Shown piece after piece: positions 1-64,000 of a stretch of DNA of 64,000 nt (positions within the stretch are counted from its first letter, which is position 1; each line of letters starts with the position of its first letter). The position numbers and the translations under genes are program-made. This DNA comes from an uncultured Pelagibacteraceae bacterium (GTDB lineage: Bacteria > Pseudomonadota > Alphaproteobacteria > Pelagibacterales > Pelagibacteraceae), in the NCBI GenBank assembly GCA_902613065.1, contig CACMFU010000005.1:1-64000 (forward strand), read 5' to 3'. The notes beneath the pieces were generated by a model. That model worked only from the letters and a program-made list of their open reading frames with translations, did not search any database and was not told where the DNA came from.

Positions 1-413
1 AACAACATTGTAGTCCCGTATCCAGAATTAGCCAAAACAACGTCTGCTCCAAATGCAAAGTTCATTAGCTGCATGAAAAGGATACTAATTCCAAAAGTTG
101 CTAATATTGAAATGAAGAGATCTCTGTCTACAACTTTATTTATAACTAACTTATAAATTGCAATACCAACAAAATACATAATTATGGGAGAAACAATTAC
201 TCCCCAAGCAGGATGAATTCCATATAGATACATAAAATATGCAATGTAACCACCCAATATAACAAGGTCTCCCTGTGCAATGTTAATTATATTCATAACA
301 CCCCATTGGAGTGCCATTCCATAAGCAATCAATGCAAATAATATTCCAAGTAAAAGCCCATCAAGACATGCTTGAATGGTTATCATTGGATATTGGAAGA
401 CTAAAAAATCCAT
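1..413 (-). CDS. livH: Branched-chain amino acid ABC transporter permease LivH (partial, runs off the window)
   Basis: The ATG is at 413 and the frame stays open to the left edge, so only the first about 137 residues are present. The translation begins MDFLVFQYPMITIQ and is rich in membrane-spanning segments. It carries NIINIAQGD, matching the conserved start of LivH-type permeases. LivH forms the inner-membrane channel of the HAAT-family ABC importer together with LivM, LivF/G ATPases and the periplasmic binding protein. The binding protein is the next gene upstream (livJ-like, ending at 476), separated by a terminator hairpin. Substrate could be branched-chain amino acids, amides or urea; the sequence does not decide. 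Confidence 0.85.
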   Translation of the reverse strand, partial: MDFLVFQYPMITIQACLDGLLLGILFALIAYGMALQWGVMNIINIAQGDLVILGGYIAYFMYLYGIHPAWGVIVSPIIMYFVGIAIYKLVINKVVDRDLFISILATFGISILFMQLMNFAFGADVVLANSGYGTTML

Positions 414-440
414 AATTTAATTTTGATTTCTATAAAAAAA

Positions 441-462
441 AGCCCCCTATTTCTAGGGGGCT
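441..462 (-). terminator. Terminator or attenuator hairpin between livJ and livH
   Basis: A perfect 9-bp stem (AGCCCCCTA / TAGGGGGCT) with a 4-nt loop. It is flanked by an A-run on the left (434-440, a U-run for leftward RNA) and a T-run on the right (468-477). It lies 14 nt past the binding-protein stop codon. In the leftward direction it looks like a rho-independent terminator. It would lower expression of the permease relative to the binding protein, as is common in ABC operons. The flanks also allow termination in the opposite direction. Confidence 0.85.
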
Positions 463-475
463 TAGATGTTTTTTT

Positions 476-1714
476 TTATCTTTCAGACCACTTTGGAATT
501 GGGTGAATTAACTCTGCTGAAGCCCATTTTAAAGGCGCAACAACTTTGTTTTCACACTTTCCACCAGCATCACACATTACTTGGAAAAGTACCATTGGCT
601 TGTCAACATTTTGACCACCAGGTGCAAATTTAATATTTCCATAGAATGTTTGCATGTTAGTTGCAGCAAGAGCATCTCTTACTTTTTTCTGATCAAAAGT
701 ATTTGCTCTTTCAAAAGCATCTTTAAATACTAACAATGCAGCTGAGGATTCTGCAGATTGGTAAGGTGGGTCATATCCAAATTCTTTTTGGAAATCTGCC
801 GCATAAGTCATACCATCTTTGAAGAAATCATCTTTGTAAGTTAGAGTTTTATGCCATTGCGAAGCGCATAATGCATATTGAGAATTTTTACCATGTTGCT
901 TTGATAATTTTGCAGCATCACAATGAGTCATTGCCAACATTGGAACATCAACTTTCATTTCTGAAATTTGTCTTATAGCTGTTAAAGCTCCTTTTGTATG
1001 GCCTGAAACAACCAATACATCTGGCTTCATTTGTTTAACTTTAACCAATGTAGCAGCCATATCATTAAGCTCTTTTGGAAGTTTGTCGTCGATTATAATT
1101 TCAGATCCAGTTTCTTTAGCTGCATCTAAAATACCCAATCTTACGTCTTGCGAAAATGCATCTTGCTCAAAAGCTTGTGCAATTCGTACACCTTTACCAC
1201 CATTTAACTCAACAGCTGTTCTTATTGCTACATCTAGATACAAGTTTGCTGGTGCTAATACCGCAAATAGATATTTGTAACCTTTTGTAAATAAAGATCT
1301 AGAAGCACCGTTAGCCTCAACCATTGGTACACCATATTTTTCTGTTACTGGTGCAATCGCTTTTGTCAAACCTGAACTGTATGGCCCAAGCATGAACTCT
1401 ACTTTATCTTGTGAGATTAATCTTTCTGCAAGCTGAGCTGCTCTCTTAGGGTTTGACTCATCATCATAATAAATAATGTCAAACTTATAAGTTTTTCCCC
1501 CAACTTTAACTCCACCCATACTGTTAATTCTATCAACAGCCATATTATAGCCGTTTTGAGTATGAACACCATTAGATGAATACTTACCAGTTAAAGAGAT
1601 TGCAGCACCTAAAATAATCTTATCTCCAACAACTTTTGCAAAAGATACAACAGAAGTTGAAAATAATAATGCTATTGCAGAAACAAATGTAATTAAAATG
1701 TTTTTTATTTTCAT
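476..1714 (-). CDS. Branched-chain amino acid-type ABC transporter substrate-binding protein
   Basis: 412-residue periplasmic binding protein of the Leu/Ile/Val-binding (Peripla_BP_6) family. An N-terminal signal peptide (about residues 1-26, ending near VSFAKVVG) is followed by the family's typical opening (GDKIILGAAISLTGKYSSNG) and a two-lobed binding fold. The start is supported by a strong Shine-Dalgarno AGGGG 5 nt before ATG. It delivers ligand to the LivH/LivM permease encoded next in the same direction. The length fits the family. The ligand is not certain: relatives bind branched-chain amino acids, amides or urea. Confidence 0.88.
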   Translation of the reverse strand: MKIKNILITFVSAIALLFSTSVVSFAKVVGDKIILGAAISLTGKYSSNGVHTQNGYNMAVDRINSMGGVKVGGKTYKFDIIYYDDESNPKRAAQLAERLISQDKVEFMLGPYSSGLTKAIAPVTEKYGVPMVEANGASRSLFTKGYKYLFAVLAPANLYLDVAIRTAVELNGGKGVRIAQAFEQDAFSQDVRLGILDAAKETGSEIIIDDKLPKELNDMAATLVKVKQMKPDVLVVSGHTKGALTAIRQISEMKVDVPMLAMTHCDAAKLSKQHGKNSQYALCASQWHKTLTYKDDFFKDGMTYAADFQKEFGYDPPYQSAESSAALLVFKDAFERANTFDQKKVRDALAATNMQTFYGNIKFAPGGQNVDKPMVLFQVMCDAGGKCENKVVAPLKWASAELIHPIPKWSER

Positions 1715-1801
1715 TTATTCCCCTTTAATTAATTAATTAATAAGATTTAATTAATAACAAAATTTATTTAATTGCAAGTGTGAGTAGTAGCGCAATATAA
1801 C

Positions 1802-2416
1802 CTAGTATTGTTGGGTAAATGCAATAATTATTGCTATAAAAATAATTACACAAGCTGAAATTGTATTAATAATTTTTGGATTTGCCTTAATCCAAATAAT
1901 TAACTTGTTAGCTAAGATAGCATATCCAACTAAAGATAAAAAATCCAATACAACGTAAGTTGTAATTAAAATAATAAATTGAACAATATAATTGGAATTA
2001 AAATCAATAAATTGTGGAAATATAAATGGAAAAAACATCCATGCTTTAGGACTTGTTCCCGCAACTAAAAAACCATCTTTATAAAATGAAAAAAATTTTT
2101 TATCTAAAATATCTTTTGTATTTATATCTTTAGGTCTCGATTTATAAATATCATAAGCGAGATATGTTAAATAGGCGATACCTAACCATTTTAAAGTATT
2201 TAATATTGTTGGATTGTCCGACAAAAAAGATCCAATAACAAATATCACAAGAGTTGCCTGAATTATATTTGCGGTTACATCTCCTAACGCAGTCCAGATA
2301 CATTTTTGAACACCATAATTCATTGAGTAAGAAATAATTACAATTCTAGGTGTGCCTGGAGTTATAAACATAAAAATGATAATCTGTAAAAAAAGGATAA
2401 AATCTAAGGGAAGCAT
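1802..2416 (-). CDS. LysE/RhtB family exporter
   Basis: 204-residue integral membrane protein with about six hydrophobic segments. Near the N-terminus is FITPGTPRIVIISY, matching the conserved proline-glycine motif of LysE/RhtB amino acid exporters, and a GXXXX-TALGDVTAN segment follows at about 40-50. Family members export lysine, homoserine, threonine or related compounds; the substrate here is unknown. The start ATG at 2416 has no free Shine-Dalgarno. The nearest AGGA lies inside a 10-bp hairpin just upstream (2423-2469), suggesting translational control. Transcribed alone, divergent from the DUF2805 gene. Confidence 0.85.
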   Translation of the reverse strand: MLPLDFILFLQIIIFMFITPGTPRIVIISYSMNYGVQKCIWTALGDVTANIIQATLVIFVIGSFLSDNPTILNTLKWLGIAYLTYLAYDIYKSRPKDINTKDILDKKFFSFYKDGFLVAGTSPKAWMFFPFIFPQFIDFNSNYIVQFIILITTYVVLDFLSLVGYAILANKLIIWIKANPKIINTISACVIIFIAIIIAFTQQY

Positions 2417-2422
2417 TTCAAG

Positions 2423-2469
2423 GATAGTCCTAAAAAACCGGGAGCTAAAGATGGCTAGATAGGACTATC
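2423..2469 (-). promoter_or_regulatory. Hairpin leader before lysE-family gene
   Basis: Perfect 10-bp inverted repeat GATAGTCCTA (2423-2432) / TAGGACTATC (2460-2469) with a 27-nt loop, ending 6 nt before the exporter start codon. In the leftward RNA the right-hand arm contains UAGGA, the only Shine-Dalgarno-like sequence near the AUG, so it would be buried in the stem. It could be a cis-regulatory RNA for the exporter or a DNA operator in the divergent spacer. I do not recognise it as a known riboswitch class. Confidence 0.55.
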
Positions 2470-2536
2470 TAAAAATGATAATATCATAAGGATACTGATT
2501 TGCATTAAAATAATATTTAAAATTTATTGAATTTTC

Positions 2537-2833
2537 ATGAAAAAAAGTCACAGACCTACAACCAGAGTAAAGAATCCTGAGCCTCCTTTGGAGAGTCCAG
2601 ATTGGGTTATATGGGCAGCATGGGCAGATCGGATCACTTTTGAAGAAATTGAAAAAAAAACTGGTAAAACAGAAAGTGAGGTTATTAAAATAATGAGAAG
2701 ATCCTTAAAGCCATCGTCATTTAGACTTTGGAGAAAAAGAGCAAACTCACAAAGCATAAAACACAGAAAAAAATTTGAATACTCAAGAAAATTGATCAAA
2801 TCAAAAATCAATAAAAACGATTACTTGCTCTAG
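2537..2833 (+). CDS. DUF2805 / TIGR03643 family protein
   Basis: 98-residue basic protein. It has the family's recognisable core: a WAAWADRITFEEIEKKTG segment (about residues 27-44), then EVIKIMRRSLKPSSFRLWRKR (about 48-68) and a lysine-rich tail. The arrangement resembles a small helix-turn-helix followed by a basic arm, so nucleic-acid binding is possible, but the function is not established. The family is widespread in marine bacteria. It is followed 32 nt later by a glutaredoxin gene in the same direction. Confidence 0.8.
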   Translation: MKKSHRPTTRVKNPEPPLESPDWVIWAAWADRITFEEIEKKTGKTESEVIKIMRRSLKPSSFRLWRKRANSQSIKHRKKFEYSRKLIKSKINKNDYLL

Positions 2834-2865
2834 TAATTTTTTAAACTTTGTCTATATATAAATAA

Positions 2866-3120
2866 ATGAAAAATATTACTGTTTATTCTGGACCTATGTG
2901 CAATTTTTGTGACGCAGCAAAAAGATTATTATCTAGAAATAATTTAGAATTTAAGGAAATCGATGTTTCGACAGGTCCTGGAATAAGAGATGAAATGATA
3001 AAAAAAGCAAATGGTAAAAGAACAATCCCTCAAATCTTTTTTAATGAGGAACATATTGGCGGTTATCAAGAACTTAGAGCTTTAGAAGTATCAGGAAATC
3101 TTTTTTCTTCTTTAAAATAA
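2866..3120 (+). CDS. grxC: Glutaredoxin 3
   Basis: 84-residue thioredoxin-fold protein. The active site is C12-N-F-C15; the usual Grx3 motif is CPYC, so the CNFC variant is slightly unusual. The cis-proline segment RTIPQIFFN and the glutathione-binding HIGGYQEL loop are both present. It reduces protein disulfides and glutathionylated proteins using glutathione. The length fits the dithiol glutaredoxin family. It lies 32 nt after the DUF2805 gene and probably shares its transcript. The convergent secreted-protein gene begins 16 nt beyond its stop. Confidence 0.9.
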   Translation: MKNITVYSGPMCNFCDAAKRLLSRNNLEFKEIDVSTGPGIRDEMIKKANGKRTIPQIFFNEEHIGGYQELRALEVSGNLFSSLK

Positions 3121-3136
3121 TAAGGAATAAAATTAA

Positions 3137-3910
3137 TTATTCAATTGTTGCAGTAAAAACTGGTTCCTCAGCCCAAATATTACATACTGTTCCTGTTACA
3201 TCACTTGCAGATAGTGCTTCGGCAGTTCCAAATTTCATAGTTACTTTTGGAGATTTTGTAGTAACTGTATATGGTTTTGTGAGCGCATAAATTAAAACAT
3301 GTTCAGTATCATTTGAGTCTAAATCTGATTTCATTGCTTCACAATATGTGCAACTACTTCCAGAAGTCGTAGTTCCAGTTGAAGAACAATCGGTTGCTGC
3401 ACAAGTTGTTACATTATTTGTACCATGATTCATTAAATATACTCTTGTCTCAGCAGATGCTGAACCTGTTCCCTCATCAACGGCTCTTTTATGTGTGTAT
3501 TTATCCGTGTCTTCGTCAGTTGCATATTGCGCATCTGCATTTGCAACTGTTCTGCAAACATCTCCATCATCAGTCTTTAACATTTCACCTGCAGTATCAG
3601 ATGTTTTGACTGTAAATTTTCTATCTATTGTGACTTGCATATGAGTGTATGTTACTCCTAATGGAAGCAATGCAGGATTTCCAAATGAACCAGCAACTGC
3701 ACCGGCATTTACGGAAGCAACGTCAACTTCTTTACTACCAGTTCCAATAACAACTTCTCCTAAACAAGTAGTACCTGAACCTTTTCCAGTACATAATGCA
3801 ACCTTTTTCATTGTAACTTTATATACTGCAGCTTTTCCTAGTGCTGCGTACACATTTGTTGTTAATGAAAAAAGTAAAATTGTTGTAAATATCAATCTAA
3901 ATATTATCAT
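3137..3910 (-). CDS. Secreted protein of unknown function, partner of the beta-barrel gene
   Basis: 257 residues, not recognised. A clear signal peptide (about 1-22, cleavage near NVYA-ALG) is followed by a Thr/Ser/Gly/Asp-rich chain with about ten cysteines, including a CTYCEA motif near residue 185. The composition suits a periplasmic or exported domain stabilised by disulfides. Its start lies one nucleotide after the stop of the inverse-autotransporter-like barrel gene, so the two are very likely translated together. It could be a cargo, plug or surface partner of that barrel; this is inference. The CT-aromatic-CEA motif recurs in the secreted protein at 40170-41207. Confidence 0.75.
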   Translation of the reverse strand: MIIFRLIFTTILLFSLTTNVYAALGKAAVYKVTMKKVALCTGKGSGTTCLGEVVIGTGSKEVDVASVNAGAVAGSFGNPALLPLGVTYTHMQVTIDRKFTVKTSDTAGEMLKTDDGDVCRTVANADAQYATDEDTDKYTHKRAVDEGTGSASAETRVYLMNHGTNNVTTCAATDCSSTGTTTSGSSCTYCEAMKSDLDSNDTEHVLIYALTKPYTVTTKSPKVTMKFGTAEALSASDVTGTVCNIWAEEPVFTATIE

Positions 3911-3911
3911 A

Positions 3912-4739
3912 TTAATCTGCCCTCACAATATTGGCAGATCCACTGAATTCTACCATAATTTTATTATTTCGTTTTACTTTTGTTAACATTTCGTCAGACA
4001 TATCTTTTTGAGCTCTCCACATATCACTACTAATTCCATCTGAAATGGATGCACTATTTCTTGGTGGATGAACAAACATAATTTTTGCATAATATTCATC
4101 ATCTAATCCCGCTTTATCTTTATCATCAAAAGCAATTTCTAAGTTTATATTAGGTGATAATAACATTTCAGTACCATACATTAACCCTTCAACATCGTCT
4201 CTAGTAACTCCATCCCACGAATATGAATTTATAAATATATCAGCCCAATGAACATATGGTATTTGAGAAGCTAATCTTAAATCATATCCATCTAAAACCT
4301 TTTCACCATCGGCATCATCTAAAGCAAAATAGTTATTAAATGAAAAATCTAATACTGCATTTCTAACTTCTAAACCTATGCTAGATCTTAAATTCCCCTC
4401 ATCATCGTAATCTAAAAAAGCATTTAATCCTGTAAGTGAAAATTTATCATCGCTTAAAAACCTTTTTCCTACTCCAAAATTCAAAACATTTCTATCTTTA
4501 GAATCCTTTTCTGTATTAAATAAAGAAAGTTGAGTAAATGTATTTTTATTGGTCTCCCCATCTAGTTCTCTTACTAACAACAAACTATAATCAGCAGAAT
4601 GATTTTCTCTAAGATCTATACTTAATTCAGTATCTCCATCGCCAGGTATTAAATTTGAAAAATAATCAGATATAGCATTTGCACTTGCAGTCGTAATTAA
4701 AAGGCATGCTAATATGAATGATAGAAATAAATTTTTCAC
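3912..4739 (-). CDS. Inverse autotransporter (intimin/invasin-type) beta-barrel domain protein without passenger
   Basis: 275 residues. After a signal peptide (about 1-21) comes a pattern seen in inverse-autotransporter barrels (IAT_beta): LNFGVGKRF, then LTGLNAFLDYDDEGN-R-S-GLEVRN, later DGYDLRLASQIPY and GTEMLLSPNINLEIAFDD. Near the end is VKRNNKIMVEF, resembling the RNN-I-LEY segment that follows the barrel in intimins and invasins. In those proteins a large Ig-like passenger continues beyond it; here the protein stops about 12 residues later. It is therefore a standalone outer-membrane barrel, coupled by 1-nt spacing to a secreted protein gene. Family assignment is by motif pattern only. 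Confidence 0.7.
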   Translation of the reverse strand: MKNLFLSFILACLLITTASANAISDYFSNLIPGDGDTELSIDLRENHSADYSLLLVRELDGETNKNTFTQLSLFNTEKDSKDRNVLNFGVGKRFLSDDKFSLTGLNAFLDYDDEGNLRSSIGLEVRNAVLDFSFNNYFALDDADGEKVLDGYDLRLASQIPYVHWADIFINSYSWDGVTRDDVEGLMYGTEMLLSPNINLEIAFDDKDKAGLDDEYYAKIMFVHPPRNSASISDGISSDMWRAQKDMSDEMLTKVKRNNKIMVEFSGSANIVRAD

Positions 4740-4785
4740 AATATACTCATATACTATTATTAAATCATTGTAAAATTTGAGAAAT

Positions 4786-5157
4786 TTATTTATTTGGTTT
4801 AAATACTAAACAAATTCCATTATTACAGTATCTTTTTCCTGTTGGTTGAGGTCCATCATCAAATATATGCCCATGATGACCACCACAATTTTTACAATGA
4901 TATTCTGTTCTAGCATATCCAATGTGATGATCACTTTTTGTTTCAAAAACATCAGGTAGAGATTCGTAAAAAGAAGGCCAACCTGACCCACTTTCATATT
5001 TTTTTGAAGAGTCAAAAAGTTTTATATCGCAGTTTGCACAGTGATAAGATCCTTGTCTTTTTTCATTATTTAATTCGCTTGATCCTGGTGGTTCTGTTGC
5101 TTCTTTAAATAAAATATTTTCTTGTTCTAATGTTAAATTTGAGTTTTTTTTCATCAT
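4786..5157 (-). CDS. msrB: Peptide-methionine (R)-S-oxide reductase MsrB
   Basis: 123 residues. The two zinc-binding CxxC pairs are present (C40/C43 and C88/C91). The SGSGWPSF signature and the catalytic cysteine in KRYC (C111) are also present, with a further cysteine at 116. It reduces methionine-R-sulfoxide in oxidised proteins using thioredoxin. There is no N-terminal export signal, so it is cytoplasmic. Its ATG overlaps the upstream deacetylase stop in an ATGA junction, indicating translational coupling. The codon for Met2 is an equally possible start. Confidence 0.93.
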   Translation of the reverse strand: MMKKNSNLTLEQENILFKEATEPPGSSELNNEKRQGSYHCANCDIKLFDSSKKYESGSGWPSFYESLPDVFETKSDHHIGYARTEYHCKNCGGHHGHIFDDGPQPTGKRYCNNGICLVFKPNK

Positions 5158-6047
5158 AAAAACTTAGCACATGTTTTGTGTAAACTGGAGTGCAATTCTA
5201 CTAGTTTGTTAAAATCTTCGTTGTATCCACCTCCTAATACTCCACATATAGGAATTTTATTTGAGAAAAAATTATCAATAACCAATTCATCTCTTTCAAA
5301 TATACCATTATCAGAAATTTTTAGTTTACCTAACCTATCATTATAGTGAATATCAACTCCAGCGATATAGAAAACAAAATCAAACTCCTCTTCATTTAAA
5401 TATTTTAAGTTATTTTTTAAAATATCAATATATTCTCTATCTTCTAAATTTTCCTCTAATTCAATATCTAGATCACTTACTGATTTTTTTGCCGGATAAT
5501 TAGTTTTCGAATGCATGCTGAATGTAAAGACTTGATTATCATTTTTAAATATTTCAGAATTGCCATTACCCTGATGAACATCTAAATCAATAATTAAAAT
5601 TTTATTTGCTAATCCTCTTGAGGTTAAATATTTGGCTGCTACCGCAACATCATTAAAAACACAAAATCCAGCTCCTTCATTAGAAGTTGCATGATGACTA
5701 CCTCCTGCAGTATTACACGCTATGCCATAGTTTAAAGCTAACTTTGTAGCGAGCACAGTTCCTCCGGTTGCAATAAAAGATCTTCTAACTACGCTGTCAA
5801 CTAAAGGAAAACCAATTTTTCTAATCTCGTTTTTATCTAAAGTTTTATTTTTTATTTTATTTATATAGTCTTCTGTATGTGCCTCTTTTAAAGTTTCTAC
5901 TGAGCATGGCTCTGGGATATGGAAATTTTTAACTATTTTATTTTTAATTAACGCTTTAGCTAATTCTCCAAATTTTTTTATAGGAAATTTATTGTCATCA
6001 TTTAATTTAGCTTCATAATCTTTATGATTGACGACAGGTAATTCCAT
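5154..6047 (-). CDS. Histone-deacetylase-family amidohydrolase (AcuC/AphA-like)
   Basis: 297 residues of the arginase/deacetylase superfamily. Visible active-site elements are the paired histidines in GGSHHA (H118/H119), the zinc ligands D156 and H158 in DLDVHQGNG, a third Asp in AGVDIHYND (D232), and the catalytic tyrosine in GGGY (Y275). Bacterial relatives remove acetyl groups from proteins (AcuC, acting on acetyl-CoA synthetase) or from acetylpolyamines; the substrate here is open. The gene begins 15 nt after aceE, whose product makes acetyl-CoA, and overlaps msrB by an ATGA junction. Confidence 0.87.
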   Translation of the reverse strand: MELPVVNHKDYEAKLNDDNKFPIKKFGELAKALIKNKIVKNFHIPEPCSVETLKEAHTEDYINKIKNKTLDKNEIRKIGFPLVDSVVRRSFIATGGTVLATKLALNYGIACNTAGGSHHATSNEGAGFCVFNDVAVAAKYLTSRGLANKILIIDLDVHQGNGNSEIFKNDNQVFTFSMHSKTNYPAKKSVSDLDIELEENLEDREYIDILKNNLKYLNEEEFDFVFYIAGVDIHYNDRLGKLKISDNGIFERDELVIDNFFSNKIPICGVLGGGYNEDFNKLVELHSSLHKTCAKFL

Positions 6048-6062
6048 AAAAATTATTAGGGA

Positions 6063-8717
6063 CTATATTTCCCAAGGATTATTTTTATTATTGTTGAGAT
6101 TATATTTACTAATCGCTTTTTCTAGTGTTTGTAATGAAACCTTCTTATCTTCATAAAGCGTATACAAAGTACTAACAACTATATGTTTGCTATCTACCTC
6201 AAAAAAGTCTCTTAAATTTTTTCGAGTATCACTTCTTCCAAAACCATCTGTACCCATTGCTAAAAACTTATTATTTATGTGACTAGAGATTAATTGTGAG
6301 TATGCTCTTACATAATCTGAAGTGGCAATTATAGGGTCGTCATTAGAAATTAGCTGCTGCAAATAATTTTGTTTTTTATTTGCGGGAGACAATGTGTTTT
6401 GTCTTAAAACTGATTTAGCATTTTTTTCTAACTCTGAATAACTTGTTATGCTGTATAATCTTGAACCAATTCCATATTCATCTTTAAGTATTTTAGAAGC
6501 TTCTATACATTCTCTAAAAATTGGTCCAGATCCTAATAAATTTATGTTTATTTTATCATTAGAATTATCTTTAAAAAGGTAGCCACCTTTTATTATTCCA
6601 TCTTTATTTTTTATATCAATTTTAGGATGTGAGTATTTTTCGTTATTTACTGTAATGTAATAAAATTCATCTTTACATTCTGTCATCATTCTTTTCATTC
6701 CTTCATCAAATATAACAGCTAGCTCACTTGCAAAACAAGGATCGTAGGATTTTAAATTTGGAAATGTTGAAGCAATTATATGACTTTGTCCATCTTGATG
6801 CTGTAATCCTTCTCCAGCTAAAGTGGTTCGCCCAGCTGTAGCACCTATTAGAAATCCTCTTGGCATTTGATCAGCTGCAGCCCAAATCAAATCTCCTATT
6901 CTTTGAAAACCAAACATAGAATAAAAAATATAAAAGGGCATCATTGGAAAATTATGATTGCTATATGAAGTAGCTGCTGCTAGCCAAGAAGATATAGCTC
7001 CAGCTTCATTAATTCCTTCTTCTAATAATTGCCCTGTTTTTGATTCTTGATATTTCAAAATGGAAGTCGCATCTTCGGGTTCATATAGCTGACCTTCTGG
7101 TGAATATATTCCAATTTGTGAAAATAAATTAGCCATTCCAAAAGTCCTAGCTTCATCAGCAACTATTGGAACTACTCTTTTTCCAAACTCTTTATCTCTC
7201 ATTATGTTTCCTAAAGACCTTACCAGTCCAGTCGTTGTTGAATATTCTCTATTACTTTCTTCGAATAAAAAGTTTGAATGTTTTTCGATTTTTGGGGTAA
7301 CTAATTCAACTTCTTTAAAGCTTCTTTTGGGTAAAGATCCTCCTAAAGCTTCCCTTCTTTTTTTTAAATATTTTATTTCTTCAGAATTTTCATCTGGTTT
7401 ATAAAATTCCATATTTTCTAATTTATTGTCTGGAATATCTAATTGAAAACGATCTCTAAACTCTTTTAATGCATCAAGATTTAATTCTTTTTGCTGATGG
7501 TTAGTCATTTTTGACTCTCCAGCTTTTCCCATTCCATAACCTTTTTTTGTTTTAGCTAAAATAACTGTAGGTTTACCTTTGGTTTTAACAGCAGCATTAA
7601 AGGCAGCATAAAGTTTTTTAAAATCATGACCTCCTCTTTTGAGTTTATCAATTTCATCTTTACTGAGTGAAGAAACCAATTTTAAAACTTCTGGATCCTC
7701 CGCAAAAAAGTTTTTAAGGTTATACTCTCCGTCTCTTGCGCCTAATGTTTGATATTTTCCATCTACGGTTTTAGCAAAACGCTTTAACAACAAATGATCT
7801 TTATCTTTTTGAAAAATTTTATCCCATTCAGATCCCCATAGAACTTTAATTACATTCCATCCATTAGCTTTAAAGATTGTCTCAAGTTCTTGAATTATTT
7901 GTCCATTACCTCTTACAGGTCCATCTAATCTTTGGAGGTTGCAATTTATAATAAAAGTTAAATTATCTAATTTTTCTCTTGAAGCGATAGATAATCCCGC
8001 CAAACTTTCAGGTTCATCCATTTCACCATCTCCAAATAAACCCCAAACTCTTTTATTAGTTTTTAATAAATTTCTATTTTCTAAATATTTCATGAAACGA
8101 GCTTGGTAAATTGCATTAACTAAACCTATTCCCATGGACGATGTGGTAAATGTCCAGTAATCTCTCATTAAGTATGGATGGCAGTATGAAGACAGTCCTT
8201 GCTCGTTTAATTCTTGTCTATAATGTTCCAAATGATTTTTAGTTAATCTGCCCTCTAAAAAAGATCTTGCATAAATCCCTGTTGTACACTGCGACTGATA
8301 AAAAATTAAATCTGCTTCATCGCCACCTTTAAAAAAATGATTAAATCCCGTTTCAAATACCTCAGCAAAAGATGCATAACTTGCTATATGCCCTCCAAGC
8401 CCACCATAATTTTTATTTGCTTTCATAACCATAGTTAAAGCATTCCATCTTAAAATTGCTGTAATTTTTTCTTCGATTTCTAAATCTCCAGGATAAATTC
8501 CTTGGTCATATTGAGATATCGTATTTCTGTATGGTGAATATGGAACTGGAGAATATAATACTCTTAAATCTTTTGCTCTTTTCTCAAGTTTTTCTAAAAT
8601 TAGTTTAGCACCCTCTCTACCATGATTTTCAACAACTGCATCAAGAGAGTCTAACCAATCAGTCAATTCTTGATTATCTAATTTTTGGTTTTGATTAGCT
8701 TTAAATTCTTTGCTCAT
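6063..8717 (-). CDS. aceE: Pyruvate dehydrogenase E1 component, homodimeric type
   Basis: 884 residues from the preferred ATG (MSKEFKANQN). An upstream TTG at 8735 extends the frame by six residues but is a poorer start. The protein aligns in outline with gammaproteobacterial-type AceE. It has the thiamine-diphosphate site GLFGDGEMDEPES with its metal-binding residues, the large pyrimidine and C-terminal transketolase-like domains, and the GEGLQHQDGQSH loop. It decarboxylates pyruvate and reductively acetylates E2. No E2 or E3 gene is adjacent. TATAAT lies only 6 nt upstream of this ATG, so the mRNA may be leaderless. The deacetylase and msrB follow in the same direction. Confidence 0.95.
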   Translation of the reverse strand: MSKEFKANQNQKLDNQELTDWLDSLDAVVENHGREGAKLILEKLEKRAKDLRVLYSPVPYSPYRNTISQYDQGIYPGDLEIEEKITAILRWNALTMVMKANKNYGGLGGHIASYASFAEVFETGFNHFFKGGDEADLIFYQSQCTTGIYARSFLEGRLTKNHLEHYRQELNEQGLSSYCHPYLMRDYWTFTTSSMGIGLVNAIYQARFMKYLENRNLLKTNKRVWGLFGDGEMDEPESLAGLSIASREKLDNLTFIINCNLQRLDGPVRGNGQIIQELETIFKANGWNVIKVLWGSEWDKIFQKDKDHLLLKRFAKTVDGKYQTLGARDGEYNLKNFFAEDPEVLKLVSSLSKDEIDKLKRGGHDFKKLYAAFNAAVKTKGKPTVILAKTKKGYGMGKAGESKMTNHQQKELNLDALKEFRDRFQLDIPDNKLENMEFYKPDENSEEIKYLKKRREALGGSLPKRSFKEVELVTPKIEKHSNFLFEESNREYSTTTGLVRSLGNIMRDKEFGKRVVPIVADEARTFGMANLFSQIGIYSPEGQLYEPEDATSILKYQESKTGQLLEEGINEAGAISSWLAAATSYSNHNFPMMPFYIFYSMFGFQRIGDLIWAAADQMPRGFLIGATAGRTTLAGEGLQHQDGQSHIIASTFPNLKSYDPCFASELAVIFDEGMKRMMTECKDEFYYITVNNEKYSHPKIDIKNKDGIIKGGYLFKDNSNDKININLLGSGPIFRECIEASKILKDEYGIGSRLYSITSYSELEKNAKSVLRQNTLSPANKKQNYLQQLISNDDPIIATSDYVRAYSQLISSHINNKFLAMGTDGFGRSDTRKNLRDFFEVDSKHIVVSTLYTLYEDKKVSLQTLEKAISKYNLNNNKNNPWEI

Positions 8718-8723
8718 CAAAAT

Positions 8724-8729
8724 AATTAT
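8724..8729 (-). promoter_or_regulatory. Candidate -10 box for aceE (possible leaderless transcript)
   Basis: Reading leftward the sequence is GTGTATAATTATTTTG followed by ATG. A consensus TATAAT ends 6 nt before the aceE start codon, which would place transcription initiation at or next to the AUG. No convincing -35 box is seen 16-18 nt upstream, only A/T-rich sequence, and in such AT-rich DNA a TATAAT by chance is likely enough to keep this tentative. Confidence 0.3.
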
Positions 8730-8776
8730 ACACAAAAAATTAAAATTTTTATCTGTAAAAATTGTCTTAATTTAAT

Positions 8777-9727
8777 TTATTCAATAACTCTTTGAGGTTT
8801 ACCTGATGCAAAACTATCAAGATTTTCAATCATTTGATTGTAGAAAGTTGCATAATTTTCAGCGGTGACATATCCAATATGGGGCAGTAGAAGAGCGTTT
8901 TGTACAAATCTAAGTTTGTGACTTTCAGGTAAAGGTTCTTTTTCATAAACATCCAAACCTGCTCCAGCTATAATATTTGTTGATAAGGCTATAATAAGAT
9001 CATCTTCATTAACTATTTCACCTCTTGAAGTATTTATTAAATAGGAAGTTTTTTTCATTTTCTCAAATTCTTTAATAGTAATACAATTTCTATATCTATC
9101 TCCTCCTTGAACATGAATAGATAAAAAGTCAGAATTTTGAATTAAATCATCTTTACTACAAGGTAAAACGTCAAGCTCTTTGCATTTATCTAAATTTAAA
9201 TTTTCACTCCAAGCCATAATTTGCATACCAAAAGCTTTACCAATTTTAGCAACTTGAGATCCTACTCTTCCTAGTCCTAATAAGCCTAGAATTTTACCTT
9301 TTAATTCTAAACCAATGGTTGATTGCCAATATCCTTGATACATATTATCTATTTCTGTTTTAAAATTTCTAGCAAGTCCTAAAATTAATGCCCAAGTTAA
9401 CTCTGGTGTTGGATTGCTATTGATTTCAGTACCAGTGACTACAACCTTATTTTTTTTAGCTACTTCTAAATTTATTGATTTATTTCTCATCCCGCTTGTA
9501 ACAATTAATTTTAATTTCTTTAATTGTTCTATAAGATTTTTAGTTATTTTTGTTCTTTCTCTCATTATAAAAAGAACTTCAAATTCTTTTAATTTTTCAA
9601 TTGCATCATCTTCATTTTCAAATGGATCATTAAATACCTGAAATTCATATTTTGAGGATAATTTTTTAAGATCTATAAAATCTTTTGAAATATTTTGATA
9701 ATCGTCGAGTATAGCTACTTTAAGCAT
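8777..9727 (-). CDS. D-isomer specific 2-hydroxyacid dehydrogenase family protein
   Basis: 316 residues from ATG 9727 (MLKVAILDDYQ). The frame extends further upstream, but the extra hydrophobic stretch only repeats transporter sequence in another frame, and the chosen start gives a normal N-terminus. The Rossmann motif GLLGLGRVGSQVAK is present, as are TSRGEIVNEDDL and the substrate/catalytic elements ending at LLLPHIGY with the conserved histidine. It probably reduces or oxidises a 2-hydroxy/2-keto acid with NAD(P). It overlaps the EamA transporter gene by 8 nt and follows a DadA-like oxidase, suggesting a small D-amino-acid or hydroxyacid operon. The substrate is unknown. Confidence 0.88.
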   Translation of the reverse strand: MLKVAILDDYQNISKDFIDLKKLSSKYEFQVFNDPFENEDDAIEKLKEFEVLFIMRERTKITKNLIEQLKKLKLIVTSGMRNKSINLEVAKKNKVVVTGTEINSNPTPELTWALILGLARNFKTEIDNMYQGYWQSTIGLELKGKILGLLGLGRVGSQVAKIGKAFGMQIMAWSENLNLDKCKELDVLPCSKDDLIQNSDFLSIHVQGGDRYRNCITIKEFEKMKKTSYLINTSRGEIVNEDDLIIALSTNIIAGAGLDVYEKEPLPESHKLRFVQNALLLPHIGYVTAENYATFYNQMIENLDSFASGKPQRVIE

Positions 9728-10625
9728 TTTTTTTGTTTGAAAGTAATATCCCTGAAATAATAAATATTCCACCGATATAATGATAAAATAGTAATACTTC
9801 ATCAAATATTATCATTGCAAGAATTGCCGCAAGAATCGGCATTAAATGTAAATAAATTCCTGCCCTATTAGCACCTATTAAAGCAACTCCTTTTATCCAG
9901 AAAAAGAAAGAAATGATGCCAGGCAACAAAACAACATAAGATAAAACAAGAATGAAATTTGTATTAATTGTAATTCGATTACCAATGTAAATATAGTCTA
10001 TTGCATACATTGGTATAAGAAATATTACACCAAGACCAATAACAACTTGAAGTAAAGTTATCGGAGATAATCCATAATTTTTTTTCTTTAAAAGCGCTGA
10101 ATAAAGCGACCAAGATATCATTGCAAATAATGCAAACAAATCTCCTTTTTCAAAAGCTAAATTTCTAAAGACTTCAAAATTTGCTTTTGAAATTATAAAT
10201 AATACACCTAACAAAGAAAATACAACTCCCAAAACCTGAAAGGTATTTGTTTTCTCTATTTTTAAAATAATAGAAAATAAAATTATCATAACTGGAACAG
10301 TAGAAATCATAAGTACACCCGTAATTACTTGTGTGGTTTTCAAAGAATAAAAAAGTGCTGAATTAAAAATACTAACTGCTGTTATTCCTAAAAAACATAA
10401 GAGATAGATATTTTTTAAAATTAATTCTTTTTTTTCAAGCATCTCTTTGTAAGTGAAAGGTAGTAAAATTAGAAAGGCCAGTGACCACCTCAATATGTTT
10501 AAAGAAATTGGGGGTATATCATTTAAACCTGCAATCTTTCCAACAATAAAATTTCCAGACCAAAACAAAGCTGCTAAAAAAAGCAAAATAGATGCAATTA
10601 TAATATTACTTTTATTTTCAATCAT
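9720..10625 (-). CDS. EamA/DMT-superfamily transporter
   Basis: 301-residue membrane protein with about ten hydrophobic segments arranged as two EamA repeats. The first starts with the typical LFWSGNFIVGK motif, and the second includes FALFAMISWSLYSALLKKK and the closing GGIFIISGILLSNKK. DMT proteins of this type usually export amino acids or other metabolites; the substrate cannot be read from sequence. It starts 27 nt after the DadA-like gene and overlaps the hydroxyacid dehydrogenase start by 8 nt, so the three are probably one operon. Confidence 0.9.
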   Translation of the reverse strand: MIENKSNIIIASILLFLAALFWSGNFIVGKIAGLNDIPPISLNILRWSLAFLILLPFTYKEMLEKKELILKNIYLLCFLGITAVSIFNSALFYSLKTTQVITGVLMISTVPVMIILFSIILKIEKTNTFQVLGVVFSLLGVLFIISKANFEVFRNLAFEKGDLFALFAMISWSLYSALLKKKNYGLSPITLLQVVIGLGVIFLIPMYAIDYIYIGNRITINTNFILVLSYVVLLPGIISFFFWIKGVALIGANRAGIYLHLMPILAAILAMIIFDEVLLFYHYIGGIFIISGILLSNKKNA

Positions 10626-10652
10626 TAAATAGAGTACTATAAAAGATTACTT

Positions 10653-11894
10653 TTAACTAAACCTTATTGAACTGTATGGTTGTAAATCTAAGTTGGTATT
10701 CTCACCTGATATCATTTTAGATATAATTTTTCCTGATATTGCGCCCAGCGTCCAGCCTAAGTGATGATGACCAAAGGAATAAAAAACATTTTTATAGTTT
10801 TTTGATGGCCCTAGAACTGGTAGAAAATCTGGCAATGTTGGTCTAAATCCAAGCCACTCATCTTTATGCTCTGGCAAACCATCTAACATATCCTTTGCAT
10901 TTAGTATTAAATTTTTTATTCTCGATTTTGATGGAGAGTTTTCCAACCCACCAAATTCAACAGTTCCAACAACACGTAAACCCTGTTCCATTGGTGTCAT
11001 TCCAAAACCTCTATTTGCATAAACAATTGGTCTTGAAATTAAATGGTCATAATCTTTAAAATGAACATGATATCCTCTTTCAGTATCTAGAGGTATATTT
11101 TCATGTAATTTGTCTGTTAGTCTTTTTGAAAATGCCCCGCAAGCAATTACAAGTCTATCAAAAATAAATCTTTGTGTTTCAGTTCTAAGAACCGGTTTTT
11201 CTTCATCAAAATCTATATCTTGAATATTTAATTTTAAAAACTTGCCGCCTTTATTTACAAAATTTTCAAATAATTTTATTAAAATTTTTCTTGGATTTCT
11301 AGCGTGCCTTGCGTAATCATAAAAAACACCACCATGATAAAATGGTTTTAAGTTTGGCTCTAAATCATGAATTTCTTTTTTATTGACTAATTGTTGTTTT
11401 ACTCCAAGTTGATCTCTAATTCGAATTTCTAATTCTCTACTCTTCATATTTTGGTCAGTCCAAACATAAAGAATTCCATTATTTTCTACTAACCCATCTA
11501 AATCAATTTCATCAAATAATTCATCAAATGCTGGCAGAGATTGATCTAAAATTTGATGCATATTTTTTGCTGTATGCATCATTTTTTCCTCCCTACAATT
11601 TAAGATAAATTTAGCAAACCAAGGAATCATTTTTGGCACATAGTTCCATTTTAAAGCTAGAGGTCCTCTTGAACTAATTAACATTGAAGGAACATCTGCT
11701 ATGACATCTGGTCTGTTTAAAGGGACAGACGCATAAGGAGAAAAATGACCAGCATTTCCATATGATGCTGCACTTCCTGGCTCTTCTCTATCAAAAAGTG
11801 TTACTTGAAAACCTTTTTTTTGTAGAAACAAAGCATTACAAACACCTTGTATACCAGCACCAATAATTCCAATCTTTAGATTTTTTTCATCCAC
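10653..11894 (-). CDS. D-amino-acid dehydrogenase-like FAD oxidoreductase (DadA family)
   Basis: 413 residues. The N-terminal dinucleotide-binding motif is GIIGAGIQGVCNALFLQKKG, followed by the DadA-like SAASYGNAGHFSPYA. The C-terminal segment VFYSFGHHHLGWTLGAISGK is typical of DadA and of the DAO family in general. It likely oxidatively deaminates D-amino acids, or demethylates or oxidises related amines such as hydroxyproline epimers, passing electrons to the membrane. It is the first gene of a run with an EamA transporter and a 2-hydroxyacid dehydrogenase. The exact substrate is uncertain. Confidence 0.87.
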   Translation of the reverse strand: MDEKNLKIGIIGAGIQGVCNALFLQKKGFQVTLFDREEPGSAASYGNAGHFSPYASVPLNRPDVIADVPSMLISSRGPLALKWNYVPKMIPWFAKFILNCREEKMMHTAKNMHQILDQSLPAFDELFDEIDLDGLVENNGILYVWTDQNMKSRELEIRIRDQLGVKQQLVNKKEIHDLEPNLKPFYHGGVFYDYARHARNPRKILIKLFENFVNKGGKFLKLNIQDIDFDEEKPVLRTETQRFIFDRLVIACGAFSKRLTDKLHENIPLDTERGYHVHFKDYDHLISRPIVYANRGFGMTPMEQGLRVVGTVEFGGLENSPSKSRIKNLILNAKDMLDGLPEHKDEWLGFRPTLPDFLPVLGPSKNYKNVFYSFGHHHLGWTLGAISGKIISKMISGENTNLDLQPYSSIRFS

Positions 11895-11966
11895 AAGAGA
11901 AATATATTTTCTAAGATATGCTTATTATATATGATATTTGATCGCGGGTTTATTTAACTTTGATTG

Positions 11967-14117
11967 TTATTTACCTATAGATATTAAGGTTAAGTCGTCA
12001 CTTAGCTTATTGCCCCCGGCAGTATTAATTACCGTATTTGATATATCTGATAATTGTTTGCTAGAATCTGCATTAAAATTTTGCTCTATAATTTTTAATG
12101 ATCCGTCTATTCCTATTTCCTCTCCTGAACTATTTAAGCTTTCAGATAAGCCATCAGTGAACGCGTAAAACCTGTTATTATCTAGCTTAACTTTATGAGT
12201 TTTATATACTGATTTGTCCTTCTGAAGTATTACACCCATAGGTGGTGAATTACTCTCATATTGTTCATAATTTCCTGATGATGATCTAATAATTGCTGGT
12301 TGATGACCTCCATTTACCCATCTTAATTCATCATTCCTCATATTATATTCTCCCAATATACTAGTAACAAACATTCCTCCAGTTTTGGTTAAAAATAGAT
12401 CGTTATTCATATGAAACATCATTTCATCTGGATCTACTTGATCTCTAGACATAATCTCAAATAAAGTTGATGCTTTTGCCATTACCATTCCTGCATGAAT
12501 TCCTTTGCCCGCAACATCAGCAATAATAAAGTAAACGCTATCATTATGAGGATAAAAGCTGAAGAAATCTCCAGAAACTTCTCTAGCTGCAATATTAATT
12601 CCGTGCACAGGGTAATTTTCTAAATTCCTTTTAGGTAAAAAGTTTTCTTGAACTTTTACTGCAAGTTTTACTTCATTTGATATTCTATCTCTCCATAATT
12701 TCTTTTCAGCTTCACTAGTTTCTAGTTTGCTCATTAATCTATTGTAATAAAGTCCAATTACACCTCCTGCAGTAAATGGATCCTGTGGACCTCTAACAGT
12801 TAAATCACCAGACTCAGACTGTTTTTCTAAAATAGTAATTAAATCATGTTCTACAGAAGTTGCATTGTGCTCAGCAATATTCAAACCTAACTCTTCATGT
12901 AACGGGCTTACTCTTAGCGGATAAATATAATTTAAAATTTTTAATAAAATATATGATCCAAAAAATGAAAATACACCGATTGAAACAATTCCAATAAACT
13001 GTACTTTGATTTGCTCTAGTCTAGTTAATCCTGTTCCAAGTATTTCAAGATCACTAAATAATCCAACTGCTATAGTTCCCCAAACTCCTGCTGCCAAATG
13101 AACAGGGACAGCACCTACAACATCATCTATTTCAAATTTATTTAAAAATTCATTTACAAAAATTGCAACTACCGCTCCTATAATTCCTACAAATATTGAA
13201 GTAACTGATGTCATTGAATTACATCCAGCTGTGATAGCAACTAACCCTGCAAGTGGTCCAAGAATTACATAGTAAGGATCTGGTTTTTTAAATAAAGCAA
13301 ATGAAATTCCAAGACCAGTTAATAACCCAAAAGAAGCTGCAAGAAATGTATTTATTAAAATTAGAGGAACTGCTTCGTCCATAGCTCCATTACTTCCACC
13401 ATTAAAACCAAACCATCCGAACCATAAAATTAAAGTTCCCAAAACTGCCAAAGGAAAGCTTGAGCCTGTGAATTTTCCCTTGTTTGCATCTGAATATTTT
13501 CCAATTCTGGGACCTAATATTAAAACTGCAGAAAGAGCTATCCAACCACCAACAGAGTGAACTATTGTACTACCTGCAAAATCAACAAATCCAATATCTG
13601 TCAGCCATCCAGTTGTTTTAACTTGTCCTGTAACAGCAAGTAATTGTCTTGTTGCATCGATATTATTCAAATAACTAGAGGACCAAGCCCAATGACCAAC
13701 TATTGGATATATAATTCCTGTAGCAATAATTGTTATTATCAAATAGCCATTAAATTTCATTCTTTCAGCAACTGCGCCTGAAACAATTGTAGCTGCTGTT
13801 GCAACGAACATTGCTTGAAATACAAAATATGTCATGTATTCAGCCTGATCTGTTTTAAAAAAGAATAAATCTGTTCCAAAATAGCCATTAAAACTCTTTC
13901 CAAACATCAATCCGAAACCAAATAACCAAAAGATTACAACTGCCAAACCAAAATCAGCTGCATTTTTAAGAGCAACGTTAATGCTATTTTTATGCCTAGA
14001 AAGACCTGTTTCCATACACATAAATCCTGCTTGCATAATGAAAACAAGAATTGCACAATCTATAACCCAAAGGGTATCTACAAATGATTTTACCGATTCC
14101 AGATCTACATTCTCCAT
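11967..14117 (-). CDS. Ammonium transporter (Amt) fused to a PP2C/SpoIIE serine phosphatase
   Basis: 716 residues. Residues about 10-400 are a full Amt channel. It shows EAxTAATIVSGAVAER-like sequence (FVATAATIVSGAVAER, 104-119), both pore histidines (H187 in IVHSVGG and H340 in VPVHLAAG), FGWFGFNGGS and the ADDVVG-like DDVVGAVPVH. Residues about 415-490 form a charged helical linker. Residues about 490-716 are an RsbU/SpoIIE-type PP2C domain with the metal-binding aspartates in EVSGDFF (D517), IADVAGKG (D534), FTDGLSE (D655) and LSDDLT (D707/D708). Both halves therefore look active. It probably transports or senses ammonium and dephosphorylates a phospho-STAS protein; a STAS gene lies 1.4 kb away. 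No frameshift is needed; the fusion is a single open frame. Confidence 0.93.
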   Translation of the reverse strand: MENVDLESVKSFVDTLWVIDCAILVFIMQAGFMCMETGLSRHKNSINVALKNAADFGLAVVIFWLFGFGLMFGKSFNGYFGTDLFFFKTDQAEYMTYFVFQAMFVATAATIVSGAVAERMKFNGYLIITIIATGIIYPIVGHWAWSSSYLNNIDATRQLLAVTGQVKTTGWLTDIGFVDFAGSTIVHSVGGWIALSAVLILGPRIGKYSDANKGKFTGSSFPLAVLGTLILWFGWFGFNGGSNGAMDEAVPLILINTFLAASFGLLTGLGISFALFKKPDPYYVILGPLAGLVAITAGCNSMTSVTSIFVGIIGAVVAIFVNEFLNKFEIDDVVGAVPVHLAAGVWGTIAVGLFSDLEILGTGLTRLEQIKVQFIGIVSIGVFSFFGSYILLKILNYIYPLRVSPLHEELGLNIAEHNATSVEHDLITILEKQSESGDLTVRGPQDPFTAGGVIGLYYNRLMSKLETSEAEKKLWRDRISNEVKLAVKVQENFLPKRNLENYPVHGINIAAREVSGDFFSFYPHNDSVYFIIADVAGKGIHAGMVMAKASTLFEIMSRDQVDPDEMMFHMNNDLFLTKTGGMFVTSILGEYNMRNDELRWVNGGHQPAIIRSSSGNYEQYESNSPPMGVILQKDKSVYKTHKVKLDNNRFYAFTDGLSESLNSSGEEIGIDGSLKIIEQNFNADSSKQLSDISNTVINTAGGNKLSDDLTLISIGK

Positions 14118-14183
14118 TTCATTTCCTTAGGTTATAATTAAATAAATATACATCATAGAAATTAGATGCTCAAATTAGGTTTG

Positions 14184-14429
14184 TTACTCTTTCTTTTTCC
14201 AAATAAAATAAAATAAGTAAGGTGATAAAGCTGGCACAACACCAAACCAAAACCATTCATCCCATCGAAAGCTTTTATCTAGCATAGGACTTTTTAAACC
14301 ATTCCACCACGTTAGATACCCAATAAAAATTATCCAACCTAAACTAATAGTTGTATAAATTTTAAATTTTTTTTCTAATTCTCCAGAAAATATAAATTTA
14401 ATTTTTTCTAAATATTTTTGATAATCCAT
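14184..14429 (-). CDS. Small membrane protein of unknown function next to pilin genes
   Basis: 81 residues, not recognised. A charged cytoplasmic N-terminus (about 1-22) is followed by two hydrophobic segments (about 25-42 and 61-77), and the chain ends KKKE. It is Trp-rich, with six tryptophans between 32 and 76. It starts 9 nt after the stop of the second pilin gene in the same direction, so it is probably cotranscribed with the pilins. A role in pilin handling is possible but unsupported. Confidence 0.65.
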   Translation of the reverse strand: MDYQKYLEKIKFIFSGELEKKFKIYTTISLGWIIFIGYLTWWNGLKSPMLDKSFRWDEWFWFGVVPALSPYLFYFIWKKKE

Positions 14430-14438
14430 GAATTTGTA

Positions 14439-14861
14439 TTAACAGGTAGAAGTGTCGAGCTTTCCGCTTCTAGTTAGTGTCGGAGCACATTTGTTGCCTG
14501 GTGTTGTAGATTTTGCTTTTACTTTATAGTCTGCCGTTGTTCCTTCAACGCAAACCCAAAAACCGAGTTCCTTTGTAATGAGATTTGCTTCATTCATGAA
14601 GTTTTTTTCTAAATCACTTGAGGTAGATGCACTAGGTGTGCATGCAGAAGTTTGGATCCAATAAGATCCTGTTTCGGAATACCATTCGGCTTGTGCAAGC
14701 GTTACTTGTTGCATTATATTTATTACTGCTTTTTTTTTGGCTGCTTTTGTGTAGCCATTGTAACTCATTAAGCCAACTGTTGATATGACTCCTAAGATTG
14801 CAACAACAACTAAAAGCTCAATAAGTGAAAACCCTGAGCTTTTAGTATTGTTGAAATTCAA
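14439..14861 (-). CDS. Type IV pilin-like protein (PilE type)
   Basis: 140 residues. The prepilin leader ends SSG and is followed by FSLIELLVVVAILGVIS, so PilD would cut after Gly10 and N-methylate the phenylalanine. Glu5 of the mature protein, needed for assembly, is present. The globular part has four cysteines, including a C-terminal pair (CAP...STC) that could form the D-region disulfide loop, as in PilE-like minor pilins. It starts 12 nt after the other pilin gene. It could be a second major or a minor pilin; the relative amounts cannot be inferred. Confidence 0.88.
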   Translation of the reverse strand: MNFNNTKSSGFSLIELLVVVAILGVISTVGLMSYNGYTKAAKKKAVINIMQQVTLAQAEWYSETGSYWIQTSACTPSASTSSDLEKNFMNEANLITKELGFWVCVEGTTADYKVKAKSTTPGNKCAPTLTRSGKLDTSTC

Positions 14862-14873
14862 AATTTATTAATC

Positions 14874-15344
14874 TTAATCGTCCGCAACACTAACTGTTTC
14901 AGTTAGTACATCACCTGAGTCTGAACCCCATTTAGTACTCACAGATAAACTACCAGCAGTTGCGCTCTTGCTAATAACTGTCTGTCCCTTGGTAGAAGAT
15001 ACTATATCATTACCAGAGTTTACAGCATGAGCTGCTGTCTTAGTGTTGTGTGGGTTTTTATCTTTAAATATCGTTGTTAAATTTCCAGATATTTGAGTAT
15101 AAATACCGTCTCTATTTGTTGGACAAGATAAACCTCCAAAAATCGAAGAAACATCCATTTCGCATTTTTTAGATTCTGCTGCTAAAAACTTTGCTGTTGA
15201 TGCATGAATTGTTTTCGATGCACTTTTCTTTGCTGATGTTGTATATCCGTTATAAGCAACAACTCCAACAGCTGCTAAGATACCTATAATTGCTACAACA
15301 ACTAATAATTCTATAAGTGTAAAACCTTTGTTATTTTTTTTCAT
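14874..15344 (-). CDS. pilA: Type IV pilin (probable major pilin)
   Basis: 156 residues. It has a short basic leader MKKNNKG, then FTLIELLVVVAIIGILAAVGVVAYNGY, a textbook class-III prepilin signal and N-terminal helix with mature Glu5. The body is Thr/Ser/Ala-rich with one cysteine pair (C56 and C69, approximately). It is the first gene of its transcript, with a good Shine-Dalgarno (AGGAAG) about 8 nt before ATG and a candidate promoter just upstream, which suits the major subunit. It faces the divergently transcribed STAS/kinase pair across a 139-nt spacer. Confidence 0.87.
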   Translation of the reverse strand: MKKNNKGFTLIELLVVVAIIGILAAVGVVAYNGYTTSAKKSASKTIHASTAKFLAAESKKCEMDVSSIFGGLSCPTNRDGIYTQISGNLTTIFKDKNPHNTKTAAHAVNSGNDIVSSTKGQTVISKSATAGSLSVSTKWGSDSGDVLTETVSVADD

Positions 15345-15381
15345 AAATACGCTTCCTATATATTTGTAAAAACTTTGTATA

Positions 15382-15409
15382 CTTATAATTTAAATCTTTT
15401 AAAAGACAA
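15382..15409 (-). promoter_or_regulatory. Candidate sigma-70-type promoter of the pilin genes
   Basis: Leftward TTGTCT (15404-15409) and TATAAG (15382-15387) are spaced by 16 nt. Predicted initiation is near 15375, giving a leader of about 30 nt with AGGAAG ahead of the pilin ATG. No sigma-54 type GG-N10-GC element, common for pilA genes elsewhere, was seen. The AT-rich context makes chance matches likely. Confidence 0.4.
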
Positions 15410-15483
15410 TATCTATTACTAATACTTCCAAAATGGGCTATTTTAGTTGATTTAGTCAGTAAATTTAATAAATATTAATATTT

Positions 15484-15783
15484 ATGTCATATAAAGTAAC
15501 TGAAGAGAACAACGTATCAATTGTACACCTAGACGGTGAAATAGATATGGATGTTACTGAAAAAGCCAAAGAAGTAATAATGCCTCTAATTGAGGCAAAA
15601 AAAGAAGTTCATCTAAATTTAAAAGATGTTCAATATATGGACTCTTCTGGAATCTCAGTACTTATTGAAAGTCACCAAAAGGCAACTGAACTTGGCACAA
15701 AAGTTGTGCTTAAAGATATTAGTAAGTCAGTCTTAAAGGTAATTATGATGGCTAAACTTGAACAAATTCTTAATTTGGGTTGA
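15484..15783 (+). CDS. STAS-domain anti-anti-sigma factor (RsbV/SpoIIAA-like)
   Basis: 99 residues, a single STAS domain. It has VSIVHLDGEIDMDV at the N-terminus and QYMDSSGISVLIESH at 50-64. Ser54 (with Ser55 adjacent) occupies the position phosphorylated by the partner kinase in SpoIIAA and RsbV. In partner switching, the unphosphorylated form binds the HATPase kinase and frees the kinase's other target, and PP2C phosphatases reactivate the phospho-form. The kinase gene follows by 3 nt. Three PP2C phosphatases with different sensor domains are encoded in this window, making this the likely shared substrate. Confidence 0.92.
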   Translation: MSYKVTEENNVSIVHLDGEIDMDVTEKAKEVIMPLIEAKKEVHLNLKDVQYMDSSGISVLIESHQKATELGTKVVLKDISKSVLKVIMMAKLEQILNLG

Positions 15784-15786
15784 TGA

Positions 15787-16221
15787 ATGAATTCATCAGT
15801 TGAAAATAATATTTCAGAAAAAAAAGATTTTGTTGTTAGTTCGTCTAGTCTTAAAGATGTGCGATCGTTTTCACGAGAAGTTTTTTCTAAAGTTAATTTA
15901 AACCAAGATTTAAAAGATGAATTGGTTTTGGCGATTGCTGAAGCAGCACAAAATATTGTTAAGCATGCTTACCAAAATCAGGAAACAGATGATAAAATGG
16001 AGATTAAAATATCTCTAGATAATGGAGAGCTTGAAATAGGTTTTTTTGATAAAGGTAGACCAGTGGATAATTCTAATGTCAGACACAGAAAAATTGATGA
16101 TGTTAAACCTGGAGGCCTAGGTACTTTTTTTATTAAACAAATAATGGATGCAGTTGTTTTTAAAGAAGGTGAAAAACCTTGGATCAATCATTTAATTCTT
16201 ACAAAAAAAATTAATTACTGA
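15787..16221 (+). CDS. RsbW-like anti-sigma/serine-kinase ATPase (HATPase_c_2)
   Basis: 144 residues. The GHKL ATP-binding elements are visible: an N-box ELVLAIAEAAQNIVKHAY (E52, N56), a G1 box FFDKGRPVD (D88, G90) and a glycine loop GGLGTFFI (109-116). The length and one-domain architecture match RsbW/SpoIIAB-type kinases. These phosphorylate a STAS partner and sequester a sigma factor or another regulator. It is translated just after the STAS gene. No sigma factor gene is present in the window, so its second partner is unknown. It ends in a 7-nt convergent overlap with pilC. Confidence 0.9.
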   Translation: MNSSVENNISEKKDFVVSSSSLKDVRSFSREVFSKVNLNQDLKDELVLAIAEAAQNIVKHAYQNQETDDKMEIKISLDNGELEIGFFDKGRPVDNSNVRHRKIDDVKPGGLGTFFIKQIMDAVVFKEGEKPWINHLILTKKINY

Positions 16222-17456
16222 CCAATAATTGCACCAACATTAAAGATTGGTGAATACATGGCTATCATTAAACCACCAATCATAGTTCCCATGAAAACAA
16301 TCATTATTGGTTCAATCATGCTAGACATATTTTCTACAGAAGTATCAAATTCCTCTTCATAGTACGAAGATACTGATGTAAACATTTCATCTAAATTTCC
16401 AGTTTGCTCTCCAACAGAGATTAGCTGACTAAAAGTTGGAGGAAATACGGGTTCTTTTAAAAATAACTTTGTTAAAGTATCTCCTGAAAAAACACCTTTC
16501 TTAACATTCTCTAAAGCTTGTGTAACAACATCATTATTGCTTACTTGTTTTGATATTTCTATACTTTCTAATAAGTTAACTCCTGCTGCACTTAAATTAC
16601 CCATGATAAGAGAAATTCTTGCAATTAATGATTTTAAAATCATATCTCCAAAAATAGGCATTTTCAAAACTTGTTGATGCCACTTGTATCTAATTTTTGG
16701 AATTTTTGTTGTCGTATATTTAAAAATGACAAAGGAAACTATTGAAATTATCCCAAGAGTTAAGCCTCCTGCTCCTCTCATAAAGTTACTAGCATTTAAA
16801 ATTACAGCTGTTGGAGTTGGTAGTGCTACCCCCATTCCTTCATACATTTCTGCAAAAACTGGAACCACCTTTATTAACATGAAAACCATAACTGTTATTG
16901 CTACAGTAAACATTACTATTGGATAAGTTAATGCACCTTTAATTTTCTTTTTTACTTTTTCTCTTTTCTCTAATGAATCTACTAATTTAAGTAAGAAAAC
17001 ATCTAATTTACCACTGGCCTCTCCAGCTTTGATAAGGTTTATATAAATATTATCAAAAATTTTTGGGTATTTTTCAAAACATTTAGAAAGAGTTATTCCC
17101 CCCTCAAGACTTTTTCTAATATCCTCTATAATTTCTTTCATAGTAGGATGTTCTATTTGGTCTCTTAACATTGATAATACGTTTAAAATCGGCAATCCAG
17201 CCTTTACCATCGTTGCGAACTGCTTTGAAAATATCATCACATCCTGTGGCTTAACTGCTTTCTTTCCAAAAGAAAAACCTCCTTTTTTTCCTTTTTCTTT
17301 AGCAGCTTTCTTTTTTTTGGCTTTTACTAAGTTTGTAATTATTATTTTTTGCTCTTTTAACTTAAAAGAAGCTTCCTCTTGATTAATCGCCTCTATTTCA
17401 CCTTCAATATACTTACCAGCTGAGATGCCTTTATAAGTAAAAGTTTCTGATGACAT
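16215..17456 (-). CDS. pilC: Type IV pilus inner-membrane platform protein PilC
   Basis: 413 residues with the GspF/PilC architecture. An N-terminal cytoplasmic segment (about 1-75, lysine-rich near 45-65) is followed by two repeated GspF domains (about 75-200 and 275-400). Each has helical bundles and hydrophobic spans (about 175-200, 215-245 and 380-405). The repeats carry FSKQFATMVKAGLPILNVL and ARISLIMGNLSAAGVNLLES. PilC anchors the PilB and PilT motors in the inner membrane. It starts 1 nt after the pilB stop, and its end overlaps the RsbW-like gene on the other strand. Confidence 0.94.
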   Translation of the reverse strand: MSSETFTYKGISAGKYIEGEIEAINQEEASFKLKEQKIIITNLVKAKKKKAAKEKGKKGGFSFGKKAVKPQDVMIFSKQFATMVKAGLPILNVLSMLRDQIEHPTMKEIIEDIRKSLEGGITLSKCFEKYPKIFDNIYINLIKAGEASGKLDVFLLKLVDSLEKREKVKKKIKGALTYPIVMFTVAITVMVFMLIKVVPVFAEMYEGMGVALPTPTAVILNASNFMRGAGGLTLGIISIVSFVIFKYTTTKIPKIRYKWHQQVLKMPIFGDMILKSLIARISLIMGNLSAAGVNLLESIEISKQVSNNDVVTQALENVKKGVFSGDTLTKLFLKEPVFPPTFSQLISVGEQTGNLDEMFTSVSSYYEEEFDTSVENMSSMIEPIMIVFMGTMIGGLMIAMYSPIFNVGAIIGQ

Positions 17457-17457
17457 A

Positions 17458-19206
17458 TTAATCCATTGATAGAACTCTATCGAATTCTCTAAAATTTAAA
17501 TCGCCTGTTAAAATTAATTCTCTTCCCATATCCTGCATCGTTCTAAATCCCTCATTGACTGCAATTTCCCTTAGTTCAGGTGTAGTTGCTTTTCTAAGAA
17601 TTGCTTCTTTAATTGGTTTTGTAACATTTAAAATTTCATAAATTCCCATTCTACCTTTGTAACCAGTATCTTTACATTTAGGACAGCCTTTGCCTTTCTG
17701 AACTTTTGCTCTAGAAGCTTGTTCTACTGTAAAACCGAGATCAGCCAAAGCTTTTGGTGTAATATCATTGTCTGGCTCTCTACATTCTGAACATGTCTTT
17801 CTAGCTAATCTTTGAGCTAGCACCAAGCTTACTGCAGCACTTATTAGATAATCGGGTGTTCCCATATTTTGTAATCTAGTAATTGTACTCGGGGCATCAT
17901 TGGTGTGAAGTGTGCTAAATACTAAGTGACCTGTAAGAGCCGCTTTAAGTCCAATATCAACTGTCTCTTTATCCCTCATCTCTCCCACTAAAATTATTTC
18001 TGGATCTTGTCTTAAAAAAGATCTCAAAGCTGTTGCAAAGTTCAAACCTATATCATCTTTAATTTGAACCTGACCTACTCCATCAAGTTCATATTCAACA
18101 GGATCTTCTGCTGTAAGAATATTAAGCTGCGGTTTTGAAACTTCCTTGAGAATACTATAAAGAGTTGTTGTTTTACCTGAACCAGTTGGTCCTGTAACAA
18201 GAACTAAACCTTGTGTGCCATGTATAGCTTTTCTTAGATTTTTTAAATCTGTTTCTTCAAAATTTAGCTGTTCTAAACTTATATCTCCAGCGTCTTTATT
18301 TAAAACCCTCATTACAATTCTTTCATTTGTAGCAGTAGGTAGAATTGAAAGACGAAGGTCTACAACTTTTCCATCTATCTTGAATGGTATTGCGCCATCT
18401 TGGGGCAGTCTTCTTTCTGCAATATCTAATTTACCCATAATTTTAAATCTTGTAACAACTGCACCATAATTTGAATGTAAAAACTTTTTAAAGTGCTCTT
18501 GTTCTGTGAGAATTCCATCTAATCTATATCTAACTCTTGAACTAAATCTATAAGGCTCAATATGAATATCGGAAACACCAGATTTAATTGCTTCAGCCAC
18601 AACAGCAGTACTAAATTTTATAACTTCAGACTCGTTCTCAATAGCTTCAATATCTTCTTCAGGTGGTTTTTCTAATACCTCAGCTTGATCATCAACGTCA
18701 TAATCAAAAGTTTTTGTTTTTTCTGCATTTGTTTGTCTAATATCAGACATTGTTTTTTCACCGTCAGCCAAAAGTTGATTTATGAAATTTGATATATCTG
18801 TGACTTTAGCGGCATGGAGTTCGATATCCATTTTTGTAATTGTTCTTAAATTTCTCATTAAACTTAATTTAGAAATATCAGAAATTGCTATGTGTAAAAC
18901 CTTTCCATCAATTTTAAATGGAGCTATAAAATTCATGTTAATGTAATTAGAGGGAAGTACCGATTTTAATTCATCGGTTATGGCAATTCCGGTTAGATCA
19001 ACAACATCTAATGATTGGTCATGAACCAATAAATCCAAAATTTTTTGTTCATCAGTTAAGTTAAGCTCAAAAACTGCATCAAGCTGAGATTTATTTCCGT
19101 CACTAGAAACTTTTTTTATTTCTGCTAAATCTTTTCCCGAAATAATATCTTGATCAATTAAGATATTTATTAAGTTTATTTCAGACTCTCTACTTATATT
19201 TATCAT
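17458..19206 (-). CDS. pilB: Type IV pilus assembly ATPase PilB
   Basis: 582 residues. An N-terminal MshEN/GspE_N-type domain (about 1-150) precedes the ATPase core. The Walker A box is GPTGSGKTTT (339-348), the Asp box includes ILTAEDPVEY, the Walker B is ILVGEMRD, and the His box is GHLVFSTLHTNDAPSTITRL. Two cysteine pairs (CSEC and CPKC) form the zinc site of assembly ATPases. PilB polymerises pilin at the inner membrane. The start codon overlaps the secretin stop (TAATG), indicating translational coupling. Confidence 0.95.
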   Translation of the reverse strand: MINISRESEINLINILIDQDIISGKDLAEIKKVSSDGNKSQLDAVFELNLTDEQKILDLLVHDQSLDVVDLTGIAITDELKSVLPSNYINMNFIAPFKIDGKVLHIAISDISKLSLMRNLRTITKMDIELHAAKVTDISNFINQLLADGEKTMSDIRQTNAEKTKTFDYDVDDQAEVLEKPPEEDIEAIENESEVIKFSTAVVAEAIKSGVSDIHIEPYRFSSRVRYRLDGILTEQEHFKKFLHSNYGAVVTRFKIMGKLDIAERRLPQDGAIPFKIDGKVVDLRLSILPTATNERIVMRVLNKDAGDISLEQLNFEETDLKNLRKAIHGTQGLVLVTGPTGSGKTTTLYSILKEVSKPQLNILTAEDPVEYELDGVGQVQIKDDIGLNFATALRSFLRQDPEIILVGEMRDKETVDIGLKAALTGHLVFSTLHTNDAPSTITRLQNMGTPDYLISAAVSLVLAQRLARKTCSECREPDNDITPKALADLGFTVEQASRAKVQKGKGCPKCKDTGYKGRMGIYEILNVTKPIKEAILRKATTPELREIAVNEGFRTMQDMGRELILTGDLNFREFDRVLSMD

Positions 19207-20750
19207 TATAAAATTCTTGGTGCTATGAACACTAATAATTCGTCAAGATTATCAGAATTTTGTTTATTCTTAAAGAGGTTACCAATCACAGGCACATTGC
19301 CCATACCTGGAGTTTGAGCCTTATTTTGAGTTAGTATATTTTTCTTTATTCCACCAATAACTACAATGTCACCATCTGCAACCAATAGTTTTGTCACAAT
19401 TTCCATTTTATTTATTGGAGGTTCTTCAGATACAGATGATCTGTTAGGTGTATCGTTATTAACTTTTATATTTAGTAATACATTTCCATCACCAATTATA
19501 CTTGGTGTAACTTCTAATTTTAAAGCTGCTTCTTTGAATGAAGTTGAAACTGATCCATCTGATTGGGTTTGATAAGGGATTTCTTCACCTTGGGTTACAG
19601 TTGCTAGTTGATTATCTAAAGTGAAAACCTTAGGATTTGAAATTGTTTTTCCCATTCCCATGCTTTCTAATGCTGTAATCTCTGCTTTAAGTGCTAGAGA
19701 TCCGGTTCTTTTTAAAATTCCAATACCGCTTGTTGTCCCGGAAATTGGAAAATTCGTAAACGAATCTGATGCTTCACCTAATGCAAAGTCTTCAAGTGCA
19801 TCATTTCCACTTGTTCCACCTCCCATACCACCTGCAATTCTTCCACCTCTCATATACTTGCCGCCAAGCCTTGTGCCCAAAGCTCTTTCAAAATCTGAGT
19901 TGGCTTCGACTATAAATGCTTCAATTAAAACTTGTTTAGTTCTTATATCAATTTCTTTAATAACTTTATCTACAACATCTAGATCTTTTTCTTTTCCTCT
20001 TACAATAATTGATCTTGTTGTCGTTTCCTCAGTAATTTGTATAGGGCTAAATCCATCTCCACCACCTGATTGAGTAAACAACTCTTCAACTGTTTTTTTT
20101 GCTTGTGCTGGAGTTATATAATAAAGTCTGAATATCTCTGAATAAATTGGCTCAACACTGTCTTCTAATTCAACTTTTTTCTTAACAGCAGCAGCTCGTT
20201 CAGACTTATACTGTTCTTGAGAAGTTAAAGTATCAGGAGAATGTACTCTAATTAAATTACTTGCAACATCTACATCGGATGCAAAGTTTTTCATATCCAA
20301 TAAAGCTTGAAATGCCTTATCCCATGGTACATCAATGAGTTCTGCAGAAATTGCACCCGCAACTTCATCACCAACTAATATATTAATCTCTCCAATTTTA
20401 CCCATCAATTTCATTGTTTCTTTGTAATCTAAATTTTTAAACTTCAGAGTTACTCTTTGTTTAAGAAGTGGATAATCATCCGAAATAATTAAATAATTTC
20501 TTTGTGCCTCTGATGAAATTTTTTTTCTTTTCCCTAATTTTTTCGTATCACCTTCAACTGGTTTCGGGCCCATCTCAAGTGTTTTAGCAATCTCAGATTT
20601 TCCTGAGTTTACTACTGCTTTATCTTTTATTAGTGGAACGTTATGCTTAAATGGCTTGTCATACTTTTTCATATATTTAGAACCACAACCACTTAAAATA
20701 AGAGCAATAAATAATATTCCAAATATATTTAATATTTTTTTAATATTCAT
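19206..20750 (-). CDS. pilQ: Type IV pilus secretin lipoprotein (PilQ/MshL-like)
   Basis: 514 residues. The lipoprotein signal peptide ends in LILSGCGSK (Cys22). It is followed by an STN-type domain (about 95-170), a secretin_N domain (about 200-270, with VEPIYSEIFRLYYITPAQAKKTVEELF) and the secretin barrel ending VIGNLFKNK...DELLVFIAPRIL. It forms the outer-membrane pore for the pilus. It is shorter than many PilQ proteins because AMIN domains are absent, so it resembles MshL. It overlaps pilP by 11 nt and pilB by 1 nt. Confidence 0.93.
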   Translation of the reverse strand: MNIKKILNIFGILFIALILSGCGSKYMKKYDKPFKHNVPLIKDKAVVNSGKSEIAKTLEMGPKPVEGDTKKLGKRKKISSEAQRNYLIISDDYPLLKQRVTLKFKNLDYKETMKLMGKIGEINILVGDEVAGAISAELIDVPWDKAFQALLDMKNFASDVDVASNLIRVHSPDTLTSQEQYKSERAAAVKKKVELEDSVEPIYSEIFRLYYITPAQAKKTVEELFTQSGGGDGFSPIQITEETTTRSIIVRGKEKDLDVVDKVIKEIDIRTKQVLIEAFIVEANSDFERALGTRLGGKYMRGGRIAGGMGGGTSGNDALEDFALGEASDSFTNFPISGTTSGIGILKRTGSLALKAEITALESMGMGKTISNPKVFTLDNQLATVTQGEEIPYQTQSDGSVSTSFKEAALKLEVTPSIIGDGNVLLNIKVNNDTPNRSSVSEEPPINKMEIVTKLLVADGDIVVIGGIKKNILTQNKAQTPGMGNVPVIGNLFKNKQNSDNLDELLVFIAPRIL

Positions 20751-21192
20751 TTGCCTCTCTTATTTGATTATTAAAATCAATTATGATGAATGATTCGTCT
20801 TCTTTTTTAAAAATTGCCTCATTTAAACGTAAATCAACTAGTTGTATTTTTCCTAAATATTGACCAAGAGTAATTGTCATTACCTCTCCTGCAGTATTTA
20901 CAAGAGATATGTAACTATAATCTTTCCCAGAAATTAATCCCGCTAATTTAAAATTATATAAACTCAACTCATTGTCCTGTTCATCTTCTGGGATATTACT
21001 TGACATGCTGTTGTTTCCTTCATTTCCTGCAAATGGATCGTTTAGTGGAACTTCATCTTCATCTTCAATTTCTTTTGCAATTTCTTCAACTTTATTTAAT
21101 ACCTCTTCTTTTTGAGTTTCATGATTATCGGAATAACTAAATCCAGAAAAAGTAAAAAAAAACATGAATATTAAAATTCTAAAAAAACTCAT
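20740..21192 (-). CDS. pilP: Pilus assembly protein PilP-like
   Basis: 150 residues. An N-terminal signal-type hydrophobic segment is followed by an acidic linker with NDPFAG (about 52-57), recalling the DPF motif of PilP. The C-terminal domain (about 80-150) has the PilP fold pattern LYNFKLAGLISGKDYSYISLVNTAGEVMTITLGQYLG. PilP links the PilN/PilO inner-membrane complex to the secretin. There is no clear lipobox, unlike many PilP proteins. It overlaps pilO by 14 nt and pilQ by 11 nt, and its place between pilO and pilQ matches the usual order. Confidence 0.83.
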   Translation of the reverse strand: MSFFRILIFMFFFTFSGFSYSDNHETQKEEVLNKVEEIAKEIEDEDEVPLNDPFAGNEGNNSMSSNIPEDEQDNELSLYNFKLAGLISGKDYSYISLVNTAGEVMTITLGQYLGKIQLVDLRLNEAIFKKEDESFIIIDFNNQIREANEY

Positions 21193-21817
21193 TAGGCAAA
21201 CCTACTATTGTTAATTCTCCACTAGCTATAATCGCTCCAGTTGAATCGTTTTGTACTATACTTATTGTCTCCTTGTCAAAGTTTAACATTTTTCTTTGCT
21301 TAGATACTGCTCTTTTAAACTTTATATATCCTAAAAAATTTCCTTTAATTTCATAGTCTACTGGAATTTCATAATGAGAAATCATTGATTGTTTTAAATT
21401 TTCTTTTTTTTGATTTGCATTTCCTGGTTTTAAAATTGGTTTAGGCTCTTTTTTTTCAATTTTAGAAATAACTAAACCATTCACTGCAGCATGTTTACTA
21501 AGACTTTCATATAGACCTTCAACTTCAGCCTTGGAATGGAAAAGTGTTGTGGTTTTTTCAAATTCAGGTTTGTTTTTTTTAATAACTTTTTTTAAACTTA
21601 TAATGTTGTTTTCTAACTGAACAATTTCATTTTCCTTTGTGATTTTATCGTTATATATTTCCTTACGTTCTTTAACCATAGGATTTAAAACTGCATAATA
21701 TATAATTAGAAAAATTAATATTGCTCCAAAACCTGAGCCAAACTTAATTAATGTTTTTTTATCAATTGTTGCAAATTTAGCTTTTAGATCATCCATTGTA
21801 ATATTTTTAAGATCCAT
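21179..21817 (-). CDS. pilO: Pilus assembly protein PilO
   Basis: 212 residues from ATG 21817, which overlaps the pilMN stop as TAATG. The longer reading from ATG 21838 would overlap pilMN by 22 nt and is less likely. It has one transmembrane segment (about 28-48), a coiled coil (about 55-85) and a periplasmic ferredoxin-like domain with HYEIPVDYEIKGNFLGYIKFKRAVS, the PilO pattern. It pairs with PilN in the alignment complex between the PilM ring and PilP/PilQ. Confidence 0.88.
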   Translation of the reverse strand: MDLKNITMDDLKAKFATIDKKTLIKFGSGFGAILIFLIIYYAVLNPMVKERKEIYNDKITKENEIVQLENNIISLKKVIKKNKPEFEKTTTLFHSKAEVEGLYESLSKHAAVNGLVISKIEKKEPKPILKPGNANQKKENLKQSMISHYEIPVDYEIKGNFLGYIKFKRAVSKQRKMLNFDKETISIVQNDSTGAIIASGELTIVGLPNEFF

Positions 21818-23529
21818 TATGCGGCCTCCAATACACATGCTATCACAAATCCTTTTTGAAGCTGTGTTGTATTTTGATCTGGTAAAGTCATACTTGCTAA
21901 AGAGGCTTGTGATATTAATTTCTTATTATTAAGGTTGCTTATTAATTTCAATATATCCTGATCACTAGATGCCGTACCTTCAATTATAACTAAATCTGAT
22001 CCATTATACTCTATTGAATTAAACTTTACTCTTTTTGGAACTGCTGAAGCTATTTGTGCAAGAACCCTAAAACTAATAGTTTTATTTGATTTAATTGAAT
22101 TACTTAATTTCAAAGATTTATCCATCATTTTCTTCTCTTTAAGTATCTTATCTCTTAAAGCAGTTCTTTCGCTATGAGTTTGAACTACCTGCTCATATCC
22201 ATCAATTTTTTTATTCAGATCTGTTATTTGCCAAAATGATAAACCAAATAATATGACATAAATTGCTGCTACTATACCTACAACACCCTTAAACGCAAAA
22301 TTTGAAAATGCTTTCGCTTTTTTTTGTGCTATCATATTATCTCTATTAGGTAATAAGTTTATATTCTTAACTGCAGTTACAAATTTATAGTATCCAAATA
22401 CATCTAGCTTTCTAAATGCCAAACCCATAACTGTTGAGAGATAAGATGGATTACTAAATTTTACATCATTTTCTATTTGTGCAGGAATTTTAATTCCATC
22501 AAAAGGATTAAAAAGGTTATAACCAGTATTAACCATATTTTTTCTAAAGCTGGCCAGGTAATCCTCTACATTAGATAAATTAGAGGTAACTTTTAAATTT
22601 CTAATTCTTTTTTCATATTTGGTTTCAAAATCTTGGACGGCTTGTTTTACCTGTGTCATATATCTTCTGACCAAAGCATCCATCTCATCTTGATTATTAC
22701 TTTCTTGAAGAGTTTTACGATCTTGTGATCTAATAAATATATCTGTAATAATCGGATTATTATCGTAAAGTATCATTACGTAGTTCTCATCTAAACCAAA
22801 TTCCAAAACTGCTGTTAGATTCGAGTCTTCAATAGAGCCTGCTATTTGATTTATTTGATCGACAGCTGACTTTAATGCAAAACATTTAACATCAATGATG
22901 ACAGCATTAAGTCCTCCCTTTTTTATTATAGCTGTATAACTATTGATGTCAGAAAGTTTTGATGCAACGAATAATATATCCATTGTATTACCTTTTTCAT
23001 CTTTGTTTATAACTTGATGGAAAATTGAATAATCATTTAAATTATCAGTCAGTTGAACCAAATTTTCCCACAAAGAATCTGTATCAATTGCTTTTTTAAG
23101 CTCTTCATCTGTCATTAATGGTGCAGTCACAACTCTTATAATTGCGCTTGTAACTGGAATTGCTATTGCCGCATTAGTAGTATTTATTTTTGATTTTTGG
23201 ATTGCTAACTTTAATTCTTCTGCAATCTTGTCTTGATTTTCTAAAACTGTTCCATTTTCATCAATGCCTTCGAACTTATGGACATAAAATTTGTCTAATA
23301 CCCATTGATTGGCTTTATTACTTGAAACCTGTGCAAGTCTTATTTCTGATGTTGTAAGCTCAACGCCTAAAATTTCCTCACCTTTAATTGAGGATTTTCC
23401 TAATCTATTTTTTAATAATTTACTAAAAAAGTTCTCTTTTTTTGGCTTATCTGCCTTTGGGACTGCTGCAGCTTCCCCATCTTTACTTTTTTTATTAAAT
23501 AATTTTAAGTTTGAAAATGGATTTTTCAT
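21817..23529 (-). CDS. PilM-PilN fusion protein
   Basis: 570 residues. After a lysine-rich leader (about 1-50) comes an actin-like PilM domain (about 50-375) opening EILGVELTTSEIRLAQV, with an EFGLDENYV loop in the position of the phosphate-binding motif. Then a PilN domain begins with NINLLPNRDNM (about 385-395), has a transmembrane segment (about 410-430), a coiled coil (about 435-475) and a periplasmic domain to the end. In most bacteria PilM and PilN are separate, and PilM binds the INLLP peptide of PilN; here both are one chain. No stop or frameshift lies between them. Confidence 0.9.
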   Translation of the reverse strand: MKNPFSNLKLFNKKSKDGEAAAVPKADKPKKENFFSKLLKNRLGKSSIKGEEILGVELTTSEIRLAQVSSNKANQWVLDKFYVHKFEGIDENGTVLENQDKIAEELKLAIQKSKINTTNAAIAIPVTSAIIRVVTAPLMTDEELKKAIDTDSLWENLVQLTDNLNDYSIFHQVINKDEKGNTMDILFVASKLSDINSYTAIIKKGGLNAVIIDVKCFALKSAVDQINQIAGSIEDSNLTAVLEFGLDENYVMILYDNNPIITDIFIRSQDRKTLQESNNQDEMDALVRRYMTQVKQAVQDFETKYEKRIRNLKVTSNLSNVEDYLASFRKNMVNTGYNLFNPFDGIKIPAQIENDVKFSNPSYLSTVMGLAFRKLDVFGYYKFVTAVKNINLLPNRDNMIAQKKAKAFSNFAFKGVVGIVAAIYVILFGLSFWQITDLNKKIDGYEQVVQTHSERTALRDKILKEKKMMDKSLKLSNSIKSNKTISFRVLAQIASAVPKRVKFNSIEYNGSDLVIIEGTASSDQDILKLISNLNNKKLISQASLASMTLPDQNTTQLQKGFVIACVLEAA

Positions 23530-23651
23530 AATTTTAATATTTAAATTTTAACTATATACTCAACTTTTACTAGAATAAAAATAGTGTTATACAACATATA
23601 CTTATTAAAAATTAAGTCTTAAATAACGAATTTTTATAGTAACAATATAAA
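23530..23651. promoter_or_regulatory. Divergent spacer between the two pilus arms
   Basis: 122 nt of very AT-rich sequence separate the start of pilMN (leftward) from pilT (rightward), so promoters for both arms should lie here. Rightward TATAGT at 23634-23639 could serve as a -10 box ahead of pilT, but I see no convincing -35 and no clear dyad for a regulator. Confidence 0.35.
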
Positions 23652-24668
23652 ATGTTTGAAAAATTAGAACAACTAGCAAAAGATAACAAAAAAATTTCAG
23701 ATTTCCATATTAGGTCTGGGTCTCCTCTAGCATATAGACAAACAGGTGAAATTATTAAAGTTGAAGATGTGATGGTAACAGCTCAAGACCTCAAAGATTT
23801 ACTATCAATGAACTGTAATGAACACGAACTTGAAAAATTTAACAAAACACATGAATTAGATACATCGGTAACATTAAGTGGATTAAGATTTAGAGCTAAC
23901 TTTTACAAAACAATAAAAGGTCCAGCTTGCGTATGCCGAAGAGTAGAGAGCAAAATTCCTGACATGGACCAATTCAGTTTGCCTCAAGCACTTTATGACA
24001 TAGTTGATTTCCATAAAGGTTTAGTTTTAGTAACTGGACCAACTGGATCAGGGAAATCAACAACACTTGCTGCAATTGTAAATGAAATTAATAAAACTAG
24101 AAATGCAAATATAATAACAGTTGAGGATCCTGTAGAATTTATTCATACAGATAATAAAAGTATAATCTCACATAGAGAAGTTGGAAAACAAACTGAAACA
24201 TTTGCTGCTGCATTAAAAGCAGCATTAAGAGAAGATCCTGATGTTATTTTAGTTGGAGAGATGAGAGATCTGGAAACAATAAGTTTAGCTTTGACTGCTG
24301 CAGAAACAGGGCATTTAGTATTTGGTACGTTGCATACTAGTGGAGCACCAAGTACGATTAATAGAATAATTGATGTTTTTCCCCCTGAGCAGCAAGAACA
24401 AATCAGAGCACAAATTTCTACATCACTGAAAATGGTTGTGACGCAAAGGTTATTAAAAACAAGAGATGGTGCTGGCAGAGTTGGTGCATTTGAAATAATG
24501 AAGTGTACTGCTCCAATACAAAATTTAATTAGAGAAGCAAAAATTCATCAAATACCAAGTATAATGCAAACTGCAGTCAGAGATGGAATGATAACAATGG
24601 ATAAATCTCTTGAGGAATTAGTAAAATCAGGAAAGATAGACCCAGGTGCAGCAAGATCAGAACATTAA
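23652..24668 (+). CDS. pilT: Type IV pilus retraction ATPase PilT
   Basis: 338 residues. The Walker A box is GPTGSGKSTT (129-138). The Asp box is TVEDPVEF, the Walker B is ILVGEMRD, and the His box is GHLVFGTLHTSGAPSTINRI. The C-terminal PilT signature appears as APIQNLIREAKIHQI, close to the conserved AIRNLIRE motif needed for retraction. No zinc cysteine pairs are present, separating it from PilB. It opens the rightward arm, and its last 23 nt overlap the next pseudopilin gene. Confidence 0.93.
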   Translation: MFEKLEQLAKDNKKISDFHIRSGSPLAYRQTGEIIKVEDVMVTAQDLKDLLSMNCNEHELEKFNKTHELDTSVTLSGLRFRANFYKTIKGPACVCRRVESKIPDMDQFSLPQALYDIVDFHKGLVLVTGPTGSGKSTTLAAIVNEINKTRNANIITVEDPVEFIHTDNKSIISHREVGKQTETFAAALKAALREDPDVILVGEMRDLETISLALTAAETGHLVFGTLHTSGAPSTINRIIDVFPPEQQEQIRAQISTSLKMVVTQRLLKTRDGAGRVGAFEIMKCTAPIQNLIREAKIHQIPSIMQTAVRDGMITMDKSLEELVKSGKIDPGAARSEH

Positions 24669-25338
24669 AGGATTTACTCTTTTAGAAATCCTAGTAGTTG
24701 TTGCCATTATAGCAATAGTATCAGCAGCAGGATATCCATCATTTTCAAAATGGAGTAAAGATAGAGCAGTAAGAAATGCTGCAGACAAAGTCACTACTAT
24801 GTTAAGAAATATTAATTCTAATGTTCAAAGAGGAAGTTATGCTTATGTACAAGTTGCAATTTATACTCACAATTTAAGTGGTGGTCCTAAAGTAGATTTT
24901 ATAACAAGAGGACTAAGTACGCGCGGTTACACAAACTTAGTTAAACAAAGAAACTCTGGAGCTATTTCAGAAATACATTGTTCGGTTAAATCAAATGATT
25001 GGCAAAATAACGGAAATAAGGAAATTAATTTTCATGAGAAATTGGAGGTAGGTATACATTTCTCTGGCTCTGGCTCAGTTTGTTTTTCAAAGAATGCTGC
25101 TCATTACAGATTGGGGGGTAAATTATATAATCAGCCTAATATTAAAGTAGATACGATTACCTCAAGTAGATATATTATTATATGTAATAGAGGTAATGCG
25201 AAGAGAAATAGTAATAAATGTCCAACATCTAAACAAAACGGATTAGAGGCTCCAGCTTATCTAATAGAATGGACAAGATTTGGACAAATAACAAGATATA
25301 GATTAAATGAAAAAGCAAATGCGTGGACTAGATTATAA
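24646..25338 (+). CDS. Minor pilin / pseudopilin, FimT/GspH type
   Basis: 230 residues from a GTG start inside the end of pilT. The leader is MQQDQNIKG, then FTLLEILVVVAIIAIVSAAG, a prepilin N-terminus with mature Glu5. FSKWSKDRAVRNAADKVTTMLR follows, recalling the FimT/GspH helix. The globular region has four cysteines. Minor pilins of this class prime pilus assembly and sit at the tip. It overlaps the next gene by about 30 nt. Confidence 0.83.
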   Translation: MQQDQNIKGFTLLEILVVVAIIAIVSAAGYPSFSKWSKDRAVRNAADKVTTMLRNINSNVQRGSYAYVQVAIYTHNLSGGPKVDFITRGLSTRGYTNLVKQRNSGAISEIHCSVKSNDWQNNGNKEINFHEKLEVGIHFSGSGSVCFSKNAAHYRLGGKLYNQPNIKVDTITSSRYIIICNRGNAKRNSNKCPTSKQNGLEAPAYLIEWTRFGQITRYRLNEKANAWTRL

Positions 25339-26011
25339 AAGAAAGTTTGAGAAAGGAATTACACTAATTGAGGCACTAGTTGCAACAGTTATAGTGGGGA
25401 TAGGATTTGTATCAGTTTTTCAAATGGTTCAATATTCTGTTCAATCAATTGGGGTTTCTAGCGAAAGAACAAAAGCAAATTTGCTGATTACTATGGTTGC
25501 TGAGGATTTTATCTCTGTTAGAAATTCAGACTCTAAAACTAAAGGCATAAACTTTAAAGATGCTTTTGTAAAAGAGCAAATAACAAAAAACTCGAGTTTA
25601 TTTGATATTACAAAATGTTCACCTGGTACAAGCTCGTCGACTAAAGGTAAAAATGCAGAAGAGAATAAAATATTTAAATGGAAAAACAGATTTTCAGATA
25701 GAAGATTAAAATGTGCCACTAAAAATGACCAAACAGATGATACCAATGATACAAAAAAACTAGAGGTATTTACTTATTGTAGTAATCAAGTAGCGTCGAA
25801 AACCAATCTTTCAAACAAATCAAGGCCCTGTATGTACACTAATAATACTCGATACAGTTCAACACCTAGTGGTAGAAAAGAGAGATTTTATGATGAGAGA
25901 TATTTTGTAAGAATGGAAGTGGGCGTAACTTCTGGAAAAATGAAAACTGACAACAAAGGCAACAAAGAACCAACTTCAAAAAAAAAATATATTTATTTTC
26001 AATTAGATTAG
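25307..26011 (+). CDS. Minor pilin, PilV type
   Basis: 234 residues. The leader ends FEKG and the mature part starts ITLIEALVATVIVGIGFVSVF, as in PilV/GspI-type minor pilins (EAL at the Glu5 region). ATG 25307 is the longest start; ATG 25319 (MRGLDYKRK) is equally possible and reduces the overlap with the preceding gene. The body is Lys/Ser/Thr-rich with several cysteines and a C-terminal FQLD. The next minor pilin begins immediately after its stop. Confidence 0.82.
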   Translation: MKKQMRGLDYKRKFEKGITLIEALVATVIVGIGFVSVFQMVQYSVQSIGVSSERTKANLLITMVAEDFISVRNSDSKTKGINFKDAFVKEQITKNSSLFDITKCSPGTSSSTKGKNAEENKIFKWKNRFSDRRLKCATKNDQTDDTNDTKKLEVFTYCSNQVASKTNLSNKSRPCMYTNNTRYSSTPSGRKERFYDERYFVRMEVGVTSGKMKTDNKGNKEPTSKKKYIYFQLD

Positions 26012-26848
26012 ATGGAGAAACTGAAAAATAACACAGGTGTAACTTTAGTTGAAATATTAATTGGAATAATAATATCAACAGTCATGATGGGGGCGATGTA
26101 TACATCCTATAACGCTGTTAGTGGATCTTATTCTCAAGTTTCAGATAGAGCAAAGATTTCAAATCAAGGAAGAGATTTAGTTGGAATGATCGTAAGAGAT
26201 ATTAGAAACGCAGGTTTTAGATATTTTGGTGATAATATTCCAGTGACTAGTGCACATTCACCTATAATTATAACTAAAGCAAAGAATTTTAATAGTGAGT
26301 GCGATACTCTTGTAGTCGTTTATGGAGGTGGAAAATATGTTTCTGGTAAATATCAATATGCAAAATACAGAGTTAAATATCATTGTGAACCGTCTAAGAT
26401 AAGAGATAAAAATTCACCAAAATTACCCAGTGGGCAATATCCATTGTTAAAAGGATTTGGAGTTTATAAAACAAAAGAAATTTGGGATAAGAACGCAAAT
26501 AAATGGAACACTAATGCAGATTCTGATGCTTACGATGAAACTTTTGAAAAACAATTAGTGGCAGATTATATCGAGGACATGGTATTTATTCCGATTGATG
26601 AAAATGGTTTTGCACTAGATCCCCCACCTTCACCTACATTTCAAAAAGAAAAATTATATAAAATCAAAACAGTTGATGTTGCAATAACTGTAAGATCAAC
26701 GAAACCATTTTATCAAAGGGCTGCCGAAAGATATAAACAAGCAATTAGTAATGTTCAAAGAACATCAAAGTACAAAGGTAATCCAGACAGATTTTTTAGA
26801 GATCTGATCACTGTAACAGCACATGCCAGAAATCTAGGTTTACAATGA
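26012..26848 (+). CDS. Minor pilin, PilW type
   Basis: 278 residues. The leader MEKLKNNTG is followed by VTLVEILIGIIISTVMMGAMY and then NQGRDLVGMIVRDIRNAGFRYFG. That resembles PilW, where a helix leads to an RxAG-type motif. Its size is typical of PilW. It starts directly after the PilV-type gene and ends in an ATGA overlap with the PilX-type gene. It is likely part of the tip complex that carries PilY1. Confidence 0.85.
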   Translation: MEKLKNNTGVTLVEILIGIIISTVMMGAMYTSYNAVSGSYSQVSDRAKISNQGRDLVGMIVRDIRNAGFRYFGDNIPVTSAHSPIIITKAKNFNSECDTLVVVYGGGKYVSGKYQYAKYRVKYHCEPSKIRDKNSPKLPSGQYPLLKGFGVYKTKEIWDKNANKWNTNADSDAYDETFEKQLVADYIEDMVFIPIDENGFALDPPPSPTFQKEKLYKIKTVDVAITVRSTKPFYQRAAERYKQAISNVQRTSKYKGNPDRFFRDLITVTAHARNLGLQ

Positions 26849-27522
26849 GAAATAATAAAGAAAAAGGATTTGCTTTAATATTATCTATAGTCCTGATGTT
26901 AGCAATGTCATTAATGGGTGGTGGTTTAATTATAATAGCTTCAGGAGATCATTCTTCAAATAATAGCTCGGAAGACTATCAACAAACTTTCTATGTTGCT
27001 GAAACTGCATTGTTAGAAGGAGAAAGATATCTATTAAATAAATTTCTTGGTCCTTGGGATTCTAGCAAACATGAAAGGGATAAGACAAAAAGAGCGCTGC
27101 CAGATGACACTATAAAATTTAAAGGTAAAATGGAAAAAATTAATTACAACAAAGCATTTAAAGATTTTTATGAGACGGATAATATTTGTTTTCAAAGTTT
27201 TTCAGATATTAACACAAATGAAATTAATGTTGTCATAGCGGATAGTTACAATTTTGGAAAAATGCTTGCAGATGGATTTAAAAATAAAAAAAAAGAATAT
27301 TTCGATGAAGCTGAAGATTTACAGAAATATTATTTTGATTATTTTATAACAAAAATTGGTGCCGCACCCTTTAGAGGATCTGGTGGAAGTGTAAAAAAAG
27401 GCGCTAATAACCTTGGAAATGATGGTATGGCATATAGAGTTCACGGCTGTGGAATTAGAGGTGTAGGTAATGCTGACCCGATTGTTATTGGTTTAGAAAG
27501 CGTGGTTGTTTTACCGAAATAA
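26845..27522 (+). CDS. Minor pilin, PilX type
   Basis: 225 residues. The N-terminus MRNNKEKG is followed by FALILSIVLMLAMSLMGGGLIIIASGDH and QQTFYVAETALLEGERYLL, the PilX_N pattern. Mature residue 5 is not the usual glutamate, as in GspK/PilX-type tip subunits. The C-terminal region has VHGCGIRGVGNADPIVIGLESVV, a strand seen in PilX proteins. It overlaps the PilW stop (ATGA). PilX helps recruit PilY1 to the pilus tip. Confidence 0.83.
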   Translation: MRNNKEKGFALILSIVLMLAMSLMGGGLIIIASGDHSSNNSSEDYQQTFYVAETALLEGERYLLNKFLGPWDSSKHERDKTKRALPDDTIKFKGKMEKINYNKAFKDFYETDNICFQSFSDINTNEINVVIADSYNFGKMLADGFKNKKKEYFDEAEDLQKYYFDYFITKIGAAPFRGSGGSVKKGANNLGNDGMAYRVHGCGIRGVGNADPIVIGLESVVVLPK

Positions 27523-27570
27523 TTATGTCAGATTACACTCTTTATTATATAATATAATAAATTAGTTTTT

Positions 27571-28110
27571 ATGAAGATAATAATTAAATCCATATTAATT
27601 TTCTCATTATCAATTGTTTATTCTTATTCTGCATGTGATTTCAAAGCTAAACTTGGAACAAAAAAGACAGTTTTTGAGAAATTAGAGATAACAGGTCCAC
27701 CGCTTCCATCAGAATATGAAAATTTCTATATTTATGGTGTCTTAGCTGAAGATGTTTGTCCTAGCGAAAACTTAGAAGATGTTGCAATAGAATATAAATT
27801 TATAAATGATGAACTGATAGCGATAAACCTAATTGCTTTAAATGATTATACAAATCAAGTTTCTGAAAAGTTAACTTTAATGAATTACGTAAAAAGAAAT
27901 TATGGTGATTTTGATACCTCAAATAATCCAAAATCTTATATTGGTTTTGAAGTAATTGAGAAAGTTAATGAATTCATAATTTATCAAAGATTACTTAACG
28001 ATGATGCTACAATTGATGAACAAGTATATATTTCAAATCCTGAACAAGATAATAAATTCATGGAGTATGTGAAAAATCTTGAGGAACAACAGCTTAAGGA
28101 AGAACAATGA
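27571..28110 (+). CDS. Secreted protein of unknown function coupled to pilY1
   Basis: 179 residues, not recognised. The signal peptide covers about 1-20 (cleavage near SYS-ACDF). The rest is acidic with two cysteines (about 22 and 64), predicted alpha/beta, with an acidic helical C-terminus ending EEQQLKEEQ. Its stop overlaps the pilY1 ATG (ATGA), so it is translationally coupled to the tip adhesin. A periplasmic accessory role for PilY1 export or stability is plausible. In some pilus loci this place is occupied by PilE-like or PilZ-unrelated accessory genes; no match is claimed. Confidence 0.75.
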   Translation: MKIIIKSILIFSLSIVYSYSACDFKAKLGTKKTVFEKLEITGPPLPSEYENFYIYGVLAEDVCPSENLEDVAIEYKFINDELIAINLIALNDYTNQVSEKLTLMNYVKRNYGDFDTSNNPKSYIGFEVIEKVNEFIIYQRLLNDDATIDEQVYISNPEQDNKFMEYVKNLEEQQLKEEQ

Positions 28111-31100
28111 AATTAAAAAAAATATTTTTCTTTGTCTCTTTAATGCTTTTATCAATCACAAATAATTCTTTTTCAAAATCGTTGCCTCCAGGTACAGGTA
28201 TTGGTGATGTCCCAGCAAATGTTCTTCTGATGTTAGATAAATCAGGAAGTATGGGATGGAGAATGGGAGGTGGAAGTGTTGGTATGAGATATCCTTACGA
28301 TGCAGATGCCGACAGCAATGGTGATATTATGGTTTCACAATATTATAGAGATGGTGTTAAAAAATTTGTTTATGGATCTGCAACTGTAGATACTGGGTTT
28401 GGGAGAAATGGTGTCTCTGGAAAAGGTGATGCTAGATATGAAGGTAACAATCAATGTAGAACTTCATATTCTTATAGCGGTGAAACTTATAATGATGTCT
28501 ATTACACAACAGCATATTGGGAAAGATCAGTTGTAGCTATACGAGCAAGCGACGGAAGATGTTTAAAAAAATATTATGTTGGGTTTTATCCATATAATAT
28601 GACCATAGATCAAAGCACTGGATATCTTTATGTTGGAGGTTGGAGAGGTTATAAAACAATTAATCTTTCTAATCACTCTATAAGTAATTGCTCTTATAGT
28701 ACCCAGATGAATAGAGCTTTTGGTTCTGCTATTGCTAATGGTAAAATAGTTTATTCATACGCTAATAATTTATATACTCATAACTTAAGTACCTCAGGCT
28801 CAAGATGTCCAAGTACAAGTCAATCAGCTAGAGTAAGTTACCGTTCAGGTAGTTATACAGGATTGCAATTTAATCCAAATAATAATCAAGAATTGTGGAC
28901 TTTATCTTGGTCACTAAGTAGAATGCAAAAACTTACATTAAACAGTAATTACAGTGGAATTTCATCGACATCATCGTTTGGAAGTAGAAGTAGATCAAAT
29001 TCATCTGCTACAAGAACGTATTTTTATTATCCTTGGGGATTAGGATGGGATCAAGCTAATAATAGACTACTTGCTTCTGATCTAAATAAAGGTACTGTTC
29101 AAGTTTTTGATACTAGTGGAACATGGATCAAAAATTTTGGTGGAGCTCCAACAACAAGAATGCAAGCAGCGCAAGCAGCTATAAAATCTTTAGTAACAGA
29201 CTCATCATTAACTGCTGGTGTGAACTTTGGTTTTGCAAAGTGGTCTGCTGGAGGTTCAGGGTTTAGTTCTTGGTCAGGAGGAGACATTAGGCAGGGAATT
29301 GGAAAAGCTAGACCTTGTAGTAACTATAATTGTCTAAAAGTCCCAATTTATAGAGGAGCAGCACAAGCTATTGACAAAATGATTACCACTGTAAATCCAG
29401 GCGGTGGAACTGACGCAAAAGCATTCATGAACATTGCAAGAGAGTATTATTTGCACGGCTCATTATCACCAGTTGATAAAAACTCTCCTTGTCAAAACAG
29501 CTATATTTTAGTTATTGGAGATGGAGATTGGTACAATCATAGTAGAGCGAAAAGTATGGCTCAAAATTTATATCAAAACCATAAAATTAAAACTTTTACA
29601 GTTGCCTTTGGAACTGGAATTAGTTCAAGAGGAATGAAGTATTTTAATGAGATTGCTAAAGCAGGTGGAACTGATAAGGCAATTGTAGCTCAAACTGCAG
29701 AGTCTTTGAAAACTCAACTTAAAGCTGCGATCTCGCAGATTATTGCATCTAAATTGTCTTTTACAGCTCCGGCTATAACAGCAACAATAGAGTCTGGAGG
29801 TTCAATGTATCAAGCTCAGTTTGATTATAGACAAAATAAAGAATGGGCTGGAACAATCACAAGAACAAAAATTAACCCAGATGGAAGTTTAGACACTTCA
29901 GCGGGTGCAGGAAACTGGTCAGCTGTAGATAAGATGCCGACGCCTCAATCTAGAAAAATATGGAGTGCAATACCAGGGACAGATTACAGAGTAAACTATA
30001 GTAACTTTTCTGCAGCAAATGCAACTAACGTTGGAAATCTGATGGCTATTTACTCAAACGATATATTAGATTATCACAAAGATAGTGCGAATGCAGATGG
30101 ATCTACTAATAACAGACGTTGTGCTAATACTAGTGGAGTAATAGATGGAACATCTGATGATTTAAAAGGTTTAATAAATTTTGTAAGAGGTGAAGATTAT
30201 TTTGATTATGATGGAGACTGCAATTTAACAGAGACTAGAACTAATCCTTTGGGAGATGTGTATCACTCTCAATTAGTTGTTGTAGGTCAACCATCAGCAG
30301 AAACTTCGTTTGTTTCAACCAATCAAGAAGCATACTTTAGAAATACAAATGGATATGACAAGTTTGCTCAAGACAATGAACAAAGAAAAGAAGTTATTTA
30401 TGCTGGATCAAATAGTGGAATATTACATGCATTTGAAGCAAAGACTGGTAAAGAGCTCTGGGGTTTTGTCCCTCCTTTAATAGCTCCTAATTTACCGAAT
30501 ATTATGAATACCTCTTTAAATTTATCAAAAGGTGGTACTAATGCATTGTTTGGTGTTGATGGATCCCTAGTAGTTCATGATATGTATTTTAAAAGTCCTC
30601 TTAAAAACTCTAAACAGTGGCATACAATACTGTTTGTACCTTATGGAAGAGGTGGAGCAGGATTTAGTGTTTTAGATATAACTGATCCAGAAAAACCTGA
30701 GCATTTATACTCTATATATAATGATATTATCAATAATAGAGTTTATAGAATGGATCATACACAAAATATTCTAACTTATCCTTATATTGCAACTTCTTAT
30801 TCATTAGCATCAATGGCAGAAGCAATACAGGTTGCTGATAATTATACTGATGATGTAAGCGATCAAAGTAAAGGAGAACAAGCAGCAAAAAAAGTTTGTA
30901 AAGGAGATACGACTACTTATTGTTACAAGGGTAGAACTTGGACATTCCCAATTCAAGGTGTAACAAAGAGCGATTTACAGGTATTTAAAGATGATAAAGA
31001 GATTTCTACTTTTTCAGTAAGTTCAAATAGTGCTGGTGATACTGTAATAACCTTCCAGAAACCCATTCAATACTCAGCATATGGTGGAATAGATTCTGAT

Positions 31101-32249
31101 CAAGTGGGTGTTAGAATTAGAGCTGGAACCTTACAAACTGGAGTTCAAGCACCTGATGATGCTTATGATTACAGTGCCCTAGGTGAAACATGGTCAGATC
31201 CAAGAATATTTAGAATACCTAATAAAGGCGAAGGTGATGATAATATTATGGATGACATTTATGTTGCTGCACTTGGGGGAGGATATGGAACACAAAATGA
31301 AGGAGTTGGGTCGAATTTACATATAATCAATTTAGAAGATAATGTAAATCCTGGAAGTATTTATCAAGTAATTCAGATCGATGATTTGCCAGGAAATGGT
31401 ATTGCTAACTCTACTCCAGGATCACCAGTATTAATAACACCAGACACTGCAAGAGGAGTAACGTTTAATGGTGCATTGCTATATTTAAGTGATTTAGAAG
31501 GAAAAATTACAAAATTCAATCTTACAAATATGACTACTGAAGATGGAACTACATCTGGTAAAAGAATAAAAATATTTGACAAAACAACTTTATTTAGTGC
31601 TGGGTCATCTAAATTGAATGCAAGATATATGTACCATTCGATGGATGCAACAATTGGAAGAGACACTAATCAATTATGGTTGTTTGCAGGAACAGGTGAC
31701 TATGAAAGAATAAATGATACAAAAGCTGGAGTAGATAATTTATTATTAGGAATAAAAGATCCTGATTATCCTTTTTATAAAAAAATCAATAAAGCATCGA
31801 GTGCAGATACTATAAAGAATTGTACAGATACCACAGGAAATCTTCCGGGTAGTGCTTGTATAAAAAGCAGTAAAAGAGGTTGGTATGTAAAATTGAAAGA
31901 TTACGGTAAGGTAACAGCTGAGCCAACAGTGTTTAAAGGACTTGTATATTATCCAATATACGAACCGACAAAATCAAAAAATAAATGTAGTCTTGGAAAT
32001 GCATATATTTGTGCTGCAGATGATGAATGTGGAACGAATACAGCTTCACAATTAAATCGAACAACAAATAATTCAAATAAATGTGCATTTGTTGGTCAAG
32101 GAGTACTTTCAAAAATTGTAGTCTTTGCAAATAAATTATTTGCGAACATCGCTGGTCAATCTTTAGGATCTAAAAAAGACTTAGTTACATTAGATGCTGC
32201 AGGAGGAGATTCAAATATCTTTAGGAGTTCTTGGAGACATAACTATTAA
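28107..32249 (+). CDS. pilY1: PilY1 pilus tip adhesin with vWA domain
   Basis: 1380 residues. A signal peptide covers about 1-23. The vWA domain starts with NVLLMLDKSGSM (MIDAS D44, S46, S48). It is interrupted by a long insertion with WD/NHL-propeller-like repeats (about 55-345), resumes at TRMQAAQAAIKSLV (350-363), and continues through GGTDAKAF (T435) and YILVIGDGDW. The C-terminal half contains the PilY1 beta-propeller: VVVGQPSAE, VIYAGSNSGILHAFEAKTGKELWGFVPP and later FAGTGDYERIN. PilY1 supports pilus extension and surface adhesion. It is translationally coupled to the preceding small secreted protein. Confidence 0.93.
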   Translation: MKLKKIFFFVSLMLLSITNNSFSKSLPPGTGIGDVPANVLLMLDKSGSMGWRMGGGSVGMRYPYDADADSNGDIMVSQYYRDGVKKFVYGSATVDTGFGRNGVSGKGDARYEGNNQCRTSYSYSGETYNDVYYTTAYWERSVVAIRASDGRCLKKYYVGFYPYNMTIDQSTGYLYVGGWRGYKTINLSNHSISNCSYSTQMNRAFGSAIANGKIVYSYANNLYTHNLSTSGSRCPSTSQSARVSYRSGSYTGLQFNPNNNQELWTLSWSLSRMQKLTLNSNYSGISSTSSFGSRSRSNSSATRTYFYYPWGLGWDQANNRLLASDLNKGTVQVFDTSGTWIKNFGGAPTTRMQAAQAAIKSLVTDSSLTAGVNFGFAKWSAGGSGFSSWSGGDIRQGIGKARPCSNYNCLKVPIYRGAAQAIDKMITTVNPGGGTDAKAFMNIAREYYLHGSLSPVDKNSPCQNSYILVIGDGDWYNHSRAKSMAQNLYQNHKIKTFTVAFGTGISSRGMKYFNEIAKAGGTDKAIVAQTAESLKTQLKAAISQIIASKLSFTAPAITATIESGGSMYQAQFDYRQNKEWAGTITRTKINPDGSLDTSAGAGNWSAVDKMPTPQSRKIWSAIPGTDYRVNYSNFSAANATNVGNLMAIYSNDILDYHKDSANADGSTNNRRCANTSGVIDGTSDDLKGLINFVRGEDYFDYDGDCNLTETRTNPLGDVYHSQLVVVGQPSAETSFVSTNQEAYFRNTNGYDKFAQDNEQRKEVIYAGSNSGILHAFEAKTGKELWGFVPPLIAPNLPNIMNTSLNLSKGGTNALFGVDGSLVVHDMYFKSPLKNSKQWHTILFVPYGRGGAGFSVLDITDPEKPEHLYSIYNDIINNRVYRMDHTQNILTYPYIATSYSLASMAEAIQVADNYTDDVSDQSKGEQAAKKVCKGDTTTYCYKGRTWTFPIQGVTKSDLQVFKDDKEISTFSVSSNSAGDTVITFQKPIQYSAYGGIDSDQVGVRIRAGTLQTGVQAPDDAYDYSALGETWSDPRIFRIPNKGEGDDNIMDDIYVAALGGGYGTQNEGVGSNLHIINLEDNVNPGSIYQVIQIDDLPGNGIANSTPGSPVLITPDTARGVTFNGALLYLSDLEGKITKFNLTNMTTEDGTTSGKRIKIFDKTTLFSAGSSKLNARYMYHSMDATIGRDTNQLWLFAGTGDYERINDTKAGVDNLLLGIKDPDYPFYKKINKASSADTIKNCTDTTGNLPGSACIKSSKRGWYVKLKDYGKVTAEPTVFKGLVYYPIYEPTKSKNKCSLGNAYICAADDECGTNTASQLNRTTNNSNKCAFVGQGVLSKIVVFANKLFANIAGQSLGSKKDLVTLDAAGGDSNIFRSSWRHNY

Positions 32250-32262
32250 TAAATATATATTT

Positions 32263-34281
32263 ATGAAAAAGGTTTTAATAAGTATATTCTTTTTCTTTTC
32301 ATTCGGCTCTTTAGGTAATGCTACTTGTCTTAAAACAGTAACTACCGCGCTAACTGATGTGCAAACTTGTGGGACAAGTGAAACCCTGACTGTTAAGTCA
32401 ACTGGTTCAATAGTATTTAGTGGATCTAAAGCAGTAAGAGCAAATAATGGTGTTGGTGCATCAAATACAACCGTAATCAACCATGGTTTGATAAGTGCAA
32501 CGGGTGATACCATAAATATGAAAAACGCCCCTGGTACAAATAAAATTACTAATTCAGGTACAATAAATACAGCTCAAAATGAAAATGCTAGCAGTGGTAT
32601 TGCTGTTTTAGTTCAGAAAACAGATAACACTGAGATTGTTAATAGTGGAACTATTCATGGTGGAAATACTGCTATACAAGGTCTAACAACTGACGATATA
32701 ACCATTACAAACAGTGGTACTATTTCTGCAAATTTGAATACTTCTCCTGCCATTTACCTTACCAATGGAACAGATGCAACAATAACAAACACTGGAACTA
32801 TTACAAGTTTAAGACATGGGATTAGACTTGGTAAATCTCATGGTTCATTCAATAATGCTACAATTATTAATTCTGGTTTAATTGCTGGCACAACTCATAA
32901 TAATAGAAATTCAATATATGTAAGCGATGATAACAATGTAACTTCGGGATTTAATTTAATAACAAAAGGAGAAGGACATTATGATGGTAAAATTCTACTT
33001 AGTGATCAAAACGGAACAACCGGCGTAACATTTTTCGATTTTACGTTAGATTGTAGTATTTCAAGAGATCAGACCATAGAAATTCATGAGAAACAAAATA
33101 TGAGGGTAATCAACAATTTATGTGGGAATGATACTTATGAAATTCTAGACTCAAATTTAAATCCAGATGCAGATAATTCTGAAACAAATGGATATTTAAG
33201 AATTTATGGTGAAGATTTAGATATTGATAGCCATAATAAAAAATATAGATCAGAAATATTTTTATCTAATTTAAACGATATTTTTAATTCGGTTTCAGAA
33301 GAAAAAAAATCTAGTGGATATTATTCTGTTAAAAAAAGAGACAATATTTATAAAAATGAAACAACAGGTGTTACCGGAGACTTTAAAATTGAAAATGATA
33401 ACTTTACACCGTTCTTAAGTTATTCTAGTCAGCAAGCAAAATTTAATAACGGAGAGTCTTTAGATAGTGAAAATTTAGCTATTGGTTTAAAAAAAGATAT
33501 TGATTACGAGAAATTTAATTTTTCTGTCGTTTCAATTTTTGGATTAACTCAAAATAAATATTTAGATCTTGAAACTGAAACACAACAAACTATTTCAAAA
33601 GAAAATCTAGGTCAGTTTGCTGCTGTAAATTACAAAGCATCTAAAGAAATCAAAATTGATGATAGTCAAAGTTTAAATATTGAAGTTGACGGAAAATATG
33701 GTCTAAGGAGACTTCCAACTTACCTAACATCTTTTACAGATGGGGATCTTTCTGTTGATGATGCTGTGGATCAAGTATTATCAGGTGGATTTAACGTTGA
33801 GTATTCAAAATCTTTTGAAAATGGTTTTGTGCTTAAACCATATACAGGTTTTTCTTTAAATCAAACTTTGAGTAAAAAAATTGACATTGTTGCAGACGGT
33901 GAAAGAAAAGATATAGCCCATTATATGGATGATGATTTAGCAGTAAAAGCTGGTTTAAATATCAGCAAAAATACAGATAATTTTGGCCTAAACTTTAATC
34001 TTGAATTTAATGAACAAAATGGACTTAAAGACAGACAAGTAAGCATTTCATTAACGAAGGTAATTCAAAATAATATTAGCAAAAAAATAAAGGGTCTACC
34101 TATTGATCCAGAACTAGAAAATTTGTTTGATCAATTACAATTAGCTAGAGAAAATGAGAGATTGGCAAAAATTACAGGACAGGCAACTGAAGAAAATAGA
34201 GTAATGAAAGAAATGATTATACAATTAATTAAGGAAAACAATAAACTTAAAACTGAAAGAAATCTTTTATTAAAAAATTAA
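32263..34281 (+). CDS. Autotransporter-like protein: beta-helix passenger, barrel, coiled-coil tail
   Basis: 672 residues from ATG 32263 (MKKVLISIFFFFSF). The frame's earlier starts overlap pilY1 and would bury the signal peptide. After cleavage near GNA-TCL, residues about 25-245 contain repeated NSGTI/NTGTI/NSGLI units typical of right-handed beta-helix passengers. Residues about 355-600 show alternating hydrophobic strands of a putative outer-membrane barrel. The last about 65 residues form a charged coiled coil (LQLARENERLAKITG...IKENNKLKTERN), which is unusual because classical autotransporters end at the last barrel strand. It is located 13 nt after pilY1. Its function is probably surface adhesion; class assignment is by pattern only. 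Confidence 0.72.
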   Translation: MKKVLISIFFFFSFGSLGNATCLKTVTTALTDVQTCGTSETLTVKSTGSIVFSGSKAVRANNGVGASNTTVINHGLISATGDTINMKNAPGTNKITNSGTINTAQNENASSGIAVLVQKTDNTEIVNSGTIHGGNTAIQGLTTDDITITNSGTISANLNTSPAIYLTNGTDATITNTGTITSLRHGIRLGKSHGSFNNATIINSGLIAGTTHNNRNSIYVSDDNNVTSGFNLITKGEGHYDGKILLSDQNGTTGVTFFDFTLDCSISRDQTIEIHEKQNMRVINNLCGNDTYEILDSNLNPDADNSETNGYLRIYGEDLDIDSHNKKYRSEIFLSNLNDIFNSVSEEKKSSGYYSVKKRDNIYKNETTGVTGDFKIENDNFTPFLSYSSQQAKFNNGESLDSENLAIGLKKDIDYEKFNFSVVSIFGLTQNKYLDLETETQQTISKENLGQFAAVNYKASKEIKIDDSQSLNIEVDGKYGLRRLPTYLTSFTDGDLSVDDAVDQVLSGGFNVEYSKSFENGFVLKPYTGFSLNQTLSKKIDIVADGERKDIAHYMDDDLAVKAGLNISKNTDNFGLNFNLEFNEQNGLKDRQVSISLTKVIQNNISKKIKGLPIDPELENLFDQLQLARENERLAKITGQATEENRVMKEMIIQLIKENNKLKTERNLLLKN

Positions 34282-36162
34282 TTTTAAAGTTTTAATTAAT
34301 CCAATTTTCTTATCTGAATATCTTTCTAGCTCAAAAGCGTCAAAAAAAGCTTTATATTTATTTCTTTTGGATGAAGGTAGTTTTTTTAATATTTGTTTAA
34401 AAGTATCTGACTTTAGGATATTTAAATTTTTTCTTTTACCTAAAAGTATCCAGTATAAGTACAACTTCATAAGATTTCTGCTATTTAAATTAAAAAATAA
34501 ATTTAAAGAAAAGTAAATTATTATTGGAGCAAAAATCCAAAAAATATTTGAGGATAAATTAAAATTAATTATATTTTTTATAAAATTTTTCCTCTCATCA
34601 TTATTATAGGAAAGTAAATGTCTAGACCAAACAAAATCTATGTAACTAAAAAAGTAATTTACTTTTTGTATCCACGAATAGGAAAATAAACTATAAGAGG
34701 GTAAATCTTCAGAGCTTAGTACAGTATTCAAAGTATCTTTAACATTTTCTTCTGGTATTGCCTTTGTTGGATCAATCCTTACCCAACCTTTTTCTTCCAA
34801 CCATACTTCAGCCCAGGCATGAGTGTCTTTTTGCTTAAATTTGTAAAAGTTACCTATTTCATTTAATTCACCACCGTAATAACCGGAAACAATTCTACTA
34901 GGTATATTTGCCAATCTTGAAAGAAGCACAAAGGTTGAGGCAAAATATTCACAGTATCCTTCTTTAGAATTAAAGAAAAATTCTTCGTAATTATTATTAC
35001 TACTTTGTGGAGTTAGATTATAATAGTAGCTACCATCAGAAAATTTAGAATAAATTTTATTTAAGAAATCTTCTTTATTGGAAATATTATTTTCTTTTAC
35101 CCAATTAATTATTTTTTTTGATATATTGTCTGGAACGGCTAAATAATAATTTTTTAAATTATTATTTAAATTATAAGTCATTTCATATCTTTGGAATTCT
35201 ATTTGCTTCTTTCTATCAACTAATTTATTTTTTATAAAAATATCATTATAATAATCTTTAGTTATTTCTCTATAACCAGAAGTTAATTTTGAATTTTTAA
35301 GGCTAGGTATCCATTTTTTTTTATATGGCTCCAATATTATTTGATAACTTTCATTAAGATTTTTTGAGTCTTTTATTTTTATAGAATTTTTAAATTTACT
35401 ATTTAAAAATGATGCGGAAGATGCTCTCCAAGACTTATTATTATTAATGTAATCAAATACTTTAACCCTAAAATATAATTCATCTTTATTATAATTGTTA
35501 TTTATCAATATAAATACTTCTTCCTCTGAGTTTGAAAATTCACTAAAAGAGCCAAGATTAATAGTGTCAGGAATACCAAGCGTACTCGTAGGTGTATCAA
35601 ATACTCTAAAATTAAATTCTGCCCTTGGGAAAATTAGATAAAAAATAATGATAAATGGAAAGATACTTAAACCAAAACCTAAATACTTAAATAAATTTTT
35701 TATTTTAAAATCAGCGATCTCATCTTGTTGAATTAAGTACATATTTACAACAATCGCTATAATTAATGTAATCGATGTAAGTGTGCTAAGGATGTCTTGT
35801 CCTTTAATTAAACTTGCTATGGCTATTACCATACAAATTAGGTTGAATGATAAAACATTATTTTTATCTTTTAATTCAGAAAATTTAATTATTACCAAAA
35901 CAGCAAGACAATTTAGAAAAAATTCATCGGATATAACAAACTGGTCTAAGTTGAGTTGTATATATAATGCACCAACTGCAAAAAAACCAACAAATAGACT
36001 TTTAAATTTAAATTTATATCTCAGTAAACTTAAACTAACCAAGAATAGTAAGGTCCAATATAATTTATTAATAAATATTAGTTCACTTGAAAGACTTAAT
36101 ACAGATAATACTAAACAAACAAAAGTTAATATTGAGATATTTAAAAATTTAATTTTTAACAT
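34270..36162 (-). CDS. TgpA-type membrane transglutaminase-like protein
   Basis: 630 residues. About five N-terminal transmembrane helices (to about 180) precede a periplasmic transglutaminase-like domain with the cysteine-histidine-aspartate triad in GYCEYFAST (C404), DTHAWAEVW (H448) and RIDPT (D464). A further membrane helix lies at about 540-560, followed by a cytoplasmic tail. This is the TgpA/DUF3488 layout. Such proteins usually occur with a DUF58 protein and a MoxR ATPase, exactly as here. Substrates are poorly known. The gene overlaps the DUF58 gene by 14 nt and the autotransporter-like gene convergently by 12 nt. Confidence 0.88.
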   Translation of the reverse strand: MLKIKFLNISILTFVCLVLSVLSLSSELIFINKLYWTLLFLVSLSLLRYKFKFKSLFVGFFAVGALYIQLNLDQFVISDEFFLNCLAVLVIIKFSELKDKNNVLSFNLICMVIAIASLIKGQDILSTLTSITLIIAIVVNMYLIQQDEIADFKIKNLFKYLGFGLSIFPFIIIFYLIFPRAEFNFRVFDTPTSTLGIPDTINLGSFSEFSNSEEEVFILINNNYNKDELYFRVKVFDYINNNKSWRASSASFLNSKFKNSIKIKDSKNLNESYQIILEPYKKKWIPSLKNSKLTSGYREITKDYYNDIFIKNKLVDRKKQIEFQRYEMTYNLNNNLKNYYLAVPDNISKKIINWVKENNISNKEDFLNKIYSKFSDGSYYYNLTPQSSNNNYEEFFFNSKEGYCEYFASTFVLLSRLANIPSRIVSGYYGGELNEIGNFYKFKQKDTHAWAEVWLEEKGWVRIDPTKAIPEENVKDTLNTVLSSEDLPSYSLFSYSWIQKVNYFFSYIDFVWSRHLLSYNNDERKNFIKNIINFNLSSNIFWIFAPIIIYFSLNLFFNLNSRNLMKLYLYWILLGKRKNLNILKSDTFKQILKKLPSSKRNKYKAFFDAFELERYSDKKIGLIKTLKLIF

Positions 36163-37057
36163 ATGCTAAATATTTTAGAATTTGATTTAAAGATTGTTGA
36201 TTATTATCTAGTTCAAAAAATTTATCTTTGTGCTTAATTGTTAAATTAGCTTTATTTGCGTAATATAATTTTACTATATAAACAACATTACTCAAAAGTT
36301 GTTCAAAATTTATGTGATTAAATTTGTCTATATCTAAAATTGAATTTGAAATTTTCTTGTCACTAAAAATTTTTACATATTTTTTGTCAATCGTAGATTT
36401 TTTCCATGCAATTTTTGAGTAATTGTCACCATATTTATATTCGTCTATTCCCTCAAACTCATCTAGTTTTATATTTTTAGAAATTGCAAATTCGCTTAAT
36501 AATAAGTCAGTGGGTTTTATTTTTTTTGGGTAAACTATAATTTTTGTTTTTGGATAGAAATTAGTTTTTGTTCTAATTACACCAAATGGATAGATTGATT
36601 TTAGAATTAATTTATTTAAATAAAATTCACCTCTTAAGGAATTTTGATAATCTAATCTTAAAGCTGTTAATTTTTTTTTAAAATTAAAATTACCTATTTT
36701 TTTATTGTTGTGAATAATGTCAATATTTAATTTTTTTTCATCAGTTAAATTTAAGATTTGAAAGTTTAAAATTTCATTTTGCTCTGCTTCTAATAAATAT
36801 TCTTTATTAAAATTTATTTCTAAATTATTTATATTTTGATGAGAGACAAATATAGATATAAAAAAAATAAAAAAAATAATTATAGAAACCAATAAACCTG
36901 AATTAATTTGATAGAAAACAGATATCAAAAAGCAAAAAAAAATAAATAATCCTAAGACAATACCATTAACATTTGGATAAATATAAATTTTATTTTGATT
37001 TAAAGAAGGTATTAAATCTTTTAAACTTGGAAATTTTTGAATAGCTTTAACTAACAT
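36149..37057 (-). CDS. DUF58 domain protein
   Basis: 302 residues. Two N-terminal transmembrane segments (about 30-75) are followed by a domain containing FEGIDEYKYGDNYSKIAWKK (about 217-236), the DUF58 hallmark (Y-GD-x4-I-W). The usual N-terminal vWA-like remainder is short. DUF58 proteins travel with MoxR ATPases and TgpA transglutaminases and are thought to act in assembly of envelope or metal-dependent complexes. The gene overlaps MoxR by 1 nt and TgpA by 14 nt, indicating tight co-expression. Confidence 0.87.
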   Translation of the reverse strand: MLVKAIQKFPSLKDLIPSLNQNKIYIYPNVNGIVLGLFIFFCFLISVFYQINSGLLVSIIIFFIFFISIFVSHQNINNLEINFNKEYLLEAEQNEILNFQILNLTDEKKLNIDIIHNNKKIGNFNFKKKLTALRLDYQNSLRGEFYLNKLILKSIYPFGVIRTKTNFYPKTKIIVYPKKIKPTDLLLSEFAISKNIKLDEFEGIDEYKYGDNYSKIAWKKSTIDKKYVKIFSDKKISNSILDIDKFNHINFEQLLSNVVYIVKLYYANKANLTIKHKDKFFELDNNQQSLNQILKYLAYVKN

Positions 37058-37932
37058 TAATTTATGTTAATCTTTTCTAAAACTTCTTTATTAATGTAAT
37101 CAACTTTGTTTTCTTGTCTTAAAAACTTAATTCTATGCCTTAAGATAAATGGTAATGTTTCCTTAATATCTTGATGTGTTACGTACTCTTTTTCGTTAAT
37201 TATTGCCCATCCTTTAGCTAGATCAATAATTTGCTTCATACATCTTGCGGAAATATATATTTTATTTTCCAGTGATTGAATAATGTTTTCAATATCTACT
37301 ACATACTTATAAATTTCATCCTCAACTATTATGTTGCTCTTTCTTTTCTTTATTTCTTCCCAATCAATTTTATGAGAGGCACCATTAAATTTTACCTCTC
37401 TTTTTAACATTAGAATTTTTTCTTCTTCACTTAATTCTGACAATGAAAATGAGATCATAAATCTATCTAATTGAGATTCAGGTAAAGAACTTGTTCCTGA
37501 TGAGTCCATTGGATTCTGAGTTGCTATAACAAAAAATGGTTCTGGTAAGTTATAGCTTTCACCATCTATTGAAACTTTTTTTTCTTCCATAGCCTCGAGA
37601 AAAGCGCTTTGTGACTTTGGGCTTCCTCTGTTTAATTCATCTGCCAATACAATATTTGTAAATATTGGTCCTTTTTGAAAATTCATTTTTTCATTCGATA
37701 ACATATTAAATCCCAAAATATCACTCGGTAATAGATCGGAAGTAAATTGTATTCTTTTAAAATTTAAACCAAGATTTTGAGTAATTGCTTTAGCAAATGT
37801 AGTTTTACCAGATCCAGGGTAGTCCTCAATTAATATACTGCCCTCGGATATTATTGCTGCTAAAGTAATTTTTATTTTACTAATATTGCCTACAATAGTT
37901 TTTGAAGTATCATTAATTATATTTTTGATCAT
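37057..37932 (-). CDS. MoxR-family AAA+ ATPase
   Basis: 291 residues. The Walker A region is DYPGSGKTTFA (37-47), the Walker B is VLADELNRGSPKSQSAFLEAMEE, and sensor 1 is FVIATQNPMDSSGT. The lid domain follows, with ISARCMKQIIDLAKGWAI. MoxR ATPases act as chaperones for neighbouring vWA/DUF58 proteins. Here the trio MoxR-DUF58-TgpA is contiguous. The vWA-containing PilY1 lies nearby on the other strand, so PilY1 could also be a client; that is inference. Confidence 0.92.
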   Translation of the reverse strand: MIKNIINDTSKTIVGNISKIKITLAAIISEGSILIEDYPGSGKTTFAKAITQNLGLNFKRIQFTSDLLPSDILGFNMLSNEKMNFQKGPIFTNIVLADELNRGSPKSQSAFLEAMEEKKVSIDGESYNLPEPFFVIATQNPMDSSGTSSLPESQLDRFMISFSLSELSEEEKILMLKREVKFNGASHKIDWEEIKKRKSNIIVEDEIYKYVVDIENIIQSLENKIYISARCMKQIIDLAKGWAIINEKEYVTHQDIKETLPFILRHRIKFLRQENKVDYINKEVLEKININ

Positions 37933-37945
37933 GTTGCGAATTTTA

Positions 37946-38704
37946 TTACAATAATTTTACAAAATTATCTTGAAATACCAAATAAAAAATTGTTCCCAAT
38001 ATAATAAACGGGCCAAATGGAATTTGTGATGATAATTTTTTTGAACTTCTTAACAAATCTGGCAAAACACTTAATAGTGCAATTATAGAAGAAAGAAATA
38101 TTACAAATGGAATTGATATCCATCCAAACCAAAAACCAATAACTGCAAAAAGTTTAGCATCTCCTAGACCCATACCCTCTTTTTTTTTAAATTGTCTATA
38201 AAAGTAAATAATTGACCAAATTATTCCATAACCAAGCAATCCACCAATTAAGGAATTTAAGAAATTAGGAAAAATCGGATCTAGATTTGGAACAAATGAT
38301 TTAATGAAACCTAAAATCATCATCGAATATGTCAGACTATTTGGAATGATATAATGTTTTAAATCAATGAAGAAAATTATTAAAAAAACTACACTTAATA
38401 TAATTAAAAATAATGTGTTTAAACTTATTCCAAATATTAAATATAAAACTAAGAAATTTATTAGACTGATGGTTTCAACTAAAAAGTATTGAAATGAAAT
38501 TTTAGTTTTGCAGTTTCTGCATTTGAATTTGAGTAATAAGTAAGAAATAATTGGAATATTATCAAACCATTGAATTTTTTTATTACACTTTACACAAAAT
38601 GATCTTCCAACAATTACCCCTTTGCCTTGTGGCATTCTGATAATGCAAACATTTGCAAAACTTCCCCATAAAGCACCTAGTATGATTACGAAAATTAAAT
38701 CCAC
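37946..38704 (-). CDS. pilD: Prepilin peptidase PilD
   Basis: 252 residues. The N-terminal methyltransferase-type segment has GSFANVCIIRMPQG and the zinc-binding pairs CVKC and CRNC. The aspartyl peptidase sites are DLKHYIIPN and GMGLGDAKLFA, both with their catalytic Asp. There are about seven transmembrane segments. It cleaves and N-methylates all the pilin and minor-pilin precursors in this window. It starts the leftward transcript that continues into MoxR-DUF58-TgpA (13-nt gap to MoxR). Confidence 0.95.
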   Translation of the reverse strand: MDLIFVIILGALWGSFANVCIIRMPQGKGVIVGRSFCVKCNKKIQWFDNIPIISYLLLKFKCRNCKTKISFQYFLVETISLINFLVLYLIFGISLNTLFLIILSVVFLIIFFIDLKHYIIPNSLTYSMMILGFIKSFVPNLDPIFPNFLNSLIGGLLGYGIIWSIIYFYRQFKKKEGMGLGDAKLFAVIGFWFGWISIPFVIFLSSIIALLSVLPDLLRSSKKLSSQIPFGPFIILGTIFYLVFQDNFVKLL

Positions 38705-38828
38705 GAAGATTATTAGAATTTAATATTTGAGGAAATTTCTATAAAACCATCCACTAAATATTGAACAAACAGAACTGCATCGTATAAATGTACATATAAA
38801 TTGGGGCTATTAATGATAATCTCCATTA

Positions 38829-38858
38829 TTGAAAAATTTACCAAAAATTGCTTAAAAT
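38829..38858 (+). promoter_or_regulatory. Candidate promoter of the GAF-PP2C gene
   Basis: Rightward TTGAAA (38829-38834) and TAAAAT (38853-38858) are spaced by 18 nt. They would start transcription about 7 nt before the ATG at 38872, so the leader would be very short. They lie in the 167-nt divergent spacer with pilD. Chance matches are common at this base composition. Confidence 0.35.
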
Positions 38859-38871
38859 ACTAGTTAAATAA

Positions 38872-40161
38872 ATGTTTTTATTTAAATCAAAAAAACCAAT
38901 TGAACCTGAAAAACAGGCCTCTCAAGTCAACGAAGACTTAGAACTGGTAACTAAAATGAATCAAGAGTTTGCTGTATCTCTTGATTTGAATGATACATTA
39001 AAAACTGCCCTTCAAGTTATTATTGCAAGATTAAATGCTGAAGCTGCGAATATTTTCTTAATCAATGATAAAAAGAAAAAATTTGAGTGCATAGCTTCAT
39101 TACATCAAAATTATTTAGATGAGTATGAATTAGATTTAAAAGATGGAGTAATGGGTAAAGCTGTGCAGCAAAAAAAATGTATAAGAGTTGGAAATGTCAG
39201 GAAAGATGTCAGGGAAATAGCTGAATTTTATTTTGATTTAGATAACAAAACAAATTTTAATACATACTCTGTTCTATGCTCTCCGTTAATTGCTGCTAAT
39301 GAATGTATAGGTGTAATTCACTGCTTGAACAAAAAAACAAATGATAAATTATTTATTGAGGATGATAGAAAATTACTAGAAACACTTTCAGCTCCAGCAG
39401 CACTAGCCATTAGAAATGCAAAAATGGCAAAAGAAATGATAGAAAAAAACAAAATTCAAAAAGAAGTAGAAATTGTAGGTGAAATTCAAAAATCACTATT
39501 ATCCAAAAATAAAGATGAAGACTTCCCAGTTGCAGGAATAAATATTCCAGCAAAAGTTGTTTCTGGGGATTTTTATAATTTTTCAGATCTGGGCGATGGT
39601 AAATATGGATTTGGCGTGGCGGATGTATCTGGGAAAGGTATAAAATCTTCTCTTTTAATGTCTAAAGCATCAAGTTTATATAGATGTTTAAGTAAAACAA
39701 ATTTTTCTGCATCAGACTTATTATTTCAATTAAATAATGAGATTTGTGAAACCATATCGAGAGGTATGTTTGTTACAATGTTAATTGGAATATATGATTC
39801 TAATAGAAAAGAATTATTATTATCAAGTGCTGGACATGAACCACCTTTGATTTTATCTGCAGACGGTAAATTTAGTAATTTTTCAGAAGCTGGTCCTCCT
39901 TTAGGTATTATGCCTAAAACAAAATATCCTGAGCACAAATTGTCATTTGAGAATAGTTCGATGTATATTTTTACTGATGGTATTACTGAAATTAAAAATC
40001 CAAGTGGTGAAATGTTAGGATCTGAAGGCTTTGAAAACTACATAAAAAAATATCAATCAACTCCAATTAATGAGAGATTAAAAACTATGATTGATGATAT
40101 TCTTGGTGCTGGTCATATACAAAAAGATGATTTAACGATTGTTGTAATAGATGGAAAATAG
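38872..40161 (+). CDS. GAF-domain PP2C/SpoIIE serine phosphatase
   Basis: 429 residues. A GAF domain (about 38-182) contains ANIFLINDKKKKFECIAS and SVLCSPLIAANECIGVIHC. A signalling helix (about 183-212) follows. The RsbU/SpoIIE phosphatase domain (about 215-429) has the metal-binding aspartates in VVSGDFYNF (D233), VADVSGKG (D251), FTDGITE and KDDLTIV. There is no membrane segment, so it is cytoplasmic. It probably dephosphorylates a phospho-STAS protein in response to a small molecule or redox cue sensed by GAF. The ligand is unknown. It is monocistronic and divergent from pilD. Confidence 0.92.
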   Translation: MFLFKSKKPIEPEKQASQVNEDLELVTKMNQEFAVSLDLNDTLKTALQVIIARLNAEAANIFLINDKKKKFECIASLHQNYLDEYELDLKDGVMGKAVQQKKCIRVGNVRKDVREIAEFYFDLDNKTNFNTYSVLCSPLIAANECIGVIHCLNKKTNDKLFIEDDRKLLETLSAPAALAIRNAKMAKEMIEKNKIQKEVEIVGEIQKSLLSKNKDEDFPVAGINIPAKVVSGDFYNFSDLGDGKYGFGVADVSGKGIKSSLLMSKASSLYRCLSKTNFSASDLLFQLNNEICETISRGMFVTMLIGIYDSNRKELLLSSAGHEPPLILSADGKFSNFSEAGPPLGIMPKTKYPEHKLSFENSSMYIFTDGITEIKNPSGEMLGSEGFENYIKKYQSTPINERLKTMIDDILGAGHIQKDDLTIVVIDGK

Positions 40162-40169
40162 TTTTAATG

Positions 40170-41207
40170 TTATTCTGCAGCTTTTGCTGTGAGTGTACCA
40201 GTCGCTTCATATCTTTCAATAGACTCTACAAATTCTTGCTCTGAAGCTCCATCAGCTGTGAAACCGCCTTCTAATACAAAATTTCCAACACCTTCTGCTC
40301 CTTCTGATGCTGTAGTAAACTTACCGTAAAAATATATTGAACCATATGAACTGGAGTCATTAACATTATTATTATATTCCTCAATATGGTTTTGTTTATC
40401 AGTCCAGTAACTTCCAGCATCACACCATGTACATGCATCTTGAAGCGTTGTAGTACTTTTCTTCATCGTACTGAATTTTTCTTGTTGTCCTCCAAATACC
40501 GCAGAATAAGATCCCCAACCGTCACCAATTCTTTGGTCATCTGTTGCTACTATAGGTAGGTCACTAAATGTTGCCGTACCTGTCCTCCAACTTGTTGCAA
40601 TTTCAGTGCCTCCAGTAGAATCATAATCTCCTCCTGCTCCAACAGCTCTTGTGATTTTTGTATCCACATCTGCGAAAATATCTCTTTTTTTAAAATTAAC
40701 ATATACCTGAGATCTAACTTGTTGTGATGCACCTGATTTAAATACATTGTTATCGCTTGTATAGTTTAAGGAACCACCAGTAACTTTACTTAATGTTACC
40801 CAGTCACTGTCATAAATAATTGTATCTTGATCAATTGTTTGAACATAATCATCATCCAAATGAGCATAATTATCCTCTAATGATGCTAGTGCTTTTGACA
40901 TAGACTCAACACTTGAAGTATCGATGCTAGCAACAATTGCTGCTGCATCAGCATCTATTGTTAGTCCAAATTTTTCAGCAGACTTTTGAATGCCGGCAGT
41001 TAATTTTGATGAATTTATTAATTTTGATGTAGTGCTGCTAGTATTACTTGTAACATTTTGAGATGTATTATTTGCTGAATAACTCATGGAATTTGCTATT
41101 TTACTCAAAGTTGTCGTTGGGGTTGGAGTGGATACAACCGCATACGAATAAGAATTAAAGATTATTAAAATAATAATTGATTTTAATATAAATAAAATAT
41201 TTATCAT
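40170..41207 (-). CDS. Secreted protein of unknown function in the CHASE2/FecR operon
   Basis: 345 residues, not recognised. A signal peptide covers about 1-23 (NSYSYA-VVS), followed by a Thr/Ser-rich low-complexity stretch (about 24-68) and a larger Asp/Ser/Gly-rich domain. That domain has repeated beta-like segments and a CTWCDA motif near 261-266. The N-terminal half has a helical region (ADAAAIVASIDTSSVESM). It starts directly after the FecR gene stop, as the last gene of the operon. It may be the exported cargo or effector of the TPR/beta-barrel protein encoded upstream; this is inference. Confidence 0.75.
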   Translation of the reverse strand: MINILFILKSIIILIIFNSYSYAVVSTPTPTTTLSKIANSMSYSANNTSQNVTSNTSSTTSKLINSSKLTAGIQKSAEKFGLTIDADAAAIVASIDTSSVESMSKALASLEDNYAHLDDDYVQTIDQDTIIYDSDWVTLSKVTGGSLNYTSDNNVFKSGASQQVRSQVYVNFKKRDIFADVDTKITRAVGAGGDYDSTGGTEIATSWRTGTATFSDLPIVATDDQRIGDGWGSYSAVFGGQQEKFSTMKKSTTTLQDACTWCDAGSYWTDKQNHIEEYNNNVNDSSSYGSIYFYGKFTTASEGAEGVGNFVLEGGFTADGASEQEFVESIERYEATGTLTAKAAE

Positions 41208-41783
41208 TTAATTCTTTACCATCGCTTCAAACCCTGGATTTGTTATATCAACTGAATTTACTCCATCAGATAATATTAAATTTCCTGGTATCATTCCTAA
41301 AGTATTATTAGGACCTGGTCCTAATAAAACAACAGTGCTTTCATTATTAGATTCTGACAATACAACAAATTCTGTACCACGTGCTCCTAAAGTACCAGCT
41401 GGAACTTTTACCTCAAGATTATCAGGATTTTTTTTACTTATCTGACCAGTAATGAACTTAACTGTTCCTGTTTTTACAGTTGAAACAAAAGAACCGTCTT
41501 GACTATTTGGATCATAAACAAATTCATCAATAGTAAGTTCTGTTTCCTCACCTAAAGTTAATACAGTTTGATCAAGAAATAATATTTGAGCATTTGATTT
41601 ACTTTTTGATATAATAGTATCTCCAAAAAATATTTTTGAGCCATTTGAGAGGCTCTCATTTTTTTGATTTTTTATATCTCCAATTGCGGCTCCAATTACA
41701 CCAACAAAACTATTGTTGCTTGCATTGGCTACACTAGCAAATGTCAAAAAAATAATAATTAATACTTTACTTAAATAGCTCAT
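41208..41783 (-). CDS. FecR-domain periplasmic protein
   Basis: 191 residues. A signal peptide covers about 1-21. A FecR domain (about 45-145) shows LSNGSKIFFGDTIISKSKSNAQILFLDQTVLTLGEETELTI and VKVPAGTLGARGTEFVV, the pattern of standalone FecR proteins found with CHASE2 signalling proteins. It lacks an N-terminal anti-sigma helix, so it is not a classical FecR regulator. It sits between the TPR/barrel gene (17-nt overlap) and the unknown secreted protein (adjacent). It may bind a surface or periplasmic ligand. Confidence 0.85.
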   Translation of the reverse strand: MSYLSKVLIIIFLTFASVANASNNSFVGVIGAAIGDIKNQKNESLSNGSKIFFGDTIISKSKSNAQILFLDQTVLTLGEETELTIDEFVYDPNSQDGSFVSTVKTGTVKFITGQISKKNPDNLEVKVPAGTLGARGTEFVVLSESNNESTVVLLGPGPNNTLGMIPGNLILSDGVNSVDITNPGFEAMVKN

Positions 41784-43086
41784 TTAAATTAAATCTTTTA
41801 GTTAAACCCATTGTAAAAAACTTTCTTTCTACATCATGATTTTGTATATTTGAACTTACATCAGACTGTCTTAATTTTAAAGTGTAAAATACTCCTTCTG
41901 AAATTTTTGATTTCTTAATAAATGGTAAGAGTTGAATAATTTGGCCCTCCAATGAAATAGAATTAACAAAACTTTCGTCGTCTCTAATTTTGCTCACACT
42001 AAGAAAGGTTTCAGGTTCATCATATGCATTTTTTAAATATGTGCTGCTTAATTTTAATGTTCCTATGGGTAAGAAATGAGAATAAGTTAGGTTAATTCCC
42101 GTAGAATCATAGCTATCAAATTCTTTCTTAGCTTCTGTTCTGTTCAAGATTATTTTAGTTCCAAGTTGACTTTTTTTTGTAAAATTAAAATTGTGCTTTA
42201 TAAAACTAGAATACACATCACTATCATTATCATCTGCGGCTGTAAAAGCAGAGCTTCTATCGTATGAAGTTTCTGAATACGCTAAACCATAATTAATATT
42301 ATTCTTTTCATTAAAGAAATAAGTATTGTTAATACCATAACCTTTTGACTCATAATCTTCTTGTCTTCTGTAATTAGGTTTGCTCCAGTATGCATATGGC
42401 GAAATATAATTATTTCCAAATATTTTAAAGTAACTCAATGATGAAGAAATTATATCGCTGTCTCCAGTAACTTTTTTTTCGATAGTTTTAACATCTAAAC
42501 TTATGTTAAAAAAAACAGATGAACTATTGTTAAGGTTTCTACCAATAGTTAATGCGCCAGTTCTGTTAAAAGTCTTATCATCTTCTACAACCAACCTTCC
42601 ATCAACAGCAGGGTATGGTATTAAATTATCTTCTTGTAATAATTTTTTTGATTTAGTGATACCACTTACGTTGTTTTCTTCTGTTTGTAAGTATTTTAAA
42701 TCTAGATAAGCAAACCAATTACTTTCTTTTTCCTTGGATGGACTAGTTAATAATTTTGCAATAGTTTTTTTTGTTTCAGCAGGGGTATTGGGATCATTCA
42801 TCATAGTTCTAACCATTAGATCTACTTTAACTTTAGAGTCCATTTCTATTAATATTGAAAGAAGGTAAAGTTTAATATCTAAATTCTCTGGATATAACAT
42901 ATTTAAACGTTCTAAAGTTGATATGGTTAATTTAAGGTTGCCAGTATTTTCTTGTTGCTTAGCATAATTTAAGTTTAATTCTAAATCTGTAGGATTCTCT
43001 AAAATTTCTTGATAAGTTATTTCTTTAGCTTTTAAGCCTGTTTGAAAAAATAAAATTAAAGTTAATATAAATGATATTTTTTTCAT
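41767..43086 (-). CDS. TPR-containing outer-membrane beta-barrel protein
   Basis: 439 residues from ATG 43086, which overlaps the CHASE2-PP2C stop (ATGA); the frame's upstream extension is unlikely. After a signal peptide (about 1-20), residues about 25-115 look like TPR helices (LELNLNYAKQQENTGNLKLTISTLERL). Residues about 125-439 consist of alternating amphipathic strands rich in Tyr and Asn, ending with aromatic-containing RFNLNELFK, consistent with a barrel. The layout resembles SLAM/DUF560-type translocators, which have TPR plus barrel, but I cannot confirm homology. It may export the secreted protein at the end of the operon. Confidence 0.68.
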   Translation of the reverse strand: MKKISFILTLILFFQTGLKAKEITYQEILENPTDLELNLNYAKQQENTGNLKLTISTLERLNMLYPENLDIKLYLLSILIEMDSKVKVDLMVRTMMNDPNTPAETKKTIAKLLTSPSKEKESNWFAYLDLKYLQTEENNVSGITKSKKLLQEDNLIPYPAVDGRLVVEDDKTFNRTGALTIGRNLNNSSSVFFNISLDVKTIEKKVTGDSDIISSSLSYFKIFGNNYISPYAYWSKPNYRRQEDYESKGYGINNTYFFNEKNNINYGLAYSETSYDRSSAFTAADDNDSDVYSSFIKHNFNFTKKSQLGTKIILNRTEAKKEFDSYDSTGINLTYSHFLPIGTLKLSSTYLKNAYDEPETFLSVSKIRDDESFVNSISLEGQIIQLLPFIKKSKISEGVFYTLKLRQSDVSSNIQNHDVERKFFTMGLTKRFNLNELFK

Positions 43087-45143
43087 TTTTTTGTTTTTAC
43101 TAGTTCGGTATTTTCTAAATTTAATGCTAAACAAGTAATATCATCTCTTAATTTATCAGCACCCCAATTTAATTTAGATGCAATTCCCTCAACGATACTT
43201 GAGGGGTTTACTTCATTTAAATTTTTGATTATCTGTTCTACACCTTCTGCTCCCAATTCCTTTCCATTTTCTAAATATCCCTCTGTAACACCATCTGTAT
43301 AAACTACAAAAGTTTTGTCTTTTAGATTTATAGTTTTTGATACTACCATGCTTTCTGTAAAATATTTAACTATCCCTATAGGCGGTAATTCAGATTTTAA
43401 AAATTCGAAATTTAGACTTTTATCAAATAACATAATACTTTCATGACCAGCATTTACAAATGTGACATCTCCGGTTTCAGTGTTAAATTTTCCAAAAACA
43501 GCTGTTACGAACATTCCTTTAAATTTAGCTTCGACTAATTCATTATTTACTAAATAAACAACTTTCTCTAGTGGTATTGATAATTTAGATAATGCTCTAA
43601 ATGTAGATGATGCTTTTGCCATATACATTCCAGCCTTCACTCCCTTTCCAGATACATCTGCTAAGGAAAAATAATACTCGTTTTTACCAACATTTATTAA
43701 ATCATAATAATCTCCAGAAACATCTCTTGCTGGAATGTTTTTGGCATAAAGAAAATTTTGATATTTAGAGATTTCTGGGAATAAGCTTTTTTGTACATCT
43801 CCAGCTAGCTCTCTTTCTCTTAATAATTTCGTCTCTTTCTTTAAATTTTCTAGTGCAAATTTATTCTCTTGTATAAATCTAAAATAAAGACCAGTTAAAA
43901 AAGTTACGAGTATAATAAATATAGGGTAACTAATATCGATCAATTCTGCCCTAAAATAATAGAAAGCAAAGCCTGTTATAACAATTGAAAAAAAACCTAA
44001 AATAAAAACAGGTAAACTATATTTTGGTCTAATTTTTTGGGATAAAATAAATATAACTGTAGCTAAAATAATAGTTAGTAAAAGTTCTATTAAATAAATT
44101 TCTGGATTTCTCAGTAAATAAGATTTATCCAATATATTTTCAATTACATTGGCGTGAACCTCTACTCCTGGCATTATTATACCTAATGGTGTTTTAACTA
44201 AATCAAAAAGTCCTTGAGCAGAAGCGCCTATTAAAACATATTTATTTTCAAATCTAGATCTATCAAAATTTCCATCAAAAACAGAGCTTGCAGAAATATA
44301 CTGACTCTCTTGTGGTAATTTATATCTTATCCAAAGTAATCCATTATTATCAGTTGGAATTTTATGTGGTCTAACATTAATTTTTTTAATTCCTACTTCA
44401 TCTAAATTTACAAATAAATTTTTTTGTTTTGAGCCAACTCTGATCATCTCAAGACCTATTGTTGGGTAAATTTTTTTATCAAATGAAACAATCAGCGGTA
44501 AAGATCTTATAATTCCATCAGTTTGGTCCAAAAATGAAATTGAACCTAACCCTTGCACATTATTTTCAAGTAATTCAAGGGAACCAATAGAATTTGGATA
44601 ATTATAAACAAATTGATTGGGATCTCCTCCTTTAAATAAAAATCTAGCTTTAGGTTCACGACTATATTTTTTAAATGACTTTTCAGTACTTCCAAGTACT
44701 GCAAGAACAGCTTTAGAATTTCCTAGTTCTTTTGTAAAGTATTCATCGTGACTCTCTATATTTTTCAATTCATTAATTAGATCTAAAGATTTTAGATCAT
44801 AAGCTTTAATAAATTCCTCCGGTGATTGTTTATCTTTCTCGCTAAAAAAAACGTCAAATCCAATGGCTTTTGGTTCAGCTTCATTTATGTTTCTCAGTAT
44901 TTTTGCAAAAACTGATCTATTCCATGGGAATTGTCCAAATTTAGATAAACTTTTCTCATCTATATCTACAATTATAACATCGGAGTTCTGTTTTCTTGAC
45001 GGAAATACTTTCTGGTATAAATCAAAGCTCAAAAATGAAACGGATTTAACTATGTTTGGATTGCTAATTTTTAAAGATATTAAAAGTAATAATATCAAAA
45101 TATATATTAGATAATTATAATATTTTGATACAAAAGATTTCAC
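43083..45143 (-). CDS. CHASE2-sensor PP2C/SpoIIE serine phosphatase
   Basis: 686 residues. An N-terminal transmembrane helix (about 10-25) precedes a periplasmic CHASE2 domain (about 35-340), which contains VIIVDIDEKSLSKFGQFPWNR and YVLIGASAQGLFDLVKTPLG. Three membrane helices (about 350-420) and a short coiled coil (about 428-447) follow. The cytoplasmic RsbU/SpoIIE phosphatase domain has aspartates in DVSGDYY (D478), LADVSGKG (D496), YTDGVTE (D617) and RDDIT (D667/668). It senses an extracytoplasmic signal and probably dephosphorylates a STAS partner. It heads an operon with a TPR/barrel protein, a FecR protein and a secreted protein. Confidence 0.92.
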   Translation of the reverse strand: MKSFVSKYYNYLIYILILLLLISLKISNPNIVKSVSFLSFDLYQKVFPSRKQNSDVIIVDIDEKSLSKFGQFPWNRSVFAKILRNINEAEPKAIGFDVFFSEKDKQSPEEFIKAYDLKSLDLINELKNIESHDEYFTKELGNSKAVLAVLGSTEKSFKKYSREPKARFLFKGGDPNQFVYNYPNSIGSLELLENNVQGLGSISFLDQTDGIIRSLPLIVSFDKKIYPTIGLEMIRVGSKQKNLFVNLDEVGIKKINVRPHKIPTDNNGLLWIRYKLPQESQYISASSVFDGNFDRSRFENKYVLIGASAQGLFDLVKTPLGIIMPGVEVHANVIENILDKSYLLRNPEIYLIELLLTIILATVIFILSQKIRPKYSLPVFILGFFSIVITGFAFYYFRAELIDISYPIFIILVTFLTGLYFRFIQENKFALENLKKETKLLRERELAGDVQKSLFPEISKYQNFLYAKNIPARDVSGDYYDLINVGKNEYYFSLADVSGKGVKAGMYMAKASSTFRALSKLSIPLEKVVYLVNNELVEAKFKGMFVTAVFGKFNTETGDVTFVNAGHESIMLFDKSLNFEFLKSELPPIGIVKYFTESMVVSKTINLKDKTFVVYTDGVTEGYLENGKELGAEGVEQIIKNLNEVNPSSIVEGIASKLNWGADKLRDDITCLALNLENTELVKTKK

Positions 45144-45218
45144 AGTTAAAATTAATCTTGATTAAGCACAATGTAAAGAATTCAAATAATAAATAAATAT
45201 TATGTATGAAAAATTGAT

Positions 45219-46349
45219 TTAATAGACTGATATTTGTTCTTGATTATAAATTTTACAGCTCATTACTATACTAAGTCCCAACATAATTGATAATAAAGAT
45301 GATCCTCCATAAGACATAATTGGCAATGGAGCTCCGACTATTGGAAGCATTCCAAGGACCATCGCAATATTTACAAAAACGTAAAGAAAAATTGCTGTTG
45401 CAAAACCAAAACAATATAATTTCGCAAAGAAACTTCTTGAAACTAAACCAACATTAATAATTCTGTAAATTAATAAAATATATAAAAATAAAAGTATTAT
45501 GGATCCTAAAAATCCAAATTCCTCAGAAAAAAGAGTAAAAATAAAATCGGTATGTTTTTCAGGTAAAAATTCTAAATAACTCTGCGTTCCTTTTAAAAAA
45601 CCTTTTCCAAAAAATCCACCTGAGCCAATAGCTATTTTTGATTGAATTATTTGGTATCCAGCTCCTAATGGATCTCTGTCAGGATTAAAAAAAGTTAAAA
45701 TTCTTGATTTTTGATATGGTTTCAAAATGGAAATAGCAAACGGAAGAGAAACTAATAATAGAAGCCCAGAGTAAACGAAATATTTAATATTTAAACCTGC
45801 CAACCAAATTATAGCAATGCCACTTCCTGCGATTAAAATGGAAGTCCCTAAATCTGGTTGCTGAATGACAAGATAACAAGGAATTATTAAAAGTATAATC
45901 GGTTGAATCAAAAACTTATAACTTTGAATGTCTGAGCTTTGAATTCTATGATAATACCTTGCAAAACATATTATCACAGCAATCTTCATTAATTCTGAGG
46001 GTTGTAAATTTAAAAAGTATAAGTTTATCCATCTGGTAGCTCCTGATGCTGAAATTCCAAAAAATAAAACTATAAGCAATAAAATTAATCCAATAATATA
46101 AAATAAATATGCATTTTTATACCAAGTAGAGACTCTAACAAAAGATAAGGCTAAAAATAAACTAAAAAATACAGATAATCTAATTATATGATTTTTTGTG
46201 TAAAAAGAAAATTTTCCTCCTTCTGTAGAGTAAATTGCAAATACACTAATTGAGCCTATAGCTATAATTAATAATATTAATAAATAATCAATTGATCTTA
46301 ATTTATCTAAAAAACTATAATTGCTAGCTTGAATTCTTTCTCTTAACAT
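45219..46349 (-). CDS. rodA: Rod-shape glycosyltransferase RodA
   Basis: 376 residues with about ten transmembrane segments, SEDS family. Conserved features include YFLNLQPSELMKIA, IIQSKIAIGSGGFFGKGF and LPEKHTDFIFTLFSEEFGFLGS, plus the C-terminal PIVGAPLPIMSYGGSS. RodA polymerises lipid II glycan strands in lateral-wall growth together with PBP2. Its start overlaps the mrdA stop by 1 nt, and it is the last gene of the mre operon. Confidence 0.95.
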   Translation of the reverse strand: MLRERIQASNYSFLDKLRSIDYLLILLIIAIGSISVFAIYSTEGGKFSFYTKNHIIRLSVFFSLFLALSFVRVSTWYKNAYLFYIIGLILLLIVLFFGISASGATRWINLYFLNLQPSELMKIAVIICFARYYHRIQSSDIQSYKFLIQPIILLIIPCYLVIQQPDLGTSILIAGSGIAIIWLAGLNIKYFVYSGLLLLVSLPFAISILKPYQKSRILTFFNPDRDPLGAGYQIIQSKIAIGSGGFFGKGFLKGTQSYLEFLPEKHTDFIFTLFSEEFGFLGSIILLFLYILLIYRIINVGLVSRSFFAKLYCFGFATAIFLYVFVNIAMVLGMLPIVGAPLPIMSYGGSSLLSIMLGLSIVMSCKIYNQEQISVY

Positions 46350-48298
46350 TATGCTAAACTAGTATTTCCTTTATTAAATTGTTCTCTTAATTTATGTCGA
46401 TCAATAATCTTTTTAATTAATTTGCTTGCCAGCGGTGCTGCAGCTTTACTTCCAGATCCTCCGTGTTCAATAATAACACTTATTGCATATCTTGGATCCT
46501 TATAAGGAGCAAAAGCTATATATAATGCATGATCTCTTTTTTTGTATTCAATTTGTTCAGTATCTAAATCGAGTTCTCTATCAAGATCAGTAATTCTTCT
46601 TACCTGTGATGTCCCTGTTTTACCCGCAAATTGATATTTGGGATCGTCGAAACGAGATCTGTACGAAGTTCCATATTGCTCGTTTGTAGAACCAAACATC
46701 GCGTCTAATACAAAATTAATATTAGACTTTTTGTGATACATTCTTTGATAATACTGAACATTTATATCATCTAAGTAATTTCTTTCATGCAGAGGGAAAT
46801 TAGATTGATCTAATTTAATTTTATTTATTACATCCTTATAATTTATAGTATCATCTTTAATGATATGAGGTTTTATTTTATATCCTCCATTTGCAATTTG
46901 TGCAGTCATTAGACAAAGTTGAAGTGGTGTAGTCTGAATATAGCCTTGTCCTATACCATTAATCACTGTTTCCCCTAAATACCAACTTTGCTCCAATTCT
47001 CGTCTTTTCCATCTAGTGTCGGGAACCAATCCATTCTTTTCATCATTATAAAGATCTCCAAGCACATTGGTTCCAAGACCATATCTTTTGGCAATTATTG
47101 ATAATTTATCAACTCCAAGTAATCTTGCCATTTCATAAAAGTATATATCACAAGATTGTTTGATAGCATTTCTCAGCTTCATATATCCATGACCTTCTTT
47201 TTTCCAACAGTGATATTTTACTCCGTAAAGTTCATATGGATGCTTATGACCTTTGCATCTTATTGTTTTATTAGGATCTAATATTCCATACTCTAGAGCT
47301 GCAAGCGCAACTAATGGCTTAAAAGTTGAGCCAGGAGAATAAAGTCCTGCAATTGACTTATTTATTAAAGGTTTTAGTGAATTATTTCTGATTTCTTGCC
47401 AATCTTTCTGATTTATTCCGTGCGTAAATTTGTTTGGATCATATGTTGGAGATGATGCCATTGCAACAACTTCTCCAGTATATATGTCCATTGCACATAT
47501 TGAACCCGCTTTTCCCTTAAGTAACTCTTGGGCATATTTTTGAATTTCTATATCTATAGTTAATTTTACTTTATTACCCTGTCTCTCTTTAATGTAATCT
47601 ATTTGACTTATTCTTTTTCCTGATGCATTAACTTCATATCTTTTAATACCATAGTTACCTATTAAAATTTTCTCTTGTGAATTTTCTATTCCATATTTTC
47701 CTACTTTTAGACCTGGAACAAAATTTTCTTTTATCTCAGTTTTTTCAAGATCTTTAGGACTAGCATCACCAACGTATCCAACTACATGTACTAAATCATT
47801 TGCATAAGGATAAAATCTAGATGTTGATAATACTGGTTTTGCTCCTTCTAATTCATGCAAATATAAATTAATCTTTGAGAATTGTTCCCAAGTTAAATTA
47901 TCTGAAACTACTAATGTATCCCAAGGTTTTAATCTTTCTTTTTTTTTATATAATTTTTTTACTTGAAAGTTATCTAATTCAATTAAATTTTTAATTTTAA
48001 ATATTGTTAGATCAAAATCATTTATTTCATCTAACATTAAGTGTAACTGAAATACTCTATCATTACTTGCTAGTACTTTATTAAAGTTGTCCACAATTAT
48101 TCCTCTTTGAGGAGGAGTTTTCCACTCACGTATTCTATTTTTATCAGATAAAATTTCATATTTTTCTCTATCGGAAATTTGTAAATTATATAATCGTGAT
48201 GATATGCCAGCAAAAAGTAATATTTTTGCAGCAGCCAATATGAACATTCTCCTTGTTATGACTCTGCCTTTTTCTATATTTCTTCCTCTATTCAACAT
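46349..48298 (-). CDS. mrdA: Penicillin-binding protein 2
   Basis: 649 residues. An N-terminal transmembrane anchor (about 16-34) precedes the dimerisation/pedestal domain with PPQRGIIVDNFNKVLASN. The transpeptidase domain has SxxK in SPGSTFKPL (S324 and K327), KQSCDIYFYE (SxN equivalent SCD) and AGKTGTSQV (KTG). It cross-links lateral-wall peptidoglycan with RodA. It overlaps rodA by 1 nt and mreD by 11 nt. Its length and motif order match PBP2 class B. Confidence 0.95.
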   Translation of the reverse strand: MLNRGRNIEKGRVITRRMFILAAAKILLFAGISSRLYNLQISDREKYEILSDKNRIREWKTPPQRGIIVDNFNKVLASNDRVFQLHLMLDEINDFDLTIFKIKNLIELDNFQVKKLYKKKERLKPWDTLVVSDNLTWEQFSKINLYLHELEGAKPVLSTSRFYPYANDLVHVVGYVGDASPKDLEKTEIKENFVPGLKVGKYGIENSQEKILIGNYGIKRYEVNASGKRISQIDYIKERQGNKVKLTIDIEIQKYAQELLKGKAGSICAMDIYTGEVVAMASSPTYDPNKFTHGINQKDWQEIRNNSLKPLINKSIAGLYSPGSTFKPLVALAALEYGILDPNKTIRCKGHKHPYELYGVKYHCWKKEGHGYMKLRNAIKQSCDIYFYEMARLLGVDKLSIIAKRYGLGTNVLGDLYNDEKNGLVPDTRWKRRELEQSWYLGETVINGIGQGYIQTTPLQLCLMTAQIANGGYKIKPHIIKDDTINYKDVINKIKLDQSNFPLHERNYLDDINVQYYQRMYHKKSNINFVLDAMFGSTNEQYGTSYRSRFDDPKYQFAGKTGTSQVRRITDLDRELDLDTEQIEYKKRDHALYIAFAPYKDPRYAISVIIEHGGSGSKAAAPLASKLIKKIIDRHKLREQFNKGNTSLA

Positions 48299-48809
48299 TT
48301 TTTTGTTTTAAACCTAGTAAATAAATTTGATTAAATAATTTTGCCACTACTGGATAAATTAGAAATGAAAAAAAAGCAGCTGACATTAATGCCCCGTACC
48401 TAATATTTTCATCAAAGAAAATAGATAACACTGTAAAATGAATTGAGTTGACAATTAATATTGCTATAAAAAATAGTATCCAATCATAAATTAAATTAGG
48501 AACCAATGTTCTTGTCCTAAAAAAAGATGCAATTACACAGAGCAAAAGATAATTTATGGATGAAACTCCAATTGGTAAGTTTTGCACAACATCATTGATT
48601 ACACCTGCAAAAAAAATAAGGCCGTAACCAAGCATTTCGGGCTTCTTTAAAACCCAATAAAAAACAATTAAGTGAATAAGATTAAAAGATATATTAAATT
48701 TGAAAATCTGGAAAGAAAATGAGTAGCCTGTTAAAGCAAAGAAAAATAATAAAATAACTGGAAAAGCATTTAACAAAAATTGATAAAATTTTATGTCTCC
48801 CCTAGCCAT
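48288..48809 (-). CDS. mreD: Rod-shape-determining protein MreD
   Basis: 173-residue membrane protein with about five hydrophobic segments. It carries the MreD-like segment LGYGLIFFAGVINDVVQNLPIGVSSINYLLL in its middle. Sequence conservation in this family is low, but the location between mreC (1-nt gap) and mrdA (11-nt overlap) makes the assignment firm. It is a component of the elongasome, thought to bridge MreC and the PBP2-RodA pair. Confidence 0.9.
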   Translation of the reverse strand: MARGDIKFYQFLLNAFPVILLFFFALTGYSFSFQIFKFNISFNLIHLIVFYWVLKKPEMLGYGLIFFAGVINDVVQNLPIGVSSINYLLLCVIASFFRTRTLVPNLIYDWILFFIAILIVNSIHFTVLSIFFDENIRYGALMSAAFFSFLIYPVVAKLFNQIYLLGLKQKNVE

Positions 48810-48810
48810 T

Positions 48811-49647
48811 TTACTTATTTACCTGCACATAATTTAGTTGATTTAAGTTACTAAAAAACTTTACATACTTTTTATTGTCCTGAATAATTATTTTTCCAAC
48901 AGGAATTGAAGCTGGAATTGTACCATCTGATCCAGAGGTATACACAATTTCATTTTCCTTTATTTGATTTTCTTTAGGTAAGTACTCTATTTCCGCATAC
49001 TCATCATTTCCATTTCCTGAAAGTATTGCATTAATTCCACTTGGCTCAATAATGATCGGGATTTTGCTATTAAGATCATTAGCCAGTAGTACTCTTGAGC
49101 TTAAAAAGTTAACATTTACAACCTTGCCGATGTAATATAGCCTGTCTTTAACGGCTGATCCTAATTTAACTCCATTTTTTTGACCTTTGTTAATTATTAA
49201 AGACTTTAGATAAGGACTTTGTTTATCTAATAAAATTTTAGTTAACATATATTCTTCAGAAAAAAGATCTCTTTCTTCTATCAATTTTTTTAAAAGCGCA
49301 TTTTCTGATTTATAAAAATCAACTTCTTTTCTAAGTGAGCTAAGGTCAAGGTCCTTATCTCTTAAAACTGAAAATTCTTCATACATACTCATATGATCTT
49401 GAAAGAGATAATATTTATCTTTTATGTATTTGAATGGGCTCGAAACAACATATGAACCTCTAAATATTATATCTTTTGTGAAAGATCTAAATTGGTTAAC
49501 TGGACCAGTTTTAAAATATTCTAATGATAAAACTAAAATAGAAATAATTAGAAGAGTGAATAGTGAAAATTTTTGTCTATTTCCTTTTTTTAGAAATGCC
49601 GAACGAATAGCAATAATGAAATCATCTCTACTCGTTTCTGTTGACAT
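48811..49647 (-). CDS. mreC: Rod-shape-determining protein MreC
   Basis: 278 residues. A cytoplasmic N-terminus is followed by one transmembrane helix (about 24-42), a coiled coil (about 80-115) and a periplasmic beta-barrel pair. The latter contains YLKSLIINKGQKNGVKLGSAV and SRVLLANDLNSKIPI, family hallmarks. MreC forms filaments that activate PBP2. It starts 5 nt after mreB and is followed by mreD. Confidence 0.93.
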   Translation of the reverse strand: MSTETSRDDFIIAIRSAFLKKGNRQKFSLFTLLIISILVLSLEYFKTGPVNQFRSFTKDIIFRGSYVVSSPFKYIKDKYYLFQDHMSMYEEFSVLRDKDLDLSSLRKEVDFYKSENALLKKLIEERDLFSEEYMLTKILLDKQSPYLKSLIINKGQKNGVKLGSAVKDRLYYIGKVVNVNFLSSRVLLANDLNSKIPIIIEPSGINAILSGNGNDEYAEIEYLPKENQIKENEIVYTSGSDGTIPASIPVGKIIIQDNKKYVKFFSNLNQLNYVQVNK

Positions 49648-49652
49648 AATAT

Positions 49653-50684
<1,032 letters not shown>

Positions 50685-50688
50685 TTAA

Positions 50689-52263
50689 TTATATTCCTTT
50701 CACTTTTTGATGTTTAATATTTTGAGAAGGTGCTTTTTTCTCACGTTTTATAAGCATTTTATTCAATGCATTTAAATATGCGTTTGCTGATGCAACTAAA
50801 GTATCTGTGTCAGATGATTGTCCTACTGTTGTCCTATCATTTTCTTCGATTTTCACACTAACAGTTGCTTGAGCATCTGTACCTTCGGTTACTGCATGAA
50901 CTTGGTATAAAGATAATTTTACATCGTGAGGAAATAATTTTTTTATACATTTAAATATTGCATCAACTGGTCCATCTCCTGTTTCAGTTGTATTTTTAAT
51001 ATCACCATATACATCTAATGTCATTTCAGCTTTTTGTGGTTCACCTGTTCCAGCAAAAACTTTTAAAGATTTTAAATTAATTGCATTAATTTTATTATCT
51101 ACAATTAAACTATCATCAACTAACGCAACTATATCCTCATCGTATATATGTTTTTTTTTATCAGCTAAAACTTTAAACTTACCGAAAGCAGCTTGGATGA
51201 TGTCATCTGTAAGATCTGAATAACCTAAGTCAGATAGTTTATCTTTAAAAGCATGTCGCCCTGAATGTTTTCCCATAACAAGTGAAGTTTTTTTAACTCC
51301 AACACTCTCAGGTGTCATAATTTCGTATGTTTCTCGATTCTTCAACATTCCATCTTGATGAATTCCTGACTCATGAGCAAAAGCGTTTTTTCCAACTATT
51401 GCTTTATTGAATTGAACTGGAAAACCAGTTGCATTTGAAACTATTTTAGAGGCTTTACTTATTAATTCTGTTTTAATGCCTGTATTGTATGGCATCAAGT
51501 CGTTTCTGGTTTTTTTTGCCATAACTACCTCTTCTAATGCAGCGTTTCCTGCTCTTTCACCTATTCCATTAATTGTACACTCTATTTGTCTTACACCCTC
51601 TGAAACTCCAGCTAATGCATTTGCTACAGCTAATCCAAGATCATTGTGACAGTGTGCAGATAATATTGCCTTATCTATATTTGGAACATTATTTTTTAAA
51701 TGTTTGATTGTTTTAGCAAATTCTTCAGGAATAGAATATCCAACTGTATCTGGAATATTTATAGTTTTAGCTCCACATTTAATTGCAAGCTCAACTGTTT
51801 TGCACATGAAATCAATATCAGTTCTAGTTCCATCCTCGCAGGACCATTCTACATCGTCAGTAAAGTTTCTTGCATATGTAACACTTTCTTTAATTGCATC
51901 TAGAACCTGATCGTTTGTCATTTCAAGTTTGTGTTTCATGTGTAAAGGACTTGTGGAAATAAAAGTGTGAATTCTAAATCTTGGAGCGTGTTTCAAAGAC
52001 TCATGACATGCATCAATATCTTTTTTAAGTGCTCTTGAAAGGCCGCATGGAATTGAGTTTTTCATTATTTTACTTATTTCAGAAACTGCTTCAAAATCTC
52101 CTGGTGATGCTATTGGAAAACCTGCTTCAACGATATCTATTCCCATTTCATCAAACACTCTAGATATCTGAATTTTCTCTTCGACACTCATGGAAGCGCC
52201 TGGCGATTGTTCACCATCTCGCATAGTCGTATCAAATATGTATAATTTTTCTTTCTCTGACAT
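50689..52263 (-). CDS. leuA: 2-isopropylmalate synthase
   Basis: 524 residues. The DRE-TIM catalytic barrel starts with FDTTMRDGEQSPGASMS. The substrate and metal motifs include LSAHCHNDLGLAVANALAG and GERAGNAALEEVVM, and HESGIHQDGMLKN follows. The C-terminal LeuA dimerisation/allosteric domain (about 390-510) is present, so leucine feedback is expected. It condenses acetyl-CoA with 2-oxoisovalerate in leucine synthesis. It lies downstream of the ilv genes and 4 nt before mreB. Confidence 0.96.
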   Translation of the reverse strand: MSEKEKLYIFDTTMRDGEQSPGASMSVEEKIQISRVFDEMGIDIVEAGFPIASPGDFEAVSEISKIMKNSIPCGLSRALKKDIDACHESLKHAPRFRIHTFISTSPLHMKHKLEMTNDQVLDAIKESVTYARNFTDDVEWSCEDGTRTDIDFMCKTVELAIKCGAKTINIPDTVGYSIPEEFAKTIKHLKNNVPNIDKAILSAHCHNDLGLAVANALAGVSEGVRQIECTINGIGERAGNAALEEVVMAKKTRNDLMPYNTGIKTELISKASKIVSNATGFPVQFNKAIVGKNAFAHESGIHQDGMLKNRETYEIMTPESVGVKKTSLVMGKHSGRHAFKDKLSDLGYSDLTDDIIQAAFGKFKVLADKKKHIYDEDIVALVDDSLIVDNKINAINLKSLKVFAGTGEPQKAEMTLDVYGDIKNTTETGDGPVDAIFKCIKKLFPHDVKLSLYQVHAVTEGTDAQATVSVKIEENDRTTVGQSSDTDTLVASANAYLNALNKMLIKREKKAPSQNIKHQKVKGI

Positions 52264-52279
52264 TGTAATTTTTTAGCTC

Positions 52280-52296
52280 GAGCATAATACATGCTC
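52280..52296 (-). promoter_or_regulatory. Small hairpin in the leuA leader
   Basis: GAGCAT / ATGCTC, a 6-bp inverted repeat with a 5-nt loop, sits 17 nt before the leuA start. It has no following U-run, so it is not a terminator. It could be an operator or a translational element, but short dyads of this size also occur by chance. Confidence 0.3.
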
Positions 52297-52314
52297 TCGC
52301 TCAGATTGCAAAAT

Positions 52315-52338
52315 AAATTGGGAAATTTAGCCCAATTT
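52315..52338 (-). terminator. Terminator after ilvC
   Basis: An 8-bp stem AAATTGGG / CCCAATTT with an 8-nt loop lies 11 nt past the ilvC stop. It is followed in the leftward direction by a T-rich TTTATTTTG. It fits a weak rho-independent terminator separating ilvC from leuA. Confidence 0.55.
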
Positions 52339-52348
52339 TAACATCAAG

Positions 52349-53380
<1,032 letters not shown>

Positions 53381-53388
53381 CTAATTAA

Positions 53389-53937
53389 TTATTTAAATAT
53401 ATCTGCACCTCTTGTCATAGCTACGGCTCCTGTTCTTGAAACACTCACCAATCCAAATTTTTTTAAATCCTTTGACATTTTGTCAATTTCTCGTCTTAAT
53501 GCTGTTATTTGAATAACATTCGATTTTTTTGTTTTGTCTAGTAATATAGGATTATATTTTTTACAAGCTTTCAATGCACTCTCTAATTTATTATTTGGAC
53601 CTACAATTTTGAACAACGCCATCTCCTTAAAAATGACAGCTTTATCCTCTCTTTTAAAATCTGCAACTTTATGAACAGGCACAAGTTTTCTTAATTGAAG
53701 TTTAATTTGATTAACTACTTGTGGTGTTCCTGTAGTTACAATTGTTATCCTTGATATCTTTAATTTTTCATCAACTTGAGCAACTGCTAAAGATTCAATA
53801 TTATAACCTCTACCAGAAAATAGACCGACAACTCTAGCCAATACACCGGCTTCATTGTCTACCCAAACAACTATGATATGTGTATCAAATTTCTCTTTTT
53901 TATTTGAAAAACTATACGCTGATTTTGAATTAGGCAT
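53389..53937 (-). CDS. ilvH: Acetolactate synthase small subunit
   Basis: 182 residues. The N-terminal ACT domain (about 20-95) has VWVDNEAGVLARVVGLFSGRGYNIESL, and a C-terminal ALS_ss domain follows. It is the regulatory subunit of acetohydroxyacid synthase and mediates valine feedback. Its start overlaps the large-subunit stop by 1 nt, consistent with equal translation. Confidence 0.96.
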   Translation of the reverse strand: MPNSKSAYSFSNKKEKFDTHIIVVWVDNEAGVLARVVGLFSGRGYNIESLAVAQVDEKLKISRITIVTTGTPQVVNQIKLQLRKLVPVHKVADFKREDKAVIFKEMALFKIVGPNNKLESALKACKKYNPILLDKTKKSNVIQITALRREIDKMSKDLKKFGLVSVSRTGAVAMTRGADIFK

Positions 53938-55703
53938 TAAACTAAGGACTTACCTTTACCAGTAATCTTCTTACTTTCTTGATCTTTGGGCCCTAAAATC
54001 ATCTGATTATGAGGCTTTCCTGATGGTATCATTGGAAAACAATTTTCTACTTTATCAACCATACAATCAAATATTACAGGTCTGTCTGTATTCAACATTT
54101 CAATAATTTTATCGTCTAACTCTTCTGGTGTTTTTGCTCTTATACCAACACAGTTATATGCTTCAGCCAATTTGACAAAATCTGGTAGAGCAGCAGTATA
54201 ACTTTCAGAATAGTTTTTATCATGTAAAAGCTCTTGCCATTGTCTAACCATACCCATGTATTGATTATTCAATATAAATATTTTAATTGGAAGGTTGTAT
54301 TGTACCGCTGTAGACATTTCCTGTATTGTCATTAAAACTGAAGCCTCTCCAGCAATATCAATAACTAATTTTTTCGGATGAGCGACTTGAACACCTACTG
54401 CTGCTGGTAAACCATATCCCATTGTACCTAAACCGCCAGAGGTCATCCAACGATTTGGTTTATTAAATTTATAATGTTGTGCTGCCCACATTTGGTGCTG
54501 TCCAACCTCAGTTGTAATATAAGAGTCTTTATTTTTAGTTAATTCATATAATCTTTCAATTGCATATTGAGGTTTTATAGTCTCCTCACTACCAATATAA
54601 TCTAAAGATCTAACTGACCTCCATTTTTGAATTTTTTCCCACCATTTAGAAGTCTGTTGTTTATTTGATTTTAAGAATTTTGATTTTTTTTGTTTTAAAC
54701 TTTTCAAAGTAGAAGAAAGAACAGTTTTAACATCTCCTACAATAGCCAAATCAACTTTAACATTCTTATTAATAGACGATGGATCTATATCAATATGAAC
54801 TTTTTTTGATTTTGGTGAAAATTCATCTATTTTTCCTGTTATCCTATCGTCGAAACGTGCTCCAATGTTAATCATTAAATCACAGTCGTGCATTGCATTA
54901 TTTGCTTCATAAGTTCCATGCATGCCCAACATTCCCAAAAATTGATTATCATCACCTGGGAAAGACCCTAATCCTTGTAAAGTTGATGTAATTGGAAAAC
55001 CTGTTGCATAAACAAGTTCTCTTAAAAGTTCACTAGCTTTAGGTCCAGAATTAATCACTCCACCACCAGTATAAAAAATAGGTTTTGAAGATTTGCTCAT
55101 TAAATCAATTAACTGATCAATACTATTTTGATTAAAATGATTGTGAGATTTACCATTTAATTTGTTTTCTTTTTTGGGTTTTTTATATTTTGTTTTTTGA
55201 AATTGAATATCTTTTGGTATATCGACTAAAACTGGTCCTGGTCTACCAGTAGTTGCTACCTCAAAAGCTTTATGTATTGTGCTGGCTAAATCATTTATAT
55301 CTTTCACTAACCAATTATGTTTAGTGCAAGGTCTTGTTATTCCAGTTGTATCACATTCTTGAAATGCATCTGTACCAATTAAATGAGTTGGAACTTGTCC
55401 AGAGATACAGACTAATGGTATCGAATCCATATATGCATCGGTCAAAGCTGTAACTACATTTGTTGCACCCGGTCCTGAAGTTACTAAAATAACACCAGGT
55501 TTACCTGATGATCTTGCATATCCTTCTGCAGCATGACCTGCTCCTTGTTCATGTCTAACTAAGACATGTTTAATTGATTTAAAATTTTGTAATTCGTCAT
55601 AAATTGGAAGTACAGCACCGCCTGGATAACCAAAAATATGATCAACATTTTGATCCTCCATACACTTAAATACGATTTCAGCTCCTGAGTATAATTTTGA
55701 CAT
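53937..55703 (-). CDS. ilvI: Acetolactate synthase large subunit
   Basis: 588 residues with the three thiamine-diphosphate enzyme domains. The N-terminal domain has FGYPGGAVLPIYDEL and the catalytic glutamate in VRHEQGAGHAAEGYAR. The FAD-binding middle domain is present. The C-terminal thiamine-diphosphate motif is DIAGEASVLMTIQEM...LNNQYMGMVRQWQ; it starts GEA rather than the usual GDG, with the spacing kept. It forms acetolactate or acetohydroxybutyrate from pyruvate. It is the first gene of ilvI-ilvH-ilvC. Confidence 0.96.
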   Translation of the reverse strand: MSKLYSGAEIVFKCMEDQNVDHIFGYPGGAVLPIYDELQNFKSIKHVLVRHEQGAGHAAEGYARSSGKPGVILVTSGPGATNVVTALTDAYMDSIPLVCISGQVPTHLIGTDAFQECDTTGITRPCTKHNWLVKDINDLASTIHKAFEVATTGRPGPVLVDIPKDIQFQKTKYKKPKKENKLNGKSHNHFNQNSIDQLIDLMSKSSKPIFYTGGGVINSGPKASELLRELVYATGFPITSTLQGLGSFPGDDNQFLGMLGMHGTYEANNAMHDCDLMINIGARFDDRITGKIDEFSPKSKKVHIDIDPSSINKNVKVDLAIVGDVKTVLSSTLKSLKQKKSKFLKSNKQQTSKWWEKIQKWRSVRSLDYIGSEETIKPQYAIERLYELTKNKDSYITTEVGQHQMWAAQHYKFNKPNRWMTSGGLGTMGYGLPAAVGVQVAHPKKLVIDIAGEASVLMTIQEMSTAVQYNLPIKIFILNNQYMGMVRQWQELLHDKNYSESYTAALPDFVKLAEAYNCVGIRAKTPEELDDKIIEMLNTDRPVIFDCMVDKVENCFPMIPSGKPHNQMILGPKDQESKKITGKGKSLV

Positions 55704-55744
55704 TAAGACAATCTAGCTGAAGTTGTGCTAATAGGTCAAGCAAT

Positions 55745-56665
55745 CTATGCTGATTTAGGAAATTTTTTTAAAAATGATTTTAGTCTATTAAATTTTATTT
55801 TTTGCCAATCAGACATTTGTCCTCTTGCCCAAGTAGACTGTCTCTTAGCATATTGCCTTGTTTTTATTGATATTTTTTCTTTCAATTCAGTAAGATCTAT
55901 TCTTTTGTCGAGATATTCTTTAATCTCACTTAGACCAATAACTTTATTAGAAGATAAATCTTTCTTTATTCTTAATTTATAAAAACTCTTAGCCTCTTTT
56001 ATTGCTCCATCTCTTAACATTTCATTTGTTCTAAAAGAAATTCTCTCAATTAATTTATCTCTAGGATAATCGATATGTAACTTTATAAAACTGTCCTGAT
56101 TAAAATCAGAGTATGTTTCACTGTACCAATCAAACAAAGATTTATTTGTAAACTTTTTTACTTCGAAGGCTCTTATTGATCTTTGTGTATCGTTTTTGTT
56201 AATTTTTTTTTTGCAAAGTGGGTCTAGTTTAATAAGTTCGGAATAAAATTTAATTTGTCCAATTTTCGATTGTTTTTTTCTTATTCTATTTCGAAAGGTA
56301 GGTGGAATATCTGGGATTTTAACTATACCATCGATAAGTGCTTTAAAATACAAACCAGTACCGCCTACAAGAATTGGAATTTTATTTTTTTTCTTGATAC
56401 TGGTAATTTTTAACTTGGCATCCTTAAGCCAATTTCCTGTAGAGTAATTTTCCTTTACACTTTTAAATCCATACAAATGATGTGTTATGTTTTTTAAATT
56501 ATTTCGATGAGGTCTTGCTGTGAGAATTTTTAATTCTTTAAAAATTTGCATACTATCTGCATTTATAACTTCTCCATTTATTTTTTTTGCAAGCTGTATA
56601 GCAAATTTTGATTTTCCGGATGCTGTTGGTCCTGAAATAAGAATTATTTTGGACTTTAAGTCCAT
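55745..56665 (-). CDS. miaA: tRNA dimethylallyltransferase MiaA
   Basis: 306 residues. It has the P-loop ISGPTASGKSKFA (8-20), the substrate motif NADSMQIFKEL, and the VGGTGLYFKALIDG segment. TRQYAKRQSTWARGQ near the C-terminus is typical. It adds a dimethylallyl group to adenosine 37 of tRNAs reading UNN codons, improving decoding. It overlaps the degP-like gene by 1 nt. Confidence 0.95.
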   Translation of the reverse strand: MDLKSKIILISGPTASGKSKFAIQLAKKINGEVINADSMQIFKELKILTARPHRNNLKNITHHLYGFKSVKENYSTGNWLKDAKLKITSIKKKNKIPILVGGTGLYFKALIDGIVKIPDIPPTFRNRIRKKQSKIGQIKFYSELIKLDPLCKKKINKNDTQRSIRAFEVKKFTNKSLFDWYSETYSDFNQDSFIKLHIDYPRDKLIERISFRTNEMLRDGAIKEAKSFYKLRIKKDLSSNKVIGLSEIKEYLDKRIDLTELKEKISIKTRQYAKRQSTWARGQMSDWQKIKFNRLKSFLKKFPKSA

Positions 56666-58068
56666 TAATTTAGTTTAACACCAATATATCTTCTTTGGTT
56701 ATTATTATTGTAAATGGCAATAAGTAAACTTTTATCATTACTTTTTAGAGCTAATTTTACAATATTATCTAGATCACCAATGGTATTGATTTTTTTCTTT
56801 TGTGCTTCAACAATAATATTATTCACTTGAAGATAGTTAACTGGGCTATCTTTATCGATTTCTGTGATAACTAATCCTGTTGTATTTTTTGGTAAATTTC
56901 TTTCTTTAATGTCATCTTTATTTAGCAATCTAACTTTTATTTTCAAACCATCGATTGCATCTTCTTTAGGTTTTTCTGTTACTAAACCTTGAGATTTAAA
57001 ATCTTCAGATGTTTCTAGTCTTCCAAGTATAATTTCCTTGGTTATTTCACGTTTATTTCTCCAAACTTTAAGTTTTACCCTTTTTCCAACTTCTGTTTCA
57101 GCCACCATTCTTGGAAGTTCACTCATTTCGTTAATTTTTTTACCATCAAATTCTAAAATTATGTCTCCAGCTTTAATTCCTCCCTTATCTGATGGACTAT
57201 TTTCAGCTACACTAGCAACAAGTGCTCCTCTTGGTTCATCTAATTTTTCAACATCTGCAATATCCTTTGTGACAGTTTGAATTCTAACACCTAGCCATCC
57301 TCTTTTAGTTTCACCAAATTCAATTAATTGATTAATTACTTTTTGTGCACTATTAGAAGGTATTGCAAAACCAATTCCAATTGAACCTGATTGACCTAAT
57401 ATTGCTGTATTAATTCCAACTACATCACCATCCATATTGAATAATGGACCACCAGAATTACCTTGGTTTATAGATGCATCAGTTTGAATGTAGTCTTCAT
57501 ATCTAGAAAGTCCAATGCTTCTATTTCTTGCAGAGATTATTCCTGCGGTAACCGTTCCACCTAAGCCAAATGGATTCCCAATTGCAATAACCCAATCACC
57601 AATTCTTGCTGTATCAGAGTCTCCAAATTTAACTGGGGTAAATTTCTGATCTGACTCTATTTGAAGAACAGCCAAATCCATGCCAGGATCAGCTCCAATT
57701 ACTTTTGCCTTTATATTTTTTTCACCATTAACTCTAACAAAAACATCTTCTGCACCCTGAATCACATGATTATTTGTAATAACAATTCCTTTTTCATCTA
57801 TTATGAAGCCAGATCCAAGTGCACTTGTCTGTCTCTTTTGAGGAGTTCCATAATCTTTGAACATATCTTCAAAAGGTGACCCTGGAGGAAATTCAAATGG
57901 AAATGGATTAGATCTTGTGGTTATCGTTGTTGTAGTCGAGATATTTACAACTGATGGCATTAATTTTTCAGCAAGATCTGCAAAAGACGCAGGCATGTTT
58001 GCTGCGTTAGAAATATTTTGAATATTAATTGAAAATAATATTACTAATAAAATCTTTATAAATCTCAT
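56665..58068 (-). CDS. Do-like periplasmic serine protease (DegP/DegQ family)
   Basis: 467 residues from ATG 58068, which overlaps the DUF2065 stop (ATGA); the frame's longer start is disfavoured. A signal peptide (about 1-22) is followed by the trypsin-like domain with the triad in TNNHVI (H101), GMDLAVLQ (D131) and GNSGGPLF (S205). A PDZ domain lies at about 255-345 and a shorter second PDZ-like domain near the C-terminus. It degrades or refolds damaged envelope proteins. It sits with hflK/hflC in a quality-control operon. Confidence 0.94.
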   Translation of the reverse strand: MRFIKILLVILFSINIQNISNAANMPASFADLAEKLMPSVVNISTTTTITTRSNPFPFEFPPGSPFEDMFKDYGTPQKRQTSALGSGFIIDEKGIVITNNHVIQGAEDVFVRVNGEKNIKAKVIGADPGMDLAVLQIESDQKFTPVKFGDSDTARIGDWVIAIGNPFGLGGTVTAGIISARNRSIGLSRYEDYIQTDASINQGNSGGPLFNMDGDVVGINTAILGQSGSIGIGFAIPSNSAQKVINQLIEFGETKRGWLGVRIQTVTKDIADVEKLDEPRGALVASVAENSPSDKGGIKAGDIILEFDGKKINEMSELPRMVAETEVGKRVKLKVWRNKREITKEIILGRLETSEDFKSQGLVTEKPKEDAIDGLKIKVRLLNKDDIKERNLPKNTTGLVITEIDKDSPVNYLQVNNIIVEAQKKKINTIGDLDNIVKLALKSNDKSLLIAIYNNNNQRRYIGVKLN

Positions 58069-58250
58069 CTTTTTAAGTACCAAATAATAAAAAAACCAAT
58101 TACTGCAAATATTAATCCGCCAGTTCTTAGCTGATTATCAGTAGCTTCTTTCAATTTAATTATCATATTTTTCATTTTTGATGGAAATATGGCGTAAAGA
58201 ATACCTTCAATAAAAAGGAATAGACCAAATGCGATGATCAATTCTCTCAT
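58065..58250 (-). CDS. DUF2065 small membrane protein
   Basis: 61 residues with two hydrophobic segments (about 3-20 and 43-58) and the family pattern LFLFIEGILYAIFPSKMK. DUF2065 proteins are commonly encoded next to hflC in proteobacteria; their function is unknown. It lies 5 nt after hflC and its stop overlaps the protease ATG. The position suggests a role near the HflKC complex. Confidence 0.88.
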   Translation of the reverse strand: MRELIIAFGLFLFIEGILYAIFPSKMKNMIIKLKEATDNQLRTGGLIFAVIGFFIIWYLKR

Positions 58251-58255
58251 TAAAA

Positions 58256-59125
58256 TTACTCTACTTTTTGATCAATATTTCCGAAAAATTTAAAAAATTC
58301 ACTATCTGGTGAAAGTATCATTGAAGTTTCGCCACCAATCAAAGCTTTTTGATAAGCTTGCATAGCTCTATAGAATGCGAAAAATTCAGGATCTTGTCCG
58401 AAGGCATCAGCAAAAATCTTATTTTTCAAACCATCACCTTCTCCTTTCATAATCTCGGATTTTTTTTGCGCATCTGCAAGTATAACTGTTACCTCTTTAT
58501 CAGCAGTTGAGGTAATTGTTACTGCCATCTCTGCACCTTTCGCTCTAAATTCTTTTGCTTCTCTTTCTCTTTCAGTTTGCATTCTTCTAAAAATTGCGTC
58601 ACTATTTGCTTGTGGAAGATCTGCTCTTTTAATTCTTACATCAACAATACTAATACCAAAATTTTCTGCTTCATTATTTACACCTTCTTGAATTAATGAC
58701 ATTTGTTTTGTTCTATCTTCTGATAAAAGTGTTTGTAGTTCTTGCTGACCAAGCACGTTTCTTATTCTAGAATTTATAATTGTAGCTAATCTTGATCTTG
58801 CAACTCTTTCATTACCAACAGATATATAAAATTTAAGTGGATCAATTATTTGAAATCTAGCAAATGCATCAACAATTAATCTTTTTTGATCTGATGCAAT
58901 TACTTCCTCTGGTGGTGTATCAAGATTTAAAATTCTTTTATCTAAGAATACAACGTTTTGTATAAATGGAATTTTAAAATTAATTCCAGGTTTAGAAATA
59001 ATTCTTTTTGGATCACCAAATTGAAGTACTATTGCTTGGTTAACTTCTTTAACTATAAAAACTGAAAAGTAAATTGTTGCAGCAATTATTATTATTATTG
59101 GTAATAAAAATTTTCCAGCTTTCAT
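58256..59125 (-). CDS. hflC: Band-7 (SPFH) protein HflC
   Basis: 289 residues. One N-terminal membrane anchor (about 5-24) precedes an SPFH domain opening VKEVNQAIVLQFGDPKRII. Coiled-coil regions and a C-terminal segment FFAFYRAMQAYQKALIGGETSMILSPDSEFF follow, all typical of HflC. With HflK it forms the periplasmic cage around FtsH hexamers and modulates membrane-protein degradation. It follows hflK with a 1-nt gap. Confidence 0.94.
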   Translation of the reverse strand: MKAGKFLLPIIIIIAATIYFSVFIVKEVNQAIVLQFGDPKRIISKPGINFKIPFIQNVVFLDKRILNLDTPPEEVIASDQKRLIVDAFARFQIIDPLKFYISVGNERVARSRLATIINSRIRNVLGQQELQTLLSEDRTKQMSLIQEGVNNEAENFGISIVDVRIKRADLPQANSDAIFRRMQTEREREAKEFRAKGAEMAVTITSTADKEVTVILADAQKKSEIMKGEGDGLKNKIFADAFGQDPEFFAFYRAMQAYQKALIGGETSMILSPDSEFFKFFGNIDQKVE

Positions 59126-59126
59126 T

Positions 59127-60218
59127 CTAATTAGTCCCCGTCTTTAACTCTTGCAAAGGCAAATAAGGTACTACACCTTCACCTGAATTTTTATCGATTA
59201 TAATTTTATTAATATCTGCCAATACCTCTTCCATTGTCTCAAGATACATTCTTTCTTGAGTTACTTTTTTGGCTTTTGCATACTCATTATATATTGATAA
59301 AAATCTACTTGCTTCTCCTTCTGCCTTTGCAACAACTTCTTTTTTATAAGCTTCTGCTGCTTGTAGAATTTTTGCTGCTTCCCCTCGTGCTCTTGGAATT
59401 ACATCGTTAGCATATGCTTCTGCCTCGTTTTTAGACCTTTCCATATCTGCTCTCGCAGCTTGGACATCTCTAAATGCATCAATAACTTGGTCTGGTGGAT
59501 CGGCTTTTTGAGTTTGAACTTGTGTAATTTGAATTCCACTTGTGTATTCATCTAAAATTTCTTGTATTATTTCTTGAGTATCAGCTTCTATAAGAGATCT
59601 ACCTTCAGTGAGTATCGGTTGAATATCAGATCGAGCAATAACCTCTCTCATTGCTGTTTCTGCAGCTGCTTTAACAGTTCCTTCTGGATCTTGAATTTTA
59701 AATAAAAAATTTCCAGCGTCTTTAATTACCCAAAACACTGAAAAATCAATGTTAACTATGTTTTCATCACCCGTTAACATTAAACTTTCTTCTGGAACAT
59801 CTGCAACTCCCCCTGATGAAAATCCACTGTCTCTTTCTGACCTAAATCCAATATCCATCCTATTAACTTTTGTAACTTTAGGGGTTAAGACATTTTCAAT
59901 TGGAAAAGGAAGATGGTAATTTAATCCAGGCTGTGTAGTTTTAACAAATTTTCCAAATCTCAATACAACACCTTGTTCATCAGGTAAAACTCTGTAAAGG
60001 CCACTTAAAGTCCAAACAACTAAAAGAATTATAAGACCAATTATTATTGGCTTAGCACCACCTTTGCCGCCACCCAAGAATCTGTTTATTATTGATTGTA
60101 GCTTACCTATGACTTCATCAATATTTGGAGGTGTAGGACCTTTTCTAAATCCACCATTTCCGCTACCGCCGCCTCCTGGAGGTGCTCCCCATGGGCTTTG
60201 ATTTCTAAAATCACTCAT
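59127..60218 (-). CDS. hflK: Band-7 (SPFH) protein HflK
   Basis: 363 residues. A glycine/proline-rich cytoplasmic N-terminus (about 1-30) precedes a membrane anchor (about 57-74) and an SPFH domain with VLPDEQGVVLRFGKFVKTTQPGLNYHLPFP. A long coiled coil (about 250-330, DVQAARADMERSKNEAEAYAND) follows. It is the partner of HflC in regulating FtsH. The start codon falls inside a long imperfect palindrome (60213-60250) shared with the divergent mrp gene. Confidence 0.94.
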   Translation of the reverse strand: MSDFRNQSPWGAPPGGGGSGNGGFRKGPTPPNIDEVIGKLQSIINRFLGGGKGGAKPIIIGLIILLVVWTLSGLYRVLPDEQGVVLRFGKFVKTTQPGLNYHLPFPIENVLTPKVTKVNRMDIGFRSERDSGFSSGGVADVPEESLMLTGDENIVNIDFSVFWVIKDAGNFLFKIQDPEGTVKAAAETAMREVIARSDIQPILTEGRSLIEADTQEIIQEILDEYTSGIQITQVQTQKADPPDQVIDAFRDVQAARADMERSKNEAEAYANDVIPRARGEAAKILQAAEAYKKEVVAKAEGEASRFLSIYNEYAKAKKVTQERMYLETMEEVLADINKIIIDKNSGEGVVPYLPLQELKTGTN

Positions 60219-60250
60219 AATACGACACTCTATATAGTGTCTTTATGAGT
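60213..60250. promoter_or_regulatory. Imperfect palindrome between hflK and mrp
   Basis: Two nested inverted repeats: ACTCATAA (60213-60220) with TTATGAGT (60243-60250), and GACACT (60224-60229) with AGTGTC (60236-60241). The outer arm covers the hflK start codon, and mrp begins 22 nt beyond. It could be an operator for a dimeric regulator controlling both divergent genes, or a hairpin in the hflK leader. Confidence 0.45.
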
Positions 60251-60272
60251 AAAAACAAGATAATGGTAAATT

Positions 60273-61097
60273 ATGGACAATAAAAAAGTAGGTTTAAGTG
60301 ACACAACAAAGGCAAAAACAGAGCCAAAAACCTTTAGAAGGAACTCGATTATTGGAACAAAGTTTACAATTGCAATCTCAAGTGCAAAAGGAGGAGTTGG
60401 AAAATCAACATTTGCCTCGAATCTTGCTTTAGCATTAAAAAATATGGACTTAAATGTCGGCTTACTTGACGCAGATATATATGGACCATCATTGCCAAAG
60501 TTATTCTCAATAAATGAAAAGCCTGAAAGTGATGGGCAAAAATTAAAGCCAATTAAGAAATATGGAATTCAATGTATGTCTATAGGATTTTTAACAGATG
60601 AGCAAACGCCAATGATTTGGAGGGGTCCAATGGTAATTTCCGCAATAAAAACTTTTACACAAAAAGTTTTATGGGAAAATTTAGATTTTTTAATTGTTGA
60701 TATGCCTCCAGGTACAGGAGATACACAATTAACTTTTGCTCAGGAAATAAATATGGATGGAGTAATAATTATATCTACTCCACAAGAAATAGCTTTGCAG
60801 GACGTAAGGCGTGGAATCAGAATGTTTGATAAACTTAAAGTAAAAATATTAGGGTTAATAGATAATATGAGTCACTTTATTGGAGATGATGGAAAAAAAT
60901 ATGCAATTTTTGGTGAAGGTGGTGTAAAAAAGACTGCTGATGAATTTAAAAAAGATTTTCTAGGTGAAATACCAATTGATCCAGAAGTTGGAAAACAAGG
61001 CGATATGGGCTCACCTATTGTTGAAAGCAAACCAGATCACAAAATATCTAAAACTTATTTAAAATTAGCTGAAAAGATTAAATCAATTTATCTTTAA
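60273..61097 (+). CDS. Mrp/NBP35-family iron-sulfur carrier ATPase
   Basis: 274 residues. It has a deviant Walker A in [11 protein letters not shown] (36-46), [16 protein letters not shown], and the [21 protein letters not shown] region. That region lacks the usual CxxC (typical CPxC), so a key cluster-binding cysteine motif is absent or altered. The N-terminal DUF59/MIP18 domain common in Mrp is also missing. It probably loads iron-sulfur clusters, but the missing cysteines make that uncertain. It overlaps thyX convergently by 20 nt. Confidence 0.85.
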
Positions 61098-62025
61098 GAT
61101 CGAAAGCTTCCATAAGTTCGTTCCATTCTCTTTTCGATAAACCTGTGTCATCGATAGAAACATTTTCACCTTTTATAAGTTTTTGAATAATAATTTTTCC
61201 TTTTGCTGAAACTTCTGTTCCACCAACCCTATAATCCATGAAGGCTTCATAAGTTATTGGCACCCATTTTTTTACAGTATCAAGCATAGCATCTGCATAA
61301 GCTCTAATCTCGTACTGAGCATGATGATCTGCTCTGAGTCTCAAAAAATTCATCAGATTTAATAAATCTGTTTTCCAATACCATTGCGTGTAAGTATTTA
61401 ATGTTAAGTTCATTCTTGCAAGCTCTCTTGCTAAACCTATAGCATTTTTATCTATAGTTGATCCATCATATCTTTCATTAAGCATAGTTTCATAATTATT
61501 ATAAGTTTGTTCAGCATCTCCTTTTAATAAATTTAAAACTTTTTCTGCTTTTTCTCCATCTAAAATATCACCTCTACCTTGTCTATTACTTTGCGATTGA
61601 GCAGCAAGATGTTGTGGCTCAGGTAAATAAAATTCTTTATCTAAGATTGAGTATCTTGCAGAGTATTCATTTACATTTGCTGTTCTGTGTCTAATCCATT
61701 GTCTTGCTATAAATATAGGTAGCTTTACATGATATTTTATTTCACACATTTCAAAAGGAGTACTATGCCAATGCCTCATTAAATATTTTATTAAACCAGA
61801 ATCTGTTGAAACTTTTTTTGTGCCTTTTCCATAAGAAACTCTAGCTGATTGAACTACCGAGGTATCATCGCCCATATAGTCAACAACTCTTATAAAACCA
61901 TGGTCTAATATTGGAATTGCATCGTACAGAATTTTTTCAAGTTCTGGAGCTGTTACTCTTTTTGTTGAATTTTGCTGAGATTGCTGATCTTTTATTTCTT
62001 TTATTTGTTCGTCGGTTAACTTCAT
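61078..62025 (-). CDS. thyX: Flavin-dependent thymidylate synthase
   Basis: 315 residues. The ThyX signature [19 protein letters not shown] (108-126) is complete, with Ser122 and the RHR triad (112-114). FAD/dUMP-binding segments are [17 protein letters not shown] and [23 protein letters not shown]. It makes dTMP using methylene-tetrahydrofolate and NADPH via FAD. ThyX in place of ThyA is usual in Pelagibacterales. It is transcribed leftward from a spacer it shares with the tmRNA promoter. Confidence 0.96.
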
Positions 62026-62035
62026 GAATAATTTA

Positions 62036-62063
62036 TTGAATCTATTGAATTTGGTTTTATATT
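62036..62063 (+). promoter_or_regulatory. Candidate promoter of the tmRNA gene
   Basis: Rightward TTGAAT (62036-62041) and TATATT (62058-62063), spaced by 16 nt. Predicted initiation is near 62070, which agrees with the inferred 5' end of the acceptor half of the permuted tmRNA. A second TTGAAT at 62045 is too close to serve. Confidence 0.45.
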
Positions 62064-62070
62064 ATTAATG

Positions 62071-62330
62071 TTGGTTTTCCAACTATGACGATAAACGAAT
62101 TTCGTAATAACCATTACGGACGTGGGGGCAGTACCCACCACCTCCACCATTTTCAACTTATGGGGGTGAATTAGGATCGACGGATGACTAAAAGTTATTC
62201 TTTCGTTCGGTATTGTTCCGCCGTGAAGGGCTAATTTATAAATGCTAACGAAAGTTACGCACTTGCAGCTTAATTAATTTATTAATTAAGTTACGGGGTC
62301 TGGGGCACCTGGCAACAGAACGCCCCTTAA
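62071..62330 (+). ncRNA. ssrA: Circularly permuted two-piece tmRNA
   Basis: The acceptor half comes first. Its T-stem is GTGGG/CCCAC (62122-62126, 62134-62138), its acceptor 3' strand is CACCTCC (62139-62145), and ACCA is encoded at 62146-62149. A 12-nt linker follows, then the coding half starting GGGGGTG at 62162 (GGATCGACGG motif). The acceptor halves pair over 7 bp with a G3-U70 wobble, the alanine-tRNA identity signal. The tag frame at 62244-62273 reads ANESYALAA then TAA. A GGGGC/GCCCC stem (62302-62326) closes the coding half. Outer ends are approximate. This permutation is typical of Alphaproteobacteria. Confidence 0.92.
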
Positions 62331-62344
62331 TAAATATTTGTTTT

Positions 62345-62430
62345 TGGTGCGGTCAGAGAGACTCGAACTCTCATGGGCTAGGCCCACACGGCCCTCAACC
62401 GTGCCTGTCTACCAGTTTCAGCATGACCGC
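62345..62430 (-). tRNA. tRNA-Leu (anticodon GAG)
   Basis: 86 nt including an encoded CCA. The acceptor stem is GCGGTCA/TGACCGC, the anticodon stem CACGG/CCGTG with loop TTGAGGG (anticodon GAG), the long variable arm TGGGC-CTA-GCCCA, and the T-arm GAGAG-TTCGAGT-CTCTC. It reads CUC and CUU codons. It lies convergent to the tmRNA gene. Confidence 0.97.
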
Positions 62431-62488
62431 ATGTTATGCGGCAGATTAAATGAATGACAATTCTATTTCAAGTTGATAAGTTTTTTTT

Positions 62489-63478
62489 ATGGAATTTACT
62501 AGTGAAATAAAAAAAGCAACAAGTTCAATTTATAACAAAGTATCAAAAAAAATTCCAGAGATAGAATGGGCTACACATGCACCTTACATTTATAAAATTA
62601 ATAAATTAAAGAAAGAGAAGAACGCAGTAATTCTTGCCCACAATTATCAAACACCAGAAATTTATCACGGCATTTCAGATTTTTCTGCGGATTCTTTAGC
62701 ATTAGCGGTAGAGGCTGCAAAAACAAAAGCAGATATAATTGTCATGTGTGGAGTTCATTTTATGGCTGAAACTGCAAAATTAATGAGCCCTGAAAAAAAA
62801 GTTTTATTACCAGATATGAAGGCAGGCTGTTCACTGTCCTCGTCTATAACAGGCGATGATGTTAGAAATCTAAAAAAACAATATCCTGGTGTTCCAGTGG
62901 TCTCGTATGTAAATACATCTGCTGATGTAAAGGCTGAAACTGATGTTTGCTGTACATCTGCGAATGCAGTAAAAATTGTAGAATCATTAGGAGTAAAAAA
63001 AGTTATATTTTTACCTGATGATTTTTTAGCAAAATATGTAGCATCACAAACTGATATAGAAATTATTTCTTGGAAGGGAACTTGTGAAGTGCATGAACAA
63101 TTCAATGATCAAGAAATTAATGATATTAGAAAAGCTAATCCAGGTATAAAAATAATAGCCCATCCAGAATGTCCGCCTGATGTGATACAAGCATCTGATT
63201 TTGCAGGTTCTACAAGTGGAATGATTAAATATGTAAGAGATAATCAACCAGAAAAAGTCATGATGGTAACGGAATGCTCAATGAGCGATAACGTACAAAT
63301 TGATAATCCAAATGTTGAATTTATTAGACCGTGTAATCTTTGTCCTCATATGAAAAGAATAACTTTGCCTAAAATATTAGATTGTTTAGAAAATGAAACT
63401 AACGAATTAATAATGGACAATGAGACAATCGAAAAAGCAAGAAAATCTGTAGAGAGAATGGCAGAAATAGGCAGATAA
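62489..63478 (+). CDS. nadA: Quinolinate synthase
   Basis: 329 residues. Features include AVILAHNYQTPEIYHGISDFSADSL, cluster cysteines in MKAGCSLSSS, VTECSMSDNV and CNLCPHMK, and the AHPECPP segment. It condenses iminoaspartate with dihydroxyacetone phosphate to quinolinate using an oxygen-sensitive [4Fe-4S] cluster. nadC follows 5 nt later, so the two form an NAD-synthesis unit. Confidence 0.96.
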   Translation: MEFTSEIKKATSSIYNKVSKKIPEIEWATHAPYIYKINKLKKEKNAVILAHNYQTPEIYHGISDFSADSLALAVEAAKTKADIIVMCGVHFMAETAKLMSPEKKVLLPDMKAGCSLSSSITGDDVRNLKKQYPGVPVVSYVNTSADVKAETDVCCTSANAVKIVESLGVKKVIFLPDDFLAKYVASQTDIEIISWKGTCEVHEQFNDQEINDIRKANPGIKIIAHPECPPDVIQASDFAGSTSGMIKYVRDNQPEKVMMVTECSMSDNVQIDNPNVEFIRPCNLCPHMKRITLPKILDCLENETNELIMDNETIEKARKSVERMAEIGR

Positions 63479-63483
63479 AATCT

Positions 63484-64000
63484 GTGTCTAAAATTCAATT
63501 AAGTAAAAATTTCATAAAATCATCATGTAAATTGGCTTTGAATGAGGACTTATATCCATCAGGAGATATTACTTCAGAACTAATTGATAAAAATATTAAA
63601 AAAAAAGTAAAAATGATATGTAACCAAAATGGAATTTTAGGTGGTATAGATTTTGCTAAAGAGACCTTTAAATTAGTAGATAAAAAAATAAATTTTAAAA
63701 ATAAAAAAAAAGATGGATCCCGAATTAAAAAAGGTGAGGTAGTCGCTACTATTGATGGTAACCTAAGAAATATTTTAATGGGTGAAAGAGTGGCTTTAAA
63801 TTTTGTTTCTCATATTTCTGGAATAGCAACAAAAACAAATATGTTTGTAAAAAAAGTTAGAAAAAAAACTCAAATATGCTGCACAAGAAAAACGATCCCA
63901 AATTTAAGAGTCATCCAAAAATATGCTGTAAAATTAGGTGGTGGAACAAACCACAGATTTAACCTAAGTGATGAATACTTAATAAAAGATAACCATATAA
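63484..64000 (+). CDS. nadC: Quinolinate phosphoribosyltransferase (partial, runs off the window)
   Basis: The first 172 residues are present, from a GTG start 5 nt after nadA. Family motifs include YPSGDITSE near the N-terminus, TRKTIPNLRVIQKYAVKLGGG (about 138-158) and NHRFNLSDEYLIKDNHI at the right edge, which supply active-site Arg, Lys and His. It converts quinolinate and PRPP to nicotinate mononucleotide. Confidence 0.93.
   Translation, partial: MSKIQLSKNFIKSSCKLALNEDLYPSGDITSELIDKNIKKKVKMICNQNGILGGIDFAKETFKLVDKKINFKNKKKDGSRIKKGEVVATIDGNLRNILMGERVALNFVSHISGIATKTNMFVKKVRKKTQICCTRKTIPNLRVIQKYAVKLGGGTNHRFNLSDEYLIKDNHI

Follow-up and report, generated by a model that had tools for sequence, protein, structure and literature searches.

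Introduction

In the IS10 RNA-OUT/RNA-IN pair and in type I toxin-antitoxin systems, the loop of a stable hairpin pairs with a translation start, and Hfq is not essential. Most genes of these antisense RNAs lie opposite or adjacent to their targets.

The Chlamydia small RNA IhtA is trans-encoded, and its loop 1 occludes the start codon of the mRNA of hctA, a lysine-rich, histone H1-like protein, according to the accounts in PMC4355289 and PMC3469542; the same accounts give a transcript of 107 nt with three stem-loops and a functional interaction of 7 nt. SAR11-type bacteria are described in PMC13198564 as having relatively few transcriptional regulators. From marine bacteria of this type, the rhtB RNA was reported by Meyer et al. 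in 2009 as a bulged hairpin with about 1250 representatives, located mostly before rhtB but in some cases before proC, livM or livK, with a terminator-like U tract in about half of them (PMC2704228). Its function was left open in that description, which proposed a regulatory role, a conserved terminator or an inverted repeat (PMC2704228). Literature searches for the element and for SAR11 small RNAs or basic proteins turned up no later work on it; supplements and most subscription journals lay outside the scope of the search.

A copy of this hairpin lies in a 64,000-nt stretch of DNA from an uncultured Pelagibacteraceae bacterium (the window). Its fold, strand, promoter and distribution were analysed by computation, and an unlinked gene encoding a small basic protein is proposed as its target.

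Fold and family of the hairpin

The following features of the window were used (coordinates refer to the whole stretch).

2423-2469, minus strand: hairpin RNA, rhtB motif, RF01814; predicted to start at 2469 or beside it, 47 nt long
2410-2487, minus strand: full extent of the RF01814 match; 77.1 bits, cut-off 55
2460-2469, minus strand: 5′ arm of the lower stem, 10 bp; 9 of its 10 pairs are included in the pair counts
2423-2432, minus strand: 3′ arm of the lower stem; contains AGGA (2428-2431)
2453-2456, minus strand: 5′ side of the inner helix, AGCC; partner 2436-2439
2436-2439, minus strand: 3′ side of the inner helix, GGUU; partner 2453-2456
2440-2457, minus strand: antisense segment, 18 nt, including the 13-nt apical loop (2440-2452); complementary to Shine-Dalgarno (SD) sequence, spacer, start codon and codon 2 of a basic-peptide gene
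2433-2437, minus strand: U run; five extra A-U pairs predicted with an A run 5′ of the target SD, past a GG bulge
2478-2486, minus strand: extended -10 promoter TGATATTAT; its end lies 8 nt upstream of the hairpin, position conserved in relatives
1802-2416, minus strand: rhtB, LysE-family exporter (Pfam LysE, E 2.2e-23); usual, not obligatory downstream neighbour
2537-2833, plus strand: divergent DUF2805/TIGR03643 gene; found upstream in 144 of 150 copies

The minus strand from 2469 to 2423 reads GATAGTCCTATCTAGCCATCTTTAGCTCCCGGTTTTTTAGGACTATC and forms a perfect 10-bp stem around 27 nt. The stem ends at 2423, and six bases (2422-2417) separate it from the ATG (2416-2414) of the gene at 1802-2416. 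This geometry, including the AGGA in the 3′ arm, had been given exactly in the original prediction, and the assignment of the downstream gene to the LysE family was borne out by Pfam. An inner 4-bp helix (AGCC/GGUU), which closes a 13-nt apical loop (AUCUUUAGCUCCC), is added to that description here. The predicted fold of 2400-2500 has -23.1 kcal/mol; 200 dinucleotide shuffles averaged -13.3 (sd 2.6), and not one was as low (z -3.8).

Comparison with Rfam, which the original prediction had suggested, returned RF01814 ("rhtB") with an E value of 1.4e-13 for the whole window and an alignment to model positions 1-83 of 83; the match is full-length and above the curated cut-off. The element had been put forward as undescribed, and is a SAR11 candidate RNA already published in 2009 (PMC2704228), with the same hairpin and the same usual neighbour as in the published description.

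Among 33 distinct hairpins the lower stem was paired in 100 % of cells; 11 cells were U-G or G-U on the minus strand (C-A on the opposite strand) and none was unpaired. Two pairs had changed on both sides; a lack of such compensatory changes had been named in the original prediction as grounds for rejecting it. In a stem shuffle control, three of five measures were never reached, and two were reached by 30 of 500 shuffles. By these comparisons the hairpin is an RNA structure under selection. A phage attachment site or phage-borne element was also considered and dropped: the 18-base loop core had no exact match in viral contigs, and the target region had no match in a phage collection. Elsewhere in the window, positions 62032-62329 carry an ordinary alphaproteobacterial permuted tmRNA (RF01849, 227.8 bits).

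Promoter, strand and transcript start

Of 189 distinct upstream sequences, 180 had an extended -10 pattern (TGNTANNNT) whose end lay 6, 7, 8 or 9 nt (69, 51, 59 and 1 cases) ahead of the first stem base; the other nine lacked it. Base shuffles gave 2.4 of 189 on average and 8 at most; on the reverse strand, no 4-nt window exceeded 44 of 189. Upstream sequences of copies without rhtB kept the extended -10 at 6-8 nt in 23 of 25 distinct cases. Because this distance is conserved, transcription probably begins with the first base of the stem or one beside it; a start inside the stem, the other ground for rejection named beforehand, is not where the promoter points. Judged from sequence alone, the element thus has a promoter of its own, as a trans-encoded base-pairing sRNA should.

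Promoter position and wobble pairs are what decide the strand (the co-change of loop and target described below cannot), and by both of them the RNA strand is the minus strand, as had been chosen originally. A U run of at least five T follows the hairpin in 64 of 150 copies. It is absent in the window, so the hairpin may there belong to the rhtB mRNA, as its 5′ part, and not to a transcript of its own.

Genomic context and distribution

Context was available for 150 copies, which are 130 distinct ones by the stretch from 40 nt before to 15 nt after. In 122 of them rhtB lies directly downstream, 4-14 nt off by its BLAST-estimated start. An AGGA is present in the 3′ arm or spacer of 104 of these 122 copies and lost in 18 (AGGG in 12, none in 6), where the arms still pair. 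The remaining 28 copies have no rhtB directly downstream; when two copies ending within 61 nt are left out, the count is 26 of the 148 with at least 150 nt of downstream sequence. Those 26 are followed by proC, by a glutaredoxin gene, by another binding protein, by a convergent gene, or by a first ORF 200-600 nt off, and what follows the hairpin on its 3′ side varies among 22 distinct copies without rhtB. The constant association with one gene class that characterises a riboswitch was thus not found.

Of 200 relatives from 31 genera, 95 had a match to RF01814, and all 95 belong to a single genus. A pattern of stem arm and loop matched 294 of 399 genomes of this genus and 53 of the 58 that are at least 90 % complete (reversed pattern, 0); 294 is a lower bound, since in two near-complete genomes without a match the hairpin is present, its internal loop being shorter. 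Thirteen genomes without a match were looked into and five gave a DUF2805 locus: two with the hairpin and its shorter internal loop, one cut by a contig end and two diverged. In G073 and G224 the target is present, and the diverged DUF2805 locus has no hairpin.

Three further observations concern hairpin-like sequences. A Flavobacterium match (L081) was discarded as a chance match with no hairpin. A contig in a Cytophagales MAG (L056) carries a SAR11 locus and is probably misbinned. A sense resemblance to the loop (UAGCUCCCGG) is seen at the start of rhtB (window 2400-2416 and relatives; AUGCUUCCCUUAG or AUGCUCCCCCUAG) and is probably a coincidence of a Met-Leu-Pro start.

Loop complementarity and proposed target gene

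The complement of the loop reads GGGAG-CUAAAG-AUG-GCU, i.e. a Shine-Dalgarno sequence, a spacer and a start codon. A 15-mer of it (GGGAGCTAAAGATGG) was searched with up to two mismatches in eight genomes and gave 2-8 matches each besides the element, 34 in total (reversed, 0). Twenty-two matches were read. Six of them, each from a different genome, are the start of the same peptide gene; in the two remaining genomes, G004 and G063, a contig breaks off at or near that gene. A second start-site match (GGGAGCTTAATATGG, two mismatches; L169, G004:C7:4375-4389) has a plausible SD and the ATG of an 87-aa ORF, and is a possible second target in this one genome; further targets are possible among the 12 unread matches. 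Within the window, the strongest of 57 starts reached -23.1 kcal/mol in an interrupted duplex (ORF 58256-59125), and 860 ORF starts on related contigs had a mean of -9.9 kcal/mol (sd 4.5). The five strongest of these 860 (-40.7 to -45.9) were rejected as targets, being the opposite strand of the element itself (three looked at).

In the genome of the window (G000) the target is a mini-gene at G000:C7 66616-66711 (L164:1501-1596) that encodes a Lys/Arg-rich peptide of 27 aa; one A-to-G difference from the loop complement gives a G-U pair. The gene sits between the gene of an AMP-binding enzyme and carD, and in two single-contig genomes it is about 250-260 kb away from the hairpin. By eye it consists of a TTGACA box, a leader hairpin (CGAATC..GATTCG), an A run, GGGAGCUAAAGAUG, the Lys/Arg-rich frame and a terminator-like hairpin. 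SD, ATG and Lys/Arg-rich frame were present in 60 of 60 genomes read (17-35 residues; more than half K+R was required, and 0 of 60 were dropped), and for this reason the gene is taken as coding. The codon-position test was uninformative, with 28, 29 and 30 minor cells at positions 1, 2 and 3. No Pfam or NCBIfam family matched two forms of the peptide, and no Rfam family reached its cut-off at the G000 locus. A 34-nt target pattern occurred in 88 of the 200 relatives, in the same single genus (1 of 31) as RF01814; a shorter pattern matched 281 of the 399 genomes of the genus (reversed control, 0). At 18 carD loci of other families, no Lys/Arg-rich ORF was found in flanks of up to 1.5 kb.

Some features of this region were recorded separately. 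One CarD (L159:500-1357) has a long Lys-rich N-terminal stretch and adjoins the Lys-rich peptide gene. Genome G295 has two target starts on opposite strands of one contig (G295:C13:4014 and G295:C13:22704), for which an amplification chimera seems likeliest. Contigs end at or close to the peptide gene in the assemblies G063, G004, G001, G037, G113 and G300.

Both partners were found in 70 of the 121 genomes of the genus among the 200 relatives, the element only in 25, the target only in 18 and neither in 8; the genus-wide patterns gave 218, 76, 63 and 42 of 399, respectively. The 26 genomes without the target pattern in the smaller set (the 25 with the element only and one with neither) comprised 21 without carD, three whose contig breaks off at the target or close to it, and two in which the target is there and its third codon has diverged. 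A promoter/UTR pattern for missing targets returned nothing in 15 genomes and was probably too strict. Incomplete assemblies explain the gaps that were looked into, except for the two diverged DUF2805 loci without the hairpin.

Co-change of loop and target

All 399 genomes were scanned on both strands with one exact pattern, which catches every U-for-C loop and every A-for-G target. It matched in 16 genomes: in 13 at both partners, in G066 and G367 at the target and in G310 at the loop; these last three have no match at all for the other partner. Among the 218 genomes with both partners, 13 combine a U loop with an A target, and none shows this change on one side alone. When the letters were read from the listed rows of 148 genomes, 139 were C/G (G378 included), nine U/A and none mixed. 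The A state, found in 11 of 53 rows, requires four changes on a carD tree of 53 genomes and 474 columns (3-4 across bootstrap trees), at least two of them forced by well-supported branches, and a U loop was read in one or more genomes of each of the four A-state groups. An intermediate with a U loop and a G target would still pair. A G-U pair likewise remains after the one-sided changes noted in the 14-nt core from SD to AUG, which lie on the target side in G000 and G099 and in the loop in G053 and G084. A class of targets starting with AUGCC has a fixed mismatch after the AUG and is an exception to pairing.

Over 51 genomes, each loop with its own target gave a mean of -35.3 kcal/mol against -33.8 (sd 0.2) for permuted pairs, and 0 of 2000 permutations were as low; without the A-class genomes and G378 (41 genomes), 1 of 2000 was as low. 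The genomes are related, and these permutation figures overstate their independence. U loops favour A targets (-33.3 over -31.3), and C loops favour G targets (-35.4 over -30.5). In G378, shortening has affected both partners, and their own pair has no energetic advantage; a reading of the joint shortening as compensatory was dropped, since nothing is gained in energy. The complementarity to an unlinked mRNA is thus conserved and co-changing, as expected of a trans-encoded sRNA.

Proposed mechanism and alternatives

From structure, strand, promoter position, complementarity and co-change, all of them read from the DNA, we propose with a probability of roughly 0.8 that the hairpin is a trans-encoded antisense RNA which blocks translation of the Lys/Arg-rich mini-protein. 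Transcription would start with the first stem base or immediately beside it, and the RNA would be a single hairpin exposing an antisense segment of 13-18 nt. In the cell this segment would pair with SD, spacer, start codon and codon 2 of the unlinked peptide mRNA, exclude the 30S subunit and thereby repress translation. The duplex of 18 bp with its further A-U pairs should need no chaperone. Hfq was found in 0 of 5 SAR11 genomes (controls, 5 of 14) and ProQ in 0 of 5 (controls, 1 of 14), two of the five being single-contig genomes and 99-100 % complete; this is not the setting of an Hfq- or ProQ-dependent sRNA. The position of the hairpin in the rhtB leader is frequent but dispensable.

The original prediction read the hairpin as a riboswitch or translational switch in cis, the stem hiding the ribosome-binding site of the exporter until a ligand or protein opens it. 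The close spacing of rhtB in 122 copies and the AGGA in 104 of them fit such a switch, which is nevertheless improbable because 26 of 148 copies have no rhtB directly downstream. Most of the distinct upstream sequences of such copies keep the promoter, and 18 rhtB-linked copies have lost the AGGA. The strongest constraint, moreover, falls on the loop, which mirrors an unlinked start, is accounted for by that mRNA partner and co-changes with it. Somewhat easier to accept, though still clearly on the unlikely side, is a double role, in which the trans-acting antisense RNA would serve also as attenuator or leader of rhtB in cis, and the peptide mRNA would perhaps control rhtB as well. The hairpin followed by a U run, the rhtB start right behind it in most copies and the terminator-like tract given for about half of the representatives in the description of PMC2704228 agree with this; U run and rhtB are each dispensable, which does not.

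The co-change taken alone fits equally well a shared motif: the opposite strand of the hairpin (CCGGGAGCUAAAGAUGGCU in the RNA hairpin) is identical to the target start, and the same protein or RNA could bind both. The plus strand does have GGGAG, 6 nt and AUG, though in the window these open an ORF of three codons only (MAR*). What makes a shared motif highly improbable is that the conserved -10 faces the other way and fixes the 5′ end, with far fewer matches per 4-nt window on the reverse strand; that no conserved plus-strand promoter is seen 3′ of the hairpin, where copies without rhtB are variable; and that the stem wobbles to G-U on the minus strand only. An operator or other inverted-repeat site in the DNA between the divergent genes, which had been offered as the alternative to a switch, has in its favour a near-perfect inverted repeat in an intergenic region, and the authors of PMC2704228 allow for inverted-repeat functions in their description. 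It would give no role to the wobble pairs of a lower stem without a single unpaired cell, to an inner helix with G-U pairs or to a conserved 27-nt spacer antisense to an mRNA start, and there is hardly any likelihood left to it.

The preferred reading, an antisense RNA acting in trans on the peptide mRNA, leads to a more tentative suggestion about the peptide, which we hold at somewhat less than even odds. By its composition alone, the peptide may be histone- or protamine-like. It might be a mini-histone, protamine-like or RNA-binding factor that condenses the SAR11 genome or ribosomes and is silenced in growing cells by the chaperone-free antisense RNA; this would be a dormancy circuit like that of IhtA and hctA, of independent origin in a free-living, streamlined ocean bacterium and kept genus-wide. 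An orphan RNA family of 2009, present in 53 of 58 near-complete genomes of a marine genus, would gain a specific partner and a mechanism, and an antisense RNA working without Hfq or ProQ on a histone-like mini-protein would open post-transcriptional control and nucleoid biology in these bacteria to direct test.

Comparison with known systems

The element is best classed as a known RNA family for which a target is now proposed, and its kind would be that of trans-encoded antisense sRNAs. Compared with the 2009 description of RF01814 in PMC2704228, the target gene, the co-change in trans and the promoter at the start site are added here. IS10 and the type I toxin-antitoxin systems differ in linkage, as the hairpin and its target gene are unlinked in the present case. 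The antisense relation of type I systems is present by sequence; the peptide is basic (Lys/Arg-rich), where type I toxins are usually hydrophobic. The nearest functional analogue is IhtA/hctA as described in PMC4355289 and PMC3469542, in which the loop of a trans-encoded RNA covers the start codon of a basic-protein mRNA, as is proposed for the present pair, and for whose logic the present pair would offer a second case. Unlike IhtA in these accounts, the rhtB RNA is one hairpin of 45-48 nt, with a predicted 18 bp over SD and AUG and the gene of a peptide of 17-35 aa as putative target; the comparison is one of architecture only, and no homology is claimed.
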